Source: Phreatobacter sp.
GTDB taxonomy: Bacteria > Pseudomonadota > Alphaproteobacteria > Rhizobiales > Phreatobacteraceae
Assembly (NCBI RefSeq): GCF_030691135.1
Contig: NZ_JAUYFA010000014.1
Span: forward strand, 1-52,677
DNA: 52,677 nt
Direction: 5' to 3'
Shown here: positions 1-52,677 of the stretch, in pieces
Position numbering within the stretch: the first letter of the stretch is position 1
Layout of the letters: every line of letters begins with the position of its first letter
The notes under the pieces: generated by a model
Seen by the model: only the letters and a program-made list of their open reading frames with translations
Databases searched by the model: none
Told to the model about the DNA's origin: nothing
Position numbers and translations under genes: made by a program

Positions 1-164
1 ACGTGCTGGCTGCCCGCATCGGGTGTAGACGCGAGCAGATCACCCGTGAGCTGCGCGCCATGGAGCAAGACGGTCTGATGCAGAAGACGCGGGGAGGGCT
101 CATCCTTCCCGATCCGGACGCGATCCGTCAGCGGATCGCCCAGAAGATGCAGGAAGTGGAGTGA
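1..164 (+). CDS. Crp/Fnr-family transcriptional regulator, C-terminal fragment
   Basis: Only the last 53 codons are in the window; the first complete codon starts at base 3 and the stop is at 162-164. The fragment contains a winged helix-turn-helix: ARIGCRREQITRELRAME is the recognition-helix segment and TRGGLILPDPDAIRQRI the wing and tail. This pattern is typical of the DNA-binding domain of Crp/Fnr-type regulators. The cyclic-nucleotide-like sensor domain would lie upstream of the window, so the ligand cannot be guessed. The gene converges on the small secreted-protein gene at 236..496. Confidence 0.75.
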   Translation, partial: VLAARIGCRREQITRELRAMEQDGLMQKTRGGLILPDPDAIRQRIAQKMQEVE

Positions 165-171
165 GGAGCGA

Positions 172-206
172 ACAGCCCAGTCTCGCTCCTGGACCCCACT
201 GGCTGT
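172..206. terminator. Stem-loop between convergent genes
   Basis: ACAGCCCAGT at 172-181 can pair with ACTGGCTGT at 198-206, with one bulged base. It lies between the stop of the Crp/Fnr fragment and the stop of the convergent gene at 236..496. There is no T-tract, so it is at best a weak bidirectional terminator. Confidence 0.3.
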
Positions 207-235
207 CCCGCAACATCATGGTGTGGAGACCGCTT

Positions 236-496
236 TTATCGGCATGAGCATGAAGCGCCTGGACGCATGTTGTTGTTCCGCGAGAAATTTTCGGCATCCG
301 AGCGGTAGCTGAACCGCCGGATCGTGCAGTAACTTGTGCCGAAGGCAATCCTCAACTGGGCCTCGTCTCGCGAGTCGATTTCGTAGCGCCCGCTCTTGCA
401 TATGACGGCATAGGCGCTTGCGGGCGAGACAGCCATCAGGGTGAGGAGTGCTGCCGTCGCGAGGGCAGCGGGGCGAACCTGCGAACCGAAGATCAT
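236..496 (-). CDS. Small four-cysteine exported protein (paralogue A)
   Basis: This 86-residue protein has a clear signal peptide (hydrophobic core AALATAALLTLMAVSP, cleavage probably after SASA). The mature part is about 57 residues with four cysteines: one near the start, one in SYCTIRRFSYRSDAENF and a terminal CSCR. It is a close paralogue of 1888..2148, sharing almost the whole second half, and a more distant one of 5970..6263. A GGAG about 8 bases upstream of the ATG supports the start. It is the only cluster member on the minus strand. I do not recognise the family. The paired cysteines suggest a disulfide-stabilised periplasmic or secreted peptide. Confidence 0.7.
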   Translation of the reverse strand: MIFGSQVRPAALATAALLTLMAVSPASAYAVICKSGRYEIDSRDEAQLRIAFGTSYCTIRRFSYRSDAENFSRNNNMRPGASCSCR

Positions 497-786
497 ATTG
501 AAACTCCATGAGGGCGAAACTGACCGGATGGGCTGCGATCAGCAGGGCTTCGACACAAGCACAATGAACCACATCGCTACGTGCTCCACCGCACAATCCT
601 CGGGCCTGCGCTGGAGCATTCATCTTTCATGGCGTGGGGTACGGATGCGCGTCCCGCCTTTGTGTGCTGGCGCACATCTTGGACGGTGTGAGCATGCATT
701 GCTACCGAAACCGATAGAAAACCAGTTCTTAGCCGTTCGTTAGCGCTTTGCCGTCTTCTCTAAAGGCAAAATCAGTAAAATTCGAC

Positions 787-1515
787 ATGATTTTCAATAT
801 TATTAGGAGTAATGCTGCGTTCCTATGCTTATTCTTATTTCCGCTCCCGGCGTTCGCGGGCGAATTTATGCTAGAACTCGGTCAGACAGCCGTTCTAGGG
901 CGCCCGAGTTCACGGCCTCGCGGGCCCATTATCTTGATGGCTGGAGGCGACGGGCAATTGGGAATATCGGCCGGCGGGTTCATCACAAGGCTCACAGGCA
1001 ACTCTCTGATCCGCACTCGTCGTCAGTTTGTAGCTGCAGGCTATGCCACTTTGGCGTTGTCTTCTGAAGGTAGCCCCTCGGCGGCTGTGGCCGCTATGCG
1101 AAGGGTTGCTCAGCCCGTGATCGTCGTCGGCACGAGCCGCGCCGCGACCCGGATGCACGGTGCCGTCTCTGCCGATGCATTGGTGGTCACCGCAGGCATG
1201 CTGGACCATCTGCAAAGAAATATTGGCTTCGCAGGGTCTTTGCCGCCAACACCCATCGTGCATCACCGCCGTGACGGCTGTCGCTTGACGCTGCCTGAAC
1301 TGGTACCAGCATTCGCAGCTTGGGGTGGTCCCCGCGTGCGTGTCGCTTGGATCGATGGAGGGCGCGACGAAGGCGACCCCTGTCAGGCGCGCGGACATCA
1401 CGGCTTCGCAGGCGTTGAAGGCCGCATGGTTGGGGCGATCACAAGCTTCTCACGCTCGGTCAATACGAGACGTTGGCCGACCGTGCGATCTGATCCGGAC
1501 TTAAAACCCGTTTGA
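787..1515 (+). CDS. Exported alpha/beta-hydrolase-like protein
   Basis: The protein is 242 residues if read from the ATG at 787, which places a signal peptide (AAFLCLFLFPLPAFAG) at the N-terminus. An in-frame upstream start at 748 would bury it. The body has features of an alpha/beta hydrolase: a glycine-rich MAGGDGQLG loop after the first strand, a candidate nucleophile elbow GTSRAA, a possible acidic residue in HRRDGC, and a candidate catalytic histidine in GHHGFAG near the C-terminus. The assignment rests on motif spacing only, and the canonical GxSxG is relaxed to GTSRA. No strong ribosome-binding site is visible. The following 370 bases hold an IS5-type remnant. Confidence 0.55.
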   Translation: MIFNIIRSNAAFLCLFLFPLPAFAGEFMLELGQTAVLGRPSSRPRGPIILMAGGDGQLGISAGGFITRLTGNSLIRTRRQFVAAGYATLALSSEGSPSAAVAAMRRVAQPVIVVGTSRAATRMHGAVSADALVVTAGMLDHLQRNIGFAGSLPPTPIVHHRRDGCRLTLPELVPAFAAWGGPRVRVAWIDGGRDEGDPCQARGHHGFAGVEGRMVGAITSFSRSVNTRRWPTVRSDPDLKPV

Positions 1516-1557
1516 GAAAGGGTTTCGCGATCGCTGCTGGCGAGATTCAAGATCGGG

Positions 1558-1668
1558 ATGTGGACCGATGAAGCACGCAGCCGGATGGCGAGCCTTAAGC
1601 GGCGCGCGAAGCGCTTCCCGACCGATCTGACCGATAATCAGTGGGACCGGACGGTGGGACTGGCTTAA
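1558..1668 (+). pseudogene. IS5-family transposase N-terminal remnant
   Basis: The 36-codon frame reads MWTDEARSRMASL, then RRAKRFPTDLTDNQWDR, before a TAA at 1666-1668. The MWT start and the PTDLTDxxW motif are typical of the N-terminus of IS5-family transposases of Rhizobiales. Everything after the first ~30 residues is gone. The remaining sequence to 1887 shows no gene. Confidence 0.55.
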
Positions 1669-1697
1669 CTGCGCGTCCACAGAACCGGCCGCAGGCC

Positions 1698-1715
1698 AGT
1701 GCGATAGCACACATC
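1698..1715 (+). promoter_or_regulatory. Repeated element, copy 1, upstream of small secreted gene B
   Basis: The sequence AGTGCGATAGCACACATC recurs at 5901-5918 with one mismatch. Both copies precede a gene for a small four-cysteine exported protein: here 173 bases upstream of the GTG at 1888, there about 50 bases upstream of the ATG at 5970. The second copy is a perfect GTGCG-N4-CGCAC inverted repeat; this one is imperfect. It may be an operator or a relic of the duplication. Confidence 0.35.
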
Positions 1716-1887
1716 GCGCGAAATCCTCCCTCGTCATGAAGTCTCATCCGGATAGCGCCCCCTGTCCGGTGTCCGAACTCCGCGCCACTGGGCCACGCTG
1801 CCCGGTCGGCGCGGAATCGGGCGTCTAACGAGCCAAGCGGCCACGCCGCGTTGCAAAGCTGACCGTGATCTGCAGGAGAAAGACAAG

Positions 1888-2148
1888 GTGTCTATCAGTT
1901 CACGCACGTGCCTTTCAGCCATGGCTGCCGTCGTGGTGATGACATTCATGACAGCTTCATCAGCAAACGCAAACGCCCTGAACTGCAAATATGGGAAGTA
2001 TGAGGTCGAATATCGAGACGAAAACCAGCTAAAAATTCTGTTCGGTACGAGTTACTGCACCATCCGTCGCTTCAGCTATCGGTCCGATGCGGAGAATTTC
2101 GCACGAAACAACGGCATGCAGCCCGGTCGCCCCTGTTCCTGTCGTTGA
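1888..2148 (+). CDS. Small four-cysteine exported protein (paralogue B)
   Basis: This 86-residue protein starts at GTG 1888, supported by an AGGAGAA ribosome-binding site 9-15 bases upstream. It has a signal peptide (AAVVVMTFMTASSANA) and a short mature part with four cysteines. The block from FGTSYCTIRRFSYRSDAEN to the terminal CSCR is nearly identical to 236..496. It opens a head-to-tail run of exported proteins on the + strand, and the next gene starts 33 bases after its stop. Function unknown. The conservation of the cysteine frame among three copies argues that it is a real folded product. Confidence 0.7.
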   Translation: MSISSRTCLSAMAAVVVMTFMTASSANANALNCKYGKYEVEYRDENQLKILFGTSYCTIRRFSYRSDAENFARNNGMQPGRPCSCR

Positions 2149-2180
2149 GTGCCGTGAGCCGGTCGTCGAAGCAACACGTC

Positions 2181-3254
2181 ATGAGTGTCTACCAAGCCGA
2201 GAGTCCGGTGATCGGCCGCGGCGCGCGCCGCGCCGCGCTCGCGCTTGGGCTCGCCATGGCGAGCGTGGTGTCCTTCCCGGCCCTGGCGCAAAGCTCGGGA
2301 CATCCACCGCCACTCATGTCGTTCGGATCCTGGACGGCGTTCTGTGACAACACGGGCGGATGCGGGCTCGCCAACGTGTCGATGCGGCGCGAGCCTGGCG
2401 CGAGCGATCCAGACCAAACCCAGGCCTGGGTATGCGCGTGGCTTGGCGCGGAAGGCGATGCAGATGCGAGGCTTTCCATCATTCTTGAACCGCCTGGTCG
2501 AACGCCGGCCGCGCCGCCCGCGATCATCCTCGAGGTTGGCCCAAGCCTTCTTGGAACCGCGCGAACGGGCGACGACGACCGCCATGAGATCACGGGCGCG
2601 GATGTGCCACATGTCGCCCGACGGCTCGGCGCCGAATCTCGTCTCGACCTGCGCGAGCCCGACGGCGGCCCGGTTCTCGGTCGGGTTTCGCTCGCAGGGT
2701 TTCGTCGAGCCCTGGGCTACGCGGAGCTTCGGCGCGCTGTTGCGCCGCCTGTCCACGAGATCGTGCCGCGTTCGTTCCAACCGGTCGAGCGTCGTGCGCC
2801 GGCGAGCTTGGCGGCGCTCCATAGCACCTGGTGTTCCGGCGCTCCATGGGAGCCAGCGTCCGCGCGGTCGTACCGTCTCTTCGATGGCTCCTACCTCTGG
2901 ACGGCAGGTTGCCGGCGCTCAGCCTACAATCCGCTCACATTGGTCGCGATCGAGGCGGGCGATGGGTCGACCAGGGAACTGCAACTCCCCTCGGTCGTAG
3001 ACGACGATATGGTCGGCCCCGGCTTCACGAACCTCGCGCTAGACCCCGCGCGCGGGCGGCTCGAAGACCTCTTCAAGACCCGCGGCGCGAACGACTGTGG
3101 AACGCGCCGCGCATGGGTCTGGGACGGCGTGCGTTTCTCTCTCGTGTCGGAGCACACGATGCCGAACTGTTTCGGTGCCGGCCATGGGCAATGGCTCCGG
3201 GTGTCCGTCACGCCCGTGCGCGGCGAACCACCATCATCGAGGCGGCCATGTTGA
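2181..3254 (+). CDS. DUF1176-like exported protein 1
   Basis: The protein is 357 residues from the ATG at 2181, with a signal peptide ending near SFPALAQ. The mature N-terminus has the family signature FGSWTAFCDNTGGCGLAN, that is, an aromatic-led SW, then CDN and a second cysteine. The C-terminus has the second signature TRGANDCGTRRAWVWDG followed by MPNCFGAGHGQWLRV. Together these match the DUF1176 layout, an uncharacterised periplasmic family with two cysteine-paired domains. It is most similar to the copy at 7276..8382, which shares SWTAFCDN and GAGH.QWLRV. Its stop is overlapped by the next start (ATGTTGA), implying translational coupling. An in-frame TTG at 2145 is a less likely start. 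Confidence 0.72.
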   Translation: MSVYQAESPVIGRGARRAALALGLAMASVVSFPALAQSSGHPPPLMSFGSWTAFCDNTGGCGLANVSMRREPGASDPDQTQAWVCAWLGAEGDADARLSIILEPPGRTPAAPPAIILEVGPSLLGTARTGDDDRHEITGADVPHVARRLGAESRLDLREPDGGPVLGRVSLAGFRRALGYAELRRAVAPPVHEIVPRSFQPVERRAPASLAALHSTWCSGAPWEPASARSYRLFDGSYLWTAGCRRSAYNPLTLVAIEAGDGSTRELQLPSVVDDDMVGPGFTNLALDPARGRLEDLFKTRGANDCGTRRAWVWDGVRFSLVSEHTMPNCFGAGHGQWLRVSVTPVRGEPPSSRRPC

Positions 3255-3550
3255 ATGGATGTAAACAACGAGCGCGCGCCATTCCCTTGCCGGTTCTCGC
3301 TTTCTCTCACGCTGCGTTCCTGACAAGCGCCGCCTCGAGCGCTGCCATCGCCTGCGCGGATGCGGTCGCCTTTGGCCCGGCTGACCACGGCCATCGTGAA
3401 CGCTATGCGGACCTCCTGACATCCGCGGTTCTCGGGCTGCGCAAATCGCTCGGCGGAGATGGCGACCGGGGCAGTGATGTTTTCGTTCCTTCTGGAGGCT
3501 CCCGATTGCCCCAACAATTGCTGCCTGAATTTGGCCCGGAACAATCATGA
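3248..3550 (+). CDS. Unknown 100-residue protein, probably exported
   Basis: The frame starts at ATG 3248, overlapping the previous stop by 7 bases, and ends at a TGA that overlaps the next ATG in the classic ATGA form (3547-3550). This double overlap is the main argument that it is a real gene. The N-terminus has basic residues (KQRARA) followed by a weakly hydrophobic alanine/serine-rich stretch (LPVLAFSHAAFLTSAASSAA) that could be a signal sequence. The rest is low-complexity and unlike any family I know. It may be a degraded or rapidly evolving member. Confidence 0.45.
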   Translation: MLNGCKQRARAIPLPVLAFSHAAFLTSAASSAAIACADAVAFGPADHGHRERYADLLTSAVLGLRKSLGGDGDRGSDVFVPSGGSRLPQQLLPEFGPEQS

Positions 3551-4080
3551 TGATGGAATACTGCAAAAAACGGCACCGTTCGCCCCTGAAACCGCTGCTG
3601 GCAACGCTTGCCGGAATCGCGTTGCTCATGCCTCTGCACGGCCCTGTCCGAGCTGACGGGCCGGCCCTGGAGCCAAGGGATTTTCGCGGCGTCTGGGTCG
3701 GAGATACCGGGCATTGCAGGTGGGCGAACGACTTCAATATCGTCTACGGGCGCAGGAGCGCGGAATTCCCGCGTCGCGAGGGGACGGAGCCAAGCCACTT
3801 CTGCCGCATTATGTCAGTCGAAGGACGACGTCCTTTGTGGAAGCTGCGCCTGGCCTGTCGACATTTCGATCCCGAACATCGCGCGCCGAGGATGTTCGAG
3901 GTGCGTCAGACCATCCGGATGATGGACGATGGCTACCGGATGATGATCGAGAGAGAACCTGTTCTCGGCCAACCAGCCCGGACAGAAGAAGTCTTTTATT
4001 GCCGCAGGCCCAGCGATCCGGAGCCGGTGCTGATGTGCTTCTCACGGGAGAAGGGCCATACTGTTCCATGCGAGCCTTGA
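3547..4080 (+). CDS. Exported GVW-type protein (paralogue of 6264..6713)
   Basis: This 177-residue protein has a signal peptide (LLATLAGIALLMPLHGPVRA). Its mature part starts with FRGVWVGDTGHC and carries further cysteines in SHFCRIMSVEGR, LRLACRHF and VFYCRR. The same skeleton (GVW, CAVQSMSGR, LRLICRS, IWCR) occurs in 6264..6713, so the two are paralogues. The GxW start followed by alternating strands suggests a small lipocalin-like beta barrel, but that is inference. The start overlaps the preceding stop by 4 bases, and its own TGA shares one base with the next ATG at 4080. Confidence 0.65.
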   Translation: MMMEYCKKRHRSPLKPLLATLAGIALLMPLHGPVRADGPALEPRDFRGVWVGDTGHCRWANDFNIVYGRRSAEFPRREGTEPSHFCRIMSVEGRRPLWKLRLACRHFDPEHRAPRMFEVRQTIRMMDDGYRMMIEREPVLGQPARTEEVFYCRRPSDPEPVLMCFSREKGHTVPCEP

Positions 4081-5126
4081 TGACCGGGCGCATGCGGATT
4101 CCGCCCATGCTGATGGTGCTCGGGCGAACCTCAGTACTGCTGGCCGTGGGTTGCCTGTTTCTGCCTCCCTCACGCCTGGCTGTCGCGGAGTCGTTCCCGT
4201 TACCCGTGCGCCAGTCCGGCGACTGGGTGTCCGGTTGCGACAACAAGGCCGTTTGCACGATGGTCGGGACCGCAAACGCCACGCTGGCGGATGCGGCCAT
4301 GCCGAATCGTCAACGCCTCGCGATCCGCATCACGAGTGACATGTCGCCGATAGGCGAGACGCGCATCGATATCTGGCGCCTTCCGGCTGACCCGACAGGA
4401 CAGGCGGGCACTCAGCAACCCGTCGTGCTGAGCTTCGCTGGCACAGATGGATCCTCGGGTGCCAAGCTCCCAGGCGATAGGTTGTCATTTACGAACGGCA
4501 AGGCCATGGACTGGGTTGTGGCGCTCGCCGAAGCGAAGGAGCTTCGGGTCTCCCAATCGGATGTCGTGGCGCCACGGAGCGAGGGCTTCCCGCGCGCCTG
4601 GTCATGGCTGACCCAAAGACGGGCCGAAGCCATGCGCAACGCGCCAGTTGCGGCGACACGACGCGAGCGCCTTCGTCCGGCGCATGAAGTCGTGTCTCCA
4701 GCCTATCCCGCAGTCCAGTTGCTGGATGTCATCTGCCCCGAGGGACGCCGTCTCAGTGGTCACCGGCAGTTCATGTTGCCACCTGGGGATGCCTTGTTGT
4801 GGGCGGTCACCTGCAATGGCCCTGAAGGCTCATCCACGCACTGGTTCCAGTCGGCCCCGCGTTTCGCCTTGGCTACGCCGCTCAAGCTGCCGGATAGCCA
4901 CGGCGATCTCATCGACGCCGGCAAGGATAGCTTGCCGGACAGCGTGTTCGACTTCGATTTCGGTGTCCTGCGCGCGCGGCACGGGCCGGAGGGACGAACC
5001 GATTGCGGCGTGCAGCGGGCCTGGGGATGGGACGGTCGCGGCTGGTTCCTGCTGGAGCGCCGCGACATGCCGGCCTGCGCCGGCCTTGAGCCGACTTGCT
5101 GGATCAGGACCTACGCGTCGCCGTAG
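4080..5126 (+). CDS. DUF1176-like exported protein 2
   Basis: The protein is 348 residues from ATG 4080, which forms a TGATG junction with the upstream stop; ATG 4068 is an alternative. A signal peptide (SVLLAVGCLFLPPSRLAVA) is followed by SGDWVSGCDNKAVCTMVG, the first DUF1176 signature. The second signature near the C-terminus is GRTDCGVQRAWGWDGRGW, followed by DMPACAG. It is closer to the copies at 8376..9569 and 11806..12894 than to 2181..3254, so the five copies appear to form at least two subfamilies. It ends the first block of coupled genes. Confidence 0.72.
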   Translation: MTGRMRIPPMLMVLGRTSVLLAVGCLFLPPSRLAVAESFPLPVRQSGDWVSGCDNKAVCTMVGTANATLADAAMPNRQRLAIRITSDMSPIGETRIDIWRLPADPTGQAGTQQPVVLSFAGTDGSSGAKLPGDRLSFTNGKAMDWVVALAEAKELRVSQSDVVAPRSEGFPRAWSWLTQRRAEAMRNAPVAATRRERLRPAHEVVSPAYPAVQLLDVICPEGRRLSGHRQFMLPPGDALLWAVTCNGPEGSSTHWFQSAPRFALATPLKLPDSHGDLIDAGKDSLPDSVFDFDFGVLRARHGPEGRTDCGVQRAWGWDGRGWFLLERRDMPACAGLEPTCWIRTYASP

Positions 5127-5900
5127 GTGATCGCCAACGTAGCGTCAACGATCGCCGCCGCTGAGGACGGCTCCGTCACGGGATCCGTGAACGTCATGAT
5201 CCTGCGCCGCGTGATGATGCGCGTCAGGTAGCCGCCAAAAAACGAAACGGTTGCCGCGCGTTGAGTGACTGGACGCCGCGCCTTCCGGAACGACCGTCGT
5301 TTAGAAGCCGGATCGCCGCACGTAAAGGCCGAACGCGGAGGTCGCACCGGGCGCAAGCTCATGCCCGAGGCAGGGAAAGATCTCACCGGCAAAGTCTGCT
5401 CTCGGGGATAGAACCTCGCGGCGGTCATCGAGATGGACATGGCTCCCGGATGTCGCCTGTTATCCCAGCCGCGCCAGCATCGCCGCGAGGACGGCGTGTC
5501 CCCGACTGATCACGAAGCGCAGTTCGTTGAACGTTGCCGTTTGGTTGGCATGGCGCGCCAGGTTGATGTCATGGCCCCAGGCACGGAGTTCCTCGCGTTC
5601 ACGGAAGCCATCCAACTCCTATGCACCGCCGGTCCGGGAAACGAAGGCGAAGTTGTAGAAGGTCTTATCAAGCCGGACATGGCGCTGTTCGGCGCGATCC
5701 TGCGACAACAATGGCCCGGCACTGTCTTCTGCTGCTGACGTAGGCCGGTAGCCCATGCATTTGAGCGCCTGCCCGATAGCTTCAGCCAAACCTGTCATAC
5801 GACTTCGCGCCTGCTCCATGCCTGATCCGAGCGATCATCCGCGACCGCAACGGCGTTGCTGCCATTACAGGACGGGCGATCACGGCAGCCCTGCAACACA
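5127..5900. other. Gene-poor gap with decayed coding-like stretches
   Basis: I see no intact gene in these 774 bases. The minus strand contains stretches that look like old coding sequence, described separately at 5460..5819. Shorter pieces between 5111 and 5450 change frame repeatedly. The gap separates the two coupled gene blocks of the cluster. Confidence 0.5.
5460..5819 (-). pseudogene. Decayed minus-strand gene with in-frame stop
   Basis: Read on the minus strand from about 5819, one frame gives about 66 residues ending FAFVSRTGGA and a TAG at 5619-5621. It then continues in the same frame with ELRAWGHDINLARHANQ through LAAMLARLG to a TAA at 5460-5462. The two halves look like one broken gene. 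The second half faintly resembles the NLNQLA-type motif of MobC-like mobilisation proteins, but I would not rely on that. Confidence 0.25.
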
Positions 5901-5920
5901 AGTGCGATAGCGCACATCAC
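5901..5920 (+). promoter_or_regulatory. Repeated element, copy 2, with inverted repeat
   Basis: The sequence AGTGCGATAGCGCACATCAC contains a perfect GTGCG-ATAG-CGCAC inverted repeat at 5902-5915. It is located 50-70 bases upstream of the ATG of the small exported gene at 5970, a plausible operator position. It shares 17 of 18 bases with 1698-1715. Confidence 0.4.
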
Positions 5921-5969
5921 GAAGCGTCACCCGCACGTATGGCTGAATCGTATTCCGGAGGGGCGTGAC

Positions 5970-6263
5970 ATGAATTGCATTTCACAATCGGAACAACTGA
6001 AGCCTAAACGAAGCCGCCTCGCGCTGTTGGCGTCCTGCCTTGGTGCCGCGATGGTTCTGTTACCAGGCCCGGCTCTGGCCGATTACTGGGTCTACTGCAT
6101 CCACAGCAAGATCCGGATCGAAAGCCGCCCTCCGGCGGATGTCGGTCGATCCCACATCTCCTCGTCGATGTGCACGCTCGGCTCCTTCAGGCATGTCGGC
6201 GATGCGCGGAGCTTTGCCCAGAGGAACTGGCGTGGCGAAGGTCAAAGCTGCGCGTGCCGCTGA
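5970..6263 (+). CDS. Small four-cysteine exported protein (paralogue C)
   Basis: This 97-residue protein starts at ATG 5970 behind a strong GGAGGGG ribosome-binding site (5957-5963). The signal peptide is LLASCLGAAMVLLPGPALA. The mature part keeps the cysteine positions of the other two copies (VYCIHSK, SSMCTLGSF, terminal SCACR) but has diverged elsewhere, for example RHVGDARSFAQRN in place of RSDAENFARNN. It opens the second coupled block. Its TGA is directly followed by the ATG of the next gene. Confidence 0.68.
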   Translation: MNCISQSEQLKPKRSRLALLASCLGAAMVLLPGPALADYWVYCIHSKIRIESRPPADVGRSHISSSMCTLGSFRHVGDARSFAQRNWRGEGQSCACR

Positions 6264-6713
6264 ATGAACCGCCTGCAGGTCATTCTCCTCGCGATGGGGG
6301 TCATACTGCCGATGCCGCTCCTTGCTGACGGCGACGCCCAAGTCCGGCGAACCTATTCGGGTGTCTGGGCCGGCAAGCGCATGCCATGCACCGCGCCAGA
6401 CGATCGACTGCATGTCTACAGCAAGTCACGGACAAGCCATCCCGCAGTGTTCGACGACTATCCCGGTTACGCCTGCGCCGTGCAGAGCATGAGCGGTCGG
6501 TGGCCGCAGTGGACGCTGCGTTTGATCTGCAGGTCGCATCAGATCAACCAGCCTCCAGTCATGCTCCGCACGACGCAGACGCTTACCCTCACTGATGGCG
6601 GCAGGTGGCTTCGAATGAAGATGGTTTCGGATCGGGGCGATGAACTCTGGTCCGATGACATGATCTGGTGTCGCTCGCTGAGGCCGAAAAATCCGAAGAG
6701 AGGTCCACCGTGA
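6264..6713 (+). CDS. Exported GVW-type protein (paralogue of 3547..4080)
   Basis: This 149-residue protein has a short signal peptide (VILLAMGVILPMPLLA). The mature chain has YSGVWAGKRMPC, YACAVQSMSGRWPQWTLRL and DMIWCRS, the same cysteine and tryptophan frame as 3547..4080. In both blocks this family sits close to a small four-cysteine protein and a DUF1176 protein, suggesting that a whole module was duplicated. It begins immediately after the previous stop and its TGA overlaps the next GTG start. Confidence 0.65.
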   Translation: MNRLQVILLAMGVILPMPLLADGDAQVRRTYSGVWAGKRMPCTAPDDRLHVYSKSRTSHPAVFDDYPGYACAVQSMSGRWPQWTLRLICRSHQINQPPVMLRTTQTLTLTDGGRWLRMKMVSDRGDELWSDDMIWCRSLRPKNPKRGPP

Positions 6714-7279
6714 AGACAGGCGCAAAAGGCTATCACATGGACAATCTCATCAAGATCGCGAGCAACTCGCTCATCGTATGGCTTGGCGCGCTGGGGCTCG
6801 TCGTCGGGTTCGGCATGTTCGGCTACAGCGTGATCACCGGGCCGCCGACCCGCGCCAGCCTGCAAACGGTTGAGGGCACCATCAGCGAGGCATCGCGTGT
6901 CACGCGGAGAAGCCGGCGCACCGGTTCGACGAACTCCTATTTTGAGATGACGCTGAAGCCTGTTGCTGGAGCGGCCGATCTCAAGCTGCGGGTCCCGACC
7001 ATCGAAATGGCCGAACCTGACGTCCGCTCACTGATCGGTCGGCCAGTCAGGGCGGAATTCGACTCGGAGCAGGATGTGTATGTGCTGCGCAGCGGCAACC
7101 GCGAGGTGCTGACATTCGAGAACACGATGGAACGCCGGAAGCTTTCGTTCCGCCAGTACTATGTTGACGGCATCGCACTGGTGATCGGCGGTTCGGTTCT
7201 GCTGGTCATCGGTTTTCTGCTCGGTTTGCGCAAGCTGCGGAAGCAGGCTTCGGCAGGTGGGCGGACCGTGGAGGGATGA
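6710..7279 (+). CDS. Membrane protein with soluble domain between two TM segments (DUF3592-like)
   Basis: The protein is 189 residues from GTG 6710, which overlaps the previous TGA and has AGAGAGG 6 bases upstream; ATG 6737 is the alternative. A first membrane segment (IVWLGALGLVVGFGMFGYSV) is followed by about 100 residues rich in beta strands, with QTVEGTISEASRVTRRSRR and Y-F motifs. A second segment (GIALVIGGSVLLVIGFLLGL) and a basic cytoplasmic tail follow. This layout, with a TATV-like GTISEA segment, resembles DUF3592 proteins. The gene at 10113..10719 has a similar plan. Confidence 0.55.
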   Translation: MKTGAKGYHMDNLIKIASNSLIVWLGALGLVVGFGMFGYSVITGPPTRASLQTVEGTISEASRVTRRSRRTGSTNSYFEMTLKPVAGAADLKLRVPTIEMAEPDVRSLIGRPVRAEFDSEQDVYVLRSGNREVLTFENTMERRKLSFRQYYVDGIALVIGGSVLLVIGFLLGLRKLRKQASAGGRTVEG

Positions 7280-8382
7280 CCATGAACCAAAGGCGACCAT
7301 GGGCGAGCCGGTGTGATGCTGGCGGAGTCATCGTCTGCGCGATGCTCGCCATGATGGGCGCGACGCCGGTGTTGTCGCGAAACGTGGGCCATCCAGCACG
7401 GTTGATCGAGCTGGGGAGCTGGACGGCCTTCTGTGACAACAGCGGTGGATGCGGCGTCGCCAACCTGTCATCGCGGCGTGGAGCCTTCGCCGCAAACCCC
7501 GATGCGGCGTCGCCATGGACCTGCCTTTGGCTTGGCGCCGCTGACAGGCCGGACATGGAGCTCTCGGTCCAGATCGACGAAGGCCGGGGCCATGGCCAAG
7601 GCCCGGGTGTCGAACCGGTCCGGCGCGAGATTCTGCTTGAGCCTGCGAGGGGCGACTCTGAGGACCCGGTTGGGGCGCATCTCGTTGCCCGTCTCGGCGA
7701 TGACGGCCGCTACCAGATCGACGCCCGTAGCCTCCCGGCACTGATCACGGATTTGCAGTCGGCGGACGTCATGCTGGTGCGAGAATCGGCGGTTGGCCCG
7801 GTCCTCGGCCGCGTCTCACTGGACGGACTGCGGCAGGCTTTGGCCTTTGCGCAGGGGAGCAGGACAAATGCCCGGCCGCTCCCGAACTTCGCGCCGAGGC
7901 CCTTTACGCGGCTGGAGCGCGGCGACACCAAGCGGGCGACCGCACTGCATCGGCAACATTGCAATGACGAACTGGGCGGCGGGCCGCGTGTCGAGATGTT
8001 CAGGCTATCGCCGGACCGTCAGCTCTGGACGATGCCCTGCCGCCCCAGCGGATCCAATCAGAAGGTGCTTGCAATGACGGGAGCAGGCAACGGGAGGCTT
8101 TCAACCCTCGTCCTGTCGTCGATCGTCGATCACGACGGAATCGGACCGGATTTCAGCAATCTGCTCGTCCAGCCTGAGCTGGGCACCATAGAAGATTATC
8201 ACAAGACGCGCGGCACCGGCGATTGCGGCATCCGCCGCCGCTGGGCCTGGAATGGCGGGCGCTTCGTGCTCGTGTCCGAGGTGTTCATGCCGGTCTGTTT
8301 CGGCGCGGGCCATTCCCAGTGGCTGCGGGTGCATATGTCCGGACCCCACAGCGCAGCCGGCGTCCGGAGGTCCGCATGCTGA
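7276..8382 (+). CDS. DUF1176-like exported protein 3
   Basis: This 368-residue protein starts inside an ATGA overlap with the upstream gene. After a signal segment (GGVIVCAMLAMMGATPVLS) comes LGSWTAFCDNSGGCGVANLS, almost the same as in 2181..3254. The C-terminus has TRGTGDCGIRRRWAWNG and FMPVCFGAGHSQWLRVHM. These two copies form the SWTAFCDN subfamily, each about 110 residues longer between signatures than a single small domain would need. It is coupled to the next DUF1176 gene by a 7-base overlap (ATGCTGA). Confidence 0.72.
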   Translation: MTMNQRRPWASRCDAGGVIVCAMLAMMGATPVLSRNVGHPARLIELGSWTAFCDNSGGCGVANLSSRRGAFAANPDAASPWTCLWLGAADRPDMELSVQIDEGRGHGQGPGVEPVRREILLEPARGDSEDPVGAHLVARLGDDGRYQIDARSLPALITDLQSADVMLVRESAVGPVLGRVSLDGLRQALAFAQGSRTNARPLPNFAPRPFTRLERGDTKRATALHRQHCNDELGGGPRVEMFRLSPDRQLWTMPCRPSGSNQKVLAMTGAGNGRLSTLVLSSIVDHDGIGPDFSNLLVQPELGTIEDYHKTRGTGDCGIRRRWAWNGGRFVLVSEVFMPVCFGAGHSQWLRVHMSGPHSAAGVRRSAC

Positions 8383-9569
8383 TCAACCTGCCGTGTCGGC
8401 CTGATCGCCGGCGTGACATTCGCTCCCGCGCCCGTCTGCTTCTACTCGGAGCCACATTGGCGTTGGGAGGCAGCCCGGCGTCGTCATTCACGCTTGAGGA
8501 AAGCGGTGAGTGGGTCGTGTCCTGCGAGAATACTGCAGCCTGCTCCCTCGTGAATGCGTCGCAACTGACCCAACTGCGAGTGGCGCAGCCCTCGCCCTTC
8601 GGCATGTCACGGGTCTGCATCAACCGCAGGGCCGGACCACATGCCACGGCGCAGGTCTTCGTCACACTGCGCAACCGACCGGTCATGCATCCGGCTGCAT
8701 CCCGGGAGGCGAGGTCGCTGCGCGTGTTCGGCGCCAATTTCTCGCAGTCCGACATTCCGATGCTGCACCGAGGAGCCGAGCATTGGGAAGTCCCTGCACG
8801 TGCGGTGGCCGGCTTCCTCACAAGCATCGGCGACGCCAGCCGGTTGCACGTCATCGGGCCGGAAGGCGCTGTCGTCGAACACTTGTCGCTTCATGGCATC
8901 GATCGCGCGCTGGCGGTGATCGACCGGGCCCAGGAGCGCGCCGGTACGGTCACGGCGCTGCGCGAAAAGGGCTCAAGGCCCGCGTCGTCCGTCCTCGCAG
9001 AGAACCGCCCGGAGGCCCTGGTCACGGCGCCGCTTGCAGTGCTCGCCGCGCCCCATCAGCCGTCCGCAGCCGCGCTGCGCCTGCGGCACGCGACGTGCGG
9101 CGCCCCCGGGCTTGACGCGACAACCGGTTACCGCTTGCTCGGAGACCAGCGACGGCCAGATCGCATCCTCTGGGTGACCCCGTGCGACTCCCGTGAAGGC
9201 ATGCCCAGGTCTTTCTTCGTCATCCAGCAGGAGAACGGCGCCGCGGCCCCTGTCGCCTTTCCGGGCAACCAGCCGGAGCGGCCGAGCGGACAGCAGGGCC
9301 TGCTGACATTCCCGCAGTTTGATGCGGGGACTGGGCAGGTGCGTGAGATGTGGCGCGAGCCGGTCGTGCCGGCTCCGGGCAAAGCCTGCATCATCCAGAG
9401 GCTCTGGGGCTGGAACGGGGAAGCCTTCGAACTGGCCGAAGAGCGCCGGAGCCTGACTTGCGCCGGCCTCGTGACCGGATACTCGCCGCGGACATTCACC
9501 CGCGATGTCATAATGCCTGCGACTTCGGGCCTTGCCCCGGCCGCCGAAGCCTTCCGTCCCCCTTGCTGA
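8376..9569 (+). CDS. DUF1176-like exported protein 4
   Basis: This 397-residue protein starts at ATG 8376 behind GGAGG at 8366-8370. The signal peptide is ARLLLLGATLALGGSPASS, followed by SGEWVVSCENTAACSLVN, in which the usual CDN has become CEN. The C-terminal signature has diverged to GKACIIQRLWGWNGEAF followed by SLTCAGLVTG. It is the most divergent of the five copies, and the GDCG element near the C-terminus is reduced to KAC. It lies directly after 7276..8382, so the two subfamilies sit as a pair. Confidence 0.68.
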   Translation: MLINLPCRPDRRRDIRSRARLLLLGATLALGGSPASSFTLEESGEWVVSCENTAACSLVNASQLTQLRVAQPSPFGMSRVCINRRAGPHATAQVFVTLRNRPVMHPAASREARSLRVFGANFSQSDIPMLHRGAEHWEVPARAVAGFLTSIGDASRLHVIGPEGAVVEHLSLHGIDRALAVIDRAQERAGTVTALREKGSRPASSVLAENRPEALVTAPLAVLAAPHQPSAAALRLRHATCGAPGLDATTGYRLLGDQRRPDRILWVTPCDSREGMPRSFFVIQQENGAAAPVAFPGNQPERPSGQQGLLTFPQFDAGTGQVREMWREPVVPAPGKACIIQRLWGWNGEAFELAEERRSLTCAGLVTGYSPRTFTRDVIMPATSGLAPAAEAFRPPC

Positions 9570-9580
9570 GGCAGCCCGAC

Positions 9581-10066
9581 ATGATGCCGAACCGATGCGG
9601 ACTGGCGTTGCTGCTGTTGCTTGGATCGCTGTGGCCTGCGCTGGCGCTGCAGCGGGATGAGGAGGAGCCTGGCTGGGTCGGGTTTGTCGAGGGCATCGAA
9701 TCGTGCATCGCCGGGAAGACACCGTTGCTGACCCATGGCTACGACTGCATCGGCAGGTTCAGCCACGCCTGCCTCAATCATTCCGAGAACCAGACGACGA
9801 TCAGCATGGAGCGTTGCTATCCCGACGAATACCGCGCCTGGGATGTGATGCTGAACCGTTACTTCCGGGAAAGGCCGAAAGGCGCGCTTGGCGACGAGCT
9901 GCAGCAAATCCAGCGCACGTGGATCACCTACAGCGACCGAAAGTGCGGCTACTTCCAGCTTCACTACGCTGGCGGCTTAATGGCGCGATGGCTCGGGGCG
10001 CAGTGCCTGGCCGACACAACTGACAGAAGGGCGATCGAGCTTCGGTTCTTCGCACAGGACCGGTGA
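9581..10066 (+). CDS. DUF1311/LprI-like exported protein 1
   Basis: This 161-residue protein has a signal peptide (LALLLLLGSLWPALA). The mature domain has the DUF1311 pattern: TTISMERCYPDEYRAWDVML, then LNRYFRERP, then QRTWITYSDRKCGYFQLHY, and GAQCLADTTDRRAIEL. That corresponds to the helical family that includes the periplasmic lysozyme inhibitor LprI. An N-terminal extension with two further cysteines (ESCIAGK, DCIGRF) precedes the core. Its paralogue is 13449..13958. By family it may inhibit a lysozyme or other peptidoglycan-degrading enzyme, but no target can be read from the sequence. Confidence 0.72.
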   Translation: MMPNRCGLALLLLLGSLWPALALQRDEEEPGWVGFVEGIESCIAGKTPLLTHGYDCIGRFSHACLNHSENQTTISMERCYPDEYRAWDVMLNRYFRERPKGALGDELQQIQRTWITYSDRKCGYFQLHYAGGLMARWLGAQCLADTTDRRAIELRFFAQDR

Positions 10067-10112
10067 GGGCTTGCATTTGACACTGAATATTGACGCAAGG
10101 CCTTGGTTCAGC

Positions 10113-10719
10113 ATGGCCTTCAAATGCCTGTCTGTACTTGCACTGATATTTGCCCTTATCTGCTTCATGCGGATGCAGGATGAACAATCGGTGGTGTCTC
10201 GTTACTAAAAAGGAAGGCGTTGTTTCGCGCGCGCTCGTCACCGGCAAGCAACTCGACAAAATGGTCCATGAAGGCAGCATCAGTCATTCGGGCAGGTCCC
10301 GCACAGGCACGGGCAGGATGACAACAACAGATTTGCATGTGTTGCATGTGCGTTTTGTGCCCAAATCCACGGTGAGGTACACCGATTACCTCTCCAAAAT
10401 TGGTGGATTAGATCTACCGACGGCACCGGCGTTTTCAGGAAACACCCTAGCAGATTCGGAATTTGGCGATGTGATGTTTGTATCGAGAGCGCTCCATGAC
10501 AGGACGAATGTCGGTGACGTGTTGACCGTTGTCGATACGCGGTTCAGCGGAGATGGCCCCAGACTGATCTCTGACATCGCCGATTTTGACGGGAGTAGCT
10601 ACTACGTCGGTATCGCGGCGGGGCTCGTCTTGGCGCTCCTCCCTTGGCTCATCGCTATCCGTATCGGCAAGCCTCCGCCCGCACGAAACCGCTCTGATGC
10701 TGGACTTTCAGGGGCTTGA
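10113..10719 (+). pseudogene. Frameshifted membrane protein (DUF3592-like plan)
   Basis: From ATG 10113 one frame encodes a membrane segment (CLSVLALIFALICFM) and runs to a TAA at 10206-10208. Just there a second frame, shifted by +1, opens with KKEGVVSRALVTGKQ and continues for about 170 residues. That frame ends with a second membrane segment (YYVGIAAGLVLALLPWLIAI) and a TGA at 10717-10719. Neither half makes sense alone, whereas together they give the two-segment plan of 6710..7279. The join lies at a TAAAAAGG run, where a one-base insertion, a sequencing error or recoding are all possible. Base composition here is lower in GC than in the neighbours. Confidence 0.5.
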
Positions 10720-10794
10720 TGGGCGGGGAACAGACTCAATCGCTGATCTTGTTCCGCGCGGCCATTTCAGGTTGATCGACATGAACGGTGAGTG

Positions 10795-11325
10795 ATGAGT
10801 GACAATGCAGATACTGGTCAGAAGATGGACGAGACAGGGTCAGATTTGCGCCAGACCGGCCCAGGCGTGATCCTCTCGGCAATGGTCGTGCTTTGCATCG
10901 GCCTGATCACAATCCCGGTCGCTGGAGCGCTTGTGATTATTTATAGCTGGGGGATGCTGTCGCCTTTTGATTTGCTGACCCTGCTCACAATTGATTCAAA
11001 CATTTCTGAAGTATTCTTCATTCCGAGAGACTTGCTTTTCATTGTGGGACTGATTTTCATCATCGCATTCTTCATGCGTGCCTCCTGGGGGCCGCCCATC
11101 CTATCGGTTCTCGCTCTACTTTGGGCGATCTCGGCAAGCGTCGCGACCATGCTCGTTCCCATGCGCGCGATGCCCGGCGGCCTTCCCCTCCTTACGGCGC
11201 TGAATCTGGCGCCGGCAATGATCGCGCCAATGCTTTTTGCGCTCGGTTTCACAGGATTTCTGCTGACCAGCGACAGCGCATGCCGCTGGTTTGCCCCGCC
11301 TGACGCGAGGATTGCCCATGTTTGA
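10795..11325 (+). CDS. Four-segment integral membrane protein of unknown family
   Basis: This 176-residue protein starts at ATG 10795; GTG 10792 is also possible. A polar N-terminus of about 25 residues leads into four predicted membrane segments: GVILSAMVVLCIGLITIPVA, then LLFIVGLIFIIAFFM, then ILSVLALLWAISASVATMLV and PAMIAPMLFALGFTGFLL. No family is recognised. Its stop overlaps the start of the release-factor-like gene by 8 bases. Base composition is visibly lower in GC than in the flanking genes. Confidence 0.6.
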   Translation: MSDNADTGQKMDETGSDLRQTGPGVILSAMVVLCIGLITIPVAGALVIIYSWGMLSPFDLLTLLTIDSNISEVFFIPRDLLFIVGLIFIIAFFMRASWGPPILSVLALLWAISASVATMLVPMRAMPGGLPLLTALNLAPAMIAPMLFALGFTGFLLTSDSACRWFAPPDARIAHV

Positions 11326-11809
11326 TGACGCAGCTGATCAGCCCGTCAGTTGCTACATCGACATCGTCGCGCTGGCCGGAGCAGACGAGGGCCACGCCTT
11401 CGTGGACATGATGCTGAACATGTACAGACTATGGGCTTACAATCATCACCTTCACTTCCAAGTTGTTTTCCCGCGCAAGCTTGTGGAGCGCGGGGGCATC
11501 GACCGGGCCAAGTTACGGATCGACGGCGCGGACCCGGACATGCTTGCCAGCCGCGAGAACGGGGTTCACCGGATGATCCGGACGCCGCCCGGCAAGACCC
11601 AGCGCCGCATGGCGCTTATAGGTGTCCGCGTGTGCGACGCCGCGGACGCTCCGCTTCCGGAAGCGCCTTATGGCTGGGGGGAGCAGATCCGCAGCCTGAT
11701 CGTCGACCCGCATCCATGCGTGAAGAACCACTGCACCGGCTTTGAATGCCAGGACACCGTCGGCGTCATCGCCGGAGACCTGGACCAGTTCTGGGAGGAG
11801 AGAACGTGA
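11318..11809 (+). CDS. Release-factor-2-like protein lacking the GGQ domain
   Basis: This 163-residue cytoplasmic protein has no signal peptide. Residues 11-45 (SCYIDIVALAGADEGHAF, MMLNMYRLWA) and 82-97 (GVHRMIRTPP, then QRR) align by eye with the codon-recognition region of class I release factor RF2. Residues 118-160 (YGWGEQIRSLIVDPH, DTVGVIAGDLDQFWE) align with its C-terminal domain. The roughly 110 residues between these blocks in RF2, including the catalytic GGQ loop, are absent; the junction is at about residues 105-117. The SPF stop-codon tripeptide is replaced by a TPPG segment. It cannot be a normal termination factor: it might bind ribosomes without hydrolysis, or have been repurposed. 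ATG 11291 is an alternative start. The next gene starts in a GTGA overlap. Confidence 0.75.
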   Translation: MFDDAADQPVSCYIDIVALAGADEGHAFVDMMLNMYRLWAYNHHLHFQVVFPRKLVERGGIDRAKLRIDGADPDMLASRENGVHRMIRTPPGKTQRRMALIGVRVCDAADAPLPEAPYGWGEQIRSLIVDPHPCVKNHCTGFECQDTVGVIAGDLDQFWEERT

Positions 11810-12894
11810 CACGCAGCTCCAAACTGTGCTCCATGGCCCTGTTCGGCATCGGCTTCGCCCTGTCCATCACTTCGCCCGCATCTGCGCAGACCCGCCAGTT
11901 CCGGAGCTGGGTCGCCGGCTGCGACAACACCAGGGTTTGCACGGCGATCGCCTTCGCCGAACCGTCCAAGGCCGTGGCGCAGCCCGGAATACCCTTCGTC
12001 AGGATCAGGCACCATCCCCTCAGGGACGCGACGCCGGAGATATGGATCGTCGATCCCGGCCCGGCGGCGGCCGGCGCGCGCGCGGGGGTACGGGCGCGGC
12101 TTGTCGTCCAGCCAGAAAGGTCCGAGGTCGCCAAGGGGTCTGACGTCCTCACGGCGGAGATCGACGGCGACAGCGCATTACGGTTCAGGATCAAGGATGC
12201 GCGGCGCGCCCTGCACGCCCTGCGCTCGGGTGCGGCGATCACGCTGGACATCGGCGAGAAGCGCAATTTGCGGCTTGTGACGCAGGGGCTCGACGCGGCC
12301 CTTCGTTACTTCGACGACCGGCAGGAATTGAGCGACACGCCCGGGGCGCTCGTCAAGAAGCCAGACAGCGTCCTGGCCGACTACTGGCATCCCCAACCGC
12401 CTGATGCGGACGCGGTCGAGGCGACTGCCTTCGGCGAACCCGTTCATGCCGACTTTACGCAGAGGTCCCTGCCGGCCACGCCGCGCTGCAGGCTCCCGCA
12501 GCCCGAGGCGCCAGTGCAGGCGTTTCCCTTGCGCGGTTCGGCGATGCTTCTGCGAAGCCCGTGCGTTGCTGACGGCGTCAATGAGATGTCGGCGTGGTAT
12601 CTGGTCCCGAGGACCGGAGCGCGGCCCTCGCTTCATCGGTGGCACAATGGCGGCGACGACAACCGGCCGGATGGCGCGATCCTTCTGAACGCCGAGGCGC
12701 TTCCGAATGGCGGGCTGATCCGCGCTATGCGGTTTCTTGCGGCGACGCGGGATTGCGGCGTGTCGGAAAGCTGGGGCTGGACCAGGGAGGGCAAGTTCGC
12801 GCTGGTTGAACGCAGTGAAATGCCGCTGTGCCGGACGGCAGGGCCCGCCCACTGGATCGTCACCTACAGGGCCGATCTGATATCGCTGAACTGA
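11806..12894 (+). CDS. DUF1176-like exported protein 5
   Basis: This 362-residue protein starts at GTG 11806, overlapping the stop of the release-factor-like gene and preceded by GGGAGGAG at 11793-11800. The signal peptide is MALFGIGFALSITSPASA. The first signature is FRSWVAGCDNTRVCTAIAFA, the second TRDCGVSESWGWTREGKF followed by EMPLCRTAG. It belongs with the copies at 4080 and 8376. Translational coupling to the release-factor-like gene means the two are probably made together. Confidence 0.72.
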   Translation: MTRSSKLCSMALFGIGFALSITSPASAQTRQFRSWVAGCDNTRVCTAIAFAEPSKAVAQPGIPFVRIRHHPLRDATPEIWIVDPGPAAAGARAGVRARLVVQPERSEVAKGSDVLTAEIDGDSALRFRIKDARRALHALRSGAAITLDIGEKRNLRLVTQGLDAALRYFDDRQELSDTPGALVKKPDSVLADYWHPQPPDADAVEATAFGEPVHADFTQRSLPATPRCRLPQPEAPVQAFPLRGSAMLLRSPCVADGVNEMSAWYLVPRTGARPSLHRWHNGGDDNRPDGAILLNAEALPNGGLIRAMRFLAATRDCGVSESWGWTREGKFALVERSEMPLCRTAGPAHWIVTYRADLISLN

Positions 12895-12920
12895 CCGTGT
12901 CCGTCCGCTTGAGGATCAGT

Positions 12921-13360
12921 ATGACGACATTCGACCAGAAAAGGCTGATCGATGCGCCCTTGGCGGCGAGCGCGCTGAACGCGTCCTGCCGGATCTGGCG
13001 CTCGCCACGGAACCATCGCATGGGCGGTTTGGTCTGTTTCTCCGGGCGCTACCGGCCAGGTTCCGAACGAAGCGATGACGCGCGATTCATCCGCCGGACG
13101 CTCATGGCGTTCTACGAGGATTGCCCGGTCGACGGCATCGTCATCGATTGCCGGCACCTGGACTACGGATGGGGCGACGATCTTGATCTTCCGAACCGGT
13201 CCATGTTTCGCGAGCGGCAGATCCCCTCGTCGTCGTTGTCGATGCCGTGCAGTCGCCTGCCTACAGCCACGCCATTCCCGGCAACCTCCACCGTCATGAC
13301 ACCGATGCGGCCTTAGCAGAAATCGCGGCAATGATACGGCTGATGAAAAGCCGCCTGTAG
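12921..13360 (+). pseudogene. Frameshifted cytoplasmic protein of unknown family
   Basis: The frame from ATG 12921 gives MTTFDQKRLI through VDGIVIDCRHLDYGWGDD to about 13216. After that it loses coding character, although it stays open to 13316. In the frame shifted by -1, the sequence from 13217 reads DPLVVVVDAVQSPAYSHAIP through MIRLMKSRL to a TAG at 13358-13360 and continues the same alpha/beta pattern. A one-base deletion near 13210-13217 would explain it. Joined, the product would be about 146 residues with strand-helix alternation. I do not recognise the family. Confidence 0.5.
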
Positions 13361-13448
13361 GAGCGGCGGATGATCCAGACCCTTCATCCGACGCGGACCA
13401 ACGGCGCGCCCCAATCCCAAACACCACAGACCGGAAGTCCGAACGCCC

Positions 13449-13958
13449 ATGCGAAACGCCGCAACCACCCTGCTTCGAAGCGTCTTGCCCGTCTTGATGC
13501 TCGCCTTCGTCTGCCTGTCCGGTCCCGCGTTGTCACAGCAGCGCGATGAAGACGAGGGGGAATGGGTGGGGCTGGCCGAGATGCTGGAATCCTGCATCGG
13601 GAACGCGCGAAACGATGCCGGCAAGCGGCTGGCTTGCGTCGGTTCTTTCGCCCGGACCTGCATCCAGCGCGCCGAGAACCAGACGACCATGGGAACGGAG
13701 CGTTGCTACATGCTGGAGCACAGGGCCTGGGATGCGCTGCTGAACCGCTATTTCCGCGAGCGGCCACAAGGCGAGAAGGGCACGGCGCTTGTCGCCGTCC
13801 AGCGGGCATGGATCAGCTACCGCGACCTCAAATGCGGATACTTCCGGATACATCATGATGGCGGCTCCATCGCGAGGATACTCGCTGGCAACTGCATGAT
13901 GGATGAGACCGGCCGGCGCGCAATCGAGGTTCGCGCCTTCCGCAACCAGGCGCGATGA
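13449..13958 (+). CDS. DUF1311/LprI-like exported protein 2
   Basis: This 169-residue protein has a signal peptide (VLPVLMLAFVCLSGPALS). It closely parallels 9581..10066: an acidic QQRDEDEGEWVGLAEMLESC start, then ENQTTMGTERCYMLEHRAWD, LNRYFRERPQG, QRAWISYRDLKCGYFRIHH and GNCMMDETGRRAIEV. The Cys/Trp frame is that of DUF1311, the LprI lysozyme-inhibitor family. The two copies share the N-terminal extension with its extra cysteines, so they arose by duplication inside the cluster. Its TGA overlaps the next ATG by 4 bases. Confidence 0.72.
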   Translation: MRNAATTLLRSVLPVLMLAFVCLSGPALSQQRDEDEGEWVGLAEMLESCIGNARNDAGKRLACVGSFARTCIQRAENQTTMGTERCYMLEHRAWDALLNRYFRERPQGEKGTALVAVQRAWISYRDLKCGYFRIHHDGGSIARILAGNCMMDETGRRAIEVRAFRNQAR

Positions 13959-14374
13959 GGCGGGCCATGACGCCGCTTGTTCTCTCCGGTCGTTGGGATG
14001 GCCCTTCCAACTCTCTTCGCATCCGCGTGGCGCGTGCTCTCGACAGGTTAGAGACCGCGACACGCATCGAAGTGCTGTTGCGCCAGCACGGCGCTCCGAT
14101 CGCCTACGAGGTTTTCGACCGTTCGTTCGTGCTGTGTGAGCCCGCGCTTCCGGGTGTTTCGGGCGATCCTGACATCTCCATCGTGATCGGCGACGCCGAG
14201 CACGACCTGTTCTTCGTCGCTCAACGCGAACGCGGCGGTCTCAGCTCGCTCTCTGTTCACGCCGCAATCCACGATGCCGTCTGGGATTTCCTTCGTCGCG
14301 CCGCCGTTCCTTCGAATCTGCACCAGGTTTCGCGCGTGATCGTGACGTTGCCCCCAGTTTCTATCCAGCCGTGA
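13955..14374 (+). CDS. Unknown 139-residue cytoplasmic protein
   Basis: The start is in an ATGA overlap with the upstream LprI-like gene, so translation is probably coupled. There is no signal peptide or membrane segment. The chain has alternating strands and helices (RIRVARALDRLETATRIEVL, GDPDISIVIGDAEHDLFFVA, VHAAIHDAVWDFLRRA). I recognise no family. It is the last gene of the cluster before insertion-sequence debris and the first dusA repeat. Confidence 0.55.
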   Translation: MRRAMTPLVLSGRWDGPSNSLRIRVARALDRLETATRIEVLLRQHGAPIAYEVFDRSFVLCEPALPGVSGDPDISIVIGDAEHDLFFVAQRERGGLSSLSVHAAIHDAVWDFLRRAAVPSNLHQVSRVIVTLPPVSIQP

Positions 14375-14447
14375 GTTCGTTCCGGCGGTTGGTGAAGCGC
14401 TACCCGTTTCTAGGCCAGCCGGAGCTGGAATCTTCCGGGGTTAAGGC

Positions 14448-14663
14448 TCATGCCGGCGGGGGCGCCGGAGAGCCGTTCAACAGTGCGATCGGGGGCTTGT
14501 TGCCGATGCCGCTGTGCGACCGGACCTCGTTGTAGTCTCTACGCCAAGCCTCCATTTTCGAGCGGGCGTCGTCAAGGCTCATGAACCAGTGCGTGTTCAG
14601 GCCGAGAAGGCGCTGACCACCGAGAATCCGAGTTTCAAGACGTCTTTGGAACTCCCTACTCAT
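14448..14663 (-). pseudogene. IS3-family transposase (OrfB) C-terminal remnant
   Basis: The minus-strand frame ends with LNTHWFMSLDDARSKMEAW, then RRDYNEVRSHSGIGNKPPIA, typical of the integrase-core C-terminus of IS3-family transposases (normally DYNxxRPHSxLG). The first 22 or so residues are unrelated, so only the tail survives. The flanking 14380-14447 probably includes the old terminal repeat. Confidence 0.7.
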
Positions 14664-14678
14664 TGTTATAATCGGGGG

Positions 14679-14813
14679 TGCGAATGATGCCGAATGGTGT
14701 AGTTCCAGTGCCGAATGATGCTGGGCGATATGACGAGATCCCGCATGAAGGCTGGTTTTGAGGCCAAGAAGAGCCCGTGGCGCTTTGCCGTGGCACCGAT
14801 GATGGATGGGACG
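14679..14813 (+). repeat. dusA-end direct repeat, copy 1 (putative att site)
   Basis: About 135 bases match 16430-16563 and 33001-33137. The match includes about 65 bases upstream of the dusA start, the ATG and the first 23 codons. Homology to functional dusA ends right after GATGATGGATGGGACG. That is the conserved FAVAPMMDWTD segment, the region where dusA-targeting integrases insert. Probably a left attachment site of an island. Confidence 0.65.
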
Positions 14814-14876
14814 AAATATTTCAGAAATTATCGATTTATCAGAGAGTTAAAAGAAAGTCAGTCTTTCATGTTGTAG
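14745..14876 (+). pseudogene. dusA: Truncated dusA 5' end, copy 1
   Basis: The frame reads MKAGFEAKKSPWRFAVAP, then MMDGT, after which it leaves the DusA sequence and runs 20 more codons to a TAG, ending FML. It has the same length (43 residues) as the second truncated copy at 16495..16626. It presumably marks a former dusA start displaced by integration. Confidence 0.6.
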
Positions 14877-14946
14877 GGATGTTGTAGGTGCCGCTGCGCG
14901 CCCTTACGCGCTCCGGCATCTCGAGCCTACCGCGACCGCTTGGTGA

Positions 14947-15083
14947 ATCTGCCGCCTCCGCGAGCCCATCGGCAACATCCCGCCGGCCGAGGCCGAGGAA
15001 CGCTACTACTCGTCGCTGGCAGAGCCGGCGATGGCCGCATAACTCAAATCAACCGGCCTCCGGCAGGCCTGGGGCGGTTCACA
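14947..15083 (+). mobile_element. IS3-type element right-end remnant
   Basis: The frame ending at TAA 15040-15042 reads REPIGNIPPAEAEERYYSSL, the C-terminus of an IS3-family transposase. It is followed by CCTGGGGCGGTTCA, a typical terminal inverted repeat of that element group. A TGA at 14944 and the missing upstream part show it is only a relic. A more decayed copy is at 16692..16827. Confidence 0.55.
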
Positions 15084-15232
15084 ACCATGCCCGCTACCAC
15101 GAGAGCCCCGGCAATCTCACGCCCGCCGACGTCTACTTCGGCCGCGTTCAGCCCATCCTCACCGAACGTGAAAGGATCAAGCGCCAGACAATCCAGCGCG
15201 GACGCTTGCAGCATCAGCTGCAGGCCGCATAA
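15083..15232 (+). pseudogene. Second IS3-family transposase C-terminal remnant
   Basis: The frame carries RYHESPGNLTPADVYFGR, then ERERIKRQTIQRGRLQHQ and a stop at 15230-15232. This is the characteristic tail of a common rhizobial IS3-family transposase. It abuts the end of the previous remnant, so one element probably inserted next to or into the other. Confidence 0.65.
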
Positions 15233-15460
15233 CCTCAAACCCAGATGAGCCAGAACCTCCGGTCCTAAGGCGCCGAAACAGTCTCAAATCATCTGACGAC
15301 GCACACGTCATGCTCGTTGCGGCAGCCGTCATCTTCGGTATCCGCTTCAGCAGCGATGTCGGCTGGTGGACGGGCCACCGGCTGAATTGGACCGATTGAC
15401 AGGCATCCAACGTCTTGGCGCGGGCGCGCCAAGTGGGCCGGTTATCAGGAGAATTGTTGG

Positions 15461-16003
15461 ATGACAGCGCAGAATGAGGGCACCGAAAACCGCAGTCGTC
15501 TGGAGGCGCGACGCTCGCTCCGAGAGACCGAGATTATGGCCAATGTCTTTCTTGGCGTCGGGATCGCAGTCGGCGTGGCTGTGTTGTTCGTTGATTGGCG
15601 GATCTCGCCTTTGCCAGTGCTCCTGGGCGGGGTGTTCTACGTCGCCGTGCACATGGGCGCTCCTCCGTCTGGGCGAGACAATCCGTTGATTTTTGCGATC
15701 GACAGGCAGGGCATTCAAATTGGGGGCTCAACCCCAATCCCCTGGAACGCCATCTCGGCCGTGAAGCTTCAAAGCAAAATCGATGCTTTGAGTGGCGCAT
15801 ACCTTGTGATCGAATTCTCAGACGAGGAAATTTTTACGGCGCAGGCCAGCGCCTGGGATCGCATAGAGCGCGTCATCCTTGGCCGAAAGTCAATCTCGGT
15901 TCACTTGGTGCAACTCGACGTTGGCCCGGACGACATCAGAAACATCGTTCGTCAGTACCAGCCGGGGCTTTTGGGTTCGGAAAACCCTCTTTTCAGAGCA
16001 TGA
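15461..16003 (+). CDS. Two-TM membrane protein with C-terminal soluble domain
   Basis: This 180-residue protein has a charged N-terminus of about 30 residues. Two membrane segments follow (VFLGVGIAVGVAVLFVDW and LPVLLGGVFYVAVHMGAPP), then a soluble domain of about 100 residues with strands and a final helix (FAIDRQGIQIGG, IPWNAISAVKL). The IxWxxI turn after an IDRxGI strand resembles bacterial PH-like membrane proteins. Identity and function are unknown. It is the only intact gene clearly inside the short segment between dusA repeats 1 and 2. Confidence 0.55.
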   Translation: MTAQNEGTENRSRLEARRSLRETEIMANVFLGVGIAVGVAVLFVDWRISPLPVLLGGVFYVAVHMGAPPSGRDNPLIFAIDRQGIQIGGSTPIPWNAISAVKLQSKIDALSGAYLVIEFSDEEIFTAQASAWDRIERVILGRKSISVHLVQLDVGPDDIRNIVRQYQPGLLGSENPLFRA

Positions 16004-16061
16004 ACAGGCCCGATCCGGCAGTCCGATCATGTCACTGTCAGGCGTGCCTGTGTGGAGAGCG

Positions 16062-16283
16062 CTACCTGAATGCGGTCGCGTGAAGCACGACGGCGACCAT
16101 GGCGACGAGTGGCGTCAGGAACTTGACCGCTTGCCACCATGTGCCTCCAACAGACCAGCGCCCGTAGACGATGCTCGGGCGAGGCTGTTTTCCTGTCTGA
16201 GAGGCTGACCGAAGAAGAAGTTGAGTGATATCAGCCGTTTGTGATTCCGTCGGGGTTGCGACACCTTCGATGGAGATCTTCAT
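16062..16283 (-). CDS. Small putative tail-anchored protein
   Basis: A 73-residue minus-strand frame begins MKISIEGVATPTESQTADIT and ends in one hydrophobic segment (VKFLTPLVAMVAVVLHATA) with a short basic end. The ribosome-binding site is weak. It reads like a tail-anchored membrane protein but could be fortuitous. Confidence 0.3.
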   Translation of the reverse strand: MKISIEGVATPTESQTADITQLLLRSASQTGKQPRPSIVYGRWSVGGTWWQAVKFLTPLVAMVAVVLHATAFR

Positions 16284-16429
16284 GTGGACCAATATCACCC
16301 TGCTCCGGGTCGTGGTGGTTCTGACGGCGGCCCTTGATCGTTGTTCGAGTGCCGGAGAAGGCGCTGCCAAACAGTGATCGCGTTGCACCACGTGCTCGGA
16401 AACCGCTCCGCATTGTTGTAATCTGCGGT

Positions 16430-16563
16430 TCGAACAATGCCGAATGGTGCAGTTCCAGTGCCGAATGATGCTGGGCCATAGGACGAGAATCTGCATGAAG
16501 GCTGGTTTTGAGGCCAAAAAGAGCCCCTGGTGCTTTGCCGTGGCACCGATGATGGATGGGACG
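16430..16563 (+). repeat. dusA-end direct repeat, copy 2 (putative att site)
   Basis: This is the second copy of the segment at 14679-14813 and 33001-33137, with scattered substitutions such as CGAACAATGC for CGAATGATGC. Homology to the functional copy again stops after GATGATGGATGGGACG. Unlike the functional copy, copies 1 and 2 also share similar sequence for about 250 bases further downstream. Confidence 0.65.
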
Positions 16564-16626
16564 AATTGTTCCGAAAATGATCGAAAAAACAGATGGTTGA
16601 GCGGCGTTCAGCCTTTCATGTTGTAG
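16495..16626 (+). pseudogene. dusA: Truncated dusA 5' end, copy 2
   Basis: The frame reads MKAGFEAKKSPWCFAVAP, then MMDGT, followed by a 20-codon non-DusA tail ending FML and a TAG at 16624-16626. It is identical in length to 14745..14876. An Arg-to-Cys change lies in the conserved WRFAVAP. Confidence 0.6.
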
Positions 16627-16691
16627 AAATGTTGTAGGTGTCCCCGCGCGCGCTCCCGCACTCCGCATATCGAGCCTACCGAGCCCACTCG

Positions 16692-16827
16692 GTGAATCTG
16701 CCGCCTCCTCGAGCCCATCACAACGTCCTGCCGGCGGCAGCCGATGAGCTTGCTAGACGTCGCTGGCCAAGCCGAGGATTGGGGTATTTCTCTCGTCACC
16801 TGCCTCGGGCAAACCCAGGGCGGTTCA
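16692..16827 (+). mobile_element. Second, more decayed copy of the IS3-type right end
   Basis: Starting at GTGAATCTGCCGCCTCC it aligns with 14943-15083 and ends with the same terminal motif (CCCAGGGCGGTTCA). Frames are broken throughout. It follows dusA repeat 2 at the same distance as the other copy follows repeat 1, so the two island ends are homologous. Confidence 0.5.
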
Positions 16828-16832
16828 TGGCG

Positions 16833-17810
16833 TCAGCTGGGCGTTGCCTGAGCAGTGCTGGGGTAGGGGCAGCTTCCGAGGCTATTTTGGTTTGTCTGAC
16901 AGCACTGGCTGGAGCCGTTCTGGACTGCAGATGTCGGTAGGACGGCATCTGCGCGCAGGCCGGCGTAGATGAAGTGCGGATGGTCTGCTCCGACGAAAAC
17001 ATCCGGCATCACGTGCCAATGTGTCACGCCCGAGCGAAGCGCCTCATCGTACTTGCCATGAGGGGCCGCAGCGGTGGGGGGGCCAGCGAAACCCACGAGG
17101 TCGGCGTAGCCGCCGGCAACCTCGCCGCCCTGCAAGCCTGGCAGCGTCTCAGCCCCGAAATGAACGAAACTGGCGATGCCGTGCACCGAGCGGCAGGCGT
17201 CAGGATCGCGGAGCCAGGCAAGGGCCGTGATCACCGTGTCCTCTGCGATGGACAGATCGGAGAAGTGCGGCAGCGCCAGCACGTCATCGAGCACGGCGCG
17301 GCTCACCCAGATCATCTTCTCCTTGAAGGGCGCGATCGGGTTTTCCGTATCGAGGAAGGGGCCGATCACGAAGTCACGTTCCTGGCCGAGTTTGATTGAG
17401 AAACAGTGCTGGCCTCCATCGACGAAGGCCGCGACCGCGCGGCGGAGATTGTCCTCGACCAGGGTATCGGGCGTATAAAGGCTGTCGTCGTCGATCAGCA
17501 TGGCGAGCCGGTAAGAAAGCCGTTCATGCATGGCCGTGATCGCGGTATGCACGACGTCGCCGATGCGCGTATGGGGGCGCTCGGAGGGTACGACCAAGAG
17601 CCGGCCATCGGCAAAGGCTTTGGCGTGCCGGGCGGCGAGGGAGTCGAGATAGTCCTCGCCGTAGAGCTGTGCGTAAACGAAAACCGAGGCGGTCCACCCG
17701 CCTTCAGCCAGCGCTGGTAGGAAGCCGTCGAGCAGATCATCGAGGAGCCGGGCGAGGATGGCTTCGCGCCCGCGGCTGCAGATCATGACGACGATTTCAC
17801 GTTTGAGCAT
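16833..17810 (-). CDS. Glycosyltransferase-like protein, C-terminus altered
   Basis: This 325-residue protein starts at ATG 17810 with MLKREIVVMICSRGREA, a GT-A-type opening strand. The sequence AMLIDDDSLY at residues 103-112 gives a DxD-like motif for metal and nucleotide sugar. A later WVSRAVLDDVL and SIAEDTVITALAW are compatible with acceptor-site elements. The last 37 or so residues (from VLPTSAVQ) are low-complexity, and the gene ends 6 bases from the insertion-sequence remnant at 16827, so the original C-terminus was probably lost. No neighbouring sugar genes help to name a substrate. Confidence 0.5.
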   Translation of the reverse strand: MLKREIVVMICSRGREAILARLLDDLLDGFLPALAEGGWTASVFVYAQLYGEDYLDSLAARHAKAFADGRLLVVPSERPHTRIGDVVHTAITAMHERLSYRLAMLIDDDSLYTPDTLVEDNLRRAVAAFVDGGQHCFSIKLGQERDFVIGPFLDTENPIAPFKEKMIWVSRAVLDDVLALPHFSDLSIAEDTVITALAWLRDPDACRSVHGIASFVHFGAETLPGLQGGEVAGGYADLVGFAGPPTAAAPHGKYDEALRSGVTHWHVMPDVFVGADHPHFIYAGLRADAVLPTSAVQNGSSQCCQTNQNSLGSCPYPSTAQATPS

Positions 17811-17919
17811 CGGCGTCCATTTTTTGCGTCTTCTTTCGTGAAATACTCTTCGACTTACACATTCCAGAACACAATGGAGCACTGTCAGAGAAAATTGGCT
17901 TGGTCAATGGCGGTGCAAT

Positions 17920-18110
17920 GGTCGTGTCCTGACGCGTGGTGTAGGTGAGGGTGTGAACCGCAATGGGTTTGCCGGAGGGCTCAACTCCTGAGAAGGACGA
18001 GCCATCATGAGCAAGACGACGAACAATTTCTCGGGAACCGCGAGGGCCGCTTTGCTCGTCTCCATGGTTGAGCGGCTATACCCAACCAGGACCCTGCCTA
18101 GTGTCCCAGG
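17920..18110 (+). mobile_element. Insertion-sequence debris
   Basis: The sequence GGTCGTGTCCTGACGCGTGG at 17920 onward, followed by TGTAGGTGAGGGTG, resembles the terminal repeat of rhizobial IS256-type elements. At 18007 a start codon opens MSKTTNNFSG, the typical beginning of an IS3-family OrfA, which breaks off within about 10 codons. No intact transposase remains. The gap also includes the region upstream of the glycosyltransferase-like gene. Confidence 0.4.
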
Positions 18111-18806
18111 TCAATGCCGTTCTCGGGCAAGTCGTCCATCGAGCAAGCGGATTTCCCGGCGGCACTGACCAGCGATCGTCTCATCATGGGTTGAGATCAG
18201 GAAGGTGGTACCGTCGGTCCCGTTGAGATCGATAAGGAGATCCATCACCCGCCTTGCACTCTCCCGATCGAGATTGCCCGTGGGTTCGTCGGCGAGTACC
18301 AGATCAGGGCTGTTCATCAAGGCACGCGCCACCGCCACGCGCTGCTTCTGGCCTCCTGATAGTTTGCTTGCCGGAAAGTCGCGGCGATCGGCAAGCCCAA
18401 CCTTGTCCAGTAGCTCGGTTGCCCGCCTTCGATCGACTGGTGTTTCGCGACCCTTTCGGGTAGCTGCCGGGAACATGACGTTTTCGAGCGCGGTAAAGTC
18501 GGGCAGCAGATTGTGCGCTTGGAAAACGAAGCCGATGTGCTGGTTACGAAACTCGGTGAGATCGACGTCGCGGGCGCCGATCAGGTTGAAGCCCAGCATC
18601 TCGAACCGACCACTTGTCGGCCGCATCAAGGTGCCGAGTATGCTGAGCAGCGTCGATTTGCCAGAGCCTGAAGGGCCCAGAAGCGCCACAAATTCTCCCC
18701 GATCCAGACTGAGAGACAGGCCGTTGAGAACTGTTGTTGAAATTTCGCCATCGTTGAACTCCTTGACCAGATCGGTAATGATCAGGAGTGGCGTGTCTAC
18801 AATCAT
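18111..18806 (-). CDS. ABC transporter ATP-binding protein (LolD/MacB type)
   Basis: This 231-residue ATPase has all motifs: Walker A GPSGSGKST (44-52), Q-loop FVFQAHN, signature LSGGQ (149-153), Walker B LVLADEP (169-175) and the switch histidine in STHDE. The subfamily is that of LolD and the MacB ATPase domain, which pair with FtsX-type permeases. Its start overlaps the permease stop by 4 bases. It energises the exporter encoded by this three-gene operon. Confidence 0.88.
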   Translation of the reverse strand: MIVDTPLLIITDLVKEFNDGEISTTVLNGLSLSLDRGEFVALLGPSGSGKSTLLSILGTLMRPTSGRFEMLGFNLIGARDVDLTEFRNQHIGFVFQAHNLLPDFTALENVMFPAATRKGRETPVDRRRATELLDKVGLADRRDFPASKLSGGQKQRVAVARALMNSPDLVLADEPTGNLDRESARRVMDLLIDLNGTDGTTFLISTHDETIAGQCRREIRLLDGRLARERH

Positions 18807-20008
18807 GGGCCAATGACCTTGACCGGGTCGACGCGAGAGGCGGCGCTCGCTGGCCAGATCGCGGCGAAGATTGCACCAATGAAGGTCAGCAGAATTGCGG
18901 TTCCGTAGGCGCCTTCGCCAATGGCGATTGGCAGACCTGTGCTACTGGTGGCCTCGGGCAGCGGGAAGGGCAATAGGCTCAGATAGCCGAGGCCGGCCCC
19001 AAGCAGGCCGCCCGCAAGTCCGATCAAGCCGCCCTGGATCATGAACACGCCGACCACGAACCGCCGTGTCGCCCCCATGGCCCGCATGATGCCGATCTCA
19101 GATTGTCGCCGATAGGTCGACAGCAACAGGGCGCTGGCAACGCCAATCACAATCGTGACCAGCGCAAACCCCTTGATCACGTCGCCAGAGCGGGCCTGAG
19201 CTACCAAACCATTCAGCAACTGCTCGTTCTTCTCGGTCCAGGGGATCGACTTAAGCCCGGTCGTGTTTGCGATGCGGCGCGCAACTTCAGGGGCGAGTCT
19301 CAGGTCGTCGAGTTTGACCTCCAGCCGGGACACTCCATCCGGCAGTTCGAACAAGACACGAGCCGTTCGGAGGTGAACATAAATCGCGCCATCGTCAACG
19401 CTGGAAACGCCTAGAGAAAAGACGCCACCGATGAGCAGTGTCGCATCGATATTCCGTTCCGATCGAATGGAAACTCTCTGACCCACCTGCAGACCCATCG
19501 TCTTTGCAAGGCCCGATCCGATGAGGGCTATGCCGATCGTGAGGTCCCCAGAGCCGGCGACGAGATTGCCGGCGACATTGGCAATCGCTGAGACCTGATC
19601 GGGCTCGACGCCTGTCACAATCACCGGAGCGATTGCCTCTCCCTTGGTCAGAAAGCCGTTTCCGGCGACGACGCCTGCAACGCTCGTGACATTGGGAATA
19701 GCCTCGATTGCGGGGAGAAATGCCGCTGCAGACTGCAGCGTCGTTCGCTGCTGGACCGATTTAAGGATTGCGACAAGGGTCCCGCTGTCACGGCCATAGA
19801 GCGAAACAGGATCCCGGTCGGGCGCTTGGATGGTGACATGGGCAATGTTGCCCACTGTGCGATTGAGCAGCAGCACCGCGAGCCCGCCGATCAGCGCGCT
19901 CATGAAAACGAAGATGTAGACCCCGACGGCGACCCCAGCGATCAAAAGGGCTGTCTGCGCGCGATTGGAGGCCAGATACCGAAGAGCGACCTTGAAGCTG
20001 TAGGTCAC
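18803..20008 (-). CDS. ABC transporter permease, FtsX/MacB type
   Basis: This 401-residue protein has an N-terminal membrane segment (ALLIAGVAVGVYIFVFMSAL), a large periplasmic domain (about residues 45-270), and three C-terminal membrane segments beginning with VIKGFALVTIVIGVASALLL and the typical SEIGIMRAMGATRRFV helix. That is the MacB periplasmic-core plus FtsX plan used for mechanotransmission rather than channel-type transport. It lies 3 bases after the membrane fusion protein and overlaps the ATPase gene. Confidence 0.86.
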   Translation of the reverse strand: MTYSFKVALRYLASNRAQTALLIAGVAVGVYIFVFMSALIGGLAVLLLNRTVGNIAHVTIQAPDRDPVSLYGRDSGTLVAILKSVQQRTTLQSAAAFLPAIEAIPNVTSVAGVVAGNGFLTKGEAIAPVIVTGVEPDQVSAIANVAGNLVAGSGDLTIGIALIGSGLAKTMGLQVGQRVSIRSERNIDATLLIGGVFSLGVSSVDDGAIYVHLRTARVLFELPDGVSRLEVKLDDLRLAPEVARRIANTTGLKSIPWTEKNEQLLNGLVAQARSGDVIKGFALVTIVIGVASALLLSTYRRQSEIGIMRAMGATRRFVVGVFMIQGGLIGLAGGLLGAGLGYLSLLPFPLPEATSSTGLPIAIGEGAYGTAILLTFIGAIFAAIWPASAASRVDPVKVIGP

Positions 20009-20011
20009 CGC

Positions 20012-21112
20012 TCAGCTCCCCTTGACCGAGACCGCCAATCCATCGACCAGCGCCTTCGGATCGATGATGACCGCGTCACCGTCTGTGAGGCCGCTGCGAA
20101 CAATTAGCCGGGAGGAAGGCCAGTCAACGAAGTCGATGGGGCGGCGGATTGCTCTGCCCCTTGCAATGACAAATACGGCCGGCGCGGTCATCAGATCCAC
20201 GATTGCGCTTCGGGGGACGGTGATAGCTGCAGGTTCTTGTGAGACCAGGATATTGAGGTTGACCGACAGTCCAATAGGCAAAGCCAAGCCTTGCATATCC
20301 GCTATTGCGACGCGCACGAGACGTCCGCCGGTGGTGGTCTCAACGTTCGGCGAAACGAAGCTTACTTCACCTTCAAGCGTGCGATTGTAGCCGGTGGGTT
20401 GCAGCCGTGCCTTGAGACCGCGCCTGAGCTCTGAGGAGTACAACTCGTCGACGACGGCTTCGGCACGCAACTGATTGAAGTCGGCCATCGAGATAAGCAC
20501 GCTGGAGGTACTGACGACCTGTCCAGGGTCGCCAGCGCGCACCAGCACGGTGCCGTTAAACGGTGCCCTGATGCTGTATTGAGCAAGAAGACTGACAGCT
20601 TGGTCCCGCGCCGCGGACAAGCGTTCCACATCGTTCTGTGCTGTCTGCACCGCGAGTTGCGCGGTTTCGAGGTTCCTGCGCGAAATGGTATCGCCGAGCG
20701 CCTTGGCCCGCTCAAACTCGACCTTGGCCTGCTGCAAGGTTGCCCTTGCGCTGTCGACCGCTGCATCCGCCTGGGCAACCGCCGCCTTCTGCTGCTCGTC
20801 GTCAAGGACCGCAACCAGATCGCCGGTTTTCAGGACATCGCCCTCACGAACCAGGACCGATCGCAATCGCCCGCCGATGGTCGAGCTAACATCAACCTTC
20901 ATAACAGGCGCGATCCGCCCGTTGACTGCCAGAACGCGCTGGGTCGGGCGAGCATGCACCGTCTCCACCTCTACAGCGACCTGCTTTGTTTCCCAGGGCC
21001 GGGTGAAACCGAACCAGATGGCAATGCCAGCGACGAGCGCCAGAAGTGCCCAGAATGTGGGGGAGCGTCGCCGAGGCCGGGCGTCTGCTGCCGCAGGCTG
21101 GGGCGTACTCAT
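20012..21112 (-). CDS. HlyD/MacA-type periplasmic adaptor (membrane fusion) protein
   Basis: This 366-residue protein has an N-terminal membrane anchor (SPTFWALLALVAGIAIWFGF). A biotinyl-lipoyl-like half follows (VDVSSTIGGRLRSVLVREGD), then a coiled-coil hairpin (about 110-190, KAAVAQADAAVDSARATLQQ) and beta-barrel domains (YSIRAPFNGTVLVRAGDPGQ). It is the first gene of the operon with the permease and ATPase. The set is likely a MacAB-like exporter of an unknown substrate that works with an outer-membrane channel encoded elsewhere. Confidence 0.85.
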   Translation of the reverse strand: MSTPQPAAADARPRRRSPTFWALLALVAGIAIWFGFTRPWETKQVAVEVETVHARPTQRVLAVNGRIAPVMKVDVSSTIGGRLRSVLVREGDVLKTGDLVAVLDDEQQKAAVAQADAAVDSARATLQQAKVEFERAKALGDTISRRNLETAQLAVQTAQNDVERLSAARDQAVSLLAQYSIRAPFNGTVLVRAGDPGQVVSTSSVLISMADFNQLRAEAVVDELYSSELRRGLKARLQPTGYNRTLEGEVSFVSPNVETTTGGRLVRVAIADMQGLALPIGLSVNLNILVSQEPAAITVPRSAIVDLMTAPAVFVIARGRAIRRPIDFVDWPSSRLIVRSGLTDGDAVIIDPKALVDGLAVSVKGS

Positions 21113-21935
21113 GATGCAGCGTGCCGCAACACCCGCTCATGCTCATCAGCAGTTCCCTGGAAGGTTGCGCAAATGCCTATGCAATGCCTCCGCCTATGGG
21201 TCGATGATAGGTCACCCATCTCCACAGCTCTCCTATCGTCCTGACCGCGACCTGCCGAAGCCATACGTCTCAATTATGCGCCCGTCGCGCGCACCACCAG
21301 CGAGGTTCCTCGACATCGTCGCTAACTCAGCGGGCGCGCTTTGGGGGCTGCACGTTCGCGTTCCGGACAGCCCGCACGTGAACAGGAGCCATCTCCAGCC
21401 GTGTTCCGCACCTCGCGCGATCATTCCCTGGGCCCAGCGTTGCTCACGATCATTACGAACCGACAGGCCGCTTGTATCCTTGGCCCGCATCACGGCAGGA
21501 CCCACCTTGGAACTCGCTGCGGCGACCCTCGGCGACAGCAGGACAGACTGAGGCGCGTGCCCGATGAAACGGAATCCCATAGACCGTAGTTCGGATGCAT
21601 AACACACAAAATCGCCAGACCGGGGTCTGAACCGCCGCCGGCCTTACCTCCGCAAAGAGCTGGTCACTGATCGCCGAAGGCCAAAGGCTGGTCGCTGCGT
21701 GGTTTCCGCTGCATTCCTTCGACGCTTGAATTGTTGTTCGGGTGAGTTCTGACGAGGCTGTTCATACTCGCACCTTGCAGTCCCTCGTGTCGCAAAGACC
21801 ACGTCTAGGCCCTAGCGGCTGATCAACCGCACCATCAGACTCCACGGCCACGGGGCCCACTCCGGCGGTTGCGCAGCCACTGCCTAGCCCAATGGCATTC
21901 ACGCACCGCCCCCGCAGGGTTGAAGAATGGCATCG
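21113..21935. other. Gap of 823 bases without a recognisable gene
   Basis: Several frames are open for 80-120 codons, but none has a convincing start, family motif or coding pattern. One forward stretch at about 21654-21730 (AKSWSLIAEGQRLVAAW) looks like decayed coding sequence. It probably contains the promoter of the efflux operon. Confidence 0.4.
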
Positions 21936-22553
21936 TCATGGGATTGGCGGCGTGCCCAGCAATCCCGGCATGGAAACGTATCCCGGCAGCGCTTCGATCC
22001 GCTCCATCCAGGCAATCACATGACGGAAGTCGTCAAGCGGCAGCTTCCCCTGCCGCGAAAGGCCAACATAGGGATAGCAGGCGAGGTCCGCGATGGTTGG
22101 CCGGTCGGTTGCCAGCCAAGCGCGATTGCCCAGTTCCCTATCGAGGATGGCGAGGACCCGCATGCCTCGCCGCGTCATCAGGTCGATGTCGATGTGCTCG
22201 CCGAGAAGGTAGTAGAGGCGAGCTTGCTGAAGGCTGTTGTTGATCTCGTTGGTTGCGAATGACAGCCATTGCATGACCTGAGCGGCTGACTTCGGCTCCA
22301 GTGGGAACCAGTCCGGCCCATAACGGCGGGCGAGATAGACCAGGATGGCCTGGCTGTCCCAGATCACTGTCCCGTCATCCTCAAGGATCGGGATCTGAAG
22401 CAAAGGATTGAGGGCCGCGAAGGCCGGATCCTTTTGCGGCAGCCCGCCTGGCACATCGGTGAAGATATGCTCATGGTCGAGCCCCAGCATCGACAGAAGT
22501 ATGCGGACCTTGTGCCCGTTGCCCGAGAGGTGGTGGTCGTGGAGCCGAATCAT
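21936..22553 (-). CDS. Glutathione S-transferase family protein
   Basis: This 205-residue protein has an N-terminal thioredoxin-like domain starting MIRLHDHHLSGNGHKVRILL. The glutathione-binding region includes NPLLQIPILEDDG and WDSQAILVYLARRYG. An all-helical C-terminal domain carries the N-capping motif TIADLACYPYV. The serine or histidine near SGNGHK may activate glutathione, as in beta or theta-like bacterial GSTs. It lies 11 bases after the TRAP binding protein gene in the same orientation and is likely co-transcribed. The substrate is unknown. Confidence 0.82.
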   Translation of the reverse strand: MIRLHDHHLSGNGHKVRILLSMLGLDHEHIFTDVPGGLPQKDPAFAALNPLLQIPILEDDGTVIWDSQAILVYLARRYGPDWFPLEPKSAAQVMQWLSFATNEINNSLQQARLYYLLGEHIDIDLMTRRGMRVLAILDRELGNRAWLATDRPTIADLACYPYVGLSRQGKLPLDDFRHVIAWMERIEALPGYVSMPGLLGTPPIP

Positions 22554-22564
22554 GGCGGCGCCGC

Positions 22565-23644
22565 TCAACCCCGATTGGCCGCTAGGAAGCGCTCCGCTGC
22601 ACCGTCGTTCACCGCGCTCCACAGGACCTGATCGTCGCGGAAGGTCTTCCACTGCTGATGAACGCGGGCGAAATTGGCGTCCCTCGCCGAAAATTCCTGC
22701 ATCGCCTCGGCCGTCGCCGTCTGCAGCGCCTTCATGATGTCGTTCGACCAGAAACGCAGCTGGACGTTGGCGGCGAGGAGCCGGCGCAGGGCCTGCATGT
22801 TGTAGGCGTCGTATTTGGCCAGCATGTCGAGATTGGCCTCCGCACAGGCCGCCTCTAGCGCCTCGCGATATTGCGGCGGCAACTCACGCATTTTCGCCTC
22901 GTTGCCGATGAAGCATAGCGAGGCGCCGAGCTCCATCACGCCGGGCGCGTAGTAATTGTTGGCCACCTTGTGGAAGCCGAGCTTTTCGTCGTCGTAGGGG
23001 CCGACCCACTCGACCGCATCCAGCGTCCCGCGCTCCAGCGCCGGATAGACGTCACCAGCGGGAATCTGCTGCACGACGACGCCGAGCTTGGAGAAGACCG
23101 AACCGAGGAAGCCGGCGGCGCGCATACGCAACCCTTTCAGGTCGTCGACGGTTTTGATTTCTTTGCGAAACCAGCCGCCCATCTGGGCGCCGGTGTTCCC
23201 GCAGGGGATCTGGACGACATTGAATTGCTTGTACAAGTCGCGCATCAGGTCGAGCCCGCCGCCATAGCGCATCCAGGCGTTGTGCTGGCGCGGAGTCATG
23301 CCGAAGGGCACGCCAGTGTCGAAGACGAGCGCGGGCATCTTGCCGATGTAGTAGAAGCCGGCGGTGTGGCCGGCTTCGATCGTGCCGATCTGGACCGCGT
23401 CGAGAACCTGAAGCGGGCCGACGATCTCGCCGGCCGAGAAGACTTGGATTTCGAACTTGCCGTCGGTGAGCTTCGAGACCTTTTGAGCGATGGTTGTGGC
23501 GCCGCCGAAAACAGTGTCGAGCGACCTCGGGAAACTGGACTGCATGCGCCAGCGGATCGTGGGTTGCCCCTGGGCCAGCGCCGGGGCGGCGACCGCCGCG
23601 GCTCCTCCGGCAACTCCGAACTTGAGCATATCGCGACGCTTCAT
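22565..23644 (-). CDS. TRAP transporter substrate-binding protein (DctP/TakP type)
   Basis: This 359-residue protein has a twin-arginine-like signal (MKRRDMLKFGVAGGAAA, cleavage after ALA). The DctP fold is shown by TIAQKVSKLTDGKFEIQVFS, MRAAGFLGSVFSKLG and GTLDAVEWVGPYDDEKLGF. The last segment is characteristic of the TakP subgroup that binds 2-oxo acids, with a Na+ site near EWVGPYDD. The start at 23644 is fixed by a GAGGAGG site 6-12 bases upstream. No DctQ or DctM membrane genes are nearby, so it is an orphan. A palindrome-like operator lies 38-56 bases upstream. Confidence 0.86.
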   Translation of the reverse strand: MKRRDMLKFGVAGGAAAVAAPALAQGQPTIRWRMQSSFPRSLDTVFGGATTIAQKVSKLTDGKFEIQVFSAGEIVGPLQVLDAVQIGTIEAGHTAGFYYIGKMPALVFDTGVPFGMTPRQHNAWMRYGGGLDLMRDLYKQFNVVQIPCGNTGAQMGGWFRKEIKTVDDLKGLRMRAAGFLGSVFSKLGVVVQQIPAGDVYPALERGTLDAVEWVGPYDDEKLGFHKVANNYYAPGVMELGASLCFIGNEAKMRELPPQYREALEAACAEANLDMLAKYDAYNMQALRRLLAANVQLRFWSNDIMKALQTATAEAMQEFSARDANFARVHQQWKTFRDDQVLWSAVNDGAAERFLAANRG

Positions 23645-23681
23645 TAAGGCCTCCTCAGTCTGGTAGACGAGTTTAGGCAAA

Positions 23682-23700
23682 TTGTTGTCCAGAGAGCAAC
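23682..23700. promoter_or_regulatory. Putative operator, copy 1, between TRAP gene and XRE regulator
   Basis: The sequence TTGTTGTCCAGAGAGCAAC contains TTGTCC-N3-GAGCAA, an imperfect version of the perfect palindrome at 25803-25817. It lies between the divergent TRAP binding-protein and regulator genes. The natural candidate ligand is the adjacent XRE-cupin regulator. Confidence 0.45.
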
Positions 23701-23717
23701 AGGGACCTCAGACCTCC

Positions 23718-24359
23718 GTGGCATCGACATTGAAATTGCCAAAGACCGCCCCCGAAGCCGCGCCGGCCCGTCGAGCGAACAAGCAGGCCACCGCCGCGCG
23801 GATGCAAGGCATCGCCGCCCGCATCCGGTCACTGCGCACCCGCGCCGGCATGACCCTCGACCAACTGGCGGCCGCCACCGGCCTGGACAAGGGTTATCTG
23901 TCGCGGCTGGAGCGGCAGGCGAAGACGCCGTCGATCACCACGCTGATGAAGCTCGCCGACGCCTTCGCCGTCGATCTCAGCCGGATCTTTGGCGATACGG
24001 TGGAGCGCTCGGCGATCACCGTGGTTCGGCAGGCAGAGCGCATGCCCTATGGCGCCGGCGGCGACGAGCATGCCTACCAGGCCCTGTTCCAGGACGACGG
24101 GCAGCATCATCTGTCCGCCTTTGTCATGGAGCCGGGGGACCATGGCGACCGCGACATCGGCGAACATGCCGGCGACGAGATGATCTATGTCCTGAACGGT
24201 ATGGTCGAGGTAGCCTTCGCCGACCATACCGTCGTTCTGGAGACCGGCGATAGCATGCGCTTCGAGGGGCATCTGAAGCATCGGCTTCGGCGCATCGGTC
24301 CCGAGCGGTCCGAGGTTCTCATCGTCATCGCCCGCGACGGCATCGCGAAGGATCGTTAG
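23718..24359 (+). CDS. XRE-family regulator with C-terminal cupin sensor
   Basis: The protein is 213 residues from GTG 23718; a TTG at 23682 would overlap the operator, and ATG 23802 is a shorter option. A basic linker precedes an HTH of the Cro/cI type: RIRSLRTRAGMTLDQLAAAT, then LDKGYLSRLERQAKTPS. The C-terminal half is a cupin barrel (GEHAGDEMIYVLNGMVEV and HLKHRLRRIG). Such two-domain regulators often sense a small metabolite or metal through the cupin. Its divergence from the TRAP/GST genes and its position beside the reductase/MOSC pair suggest it controls both units. Confidence 0.82.
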   Translation: MASTLKLPKTAPEAAPARRANKQATAARMQGIAARIRSLRTRAGMTLDQLAAATGLDKGYLSRLERQAKTPSITTLMKLADAFAVDLSRIFGDTVERSAITVVRQAERMPYGAGGDEHAYQALFQDDGQHHLSAFVMEPGDHGDRDIGEHAGDEMIYVLNGMVEVAFADHTVVLETGDSMRFEGHLKHRLRRIGPERSEVLIVIARDGIAKDR

Positions 24360-24363
24360 ACGG

Positions 24364-25320
24364 TCAAAGGTCGAGGACCAGCCGCTCGCTGGCACAGCCG
24401 GACACGCATGGCGTCATGTAGGTAAGGCGCTCGCCCGGCTTCATCACGAGATCGCGGTGGATCGGGACGCCTTCCAGGTAGCGGGTCTTGCACGTCAGGC
24501 AGGCGCCACCCTCGCATGACGCCTCGATTTCGACCCCCGCCTCGCGCAGAGCTTCGACGATGGTCATGCCCGCAGCTACCGGAATGCTACGCTTCGAACG
24601 GGCCAGTTCGACCGTGAAGGCCTCCGCTCCCGGAGGGATCCGCGCGCTACCGAAATGCTCGACATGAATCGTGTCCTCGGGCCTTTCGGAGCCGGCCGCG
24701 AGCACTGCCTCGATCATCCGCGACGGTCCGCAGCAGTAGACCTGAGCGTCCTGGGGCAGGTTGTGCATGAGGCCGCCCAAGTCGAGACGGCGGCCGCCGT
24801 TATCGCGGCTCGCGTAAATCTGCGCCAGCCCTTGCCGCTCCAGCGCCTCCAGCCAGTCGCGGAAGGGCAGGTCGGCACGCGACTTGACACATGCATGGAG
24901 TTCGAATGGCTCGCCACGGCGGCGCAGGACCTCAACCATTGCGATGAGCGGGGTTAGGCCGATGCCGCCGCCGACGAGCACGTGGCGTCGCCCGGTGGCG
25001 GCCAGGGGGAAATGGTTACGGGGCAGCGACACGAGCAGCCTGTCACCCACCTTGACGGTCTCATGGATCAGGACCGATCCGCCGCGCCCGGCGTCTTCCC
25101 GTTGCACTGCGATGCGGTAGCGAACGGCATCTGCCGGATCTCCACAGAGTGAATACTGGCGCACCGCCCCATTCGGCAGGTGGACGTCAATATGTGCTCC
25201 GGCCTCAAAGGGCGGCAGCGGCCAGCCGTCAGGATCGGCCAGGTTGAGAGTCAAGATCGAACTGTTCTCGACGCGAATGTCACGAACGATCGTCGTGACG
25301 CGGTGATTAGGTCGGACCAT
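24364..25320 (-). CDS. Phthalate-dioxygenase-reductase-type flavin / [2Fe-2S] oxidoreductase
   Basis: This 318-residue protein has three domains. A flavin-binding barrel carries the RQYSLCGDP motif, and an NAD(P)-binding domain has LVGGGIGLTPLIAMVE and VYCCGPSRMIEAVL. A C-terminal plant-type ferredoxin has CEGGACLTC plus a final cysteine in TPCVSGC. This layout is that of VanB and phthalate dioxygenase reductase. No oxygenase partner is nearby; instead it follows the MOSC gene by 2 bases. It therefore likely supplies electrons to the MOSC molybdenum protein, as in YcbX-type or mARC-like systems (inference). Confidence 0.84.
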   Translation of the reverse strand: MVRPNHRVTTIVRDIRVENSSILTLNLADPDGWPLPPFEAGAHIDVHLPNGAVRQYSLCGDPADAVRYRIAVQREDAGRGGSVLIHETVKVGDRLLVSLPRNHFPLAATGRRHVLVGGGIGLTPLIAMVEVLRRRGEPFELHACVKSRADLPFRDWLEALERQGLAQIYASRDNGGRRLDLGGLMHNLPQDAQVYCCGPSRMIEAVLAAGSERPEDTIHVEHFGSARIPPGAEAFTVELARSKRSIPVAAGMTIVEALREAGVEIEASCEGGACLTCKTRYLEGVPIHRDLVMKPGERLTYMTPCVSGCASERLVLDL

Positions 25321-25322
25321 CG

Positions 25323-25787
25323 CTACTCGCCCGTGATCAGGTCGCCGACACGGACAACCCCGCCCGACAGGATCCGCGCATGCAGGCCCGAACGATGAAG
25401 CAGCGGTGTGAAAACCTCCTGGCCGGTGATCTGTTCGATATGTCGGCAAGGCGTGCTGAGCCGCGTTCCCTCAAGCGCGACCTCGCCGACTCGGAAGACC
25501 TTGCCGACGAGATGGTTGAGCGGCGCATTGCGGGTGGTGATGTTGCGGCGGTGATCGGCAGGGGCCATCCGGATTCCGTAGTCACGCTCAAGCGCGACGA
25601 GCGTCTCTATCTCGAAGAGCGTGACCTGCCGGCCTTCTTCGGGGCGGTCGGAATAGAAGCCCGCCCCGGCGCGATAACGGTCCCCTTCAATGCCTTCACC
25701 CTTGATCAGAGTGAGCGCATCAAAGGCACCCATGGGGAGAAAGGCCCGCGGGCAGCTGTGCAGATGTTCGACGGTTCCAGACCACAT
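25323..25787 (-). CDS. MOSC-domain protein
   Basis: This 154-residue MOSC domain protein has the conserved GEGIEGDRYRAG loop, DHRRNITTRNAPLNHLVGKV, and the conserved cysteine in LSTPCRHIEQITGQ, which in this superfamily binds the molybdenum cofactor. HARILSGGVVRVGD closes the barrel. A stand-alone MOSC domain with an adjacent NAD(P)H/[2Fe-2S] reductase resembles systems that reduce N-hydroxylated compounds; the actual substrate is unknown. A perfect palindrome lies 16-30 bases upstream of the ATG, and no clear ribosome-binding site is visible. Confidence 0.84.
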   Translation of the reverse strand: MWSGTVEHLHSCPRAFLPMGAFDALTLIKGEGIEGDRYRAGAGFYSDRPEEGRQVTLFEIETLVALERDYGIRMAPADHRRNITTRNAPLNHLVGKVFRVGEVALEGTRLSTPCRHIEQITGQEVFTPLLHRSGLHARILSGGVVRVGDLITGE

Positions 25788-25799
25788 AATTCATGCAAC

Positions 25800-25818
25800 T
25801 TGTTGTCCTGCGGACAAT
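25800..25818. promoter_or_regulatory. Putative operator, copy 2, upstream of MOSC gene
   Basis: The sequence TTGTTGTCCTGCGGACAAT holds a perfect inverted repeat TTGTCC-TGC-GGACAA (25803-25817). It shares TTGTTGTCC and the CAA half-site end with 23682-23700. The position just upstream of the MOSC start suits a repressor site. Confidence 0.5.
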
Positions 25819-26515
25819 ATGCGGTTGGGGTGACGAAGTGTCAAACGGCCTTCGTCCTCACCTCGTCGACTCTGCAAAGCGGTGCCACGCGACTGTTGAT
25901 GGAAGCGACATGTCGGCACCCAAAGCAACCCCTGCGTTCCAGCAGCGGACGCCCTCACGCAATTGGTTGGGGACTACGCTATCGGGGCCGCGGCGTGCAG
26001 ATCGCGCAATGGTGGAGGTCTATGCGACGTAAGCGAGCACTTTGACCTTCAAATGAGGGTCAACCATTGCCGCACCTCGCGTGTGCTTCGCGCCTCTATT
26101 GCGGTCACTAGTTTATGGCCCGGAAGCAGACATTTAAACGCGGTGCGTGCAGGGTCTAAATCCAGGACCTACGGCGTTCGATACCCTCCGCAATGCCTCT
26201 GCTGGAGAGGCCAGACGGCATAAGGCAAGCCGCCGGTGCAACCTGATGTCGGCGGATGGCCCAGCCAGTTTGTCTCCGCAAAGCCGCGCCCGCTCAGCTC
26301 GATTCGTGGCTGACAAGCCGGTCAGGTGCACTGTGAACGGATGTCCCGACGTGCGCGAATGCTCGAACGCCTGGCAGCGGCTCTCAGCATTATGGCGTTC
26401 AATTCAGTAATTGGATTGATACGGGTCAGACAGTGCGTCAATCTGGATGGAACGCTCGGACTGGTGAACCAGCCACCAAGGACAAGAGCGACATCAAACC
26501 AAGGGAGATATGACG
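25819..26515. other. Gap of about 700 bases without an intact gene
   Basis: No frame has family features. A stretch ending at 26032 (DRAMVEVYAT) and one near 26326-26460 (RRARMLERLAAALSIMAFN) may be decayed coding sequence. The last 100 bases probably carry the promoter of the tricarboxylate-type transporter operon, and AAGGGAGAT at 26501-26509 is its ribosome-binding site. Confidence 0.4.
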
Positions 26516-27493
26516 ATGCTCACGAGGCGTTCTGCTGTCGCCGGCTTGTCCGCCGCCGGACTTCCTCTCTTTGCCCCCGCTCTGCGGGCGCAGGCCTTTA
26601 CGCGCCAAATCAACCTGATAGTGCCCTTCGCCCCTGGCGGCACGTCGGACATCCTCGCCCGCCTGATCGGCCCGAGGCTGTCACAGGTCCTGGGCCAGCC
26701 GGTCGTCGTCGACAACCGGCCGAGCGCCTCGGGCAATGTCGGTGCCGATTTCGTGGCGCGTCAGGCCGGCGATGGCCACACGCTACTCATCGCCGATGCG
26801 GGGACCCTCGCGAGTGTGCCAGCGCTGTTCAAGCGGCTGTCCTTCAACGTCAAGACCGACCTTGTACCCGTGGGCATGGTGTCGTTCTCGCCCTATCTCG
26901 TGGCCATCAACCCGCAGGTGCCGGCGACCTCCTTCGCGGAGCTCGCGGCCTATGACAAAGCCAATCCCGACAAGCTCAATGTCGCCACCAGCGGCGTCGG
27001 CGCGGTCAATCACCTGACGGCCATGGTCGTCGGAAAGCACTTCGGCATCAAATGGAGCGCCGTGCCCTATCGCGGCGGCGCGGCGGCGGTGCGCGGCGTG
27101 GTGTCGGGAGAAAGCAACGTCATCTTCAACGGAGCCATCGCCACGCTCCCGTTCGTCACGCAGGGCCAGTTGAAGGGCATCGCTGTTTCTGGGGAGAAGC
27201 GGCTGGAGGCCCTGCCGAACCTGCCCTCCTTCAAGGAGTTGAACACCCCGGTGCAGGACGCCGGTTCGTGGCAGGGGATCTACGCGAGCAAGGGCACGCC
27301 CCCCCCGGTCGTCTCGCGCCTCAACGAGGAACTCAACAAGGTCCTGGCGCAGGCCGACATCGTGGCCAAGATCAGGGAGCTCGGCAGCGATGTTCGAGCC
27401 AACTCCCCGGCCTCCTTCGCCGCCTGGATGGATAAGGCGATGGTCGAATGGGGCGAGGTCGTGAAGGCCGAGAATATCTCGCTGGACGGCTGA
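26516..27493 (+). CDS. Tripartite tricarboxylate transporter substrate-binding protein (TctC/Bug)
   Basis: This 325-residue protein has a signal peptide (MLTRRSAVAGLSAAG through ALRAQA). The Bug-family signatures are present: NLIVPFAPGGTSDILARL, VDNRPSASGNVGADFVAR and VPYRGGAAAVRGVVSGE. ATG 26516 is preferred over ATG 26510 because AGGGAG is 8 rather than 2 bases upstream. It captures an organic acid in the periplasm and delivers it to TctAB. The aldarate genes downstream suggest glucarate, galactarate or a related acid, but Bug proteins are diverse. Confidence 0.88.
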   Translation: MLTRRSAVAGLSAAGLPLFAPALRAQAFTRQINLIVPFAPGGTSDILARLIGPRLSQVLGQPVVVDNRPSASGNVGADFVARQAGDGHTLLIADAGTLASVPALFKRLSFNVKTDLVPVGMVSFSPYLVAINPQVPATSFAELAAYDKANPDKLNVATSGVGAVNHLTAMVVGKHFGIKWSAVPYRGGAAAVRGVVSGESNVIFNGAIATLPFVTQGQLKGIAVSGEKRLEALPNLPSFKELNTPVQDAGSWQGIYASKGTPPPVVSRLNEELNKVLAQADIVAKIRELGSDVRANSPASFAAWMDKAMVEWGEVVKAENISLDG

Positions 27494-27505
27494 AGCCCGG
27501 GTCTC

Positions 27506-27530
27506 GGTGCGCCGGCACAGCCGGCGCACC
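27506..27530 (+). terminator. Intercistronic hairpin between tctC and tctB
   Basis: GGTGCGCCGG (27506-27515) and CCGGCGCACC (27521-27530) form a perfect 10-bp stem with a 5-base loop, followed by a pyrimidine run. Its position suggests attenuation or mRNA stabilisation that gives more binding protein than membrane components. Confidence 0.6.
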
Positions 27531-27553
27531 CCTTCTTCCAGCAGGGATCCACC

Positions 27554-28000
27554 ATGACCCGCGTGAACACCGCCGACCTCGCCTTCGGGCTCTTCCTCAT
27601 GGCCGTGGCGGCGGTCGCGCTCTATCTCATCGCCGAACTGCCCATGGGTTCGACCTCGCGCATGGGGCCGGGCTATGTCCCGAGGGCGCTCGCCGTGATG
27701 ATCGCTCTGATCGGCGCCTTCATTGCCGGAAGGGCGCTCTTCGCCGCCGGGGAGGCTTTTCCCGATATCGCGTGGCGGCCGATCCTGCTCGTCGGCGCCG
27801 CGGTGGGGATGTTCGGCCTGCTTTTGCCTAGGCTCGGCCTCGCCGGAACCGCCTTCATGGTCGTCCTGGTCGCGGGCTCCGCGTCGAAAGACATGCGGTG
27901 GCGGGAGCTCCTGCTGATCGCCGCATTGCTCTCGACCTTCGCGGTGTTGCTGTTCGTCAAGGCGCTCGGCCTTCCCATGCCGATCTGGCCGGTGGTCTGA
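27554..28000 (+). CDS. Tripartite tricarboxylate transporter small membrane subunit (TctB)
   Basis: This 148-residue protein has four membrane segments, among them LAFGLFLMAVAAVALYLIA, PILLVGAAVGMFGLLLPRL and LLIAALLSTFAVLLFVKAL. It has the family motif MGPGYVPRAL after the first segment. It sits between tctC and tctA, the usual order, and ends 2 bases before the tctA start. Confidence 0.86.
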   Translation: MTRVNTADLAFGLFLMAVAAVALYLIAELPMGSTSRMGPGYVPRALAVMIALIGAFIAGRALFAAGEAFPDIAWRPILLVGAAVGMFGLLLPRLGLAGTAFMVVLVAGSASKDMRWRELLLIAALLSTFAVLLFVKALGLPMPIWPVV

Positions 28001-28002
28001 CG

Positions 28003-29502
28003 ATGGACCTCATCGCCAACCTCGCGACGGGCTTTGCGGTCGCCCTCACGCCGGCCAACCTGGCCTTCTGCTTCCTCGGCGTTCTGATCGGGACGCTCGT
28101 AGGCGTGCTTCCGGGCATCGCGCCGATCACCACGATCGCGATCCTGCTCCCCTTCACCTTCACCCTGCCGCCGGCGTCGGCGATGATCATGCTCTCCGGC
28201 ATCTTCTACGGCGCGCAGTACGGGGGCTCGACCACAGCCATCCTGGTGAACCTGCCGGGCGAGTCGTCCTCGATCGTCACCTGCCTGGACGGCCATCAGA
28301 TGGCGAAGCAGGGCCGGGCCGGTCCGGCGCTGGCCATCGCGGCCATCGCCTCGTTCTTTGCTGGCACCATCGCAACGATCATCATCGCGGTCGCGAGCGT
28401 TCCCCTTTCGGCCCTGGCGCTGAAATTCACGGCGGCCGAATATTTCAGCCTGATGGTTCTCGGGCTGACGGGTTCGATCGCGCTCGCACACGGCTCGGCC
28501 GTCAAGGCGGTGGCCATGGTGCTGCTTGGCCTGCTGCTCGGCCTCGTGGGCATCGACGTCAACACGGGCCTTCCCCGCATGACGCTCGGCATCGGCGAAC
28601 TCGGCGACGGCATCGGCTTCGTCGCCATCGCGATCGGCCTTTTCGGAATTTCGGAACTGATGATTGCCTTGTCCCGGCCGCAGGACCGAACCCTGCTGTC
28701 CGTCGCCTTGAGTCAGCTTTGGCCGAGCCGCAAGGAGCTGAAGGACTGCCTTCCCGCCATGCTCCGCGGCACCGCCATCGGGTCCATCCTCGGCGTGCTC
28801 CCGGGGGGCGGCGCCGCGCTCTCCTCCTTCGCCTCCTATGCGGTGGAAAAGAAGATCTCGGCCACGCCCGAGCGTTTCGGCCGCGGCGCGATCGAAGGGG
28901 TGGCGGGACCGGAGGCGGCCAACAATGCCGGTGCGCAGACCTCTTTCATTCCCCTGCTGACCCTTGGCATTCCCGGCAACGCCATCATGGCGCTCATGGT
29001 GGGTGCGCTGATGATCCAGGGCATCCAGCCCGGGCCGCAGGTGATGACCGCGCAACCGCAGCTGTTCTGGGGCGTCATTGCCTCCATGTGGCTTGGCAAC
29101 CTCATGCTGGTCATCCTTAACCTGCCGCTGGTGGGCCTGTGGGTGTCGCTTTTGCGCGTTCCCTATCGCATCCTCTTCCCTGCCATCGCGCTGTTCTGCT
29201 GCATCGGCACCTATTCGATCAGCAACAGCCAGATGGACATCGGCCTGATGCTGCTCTTCGCCCTGGCCGGAGTGTTCTTTGTGAAAGTGGGGGCGGAGCC
29301 CGCGCCCTTCATCCTGGGCTTCATTCTCGGCCCCCTCATGGAGGAGAACTTCCGCCGCGCCATGAACCTGTCGCGGGGCGACCCCATGGTGTTCGCGGAG
29401 CGCCCGATAAGCGCCGCGCTGCTCGTGCTCACCGCGCTGCTCCTCGTCGTGCTGATCCTTCCCGCGGTCCGCGCCAAGCGCGAGGAAGTGTTCCAGGAAT
29501 AG
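28003..29502 (+). CDS. Tripartite tricarboxylate transporter large membrane subunit (TctA)
   Basis: This 499-residue protein, the usual family length, has about 12 membrane segments. Family motifs include GVLPGIAPITTIAILLPFTF, FYGAQYGGSTTAILVNLPGE and TLGIPGNAIMALMVGALMIQ, which show the internal repeat of the TctA fold. It is the permease that moves the acid with a cation. The start ATG at 28003 follows the tctB stop directly, and a LysR gene follows after 6 bases. Confidence 0.92.
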   Translation: MDLIANLATGFAVALTPANLAFCFLGVLIGTLVGVLPGIAPITTIAILLPFTFTLPPASAMIMLSGIFYGAQYGGSTTAILVNLPGESSSIVTCLDGHQMAKQGRAGPALAIAAIASFFAGTIATIIIAVASVPLSALALKFTAAEYFSLMVLGLTGSIALAHGSAVKAVAMVLLGLLLGLVGIDVNTGLPRMTLGIGELGDGIGFVAIAIGLFGISELMIALSRPQDRTLLSVALSQLWPSRKELKDCLPAMLRGTAIGSILGVLPGGGAALSSFASYAVEKKISATPERFGRGAIEGVAGPEAANNAGAQTSFIPLLTLGIPGNAIMALMVGALMIQGIQPGPQVMTAQPQLFWGVIASMWLGNLMLVILNLPLVGLWVSLLRVPYRILFPAIALFCCIGTYSISNSQMDIGLMLLFALAGVFFVKVGAEPAPFILGFILGPLMEENFRRAMNLSRGDPMVFAERPISAALLVLTALLLVVLILPAVRAKREEVFQE

Positions 29503-29508
29503 GCGGCC

Positions 29509-30396
29509 ATGTTTGACCTTGGACAGCTGCGCTGCTTCGTCGCCGTGGCCGACGAGTTGCATTTCGGCCGGGCGGCGATCCGGCTGAACATGACCCAGCC
29601 GCCGCTGAGCCGGCAGATCCAGATTCTTGAGCGCATTCTCGACGTCAAGCTTCTGGAGCGTTCGAGCCGATCAGTGAAGCTGACCCCGGCCGGGCAGAGC
29701 TTCCTGCCCGAAGCCCGCCATATCCTCGGCCTCGCCGAGAGTTCGGCTCTGCTGGTCAAGCGGGTGGCGCGTGGCCGGGCGGGATCCCTGAAGGTCGGGT
29801 TCACCGCGGCCTCGGCCTACAGCTATCTTCCCAGCCTCGTCGCGGCGTGCCGCCACGAACTGCCGGACGTCGCGCTGTCGCTCAAGGAAATGGTCAGCGG
29901 GGACCAACTGAAACGGCTGCTGTCGGGGGAAATCGACATCGGGCTGATGCGCCCGCCCATGCCGCCCGTGGGTCTCGGCTCGTTCCGGGTCATGGCGGAG
30001 CCCATGCTGGCGGCGCTGCCACGGAACCATCCGCGTGCCCGGCAGACCAGCGTGAAGCTCGAGCAACTGGCGGCTGACCCGTTCATCATGTACGCGCCCT
30101 ACGAGGCGCGCTACTTCCACGACCTGGTGGTGGAGATCCTCGCCCGCGGCGGCCTGTCACCGAACCACGTGCAGTACCTGGCGCAGATCCATTCGATCCT
30201 CGCGCTGGTCCATGCCGGCGTCGGCGTCGCTATCGTGCCCGAGGCAGCGGACAACCTTCAGTTCCGCGACGTGGTGCTGAGACCGATCGCGCTGCAAAAG
30301 CCGGTGCTCGCCGAACTCTACATGGTCTGGCGCGAACAGAGCACCAACCCCGCCATCCCCATCCTGCTCGACGTTGCGCGCAAGATGGCTGGCTGA
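29509..30396 (+). CDS. LysR-family transcriptional regulator
   Basis: This 295-residue protein has the N-terminal winged HTH ([49 protein letters not shown]) and a C-terminal periplasmic-binding-like effector domain ([43 protein letters not shown]). It is co-directional with the transporter and dehydratase genes and probably controls them in response to the transported acid or an intermediate. Confidence 0.9.
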
Positions 30397-30520
30397 GGCC
30401 GATCATTCCACATTCGGTATCGATTCATCCAGCCTTTGGTCGGGCATCACCCCTGAGCCTGCGCCATGCTCGCCGCACCAAGGAGTGCCCCGTGGCGGGG
30501 CGGCATGTGGAGTGGCATCA

Positions 30521-31468
30521 ATGGCCGGAATGACCCCGAAGGAAATGGCCCTGACGATCGGCAGCGGGCTCCTGTCCTTCCCCGTCACACCCTTCGACGC
30601 GGACCTCGCCTTCGACGAGGAGCGCTATCGCTCGAACCTCGACTGGCTCTGCAGCTACGAGGTGGCGGGGCTCTTTTCGTGTGGCGGCACAGGCGAGTTC
30701 TTCTCCCTGACGCCGGAGGAGGTCGCGCGCATCGTCGCGGTCGCGGTGGCCGAGACCGCCGGGCGCGTCCCGGTCCTGGCCGGGGTGGGTTACGGCACCA
30801 CCATCGCCTGCGAGCTCGCACAGAGTGTCGAAAAGGCCGGTGCCGACGGAATCCTGCTGCTGCCGCCCTATCTCGTCAACTCGGAGCAGGAGGGTCTCGC
30901 AGCGCATGTCGAGGCTGTCTGCCGTTCCACCAGCCTCGGCGTCATCGTCTACAACCGCGACAACGCCATTCTGACAGAGGATACGCTGGCGCGGCTCTGC
31001 GAGCGCTGTCCCAACCTGGTGGGCTTCAAGGACGGCGTCGGGGACCTCGAACTGATGCAGCGGATCGGCTCGAGGATGGGCGACCGCCTGACCTATGTCG
31101 GCGGCCTGCCGACCGCCGAGACCTTCGCCATGCCCTATCTGGAGATGGGCGTGACGACCTACTCCTCGGCCGTTTTCAATTTCGTGCCGGAGTTCTCGAC
31201 ACGCTTCTATGCGGCCGTGGGGCAACGCGACCACCGGACGGTGGAAGCCGGACTCAAGGACTTCATCCTGCCGCTGCTCGCCATTCGCAACCGGCGCAAG
31301 GGCTATGCGGTCTCGATCATCAAGGCCGGGATGAAGGTCATCGGGCGAGATTCCGGGCCGGTCAGAGCGCCGCTGACGGATCTCGGTGAAGCCGAGACCG
31401 CAGAACTCGCCGTCCTCGTCCGCAGGCTCGACAGCGGCATCTTCGCCGCCCGTCCTCAGGCCGCATGA
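30521..31468 (+). CDS. kdgD: 5-dehydro-4-deoxyglucarate dehydratase (KdgD-like)
   Basis: This 315-residue member of the dihydrodipicolinate-synthase superfamily opens with [20 protein letters not shown]. It contains [33 protein letters not shown] and the Schiff-base lysine in [11 protein letters not shown]. These are the hallmarks of KdgD, which converts 5-dehydro-4-deoxy-D-glucarate to 2,5-dioxopentanoate with loss of water and CO2 in glucarate/galactarate catabolism. The start at 30521 has TGGAG 8 bases upstream. A related aldolase-class function cannot be excluded without an alignment. Confidence 0.85.
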
Positions 31469-31494
31469 CGCGCCGCCGGGGAGGGCGGCCGTCC

Positions 31495-31517
31495 ATCCAT
31501 GCCGTCCCGGCATGGAT
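31495..31517 (+). terminator. Perfect hairpin after kdgD
   Basis: ATCCATGCCG (31495-31504) pairs with CGGCATGGAT (31508-31517) around a 3-base loop. It lies 26 bases after the kdgD stop and about 100 bases before the lactonase gene. There is no T-tract, so it may be a Rho-independent-like stop or a processing element. Confidence 0.45.
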
Positions 31518-31620
31518 CCATAGCGACATTGACTTGGCCGGGCGTGAGCCGCCCGCCTAGCCTGTCCGGAGACGTCCGCAGCAAGCGGAGCCGGCCCACG
31601 AGCCGGAACGGGAGAGAACC

Positions 31621-32709
31621 ATGAAACGCCACATCCTTGCCTCTGTCGCGCTGGCGACCGCCTTCGGCCTGTCGCCCACGCCCGCCGCGGCGGCGACCTA
31701 CGTCTACGTCTCCAATGCCGAAAGCCGGGAGATCAGTGTCCTGCGGATCGACCGGGAGGCCCGTGTGCTCCGGCCAGTCCAGACCGTCCCGGTGACCGGC
31801 ACGGCGATGCCGATCGCCGTGTCTCCCGACAAGCGCTTTCTCCACGTCGCGCTGCGATCGCAGCCCTTCTCCGTGGCCTCGTTCAGCATCAACCCCGCGA
31901 CGGGTGAACTCAGCCCCGTCGCTACCACCCCGCTTCCCGACAGCATGGCCTACATCGCGACCGACCGGACCGGCCGCTTCCTGCTCAGCGCCTCCTACGG
32001 AGGCGACAAGGTGGCGGTGAACGCCATCGGCCTGAACGGGGCCGTCGCGGCCGAACCGACGCAGATCGTCGCGACACGCCGGCATGCCCACGCGGTGATG
32101 ACCGACCGGAGCAACCGCCACGCCTTCGCCACCAATCTGGGCGGGGACGTCGTTCTCCAGTTCACCTTCGATGCGACGATGGGCCAACTGCGGTCTGCCA
32201 GTGCGCCCCTCGTCGAGACGGATACGGGTCAGGGCCCGCGGCATTTCGTGTTTCATCCAGGCGACCGGTTCGTCTATCTGCTCAACGAACTCGATGCGAC
32301 GATCAACGTGTACCCCTACGATCCGGGCGCCGGCCTTCTCGGCAACCGCATCGAGCGCGTCACGACCTTGCCGGACGGGTTCCAGGGTGGCGCGCCCTGG
32401 GCTGCCGAGGTGCGGATCAGCACCGATGGGCGGCGCCTCTACGCCTCGGAGCGGCGATCGAGCACGTTGTCCGTCTTCGACGTCGATGCGGCGACGGGCA
32501 GGTTGACCCGCACGGCCGTCGTGCCGACCGAAGAACAGCCGCGCGGTTTCGCGCTCGATTCTGCCGGCCAATTCCTCGTCGCCGTCGGGCAGAAGTCGCA
32601 TTCGGCAACGCTCTACGCGATCGACCCGCAGTCGGGACGCCTCGGCGCGACCCACCGCCTGCCCCTCGGCAAGGATCCGAACTGGGTGGAGATCATCGAA
32701 CTGCCCTAG
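31621..32709 (+). CDS. Exported lactonase of the 6-phosphogluconolactonase (YbhE/Pgl) beta-propeller family
   Basis: This 362-residue protein has a signal peptide (LASVALATAFGLSPTPAAA). It has the seven-bladed YbhE-type propeller repeats: YVYVSNAESREISVLRID, GPRHFVFHPGDRFVYLLNEL, YASERRSSTLSVFDVDAATG and LPLGKDPNWVEIIE at the end. Cytosolic YbhE proteins hydrolyse 6-phosphogluconolactone. A periplasmic version beside kdgD and an acid transporter more likely opens a sugar-acid lactone such as an aldarolactone before uptake (inference). Confidence 0.78.
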   Translation: MKRHILASVALATAFGLSPTPAAAATYVYVSNAESREISVLRIDREARVLRPVQTVPVTGTAMPIAVSPDKRFLHVALRSQPFSVASFSINPATGELSPVATTPLPDSMAYIATDRTGRFLLSASYGGDKVAVNAIGLNGAVAAEPTQIVATRRHAHAVMTDRSNRHAFATNLGGDVVLQFTFDATMGQLRSASAPLVETDTGQGPRHFVFHPGDRFVYLLNELDATINVYPYDPGAGLLGNRIERVTTLPDGFQGGAPWAAEVRISTDGRRLYASERRSSTLSVFDVDAATGRLTRTAVVPTEEQPRGFALDSAGQFLVAVGQKSHSATLYAIDPQSGRLGATHRLPLGKDPNWVEIIELP

Positions 32710-33000
32710 GCGCAAAACACATCGTGCCGCTCGACCGTGGGCGCAGGTCCGGGGGCCAGGCAGAATGCGGACATTCCCGACGTCGGCTTAGGGCCCAAAA
32801 GCCGACGGTCGTTCAGTGGTAGTAACCCGCAGGCAGCCGGTCTCAGTCGAAGGCTCCATCTGCCAACGGCCGCGGTGCGGTTCGGCTAAAGGGCTGACAA
32901 CCCGCGGCAACAGGCGAGATCGACCGCGTCTTGACCTTTGTCATGTCCCATAGCGTTGTGTAGCTGAGGGTGATCATCGGCGATTGCCGGTCAGGTTTGC
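32710..33000. other. Gap before dusA with possible insertion-sequence end
   Basis: No gene is seen. The segment at about 32935-32975 (CATGTCCCATAGCG, then TGTAGCTGAGGGTGATC) resembles the terminal repeat-like sequence at 17920-17955, suggesting a second scar of the same element type near the island's right end. Confidence 0.35.
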
Positions 33001-33137
33001 GGTGCGAATGATGCCGATTGGTGTAGTTCCAGTGCCGAATGATGCTGGGCCATAGAACGAGATCCCGCATGACGGCTGGTTTTGAGGCCAAAAAGAGCCC
33101 CTGGCGCTTCGCCGTGGCACCGATGATGGACTGGACG
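33001..33137 (+). repeat. dusA-end direct repeat, copy 3, in functional dusA (putative attR)
   Basis: This copy matches 14679-14813 and 16430-16563 and continues into the intact dusA gene. It differs at the last bases (GATGATGGACTGGACGGA), restoring the conserved MMDWTD. It contains the dusA start and presumably its proximal promoter. Confidence 0.65.
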
Positions 33138-34103
33138 GACCGGCATTGCCGGTTCTTCCACCGTATCCTCTCGCGCCATGCCCTGCTCTACACCGAGATG
33201 GTCACCGCCAATGCAGTGATCCATGGCGATCGCGAGCGGCTGCTGGGGTTTGATCCGGCCGAGCATCCTGTGGCGCTGCAACTCGGCGGTGCCGATGCCG
33301 GCGCGTTGGCCGAGGCCGCGCGGATCGGTGAAGGCTACGGCTACGACGAGATCAACCTCAACTGCGGCTGCCCGTCGGACCGCGTCCAGGGCGGCCAGTT
33401 CGGCGCCTGCCTGATGGCGGTTCCCGACCAGGTGGCGCGGGCCGTCGCCGCCATGAAGGCGGCCGTCGCGGTCCCGGTCACCGTTAAGTGCCGGATCGGC
33501 ATCGACGACCAGGACCCTGAGGCGGGCCTCGATGCCTTCGCCGATGCCGTCGCCGCCGCCGGGGCCGATGCGCTGATCGTCCATGCCCGCAAGGCCTGGC
33601 TGCAGGGCCTGTCGCCCCGCGAGAACCGGGAGATTCCGCCCCTCGATTACGATAGGGTGCTTCGCCTCAAGGCGCGCCTGCCGCATGTCCCCATCGCCAT
33701 CAACGGCGGGATCGGCAGCCTCGCCGAGGCTGAAAGCCTGCTCGCCGCGCGTGACGGCGTCCGGCTCGACGGCGTCATGCTCGGCCGCGCCGCCTACCAG
33801 TCGCCGGCCCTCCTCCGCGAGGTCGATCCCGTCCTGTTCGACGCGCCGGCACCTGTCGCCGGCCTTGCCGAGGCCCTGGAGGCCTTCATCCCCTATCTGG
33901 AAGCGCAGCTGGCGGAGGGCGTGCGGCTCTCCGCCATGACCCGGCATCTCCTTGGCCTGTTCCAGGCCGTGCCGGGCGCCCGCCAGTTCCGTCGCCACCT
34001 GTCGGTGGAGGCGGTGAAGCCGGGTGCCGATGCGCGGGTGCTGCGCGAGGCCCTCGACCGCGTCATCCGTCCCGCCGCCGGCCGCGGCGAACTCGCCGCC
34101 TGA
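33069..34103 (+). CDS. dusA: tRNA-dihydrouridine synthase A
   Basis: This 344-residue protein is read from ATG 33069; upstream in-frame ATGs at 33039 and 33042 are less likely. The FMN-binding barrel opens with PWRFAVAPMMDWTDRHCRFF. LNCGCPSDRVQ places the catalytic cysteine at residue 101, followed by GACLMAVP, and VHARKAWLQGLSP is typical of DusA. The enzyme reduces uridines in the tRNA D-loop using NADPH. Its 5' end is a known insertion hotspot for islands, and two partial copies of this end lie upstream at 14.7 and 16.5 kb. Confidence 0.92.
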   Translation: MTAGFEAKKSPWRFAVAPMMDWTDRHCRFFHRILSRHALLYTEMVTANAVIHGDRERLLGFDPAEHPVALQLGGADAGALAEAARIGEGYGYDEINLNCGCPSDRVQGGQFGACLMAVPDQVARAVAAMKAAVAVPVTVKCRIGIDDQDPEAGLDAFADAVAAAGADALIVHARKAWLQGLSPRENREIPPLDYDRVLRLKARLPHVPIAINGGIGSLAEAESLLAARDGVRLDGVMLGRAAYQSPALLREVDPVLFDAPAPVAGLAEALEAFIPYLEAQLAEGVRLSAMTRHLLGLFQAVPGARQFRRHLSVEAVKPGADARVLREALDRVIRPAAGRGELAA

Positions 34104-34207
34104 ACGCCCGCCAACCGCCTGAAACCGTCTCGCAGACCCGCCGCGCGCGCGCGGGCCTTGCCGCACCGGGGTATGCCGGAGTAAGTCGCGCGCTTCCTGC
34201 GGCGTGG

Positions 34208-35080
34208 ATGTACCCCATGTTCTTCGGCGTTCCCTACGACCAGTTGGCCATTCTCGCCGTCGGCCTCCTGGCGGCCGGCGCCATCACCGGCATCCTCGCG
34301 GGCGTCTTCGGCGTCGGCGGCGGCGCGGTCATCGTGCCGGTACTCTACGAGCTCTTCGGCGTCGTCGGCGTGCCGGTGGAACTGCGCATGGCGCTCGCCG
34401 TGGGCACCTCGCTCGCCATCATCATCCCGACCTCCATCCGCTCGTTCCAGGCGCACAGGGCCAAGGGTGCCGTGGACATGGAGATCCTGCGCGCCTGGGC
34501 CGTTCCCGTGGTCGTCGGCGTCATCGTCGGCTCGCTGCTGGCGCGCTATGCGCCACCGGCGGTCTTCAAGGCCGTCTTCGTTTTCGTCGCCGGCCTGTCG
34601 GCCTGGCGCTTGCTCACCGGCAAGGAGCTGAATTTCGGTACCGGCATGCCCGGTCGCACCGGCATGATCGCCTCGGGCGGCGTCATCGGCGTGCTGTCGA
34701 GCCTGATGGGCATTGGCGGCGGCCAGCTCGGCAATCTCGTGATGATGGCCTATGGCCGCTCGATCCATAACGCCGTCGCGACGTCCTCAGGTCTCGGGGT
34801 GCTCATCTCCATCCCCGGCGCCCTAGGTTACATCTATGCCGGCTGGCCGAAGGCCGCGGAATTTCCCGCCGTTGCGGCGATCCAGTTTCCCTTCGCGCTG
34901 GGCTATGTCTCGCTGATCGGCTTCCTGCTCTTCATCCCCACCTCGATGTGGACGGCGCCGCTCGGCGCGCGCCTCGCCCATTCCTTGCCCAAGCGCAAGC
35001 TGGAACTGTCCTTCGGCATCTTCCTGCTCATCGTCTGCCTGCGCTTCACCTGGGACCTGGTGACCCGCGGCATCGGCTGA
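34208..35080 (+). CDS. TauE/SafE-family sulfite/organosulfur exporter-like permease
   Basis: This 290-residue protein has about eight membrane segments in two homologous halves. Each half carries a glycine-rich motif typical of the family: GVFGVGGGAVIVPVLYELF and SSLMGIGGGQLGNLVMMAYG. Family members move sulfite, sulfoacetate or other small anions; nothing here identifies the substrate. It converges on the nucleotidase gene with a 12-base gap. Confidence 0.88.
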   Translation: MYPMFFGVPYDQLAILAVGLLAAGAITGILAGVFGVGGGAVIVPVLYELFGVVGVPVELRMALAVGTSLAIIIPTSIRSFQAHRAKGAVDMEILRAWAVPVVVGVIVGSLLARYAPPAVFKAVFVFVAGLSAWRLLTGKELNFGTGMPGRTGMIASGGVIGVLSSLMGIGGGQLGNLVMMAYGRSIHNAVATSSGLGVLISIPGALGYIYAGWPKAAEFPAVAAIQFPFALGYVSLIGFLLFIPTSMWTAPLGARLAHSLPKRKLELSFGIFLLIVCLRFTWDLVTRGIG

Positions 35081-35092
35081 GCCGCGGCCTCC

Positions 35093-36616
35093 TCACCGCA
35101 GGATGACGCGCCCCTCGATCCGCGGCGCGACGGTGCCGAGCTGGCGCAGATGCGTCATCAGGTCGGACGCGACCAGCTTGCCCTGCACGTCCTTGTCGGG
35201 CGCCCTGAGGCCCAGCATCGTGTAGCCGTCGCCACCGCGCAGCATGAAGTCGTTGGTGGCGACCGTGTAGATCCGGTCGTCGTCGAGCGGCTGTCCGGCC
35301 ACCTGGACGGAGACGATGCGGCTGCCGGGCGGCCGCCTGGCATCGACTTCCGCCGTGACGTTCGAGACATGGGGAAAGCGGCCAGCGCGCTGTTCAACCT
35401 GGCTGACACCGTTTTCCAGCGCGCTCCGGAGGTCTGCGCCCGAGACCTTGGCGACCACCGTCCTGTTGCCGAAAGGCAGCTCGCTCAGCGCATCGCGTCG
35501 GGTCAGGCGGTGCCCGGCCGGGTAGATCCTGTTGCCCCGGATGGCGCCGCCATTGGTCAGCCCGATCTCGGCGCCCGTCGCGGCCCTCATGGCATCGGCG
35601 ACGAGATTGCCGATCGCCTGTTCACCCGACCGCACCGATGCCGTCCGCGTGTCGAGATCCGCGGTGAGAGTGGCGATCTCGACATCGAGTTCCTCCGACA
35701 GCACGTTTTCGTATTGCCGCACCAGCGCCAGCGTCTCGGGGTCGGGCGTCACGCCGCGGCTGTCGTTGACGCGGAACGACGGCGTGAAGGTGGTGCGCGT
35801 CACGCCCTCCGCCGTCACCTTCGTCAGCGTCAGGTCTACGGCGGTGACGTAATAGCCTTCCTCCGAACTCTCGATCATGACGGTGCGCCCGTCATAGGTG
35901 ATGGCGAGGTCGTGGTCGTGCCCGGTCAGGAGCACGTCGACGAGCCGCGAGCGGACGATCTCGAGGTCCTCCCTGCGGTCGGTATGGGTGCAGCAGACGA
36001 TGAGGTCGGCGCCCGCCCGGCGCAGCCGTGCCGCCTCGCTGCGGACCGTGGCCATGGTCGGCATGAAGCGGATGTCTCCGGTCGTCGAGACTTCCGGCGT
36101 GTTGGGCAGTGCGACGCCGAAGACGCCGAGCTTGACGACGCCGAGGTCGAAGATGCGGCCGTCCTCGTGGCCGGGCAGGATCGCCCCGTCGGCGGCGCGC
36201 ATATTGGCCGCGAACCACGGGAAGCGTGATTCCTGTCGGCGTTTCGCATAGGCCTCGGGTCCGAAGTCGAACTCGTGATTGCCGGGAACAAAGACGTCCG
36301 GCGGGGCGATGTTGCAGAGCTCGACCGTGTGCGCGCCCTGGTCGAAGCCCGACATCAGAGAGGGCGAGAACATGTCGCCAGCGTGGACATAGAGCAGCGG
36401 CACGCCCCGCGCCCGCTCAGCCTTGACGATGGCGTTGAGCCGGGCGAAGCCGCCGCGTCCGCCCTCCTCGCCCATCTTGTAGATGTCGTTGACGAGCAGC
36501 AGCGTCACCACGGGCGTACCGGCGGGGATCTGCGCCTCTGATGCGGTACCGCCGAGGGCGGCGAGGCCGGCCCCGATTCCGGCTGTCAGGGTGTCGCGGC
36601 GGGAGATGCGGCTCAT
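35093..36616 (-). CDS. Exported 5'-nucleotidase / metallophosphatase
   Basis: This 507-residue protein is read from ATG 36616. A Tat-type signal (SRISRRDTLTAGIGAGLAA) is followed by the calcineurin-like metallophosphatase domain. Its metal ligands are visible in LLVNDIYK, VHAGDMFSPS, VPGNHEFDFG, CCTHTDR and LTGHDHDLAI. The C-terminal 5'-nucleotidase domain has IGNLVADAMRAATGAEIGLT and ATNDFMLRGGDGY. It probably hydrolyses nucleotides or related phosphoesters in the periplasm for scavenging. Confidence 0.9.
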   Translation of the reverse strand: MSRISRRDTLTAGIGAGLAALGGTASEAQIPAGTPVVTLLLVNDIYKMGEEGGRGGFARLNAIVKAERARGVPLLYVHAGDMFSPSLMSGFDQGAHTVELCNIAPPDVFVPGNHEFDFGPEAYAKRRQESRFPWFAANMRAADGAILPGHEDGRIFDLGVVKLGVFGVALPNTPEVSTTGDIRFMPTMATVRSEAARLRRAGADLIVCCTHTDRREDLEIVRSRLVDVLLTGHDHDLAITYDGRTVMIESSEEGYYVTAVDLTLTKVTAEGVTRTTFTPSFRVNDSRGVTPDPETLALVRQYENVLSEELDVEIATLTADLDTRTASVRSGEQAIGNLVADAMRAATGAEIGLTNGGAIRGNRIYPAGHRLTRRDALSELPFGNRTVVAKVSGADLRSALENGVSQVEQRAGRFPHVSNVTAEVDARRPPGSRIVSVQVAGQPLDDDRIYTVATNDFMLRGGDGYTMLGLRAPDKDVQGKLVASDLMTHLRQLGTVAPRIEGRVILR

Positions 36617-36673
36617 CGTGACCTCATGTTCGGGCGGACAATGAAGCCGCCACCTCGACGCTGGCAAGAGGCC

Positions 36674-37390
36674 TCAGCTGCGACCCCGCAGCACCATCCG
36701 CCCGGCGCGCACCTCGTAGCTTTCGAGCCGGTCGAGGAACGTATGGCCGAGCAGGCTCGTCGTCAGGGCGCCCGGCCGCGCCACCAGCGCCCGGACGTTG
36801 CGTTCGACGATCGGGCCGATCGCGACCATCTCCACCATCGTGGCGGCCGTCAGCGACTGTCCGTTGGCGGTCTGCACGGGAACGTTGAAGGACAGATCCT
36901 CGACCCGGATGCCGGCGCGGCGCGCATCGGCCTCGGTCAGGACGAGCGCCGAAGCGCCGGTGTCGACCAGCATGGGCGTCGCTCGCGAACCGTTGAGGGT
37001 GACCCGCACCACATAGGTGCCGCCGCCACCGCGCGGCACCGTCACCTCGCGCGTTCCGGTGACGCCTTCGCTGCCCATGCCGGGGACGAGATTGGCGAGA
37101 ACGCGCCGGCCGACCGCCTCGAACTCGTAGCGATAGGTGTAGATCACGCCAAGGAAGGCGAAGATGGCAAGCCAGGCGATCACCGCCTGCAGCGCGTCGC
37201 CCGCCCGGCCACGGAACAGGCCCATGACGCTGGCGCCGCTGAGCGCGGCCAGCATCGAGAGGCCGACGAGCGAACCCCAGTCGCCGGCATCGAGATTGCC
37301 GGTGGCGAGGCCGCCGGACCGCACCGCCGCCACGACCACCAGCAGCACGACGCTGCCGAGCAGGATCCAGAGAACCGAACGCGATGTCAT
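36674..37390 (-). CDS. TIGR02281-type retropepsin-like aspartic protease
   Basis: This 238-residue protein starts at ATG 37390. Three N-terminal membrane segments (VLWILLGSVVLLVVVAAVR, LVGLSMLAALSGASVMGLF, AVIAWLAIFAFLGVIYTY) precede a single retropepsin domain with the active-site motif MLVDTGASALVLT and the closing LLGHTFLDRLESYEV. Membrane-bound clan AA proteases of this kind are common next to DUF1289 genes in Rhizobiales. The start overlaps the DUF1289 stop by 4 bases. Confidence 0.85.
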   Translation of the reverse strand: MTSRSVLWILLGSVVLLVVVAAVRSGGLATGNLDAGDWGSLVGLSMLAALSGASVMGLFRGRAGDALQAVIAWLAIFAFLGVIYTYRYEFEAVGRRVLANLVPGMGSEGVTGTREVTVPRGGGGTYVVRVTLNGSRATPMLVDTGASALVLTEADARRAGIRVEDLSFNVPVQTANGQSLTAATMVEMVAIGPIVERNVRALVARPGALTTSLLGHTFLDRLESYEVRAGRMVLRGRS

Positions 37391-37587
37391 GCCGGCCCCT
37401 CCAGCGAAGTGAGGCGGCGGGGCAGGTCGGCCATCACGGCGCGGCGCTGCTCGCCGCTCATGGCAAGCCAGCCGCCGATCTCCGCGGCGGTCCGACCGCA
37501 GCCTTCGCAGAGGCCATGGGCGGGGTCCATGCGGCAAAGCCTGATGCAGGGGCTCTCGATGGCGGGCGGCGGCGCGAAGGCGTTCAT
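37387..37587 (-). CDS. DUF1289 small cysteine-rich protein
   Basis: This 66-residue protein has four cysteines in the family pattern SPCIRLCRMDPAHGLCEGC, followed by GRTAAEIGGW. It is presumably a small metal-binding protein; the family has no established role. It overlaps the cobS stop upstream and the protease start downstream by 4 bases each, so the three genes are translationally coupled. Confidence 0.85.
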   Translation of the reverse strand: MNAFAPPPAIESPCIRLCRMDPAHGLCEGCGRTAAEIGGWLAMSGEQRRAVMADLPRRLTSLEGPA

Positions 37588-38384
37588 GGCGCGGCGAAAG
37601 CCAGCAGGGTCAGAAGCATGGCGATCTCGATGACCTGTTGCGTCGCTCCGGTGATGTCGCCGGTCTGCCCTCCCACATGGGCCTCCGCGAAGCGGATGGC
37701 CAGAACCAGCACCAGTCCTGCGACGACGAGACCGAGGACGAGGCCGGCCCATCCGCCCGCCGGAACGGCGAGAAGGGCGATGAGGCCCGTCAGCGCCAGG
37801 GCCCGGTACCAGTCCTCACTGCGCGGCTGGCCGGTGGCATAGGCGGCACCCTCGACCCGCGCCGGCGGCAGGCGCACCTGCAGGCCGAGCGCGACGGTGC
37901 GCGACACGGCCCCTGCCGCGGCGAGGGCGAGGGCGGTCCGGCCCGCTCCGACGCTGGCGACCAGCCCGGCGAGCGCCGCGACGCGCAGTCCGAGCCCGAT
38001 GATCAGCGCCGTGGCGCCGAACGTGCCGATGCGGCTGTCCTTCATGATGTCCAGCCGCCGCTCGCGGCTCATGCCGCCGAGGCTGTCCGCCGAATCGGCG
38101 AGTCCGTCCTCGTGGAAGGCACCGGTCATGACGGCCGCCGCCCCGACGCAGAGGAGAGCCGCGATCAGCGGCTGCCAGACCAGCGCGGCGGTGATCAGCA
38201 CGGCGCCAGCGAGACCACCCAGCACCAGCCCGACCAGCGGCACGACGCGGATCAGCCGCGTGAAGTCCGGCAGGCCATGCGGATCGGTCTCCCCGGGCAG
38301 GATCGGCAGGGGCAGGCGCGAGAAGAAACGGAGCGCAACGATGGTGTCACGCCAGAGGGCTGGATTGTCCATGGCGAATGGCAT
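37584..38384 (-). CDS. cobS: Adenosylcobinamide-GDP ribazoletransferase
   Basis: This 266-residue integral membrane protein is CobS. It has ALRFFSRLPLPI at the N-terminus, the conserved GAFHEDGLADSADSLGG metal-binding motif, RLDIMKDSRIGTFGATALI, and EAHVGGQTGDITGATQQV near the end. It joins adenosylcobinamide-GDP to alpha-ribazole to finish cobalamin. It is divergent from cobT, 99 bases away. Confidence 0.93.
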   Translation of the reverse strand: MPFAMDNPALWRDTIVALRFFSRLPLPILPGETDPHGLPDFTRLIRVVPLVGLVLGGLAGAVLITAALVWQPLIAALLCVGAAAVMTGAFHEDGLADSADSLGGMSRERRLDIMKDSRIGTFGATALIIGLGLRVAALAGLVASVGAGRTALALAAAGAVSRTVALGLQVRLPPARVEGAAYATGQPRSEDWYRALALTGLIALLAVPAGGWAGLVLGLVVAGLVLVLAIRFAEAHVGGQTGDITGATQQVIEIAMLLTLLAFAAP

Positions 38385-38483
38385 AGCCAGAGCCGCGCCG
38401 CTCCGCCAGTCCGCCTTGTGCCGCCATGGTCGATGCTGCTACCGCTCGCCTCCCGCGACGCACCCCGAGTCAGAAAGCGCCTC

Positions 38484-39512
38484 ATGGTCCTGCCGCCCCC
38501 CAACCCCTCCGGCCTGCCCTTCGAGGATATCCGCGATCTCCTCACCCGCATGCCGGGACCGGACGAGGCGGCGGTGGCCGAGGTCCGTGCGCGCGACGGC
38601 GAACTCACCAAGCCGGCCGGCTCCCTCGGCCGCCTCGAGGATATCGTCGAGTGGGTCGCGGCCTGGAGCGGCAACGGCAAGCCGCGCGTCGACCGGCCTC
38701 TCGTCGCCATCTTCGCGACAGCCCATGGGGTGACGGGGCAGGGGGTCTCGGCCTTCCCGGATGCGGTCAACCGCCAGATGCTGGAGAATTTCGCCGCCGG
38801 CGGTGCCGCCATCAACCAGCTCTGCGTCGCCAACGACATCGGCCTCAAGGTCTTTGACCTCGCGATCGACGTGCCGACACCGGACATCACTCTTGCCGAC
38901 GCCCTGGACGAACCGGGCTGTGCCGCCACCATCGCCTTCGGCATGGAGGCCATTGTCGGGGCCGATCTCCTCTGCCTCGGCGAGATGGGCATCGGCAACA
39001 CCACCATCGCCGCGGCCGTCTATCACGGCCTCTACGGCGGCGAGGCCCGCGACTGGGTCGGTCCGGGGACGGGCATCGACGCCGAAGGGCTGAAGCGCAA
39101 GGCCGATGTCGTCGAACGCGCGGTCGCGCGCGCCGGAGGGCCGGGCCTCGATCCGCTCGAAGTGCTCCGCCGTGTCGGCGGCCGGGAGATCGCCGCCATT
39201 GCCGGCGCCATCCTCGCCGCGCGCCTGCAGCGCATTCCCGTGCTTCTGGACGGCTATGTCGTGACGGCCGCCGCGGCCGTGCTCCACGCCATCGATCCCG
39301 CGAGCCTCGACCATTGCCTCGCCGCCCATCGCTCCGCCGAGCCGGCCCATGGCCGCGTCCTCGAGAAGATCGGCAAGCGGCCGCTTCTCGATCTCGGCAT
39401 GCGGCTCGGCGAGGCTTCGGGCGCGGCCCTGGCCTGCGGCCTCGTCAAGAACGCTCTCGCCGTCCACCAGGGCATGGCGACCTTCGAACAGGCCGCGGTG
39501 AGCCGCGGCTGA
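38484..39512 (+). CDS. cobT: Nicotinate-nucleotide--dimethylbenzimidazole phosphoribosyltransferase
   Basis: The protein is 342 residues from ATG 38484, the normal CobT length; the frame stays open far upstream but antisense to cobS. It has LTKPAGSLGRLEDIVEWVAA, the ATAHGVTGQGVSAFP loop, GEMGIGNTTIAAA and KRPLLDLGMRLGEASGAALA, which contains the catalytic glutamate region. It makes alpha-ribazole phosphate for the lower ligand of cobalamin and so supplies the pathway completed by CobS. Confidence 0.93.
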   Translation: MVLPPPNPSGLPFEDIRDLLTRMPGPDEAAVAEVRARDGELTKPAGSLGRLEDIVEWVAAWSGNGKPRVDRPLVAIFATAHGVTGQGVSAFPDAVNRQMLENFAAGGAAINQLCVANDIGLKVFDLAIDVPTPDITLADALDEPGCAATIAFGMEAIVGADLLCLGEMGIGNTTIAAAVYHGLYGGEARDWVGPGTGIDAEGLKRKADVVERAVARAGGPGLDPLEVLRRVGGREIAAIAGAILAARLQRIPVLLDGYVVTAAAAVLHAIDPASLDHCLAAHRSAEPAHGRVLEKIGKRPLLDLGMRLGEASGAALACGLVKNALAVHQGMATFEQAAVSRG

Positions 39513-39524
39513 CGATCCGGCGCG

Positions 39525-40130
39525 TCACTGCTCGGTCAGGACGATCCGCACCAGATTGGCGGCATTGCGCGCGCCGATCTTCTCCATGATCCGGGCGCGA
39601 TGCACCTCGACCGTCCTTGGGCTGATGCCGAGGGCGCGGCCGGCCTCCTTGTTGGAGGATCCGCCGGCGATCTGCTCGAGCACCTGCCGTTCGCGCGGCG
39701 TCAGAAGCTCCATACCGGGAAAATGCGAAGCGAGCTGCCCCGTCATGCGCGAGTGACGGCCGGCATCGGCGATGGCCTCACGGACACAGCCGACGATCCG
39801 GCCGGCATCGAAGGGCTTCTCGAAGAAATCGACGGCACCGTTGCGGATCGCGTCGACCGCCATGGGGATATTCGCCTGCCCCGACATGGCGAAGAACGCA
39901 GCCGGGCAGGCATCGGCCTTCAGCCGCTTCAGCACGTCGAGCCCGGAGGTACCGGGGATGTTGACGTCGAGGATGACGCAGGCCGGCACATGGCTCCGGA
40001 CGGCGGTGACGAGCGCGTTGCCGTCGGCAAATCCTGTCACGTCGAAACCCTCCATCGTGAGGATGGTGCTGAGCGCCTCGCGAACGGCGGCATCGTCGTC
40101 CACAACGAAGATCTCATCGGCCTGGGACAT
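39525..40130 (-). CDS. FixJ-family response regulator
   Basis: This 201-residue protein has a receiver domain with an acidic pocket (VVDDD) and the phospho-acceptor Asp55 in VILDVNIPG. A C-terminal LuxR/FixJ HTH follows (LTPRERQVLEQIAGGSSN, LGISPRTVEVHRARIMEKIG). It starts 3 bases after the kinase stop and is the cognate partner. Target genes are unknown. Confidence 0.9.
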   Translation of the reverse strand: MSQADEIFVVDDDAAVREALSTILTMEGFDVTGFADGNALVTAVRSHVPACVILDVNIPGTSGLDVLKRLKADACPAAFFAMSGQANIPMAVDAIRNGAVDFFEKPFDAGRIVGCVREAIADAGRHSRMTGQLASHFPGMELLTPRERQVLEQIAGGSSNKEAGRALGISPRTVEVHRARIMEKIGARNAANLVRIVLTEQ

Positions 40131-40133
40131 GGC

Positions 40134-41294
40134 TCACGGGCTCCGCTTCAAGGCTTCTGGCGAGGCCTGCCGGGCAAGGGGCAGGACCACCGAGACGGTC
40201 GCTCCGAGGCCCCCTCCGCCGGGCTCGACACTGATGGATCCGCCGAGCTGCTCGGCGATGGATCGCGACAGGGAGAGGCCGAGCCCGAGGCCGCCCCGCT
40301 TCGACGTCTGGAGCGGCGCGAACAGACGGGCCATGACGGCGGCGGGGATACCCGGTCCGCTGTCACGTATGGTCAGGTGAGCATGGTCGCCCACGCTGCG
40401 CGTCGCGATCCACAGGCGAGCCTCCTCCAGCCCCTCGACGGCATCCATGGCGTTGCGCACGACATTGACGACGATCTGCTGCACCTGGACCGGATCGGCC
40501 AGGACCGTAAGCTCCGGATCGGCATGGTCCCGCTGGACGGCGGGCCGCGGATTCCGTCCGAAAACGGCCAGGTCGATCGCCTCGTCCACCAGTGGAGCGA
40601 GCGTCACCGGCTCGGATTCCGGTGGCCTGTTCTCCACGAACCGTCGCAGGGCACGAATGATCTTGCCGGCGCGCTCGGCCTCCCGTCGCGCCTTGCCGAT
40701 CATGACGCCGGCAGCCGCCTGCGGGCCGAGCATGGTTTCCGCCGCCTGCAGGTAGAGGGCTGTCGCCGTCAGCGGCTGGCTGAGCTCGTGGGCCAGCGCC
40801 GGACCCATCGCCGCGACGACGGCGAGGCGGCCGAGATGAGCGTTTTCGGCTTCCAGTCGCGCCAGCCGCTCGCCGTCCGCCGGCGGTGCGGGCCATTCCC
40901 GCAGCACCGCGATGAAATGCAGGTCCGCCGCGCTCTGCCTCGTCGCGAGGTCGAGCCGCGCAGAAAAGGCGGAGCCGGACTTGTGGCGTCCGATAAACGC
41001 GTGCGAGCCGCTGCCGAGCCGTTCAAGCCGTCGTCTGTCCATGCCGTCGTCACCGGCGAGGAGCATGGCGAAGGGTTGCCCCAGAGCCTCCGCGGCCGTC
41101 CAGCCGAACAGCCGTTCGCAAGCGCGGCTGAAGGCGGAAATGCGCGCGGAGCCGTCGAGCATGACGATGGCGTCGCTCGCCATATCGAGAATATCCGACA
41201 GGAGGGCGTCATCGGCATTCGGCAAGGGTGGGACAGCCCGTTCGATTCGACCCTCCCCAACAGCTGGGCTCGGCAAGGTCGCAGCCTGCGACAT
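40134..41294 (-). CDS. PAS-domain sensor histidine kinase (FixL-like)
   Basis: This 386-residue cytoplasmic kinase has one PAS domain (about residues 28-140; ILDMASDAIVMLDGSARISA, CERLFGWTAAEALGQPF). The H-box is GPALAHELSQPLTATALYLQ, the N-box NVVRNAMDAVEG, and the G-boxes DSGPGIP and GGLGLGLSLS. The HELxQPL form is that of the FixL/DctB subgroup. No haem-binding histidine segment of true FixL is evident, so oxygen sensing cannot be claimed. Confidence 0.88.
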   Translation of the reverse strand: MSQAATLPSPAVGEGRIERAVPPLPNADDALLSDILDMASDAIVMLDGSARISAFSRACERLFGWTAAEALGQPFAMLLAGDDGMDRRRLERLGSGSHAFIGRHKSGSAFSARLDLATRQSAADLHFIAVLREWPAPPADGERLARLEAENAHLGRLAVVAAMGPALAHELSQPLTATALYLQAAETMLGPQAAAGVMIGKARREAERAGKIIRALRRFVENRPPESEPVTLAPLVDEAIDLAVFGRNPRPAVQRDHADPELTVLADPVQVQQIVVNVVRNAMDAVEGLEEARLWIATRSVGDHAHLTIRDSGPGIPAAVMARLFAPLQTSKRGGLGLGLSLSRSIAEQLGGSISVEPGGGGLGATVSVVLPLARQASPEALKRSP

Positions 41295-41370
41295 CCCGCC
41301 TCATCCGTAAACCATGCTACGGAGAAATGCGGAGCGCAACGGGCTTTAGCGTCGGGATGAACGCGGATCG

Positions 41371-42552
41371 CTAGAGTTGCGGGATGGCCAGTTTCAGGCG
41401 CTCCGCGGCCAGGGCGATCTGTTCCGGCGAGCGCAGGTAGCACAGCCGGAGATGGCCCTCGCCCCCCGGGCCGAAGGCGCTGCCGGGGGCAAGGCCGACC
41501 TTGGCGATATCGACGAGCTTCATCGCCGCAGCGTTGGAATCGGTGACGCCGTCGATGCCGAAAAACAGGTAGAAGGCGCCTTCGGGACGGGAAAAGCGGC
41601 ACCGGCCCGTCGCCTCGATGGCTTCCGAGACGATGTCGCGTGCCTTCCGCGCCTTGGCGACCTGATGGGCGAGGAAGCTCTCTCCGCGCTCCAGCGCCAC
41701 GATGCAGGCGCGCTGGATGAAGACCGGCGAACCCGAGGTCGAATACTGGATGAGGTTCTCGATGACGTCGCCGAGGGCGGGGTCGGCTTCCACCCAGCCT
41801 GTGCGCCAGCCGGTCATGGCCCAGTTCTTCGAGAAGGTATTCACCCAGACGATGCGGTCGCCGTCCTCGCGCACGTCGTGGAAGGACGGCGCCCGGTGCG
41901 GCGCGCCTTCGGTCCAGACGAAGCGGGTGTAGATCTCGTCGGCGACGATCCAGAGGCCATGGCGGCGGGCCATCGCCAGGATCGCCGCCAACTCCTCCTT
42001 GGTCGCCGTCCATCCGGTCGGATTGGAGGGCGTGTTGATGAACATCGCCTTGGTCTTCGGCGTGATCGCCGCTTCCAGCTTTTCGAGGTCGATCTGCCAG
42101 CCACGATTGCCGTGGTCGAGTTCCACGAAGACCGGGGTCGCGCCGCGCAGACCGGCGGCCGCCGGCGCGTTCGGCCAGGTCGGGGAGGGGATGATGATCT
42201 CGTCGCCCGGGCCGGCGACCAGTGTCATCGCGATCTGGATCGCCTGCATGCCGGAGCCGCAGACGAAGAAGCGTTCCGCCGACAGGTCGCGGCCATAGAG
42301 GTCCGAGGCATAGGTGGCGATCGCCTGCCTGAGCTCGGGAATGCCGCGCTGCCAGGTGTAGGTCGTCTCGCCGGCTGCGAGCGAGCGCGTCGCCGCCTCA
42401 TAGATGAAGGAGGGCGTCGGCATGTCGCCCTCGCCGACCCAGAGCTGGATCACGTCGCCGGCGGTACGGGCATATTTCGACAGTTCGACGATGCCGCTGG
42501 CAGGGGCTCCGGAGGCTTCCGGACGCAGCGAGGCGAGAAGGGAAGAGGTCAT
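41371..42552 (-). CDS. Class I/II pyridoxal-phosphate aminotransferase
   Basis: This 393-residue fold-type-I enzyme has the expected motifs: CGSGMQAIQIAMTLVAGPGD for phosphate binding, INTPSNPTGW, VADEIYTRFVW, the PLP lysine in NTFSKNWAMTGWRTGW, and LRLCYLRSPEQ near the C-terminus with the substrate-carboxylate arginine. The subgroup is that of aspartate or broad-specificity aminotransferases; the amino acid cannot be assigned from motifs. Confidence 0.88.
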   Translation of the reverse strand: MTSSLLASLRPEASGAPASGIVELSKYARTAGDVIQLWVGEGDMPTPSFIYEAATRSLAAGETTYTWQRGIPELRQAIATYASDLYGRDLSAERFFVCGSGMQAIQIAMTLVAGPGDEIIIPSPTWPNAPAAAGLRGATPVFVELDHGNRGWQIDLEKLEAAITPKTKAMFINTPSNPTGWTATKEELAAILAMARRHGLWIVADEIYTRFVWTEGAPHRAPSFHDVREDGDRIVWVNTFSKNWAMTGWRTGWVEADPALGDVIENLIQYSTSGSPVFIQRACIVALERGESFLAHQVAKARKARDIVSEAIEATGRCRFSRPEGAFYLFFGIDGVTDSNAAAMKLVDIAKVGLAPGSAFGPGGEGHLRLCYLRSPEQIALAAERLKLAIPQL

Positions 42553-42764
42553 GCGGGCGGTCCTAGGTGAGCGGCGGGGGCCGTGTTCGGCACAAGCCTA
42601 ACGGTCGCGTGCAGCCCTTCTCATGAAAATCCCGAGATTTGTCCACCAGTGCCGGAGGAGGATGTCGCGCCATCCTGCCGGTGGAAGGCAGCAGGATGGC
42701 CTTTGTTCCGCCCGAAGCCTCTTGCTATAAGCGCCGATCGTGACGGCAAATCGAGGGTAGCGGC

Positions 42765-43409
42765 GTGCGAATCTGGAAAGTGACGGCTGTTCTGGCAGTG
42801 GGCCTGGCGCTCGGTGCATGCGGCAGCACCGGCGGCACCCTGTTCGGTGGCCAGCAGCAGGCCGCGCAAGCGACGGCGCAGCCCGCGCCCGGGGTCGGCT
42901 CGCCGGTCCACACGGCCCTGTTCGGCCAGCCGGTTCCCGAGGGCCAGCAGGCCCTCCACGCCAATCTCTGCCCGCGTGTCGAGATCCGCGACGGCTCGGC
43001 CGTCTGGCGCCAGGGTGGCGAGGGGCCGACCGAACTGCGCTATCAGGGAACCATCACGGACCTCGCCCGCGAGTGCCGCATCGACGGACAGACCATGACG
43101 ATCCGCGTCGGCCTTGAGGGCCGCGTGCTGGTCGGCCCCAAGGGCGACGGCGGCCGCGTGACCATGCCGATCCGCATCGCGGTGACCAAGGGCCTGTCGA
43201 CGCCGGTCTGGACGCGGCTCTATCAGGTGCCGATCGACATTCCCGCCGGCTCGCCCAACGTCGCCTTCACGCAGGTCGAGGATCAGGTCTCCTTCCCGCT
43301 GCCCGAGCCCGGGGACCTCGCGACCTACATCGTCTTCGTCGGCTTCGATAACCAGGCCGCCCAGCCCGAGCGTCCGCGCCGCGGTCGCGCCCGCACCGCG
43401 GAGCGCTGA
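42765..43409 (+). CDS. Putative lipoprotein of unknown function
   Basis: This 214-residue protein starts at GTG 42765 with GAGG 9-12 bases upstream. A lipobox (LALGAC) gives a lipidated cysteine at residue 19. A low-complexity Gln/Ala-rich linker follows, then a beta-rich domain (GTITDLARECRIDGQTMTIR, VTMPIRIAVTKGLSTPVW) and a basic tail. Rhizobiales genomes often carry this type, but I know of no function. Confidence 0.7.
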   Translation: MRIWKVTAVLAVGLALGACGSTGGTLFGGQQQAAQATAQPAPGVGSPVHTALFGQPVPEGQQALHANLCPRVEIRDGSAVWRQGGEGPTELRYQGTITDLARECRIDGQTMTIRVGLEGRVLVGPKGDGGRVTMPIRIAVTKGLSTPVWTRLYQVPIDIPAGSPNVAFTQVEDQVSFPLPEPGDLATYIVFVGFDNQAAQPERPRRGRARTAER

Positions 43410-43530
43410 GGCATCACGCCGCACGCGTCGGCGTCGGCGAGCGCCAGCTTTTGCCTGACCTTCGGGCACCTCTGCCCACAAGCTCGCCTTGACTTCGCCG
43501 CACGATCCCGCCATTGCGGTGGCGTGTCAT

Positions 43531-43765
43531 ATGAACCCGGCGGGAGAGTCCGGGTGGTCTTCATGTTGATGGGATCCCCCGGCGCCGAAGGAGCAACGGC
43601 CCCGGAACCTCTCAGGCAAATAGGACCGCCGGTGGAATGACATTCTGGAAAGTGGCCGGAGGTCCAATCCCGGCCCACCGACGGAGTAAGCCGTATGGCT
43701 TCCGCTTGCGGAGGCCCGCTCTGAGCGAGCTGCGGTGAATCTCTCAGGTCCTGCGACAGAGGGGC
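43531..43765 (+). ncRNA. Tandem glycine riboswitch
   Basis: Two aptamers are recognisable. The first (about 43531-43632) has CGGGAGAGTCCGGG, GGCGCCGAAGGAGCAA and GGAACCTCTCAGGCAAATAG. The second (about 43643-43765) has TCTGGAAAGTGGCC, CACCGACGGAGTAAGCCG and GTGAATCTCTCAGGTCC. The linker is about 10 bases, as in the classic double-aptamer form. It lies 78 bases upstream of gcvT and so turns on the glycine cleavage operon when glycine is abundant. Confidence 0.93.
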
Positions 43766-43842
43766 GCGAGCGGGCGACAAGCCCGCATTTCGGACATGCT
43801 CGGCTGCCGCCGAGCCTATCCGCGCGCCGGAGTGCAGAACCT

Positions 43843-44988
43843 ATGGGCGAGCCCCAGACCGGACCGTTGCTGACGACACCGCTGCATGCCCTGCATGGCG
43901 AGCTCGGCGCCAAGATGGTGCCCTTCGCCGGCTATGACATGCCGGTCCAGTATCCGACCGGGGTCATGGCGGAGCACAACTGGACGCGTGAGCATGCCGG
44001 CCTGTTCGACGTCAGCCATATGGGCCAGTGCTTCCTCATTCCCGCCGACGGTCGGTTCGAGACCGCGGCCGCGGCTCTCGAAAAGCTCGTCCCTTCCGAT
44101 GTCCTCGGCCTGAAGCCCGGCCAGCAGCGCTATTCGCAGTTCACCAACGAAGAGGGTGGCATTCTCGACGACCTGATGGTCACCCGCCTCGGCCATCCCG
44201 GTCACGAGCACTGGATCTATCTGGTGGTCAATGCGGCCTGCAAGGACGCCGACTACGCCCATCTGAAAGCGCATCTCCCGGCCGATGTCGCATTGAAGAT
44301 CGCCGAGGATCTCGCGCTGATCGCGGTTCAGGGGCCTGAGGCGGTGGCGGCCGTCGCGACACTCGCGCCGGATATGGCCGGCCTCAAGTTCATGACCTCG
44401 CTCGACCTCGCCATCGACGGCATCTGGGCCCATGTCTCGCGCACCGGCTACACGGGCGAGGACGGCGTCGAGATATCGGTGAAGAGCGCCGATGCGGTGG
44501 CGCTGACGCAAAAGCTGCTCGCCGATCCGCGCGTCAAGCCGATCGGCCTCGGCGCCCGCGATTCGCTCCGGCTCGAGGCTGGCCTCTGCCTCTACGGCCA
44601 CGACATCGACACCACGACCTCGCCGGTCGAGGCGGGCCTCACCTGGTCGATCCAGAAGCGTCGGCGGACCGAGGGCGGTTTCCTCGGCGCCGCCCGCATC
44701 CAGAAGGACCTCGCCGACGGCGCGCCGCGTCTGCGCGTCGGCATCCTGCCCGACGGCCGGGCACCGGCCCGCGAAGGCACGGTGGTAAAGGCCGCCGACG
44801 GCCAGCCGATCGGCAACATCACCTCCGGCGGCTTCGGCCCGACCATCAACGGCCCGCTCGCCATGGGCTACGTCAACCGCCGCTTCGCCGAACCGGGAAC
44901 GCCGGTGCTGCTCGAGGTGCGCGGCAAGGATCTGCCGGCGAAGGTCGTCACCATGCCTTTCGCGCCGCATCGCTATTTCCGCGGCTGA
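43843..44988 (+). CDS. gcvT: Glycine cleavage system T protein (aminomethyltransferase)
   Basis: The protein is 381 residues from ATG 43843. Folate-dependent aminomethyltransferase motifs are present: [47 protein letters not shown] and [20 protein letters not shown]. It releases ammonia and transfers the methylene carbon to tetrahydrofolate. First gene of the gcv operon under the glycine riboswitch. Confidence 0.95.
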
Positions 44989-45020
44989 GACTTCAACGAC
45001 CAGCCTTCAGGGGACCCGTC

Positions 45021-45395
45021 ATGGCCACCGTCAAATACACGAAAGACCACGAATACATCCGCATCGACGGCGACACCGGCACCGTCGGCATTTCCCACTA
45101 CGCCCAGGAACAGCTCGGCGACGTGGTCTTCGTCGAGCTTCCCACCGCCGGCAAGGCCGTCAAGAAGGGCGACAGCGCCGCCGTGGTCGAGAGCGTCAAG
45201 GCGGCTTCCGACATCTATTCGCCGGTCTCCGGCGAGGTGACCGCGGCCAATCCCGACCTTGAGGGCGCCCCTGCCACCGTCAACGACGACCCGACCGGCA
45301 AGGGCTGGTTCTTCAAGGTGAAGATCGCCAACCCCGCCGAGCTCGACGAGCTCATGGATGAAGCTGCCTACAAGGCCTTCCTCAACACGCTGTGA
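45021..45395 (+). CDS. gcvH: Glycine cleavage system H protein
   Basis: This 124-residue lipoyl carrier protein has the lipoylation lysine at residue 60 in [10 protein letters not shown] and the usual [20 protein letters not shown] start. It shuttles the aminomethyl group between GcvP, GcvT and the lipoamide dehydrogenase. Confidence 0.95.
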
Positions 45396-45426
45396 GCCGA
45401 AACGCTCCTCTTTCCATAAGTAAGAA

Positions 45427-45447
45427 GCCGGGACCCGCGGTCCCGGC
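45427..45447 (+). terminator. Perfect GC hairpin between gcvH and gcvPA
   Basis: GCCGGGACC (45427-45435) and GGTCCCGGC (45439-45447) form a 9-bp stem with a 3-base loop. There is no T-tract. It could reduce read-through or protect the gcvTH message, with lower expression of the P-protein genes. Confidence 0.45.
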
Positions 45448-45533
45448 GAGCCTCCCATCCGCCCACGATCCCTCACACGCCCGCTGACGCGGGCACCCTC
45501 TCCCGCAAGGGCAGAGGGTCAGTGGAGCCCACC

Positions 45534-46889
45534 ATGCGCTACCTGCCGCTGACGCCCCAAGACCGCACCGACATGCTGGCGAAGATCGGTGTCGCCGCCG
45601 TCGACGACCTCTTCGCCAATGTTCCCAAATCCAAGCTGCTCAAGGGGCCGGTGAACCTTCCCCATGCCAAGGGCGAGTTGGAGGTCGAGCGCATTCTCGG
45701 CGCCATGGCGGCCGAGAACATCTCGGCCTCGGAAGTGCCGTTCTTCGTCGGTGCCGGGGCCTACAAGCATCATGTGCCGGCTTCGGTCGACCACCTCATC
45801 CAGCGCTCGGAATTCCTGACGAGCTACACGCCCTATCAGCCGGAAATCGCCCAGGGCACGCTTCAGTACCTGTTCGAATTCCAGACGCAGGTGGCGCTCC
45901 TCACCGGCATGGAGGTGGCCAACGCCTCCATGTATGACGGTTCCACCGGCGCAGCCGAGGCCGTGCTGATGGCCCACCGCGTCACCAAGCGGCGCAAGGC
46001 CATCCTCGCCGGCAACCTGCACCCCCATTACCGCGACACGATCGAGACGCTGTCGCGCATGGCCTCGGACGAGCTTGTCTCGCTGACGCCCAATCCGAAC
46101 GACGCCGGCGCCGACCTCAAGGCCGTCGCCGCCGCCATTGATGCCGAAACCTCCTGCATCGTCATCCAGACGCCTGACGTCTTCGGCAACCTCCATGACC
46201 TCACCACCATCGCCAAGAAGGCGCAGGACGCCGGCGCGCTGCTCATCGCCGTCTGCACCGAGGTCGTCTCGCTCGGGGCCGTGACGCCCCCCGGCGCCAT
46301 GGGCGCCGATATCGTGGTGGCCGAGGGCCAGTCCATCGGCGTCGGCCTCAGCTTCGGCGGACCCTATGTCGGCCTCTTCGCCACCAAGCAGAAATATGTC
46401 CGGCAGATGCCGGGCCGCCTCTGCGGCGAAACGGTGGACGCCGAGGGTCGCCGCGGTTTCGTGCTGACGCTGTCCACCCGCGAGCAGCACATCCGCCGCG
46501 AGAAGGCGACGTCCAACATCTGCACCAATTCTGGGCTGATGTGCCTCGCCTTCACCATCCACATGTCGCTGCTCGGCGAAAGCGGCCTGCGCCGCCTCGC
46601 CGCGGTGAACCATGCCAATGCCTGTGATCTCGCCGACCGGCTCGCCGATCTCGACGACGTCGAGGTGCTCAACAAGAGCTTCTTCAACGAGTTCGCCATC
46701 CGCGTGCCCGGTGATGCGGCGAAGGTCGTCGAGAAGATGGCGAAGAACGGCGTCCTGGCCGGTGTGCCGGCCGCCCGCCTCTGGCCGAAGGACAAGGCGC
46801 TGAAGGACGTGATCCTCGTCGCCAACACCGAAATCAATACCGATGACGACCGCGCTGCCTTCGTGGCGGCGCTCGGCGCAAGCATCTGA
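45534..46889 (+). CDS. gcvPA: Glycine dehydrogenase (decarboxylating) subunit 1
   Basis: The protein is 451 residues from ATG 45534 ([15 protein letters not shown]). It is the N-terminal half of the P-protein in its split form. [35 protein letters not shown] and [18 protein letters not shown] are the landmarks. It lacks the PLP lysine, which lies in subunit 2. Confidence 0.93.
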
Positions 46890-46900
46890 GGAGCGGTTCG

Positions 46901-48475
46901 ATGTCCATGAACAACCAGGGTCGTCCGACCTCCGCCGGCGAGACCGGCACCGCCGCCGCCCACCCGACCTTCACCGGCAACAAGGCGCTGCAGATCGAGG
47001 AAGCGCTGATCTTCGAGATCGGCCGTCCCGAGGTCTCCGGCGTCGACATCCCCGCGCCGAAGAAGGTGAAGTCCCGCCTCGGCAAGCTCGCCCGCGACGA
47101 GGCCATCGGCCTTCCCGGGCTGACCGAGCCCGAGGTGATGCGCCACTATGTGCGCCTCAGCCAGAAGAACTACGGCATCGACACCGGGCTCTTCCCGCTC
47201 GGCTCCTGCACGATGAAGCACAATGCCCGCCTCAACGAGAAGATGGCGCGCCTGCCGGGCTTCGGTGACGTCCATCCGCTGCAGCCAGCCTCGACCGTCC
47301 AGGGCGCGCTGAAGCTGATCGATACGCTGGCGCATTACCTGAAGGAACTGACCGGCATGCCCGCCGTCGCCATGAGCCCGAAGGCGGGCGCCCATGGCGA
47401 GCTCTGCGGCATGATGGCGATCAAGGCGGCGCTGGAAGCCAAGGGCGAGGGCCATCGCAAGATCGTGCTGGTGCCGGAATCGGCCCATGGTACCAACCCG
47501 GCCACCGCCGCCCTCATCGGCTTCGACGTGAAGTCGGTGCCGGCCCAGGCCGACGGAACGGTGCATGTCTCCGACGTCAAGGCGGCTCTCGGGCCGGACG
47601 TGGCGGCGATCATGCTGACCAACCCGAACACCTGCGGCATCTTCGAGAAGGAGATCGTCGAGATCGCCGCTGCGATCCACGAGGCCGGGGCCTATTTCTA
47701 CTGCGACGGCGCCAACTTCAACGCCATCGTCGGCAAGGCGCGGCCGGGCGATCTCGGCGTCGACGCCATGCACATCAACCTGCACAAGACCTTCTCGACG
47801 CCCCATGGCGGCGGCGGGCCGGGCTCGGGTCCGGTGGTGCTCTCCGAACGCCTCGCGGCCTTCGTGCCCTATCCCTTCATCCGCGTCGGCAAGGGCTATG
47901 CCCTGGTCGAGGAGGGTGGCAAGCTCGACAAGGGCGAGCAGCCCTTCGGCCGCATGTCCGCCTTCCACGGCCAGATGGGCATGTTCGTGCGCGCCCTCGC
48001 CTACATGCTGAGCCACGGCGCTGACGGCATGCGGCTGGCGTCCGAGGACGCCGTCCTCAACGCCAACTATATCCGCGCCTCGCTCGCCGACCTGATGAGC
48101 CTGCCTTTCGGCAACCAGCCCTGCATGCACGAGGCGCTGTTCGACGACGACTGGCTGAAGAACACCGGCGTCTCCACCCTCGACTTCGCCAAGGCGATGA
48201 TCGACGAGGGCTATCACCCGATGACCATGTATTTCCCGCTGGTCGTCCACGGTGCCATGCTCATCGAGCCGACGGAGAGCGAGTCCAAGGCCTCCCTCGA
48301 CCTCTTCATCGCCGCGCTGCGCGACCTCGCCATGGCGGCGAAGCGCGGCGACGTCGACCGCTTCAAGGGCGCGCCCTACCACGCGCCCCGCCGTCGCCTC
48401 GACGAGACACGGGCGGCCCGCACGCCCATCCTGCGCTGGACGAAGCCGGCGCCCTACAAGGAGGCGGCGGAATAA
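46901..48475 (+). CDS. gcvPB: Glycine dehydrogenase (decarboxylating) subunit 2
   Basis: This 524-residue protein is the PLP-binding half of the split P-protein. The cofactor lysine is in HINLHKTFSTPHGGGGPGSG, and the entry includes FPLGSCTMKHNARLNEKMA. It starts 11 bases after gcvPA, with GAGGAG upstream. Together with gcvPA it decarboxylates glycine and loads the aminomethyl group on GcvH. Confidence 0.94.
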   Translation: MSMNNQGRPTSAGETGTAAAHPTFTGNKALQIEEALIFEIGRPEVSGVDIPAPKKVKSRLGKLARDEAIGLPGLTEPEVMRHYVRLSQKNYGIDTGLFPLGSCTMKHNARLNEKMARLPGFGDVHPLQPASTVQGALKLIDTLAHYLKELTGMPAVAMSPKAGAHGELCGMMAIKAALEAKGEGHRKIVLVPESAHGTNPATAALIGFDVKSVPAQADGTVHVSDVKAALGPDVAAIMLTNPNTCGIFEKEIVEIAAAIHEAGAYFYCDGANFNAIVGKARPGDLGVDAMHINLHKTFSTPHGGGGPGSGPVVLSERLAAFVPYPFIRVGKGYALVEEGGKLDKGEQPFGRMSAFHGQMGMFVRALAYMLSHGADGMRLASEDAVLNANYIRASLADLMSLPFGNQPCMHEALFDDDWLKNTGVSTLDFAKAMIDEGYHPMTMYFPLVVHGAMLIEPTESESKASLDLFIAALRDLAMAAKRGDVDRFKGAPYHAPRRRLDETRAARTPILRWTKPAPYKEAAE

Positions 48476-48505
48476 CGCTGTCGCCGGACCGCCGCGACCA
48501 TTCGG

Positions 48506-48540
48506 GAAGCCCGGCCATCGGCCGGGCTTCTTCCTTTTCG
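48506..48540 (+). terminator. Rho-independent terminator after the gcv operon
   Basis: GAAGCCCGGCC (48506-48516) pairs perfectly with GGCCGGGCTTC (48520-48530) around ATC, followed by the T-rich TTCCTTTTCG. It lies 31 bases after the gcvPB stop. Confidence 0.85.
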
Positions 48541-48662
48541 GGCGCAGGGCTCAGCACGGCCACGGTCGGCCCGGTGCTATGTTCACGGACTCGCACACTT
48601 TCGCGCCTTTGTGGGGCGGCGCAAACAACGGTAACGCCACGCGGAATGCCTCAGACAGACGT

Positions 48663-49046
48663 CTACCGGACCGCCATCGGCCTCACGCAGCGCCGGTAAG
48701 TGTGGGCCGTTCCCTGAGCCGTGATCTCGAGGCGCTCTGCGTCCACAAGGCGGAACCGAAACGTGCCGCGTTCCACTGCCGTTTCGCCTTCGCCACGGCA
48801 ACGGCCCATCGCAACGACCGCTCCCGATGGGCTCTGCCGGAAACTGCCAAAGCGGCAGATGGAGGCGAAGAACTCGACCGAGCGTGGCGCGACCCTGACT
48901 CGTCCGTCATCGGTCCGGTCGGTGCAGGACGCAGCCTCATAGCCCCAGGTGCCGACCATGGATGGGGGCAGGGCACGGATCGTCTTTTGCGCCACGGCGG
49001 CGGATGCGGGGAGCACAAGCAGGGCTATGAGGGCGAGGCGGGTCAT
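48663..49046 (-). CDS. Small exported protein, unknown function
   Basis: This 127-residue protein has a signal peptide (LALIALLVLPASAAVA). The mature domain opens with MVGTWGYEAASC and contains ASICRFGSFRQ, AMGRCRGEGE and a final YRRCVRP, that is, four cysteines and a GTW start. The layout recalls the GVW proteins of the left cluster (3547..4080, 6264..6713), but the resemblance is limited to the start motif and cysteine number. A lipocalin-like barrel is possible. Divergent from ileS. Confidence 0.65.
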   Translation of the reverse strand: MTRLALIALLVLPASAAVAQKTIRALPPSMVGTWGYEAASCTDRTDDGRVRVAPRSVEFFASICRFGSFRQSPSGAVVAMGRCRGEGETAVERGTFRFRLVDAERLEITAQGTAHTYRRCVRPMAVR

Positions 49047-49302
49047 CGGAACCCCAGACCTGTTGGCGGCTTTTCGGCGCCGGCCGTTTCAGCCTGATGG
49101 CGCCGCTCCGCGCTTGCCTTTCCGCCCGCCTTCCCCTTAAGACACGGCCATGCGCACCGTCGCCCGTTCCGCTTCGCGAATTACCGGCCCGGCCTCCTGA
49201 AGGCCGCGCGGCCGTCTCGCGCGCGTTCGGAGGTCCGGGGTCTGAGCTCTCACCCGATCCGACACCTGCGGCCCGCCGCCGCCTTTCCCGGCCGATCACC
49301 CC

Positions 49303-52299
49303 ATGTCCGACAAGTCCAAGACCTCCGCCGAAGCAGCGTCCGACGCCTTCGACTATTCCAAGACCCTGCTGCTGCCGGAAACGCCGTTCCCGATGCGTGC
49401 CGGCCTGCCGGAGAAGGAGCCGCAGATCCTCAAGGCCTGGGAGGAGAGCGACCTCTACGGCCGGCTGCGCCGCGCGGCCCGGGGCCGCGACCGCTTCGTG
49501 CTCCATGACGGCCCGCCCTATGCCAACGGCCACCTCCACATCGGCCACGCGCTCAACAAGATCCTCAAGGACATGGTGACGAAGTCGCAGCAGATGCTCG
49601 GCTTCGACAGCGACTATGTGCCCGGCTGGGACTGCCACGGCCTGCCGATCGAATGGAAGATCGAGGAGGAATACCGCGCCAGGGGCAAGAACAAGGACGA
49701 GGTGCCGGTCGTCGAGTTCCGCCAGGAATGCCGCACCTTCGCCACGCACTGGCTGAACGTCCAGCGCGAGGAGTTCAAGCGCCTCGGCGTTGTCGGCGAC
49801 TGGGCCAATCCCTACCAGACCATGACCTTCCACGCCGAGGCGCAGATCGCCGAGGAGATCCTGAAGTTCGCCGAATCCGGGCAGCTCTATCGCGGTTCGA
49901 AGCCGGTCATGTGGTCGGTGGTGGAGAAGACCGCCCTGGCCGAGGCCGAGGTCGAGTATCACGACTACCAGAGCGACATGATCTGGGCGGCGTTCCAGGT
50001 GCGCGCCGCGTCCCTGCCGGCCCCCGACCAGGCTGGCCGTGACAGGCTCGCCCTTCTCCGGAACTCGGCGGTCGTCATCTGGACCACAACGCCCTGGACC
50101 ATCCCGGGCAACCGGGCGATCTCCTATTCCAGCCGCATCGCCTATGGGCTCTACCGCGTCATGGCGGCGCCGGCGGACAATTGGGCGCGTGTCGGCAACA
50201 CCTATATCCTCGCCAAGTCGCTGGCCGAGAGCGTCTTCAAGCAGGCCAAGGTCGAGGGCTTCGAACTGGTCGCCGACGTCTCCGCTGCCGAACTCGCCAG
50301 CATCACCTGCGCCCATCCCCTCGCCAATCTCGGCTACGGCTTCGACGTGCCCATGCTCGACGGCGACCATGTCACGGATGATGCCGGCACCGGTTTCGTC
50401 CACACCGCCCCCGGCCACGGCCGCGAGGACTTCGACATCTGGATGGCGAACGGCCGCGTGCTCGCCGAGCGCGGGATCGAGACCCGCATCCCCTACACAG
50501 TCGATGGCGACGGCCGCTTCACCTCGGAAGCGCCGGCCTTCGAGGGCCGCCAGGTCATCACCGACAAGGGCGACAAGGGCGATGCCAACCCCTCCGTGAT
50601 CGAGGCGCTATCCGCCGCCGGCAACCTCGTCGCGCGCGGGCGCCTGAAGCACCAGTATCCTCATTCCTGGCGCTCCAAGAAGCCGGTCATCTTCCGCAAC
50701 ACGCCGCAATGGTTCATCGCCATGGACCGCCCCTACGAGGACGGCACGACGCTGCGCCAGCGTGCGCTGAGGGCCATCGGCGAGACGCAGTGGGTGCCGG
50801 AATCCGGCGAAAACCGCATCCGCGGCATGATCGAGAACCGGCCTGACTGGGTCGTCTCGCGCCAGCGCGCCTGGGGCGTGCCGATCGCGGTCTTCGTCCA
50901 TCGCGACACCGGCGACCTCCTGAAGGACGAGGCGGTCAACCTGCGCATCGCCGAGGCCTTCCGCCAGGAAGGCGCCGACGCCTGGTTCAAGCAGGGCGCG
51001 AAGGAGCGCTTCCTTGGTCCGGATCATCCGTCTGCCGATTACGACAAGGTCGACGACGTCCTCGACGTCTGGTTCGATTCCGGCTCGACCCACGCCTTCA
51101 CCCTGGAAAGCCCGCAGGACTTCCCGAATTTCGAAGGCCTGAAGCGCAAGGTCGACGGCGGTGCCGACACCGTCATGTACCTCGAGGGCTCCGACCAGCA
51201 TCGCGGCTGGTTCCATTCCTCGCTGCTGGAGAGCTGCGGTACGCGCGGCCGGGCACCCTATGACGTGGTGCTGACCCATGGCTTCGTCCTCGACGGCGAG
51301 GGGCGCAAGATGTCGAAGTCGCTCGGCAACACGGTGGCGCCGCAGGACGTCATCAAGCAGTCGGGCGCCGACATCCTGCGCCTGTGGGTGGCGGCCTCCG
51401 ACTATTCCGACGACCTCAGGATCGGCAAGGAGATACTGCAGACGACGTCGGACGCCTATCGCAAGCTGCGCAACACCATCCGCTGGATGCTGGGCGCGCT
51501 CGCCCATCACGACGGGGCGGCGCTGCCGGCACCGGCGGCACTGCCGGAGCTGGAGCGTCTGATGCTCCATCGGCTCGCCGAATTGTCGCCGCAGATCCAC
51601 GAGGCCTATCGCACTTACGACTACAAGAAGGTCTTCGCCCTGCTGACGCAGTTCATGAACGTCGACCTGTCGGCCTTCTATTTCGACATCCGCAAGGACC
51701 GCCTCTATTGCGATCCGCTGTCGTCGGCGGAGCGCAAGGCGACGCTCGCGGTCATCGAGGAGCTTTTCCGGGCGGTCGCGACCTGGCTGGCGCCGATCCT
51801 CTCCTTCACCGCGGAAGAGGCCTGGTGGGATCGCTACGGTCGCGAAGGGTCGGTGCATCTTGCCGGCTTCTACGCGGCGGATGCCGGCTGGCTGGACACC
51901 GCGCTCGACGCGAAGTGGGAGAAGATCCGCAAGGTCCGCCGCGTCGTCACCGGCGCGCTCGAACTGGAGCGGGCCGGCAAGCGCCTGGGCTCCTCGCTGG
52001 AGGCGGCCCCGACCGTCTATGTCGCCGACGCCGACCTCCTGGCGGCGCTCGACGGGCTCGACCTCGCCGAAGTGGCGATCACCTCGACTGCCCTGATCGT
52101 CGCCGGTGAGGGACCGGCCGAGGCTTTCCGCGCCGACGACACCAAGGGCGTCGCGGTGGTCCCGGCCAAGGCCGACGGCATCAAATGCGCTCGCTCGTGG
52201 AAGTATTTCGATCCCGCGACTTCCGATGCTGACTTCCCCGACATCACGCCGCGCGATGCCGCGGCGATGCGCGAGTGGAAGCAGCGTCACGTGATGTGA
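49303..52299 (+). CDS. ileS: Isoleucyl-tRNA synthetase
   Basis: This 998-residue class I synthetase has [20 protein letters not shown] with HIGH at 79-82, and KMSKSLGN beginning at residue 669. The editing (CP1) domain includes [20 protein letters not shown] and [16 protein letters not shown], where the hydrolytic aspartate follows GRE. It ends with [11 protein letters not shown], a short version of the C-terminal segment without a full zinc site. Essential housekeeping gene, full length. Confidence 0.96.
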
Positions 52300-52306
52300 G
52301 GACGGG

Positions 52307-52335
52307 CGGGCTCAGGAGGACCGTCCTCAAGCCCG
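52307..52335 (+). terminator. Stem-loop after ileS
   Basis: CGGGCT (52307-52312) pairs with AGCCCG (52330-52335), and AGGA (52317-52320) with TCCT (52324-52327). There is no T-tract, so termination strength is uncertain. The remaining 250 bases to the G run show no gene. Confidence 0.4.
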
Positions 52336-52590
52336 TACCACTCCGCAGGTGCGACGGAGTTCGCGCCGCCATTCCTGAGATGATGCGGAACGCCGGTGGC
52401 CGAGGCGCAGAACCCTGCCGCCTCAGGTCATTGCGGGCATCTTGCATAACGGCGAGGGCCTTTCGAACGCGCAGAGAGGCCGTGGAAGGGAATCCGGGAT
52501 CGTATCCCGGGTTCCTGCCGGGACAGCGCGACAGTCATGTCGTGGTGCGCGCTGCCCTGCCATGGACTTTTCGAGGTCGCCGGACCGGGA

Positions 52591-52677
<87 letters not shown>

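What the first reader, a model, noticed from the sequence alone, without database searches (positions are those of the whole stretch)
11318..11809. A release-factor-2-like protein that has lost the GGQ domain and the SPF motif
Two blocks align by eye with RF2 on either side of a missing segment of about 110 residues that normally carries GGQ, and the stop-codon tripeptide region reads TPPG. The gene is intact, has a good context, and is translationally coupled to a DUF1176 gene. A decoding-site binder without hydrolysis activity could block or modulate termination, or act in an unrelated role. Known specialised release factors (PrfH, ArfB) keep GGQ, which makes this arrangement unusual.
Basis: partly seen in the sequence, partly recalled or inferred. 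Interest (0 to 1): 0.8.

Follow-up and report, generated by a model that had tools for sequence, protein, structure and literature searches.

The report
Release factor 2 remnant without catalysis
A small bacterial gene descends from the protein that ends translation but keeps only the part that docks in the ribosome's decoding site, having lost the part that releases the finished protein; what it does is untested.

Summary
Window 11318-11809 (+) encodes an intact 163-residue protein descended from release factor 2 (RF2). [quoted passage not shown] The net loss between the blocks is about 84 residues, not 110. No GGQ domain lies on this contig. The stop-reading residues are replaced, but the RF2-specific switch loop GWGxQIRS survives. 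A model built on RF2 rows gives the superdomain fold; without those rows it gives none. No relative sharing the deletion was found at E 1e-9 or stricter in 12 genus, 397 order, 385 class and 398 phylum genomes (overlapping samples), nor in 239 of another class (no positive control). In the three same-genus genomes that have the upstream membrane gene, a different small gene follows it. The gene is thus lineage-specific cargo in a variable DUF1176/LprI array. Best reading: a non-catalytic RF2-derived decoding-centre binder, possibly protective. Ancestry is well supported; function is inference.

The parts
11318..11809 (+). Gene for the GGQ-less RF2-derived protein (163 aa)
   Evidence: Open frame; PCRF 52.5 bits; prfB model 79.9 bits; in-frame codon score 0.234 against -0.396 and -0.58 in the other forward frames and 0.097 in the best reverse frame
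11345..11611 (+). Domain 2 part (residues 10-98)
   Evidence: PF03462 match
11582..11593 (+). TPPG, at the place of the RF2 SPF motif
   Evidence: Alignment, sequence
11612..11662 (+). Short linker replacing domain 3 (GGQ)
   Evidence: Alignment; no PF00472 match on this contig
11663..11797 (+). Domain 4 part (residues 116-160)
   Evidence: Second RF2 stretch
11672..11692 (+). GWGEQIR, the RF2-type switch-loop motif with the tryptophan equivalent to RF2 Trp319
   Evidence: Columns kept at 95% or more in RF2; role of Trp319 from passages of PMC5378476
10792..11325 (+). Upstream membrane-protein gene (membrane nature by eye), overlapping the RF2-like start; no Pfam family
   Evidence: homologues in 3 of 11 other same-genus genomes
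11806..12894 (+). Downstream DUF1176 gene, GTG start overlapping the RF2-like stop (start chosen by me)
   Evidence: DUF1176 107.3 bits
8373..10066 (+). DUF1176 and LprI genes of the conserved part of the array
   Evidence: 57-59% and 73-74% identical homologues in the same order in two same-genus genomes

Best explanation
Shown: the gene descends from an RF2 gene that lost domains 1 and 3, leaving the codon-recognition superdomain. Inferred: it cannot hydrolyse peptidyl-tRNA, because GGQ is gone, and it should not read stop codons, because SPF and the following HT are replaced. It kept the RF2-specific switch loop (GWGxQIRS), whose tryptophan stacks on A1492 in RF2. The most likely action is therefore non-catalytic binding in the decoding centre. 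It would occupy the A site without releasing the peptide, as a brake on termination or a shield of the decoding centre under attack or stress. Its place as accessory cargo in a variable DUF1176/LprI array suggests a protective, immunity-like role, which is untested.
Against: No relative with the same deletion was found, so function is not supported by conservation. 27 of 52 strongly conserved RF2 columns are changed, including the GG and SPF regions. The model is biased by its RF2 rows; the single-sequence model is uninformative (pLDDT 36.7). The neighbours with known domains are DUF1176 and LprI families, not translation genes. No toxin gene was identified.
Confidence: 0.4

Rival explanations
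1. The RF2 superdomain was re-used as a protein-binding module with no ribosome role, for example as a partner of the overlapping membrane protein or as an immunity-type protein binding an incoming toxin.
For: It overlaps the membrane-protein gene and sits where relatives carry another small gene. The stop-reading tip is degraded and there are three cysteines in the domain 4 loop, one replacing an arginine found in 139 of 139 RF2 rows. The array is variable and contains DUF1176 and LprI genes.
Against: Retention of the RF2-specific GWG switch loop is hard to explain without a ribosome. No partner or toxin was identified.
Confidence: 0.33
2. A relic of a duplicated RF2 gene, still open by chance or recently inactivated, with no function.
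For: Found in one genome only. 8 of 8 release-factor hits opened elsewhere carry GGQ; the rest were judged only by frame length. Transposase remnant nearby.
Against: About 27-35% identity to RF2 with no stop and only small indels besides the clean domain losses; coding codon pattern in the range of its neighbours; overlap with both neighbouring genes.
Confidence: 0.17
3. A decoy that mimics RF2 and soaks up a factor or toxin that targets the RF2 codon-recognition superdomain.
For: Superdomain fold in the RF2-guided model; accessory-array location.
Against: No such RF2-targeting toxin came up in this work; the tip has diverged.
Confidence: 0.1

Closest known systems
Release factor 2 (PrfB)
   Same: Domains 2 and 4, GVHR and GWGxQIR motifs, homology at E 1.8e-22
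   Different: No domain 1, no domain 3/GGQ, SPF replaced; scores 79.9 against the curated cut-off of 370
PrfH (RFH)
   Different: PrfH keeps GGQ and lacks the part from about RF2 residue 320 on (passages of PMC1586002); this protein is the reverse. No PrfH model is among its NCBIfam hits (that such a model exists is recalled)
Balon and Dom34/Pelota
   Same: Release-factor relatives without GGQ or the catalytic glutamine that bind the A site (passages)
   Different: They belong to the archaeo-eukaryotic aeRF1 family; this one is of bacterial RF2 descent
ArfB/YaeJ
   Same: Small release-factor derivative
   Different: It keeps the GGQ motif (passages of PMC1586002 on yaeJ); this protein keeps the opposite half

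Membership tests
Class I bacterial release factor 2 (prfB) | GGQ catalytic domain (PF00472) | tested here: not met
   No match in the protein or on its contig
Class I bacterial release factor 2 (prfB) | PCRF/domain 2 homology | tested here: met
   52.5 bits against cut-off 24, profile positions 100-187 of 194 only
Class I bacterial release factor 2 (prfB) | SPF stop-codon tripeptide | tested here: not met
   S becomes P, F falls in a gap or reads G
Class I bacterial release factor 2 (prfB) | RF2-type switch loop with tryptophan, GWGxQIR | tested here: met
   G119 W120 G121 Q123 I124 R125
Class I bacterial release factor 2 (prfB) | Whole-protein curated score | tested here: not met
   79.9 against 370 bits
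PrfH | GGQ motif | tested here: not met
PrfH | RNA-ligase (RtcB) partner gene adjacent | tested here: not met
   The adjacent genes are a protein without Pfam family and DUF1176
Balon / aeRF1 superfamily | aeRF1-type domains | tested here: inconclusive
   PCRF is the only Pfam hit at E 0.1; the fold lists are headed by RF1/RF2, which does not exclude others
Balon / aeRF1 superfamily | A-site binding without hydrolysis | not testable with these tools
   Needs a ribosome binding assay
Immunity protein of a toxin array | Cognate toxin | tested here: inconclusive
   Pfam scan of 21 window proteins besides this one (one of them, 13955, scanned twice) names no toxin, apart from a cross-match of the ABC-transporter ATPase 18111-18806 to AAA_21, 'putative AbiEii toxin'. 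Much of the 52.7 kb window was not scanned

The most novel reading that the evidence does not exclude
A new kind of bacterial protective factor: a bare RF2 codon-recognition superdomain, freed of catalysis and of stop reading, that occupies the decoding centre and shields it from nucleases or drugs aimed there.
Probability: 0.15. Interest if true: 0.85.

Novelty: new variant of a known kind. Interest (0 to 1): 0.5.

Why it matters
Bacterial release factors are described as two-ended tools: one end reads the stop codon, the other releases the peptide. A natural protein keeping only the reading end, with the stop-reading residues gone but the ribosome-contacting loop kept, would show that the superdomain can be re-used alone. 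It would also be a bacterial counterpart to GGQ-less factors such as Balon and Dom34. Five searches of the held library listed no paper whose title or abstract start describes such a stand-alone bacterial superdomain; one search listed 20 of its 34 papers, and only some of the listed papers were opened, by passages.

Tried and rejected
Rejected: PrfH or ArfB membership. Phage origin: not supported, as the protein finds no relative in viral contigs and the pattern none; PHROGs gives one hit, phrog_19918, 355 positions, unknown function, E 1.7e-11, which fits a full-length release factor; 4 of 39 phage records matching by tblastn were opened and all 4 carry GGQ. Recent copy of the genome's own prfB: not supported, about 30% and 40% identity in the two blocks.

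Release-factor hits opened for GGQ: 8 loci (L186-L193; 4 of 39 phage records, 4 of 44 plasmid records), 8 of 8 with GGQ; by their switch-loop sequence five of them look like RF1. The other matching records were judged by annotation or not at all.

Led nowhere: the protein scan of genome contigs found no relative. My pattern scan of the same collection was spoiled by my own change: I dropped the final GAY and moved the gap from 92-122 to 90-120. A recheck found GGQ upstream of GWGxQIR in the same frame in 115 of 117; in the other two (L083, L126) the frame runs off the start of the locus. So these are ordinary prfB genes as far as visible, and the scan is no survey of that collection. The unspoiled pattern gave 1 of 347 genomes, the own one, with no hit of the reversed control pattern in any of the 347. 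The tree is not used: the branch is long (2.18), P0001 pairs with the own RF1 row, and some rows labelled RF1 by my script are mislabelled (L020 is 79% identical to the own prfB). The single-sequence fold was uninformative. BFVD fold search: 0 matches at E 0.001 or better. One search had no positive control. PADLOC gave nothing for 9 proteins. The promoter and terminator scan was at chance level. One search found no files and gave no result.

Thresholds: the ortholog searches used E 1e-9, 1e-10 (14, 15) and 1e-11 (74) to keep ordinary prfB out, so distant relatives could be missed. One search (61 genomes, E 0.001) showed, besides the own gene, only frames of 250 aa or more, apart from one 53-aa frame (G025:C304) at the end of the list, in a genome whose prfB is cut by a contig end; I did not open it.

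Full report
The gene. Window 11318-11809 (+) is an intact frame of 163 codons. Pfam finds one domain, PCRF, at 52.5 bits for residues 10-98, matching only profile positions 100-187 of 194. NCBIfam's prfB model scores 79.9 bits (E 1.8e-22) in two stretches; the two RF1 models score 30 and 28.3 bits. Against solved structures the best hits are RF2 chains, with residues 9-94 on RF2 131-215 and 116-160 on RF2 321-364. Between the blocks RF2 has about 105 residues and this protein about 21, a net loss of about 84. Domain 1 is missing as well. The whole genome holds three PF00472 (GGQ-domain) genes, none on this contig, and two further PCRF genes, by their scores and frames prfA and prfB.

What is kept and lost. 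I aligned the protein with 139 rows that my script labelled RF2 (of 144 release-factor rows; the own prfB is counted twice). Of the 52 columns with 95% or more conservation that carry a residue in this protein, 25 are kept and 27 changed. Kept: G82, H84, R85 and R88 of the GVHR region, and G119 W120 G121 Q123 I124 R125 S126. Lost: S of SPF (F falls in a gap), the T, S and F that follow the arginines, and several residues of the GGTE region; PMC1586002 names a GG/GP motif that contacts stop-codon position one (passages; that it is this GG is my reading). In RF2 the switch loop carries Trp319, on which A1492 stacks, and RF1 lacks it (PMC5378476, passages). So the reading tip has gone while an RF2-specific ribosome contact remains. 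Retention falls with column conservation: 25 of 52, 10 of 28, 15 of 49 and 6 of 31. This is compatible with selection but is no test of it, because a consensus residue is not an ancestral one.

Is it a real gene? Codon-position GC is 0.67/0.42/0.78, like the DUF1176 and LprI genes; the two genes just upstream have lower third-position GC, 0.59 and 0.65. The in-frame codon score is 0.234 against -0.396 and -0.58 in the other forward frames and 0.097, -0.222 and -0.699 in the reverse frames; its neighbours score 0.238 (LprI) and 0.267 (membrane gene). It overlaps the membrane-protein gene upstream and the DUF1176 gene downstream. At about 27-35% identity to RF2 an unselected frame would be expected to break.

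Relatives. With E limits of 1e-9 to 1e-11, only the own gene has a short frame: 1 of 12 genus genomes match, 1 of 397 of the order, 14 of 385 of the class, 13 of them with frames of 348-377 aa, 5 of 398 of the phylum, 4 of them with frames of 357-377 aa, and 0 of 239 of another class (no positive control). These samples overlap, and GGQ was inferred there from frame length only. At E 0.001 in 61 genomes the other frames were 250 aa or more, except one unopened 53-aa frame. A DNA pattern for the deletion form gave 1 of 347 genomes, its own, with no control hit. In plasmid and phage records, 44 and 39 records matched; I opened 8, and 8 carry GGQ. A later scan of genome contigs was spoiled by my widening of the pattern and is no survey. 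The protein is a singleton as far as tested.

Neighbourhood. The window carries five DUF1176 genes and two LprI genes. The upstream membrane gene has homologues in 3 of 11 other same-genus genomes. In two of them a DUF1176 gene (57-59% identical), an LprI gene (73-74%), the membrane gene (38-39%) and a small gene with a signal-peptide-like start (by eye) follow each other; in the third DUF1176, membrane and small genes do. In the window a further gene (10150) lies between LprI and membrane gene, and the RF2-like gene and a DUF1176 gene take the place of the small one. The genes at 6668 and 13955 lie side by side in one relative (L185, the second cut by the locus end) but 6.7 kb apart in the window. 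So this is cargo at a variable site. LprI domains have been linked to toxin antagonism and T6SS immunity (PMC12135965, passage). I found no toxin and did not test for secretion systems.

Organism. The own prfB is closest to a Xanthobacter prfB among the named loci (79.7%), which points to Hyphomicrobiales. A single-genus family with a 7.4 Mb closed genome made me think of Phreatobacter (recall; one search shows only its lineage). It is not confirmed.

Interpretation. Most likely a non-catalytic decoding-centre binder (0.4). GGQ-less relatives of the other release-factor superfamily act in hibernation or rescue (Balon, PMC10901736, passages; Dom34, PMC6514570, passages). The release-factor derivative PrfH, with RtcB2, defends against colicin E3, which cuts between A1493 and G1494 (PMC9223846, title and passages). 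A protective role here is an analogy. Re-use without a ribosome (0.33), a relic (0.17) and a decoy (0.1) remain open.

Noticed in passing
window 2145-13958: Array of five DUF1176 genes, two LprI genes and two paralogous small proteins (3547 and 6264, 29% identical), partly syntenic but rearranged in same-genus genomes; looks like a variable immunity-type array.
   Followed up: partly
window 12888-13316: Short frame after the DUF1176 gene with no PADLOC, PHROGs or Pfam family; its late part looks frameshifted by eye.
   Followed up: partly
window 14448-14663 (-): Fragment of an integrase-core transposase (rve_3, 47 bits) at the edge of the array.
   Followed up: no
window 11318-11809, residues 134, 139, 144: Three cysteines spaced five apart in the domain 4 loop, one replacing an arginine present in all 139 RF2 rows; possible metal site or disulfide.
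   Followed up: no
window 43531-43638 (+): Glycine riboswitch aptamer, 67.6 bits.
   Followed up: no
L189 (Prevotella phage Lak-B5): Phage-encoded RF2-like protein with GGQ and a KRMTSF variant next to the codon-reading tip.
   Followed up: no
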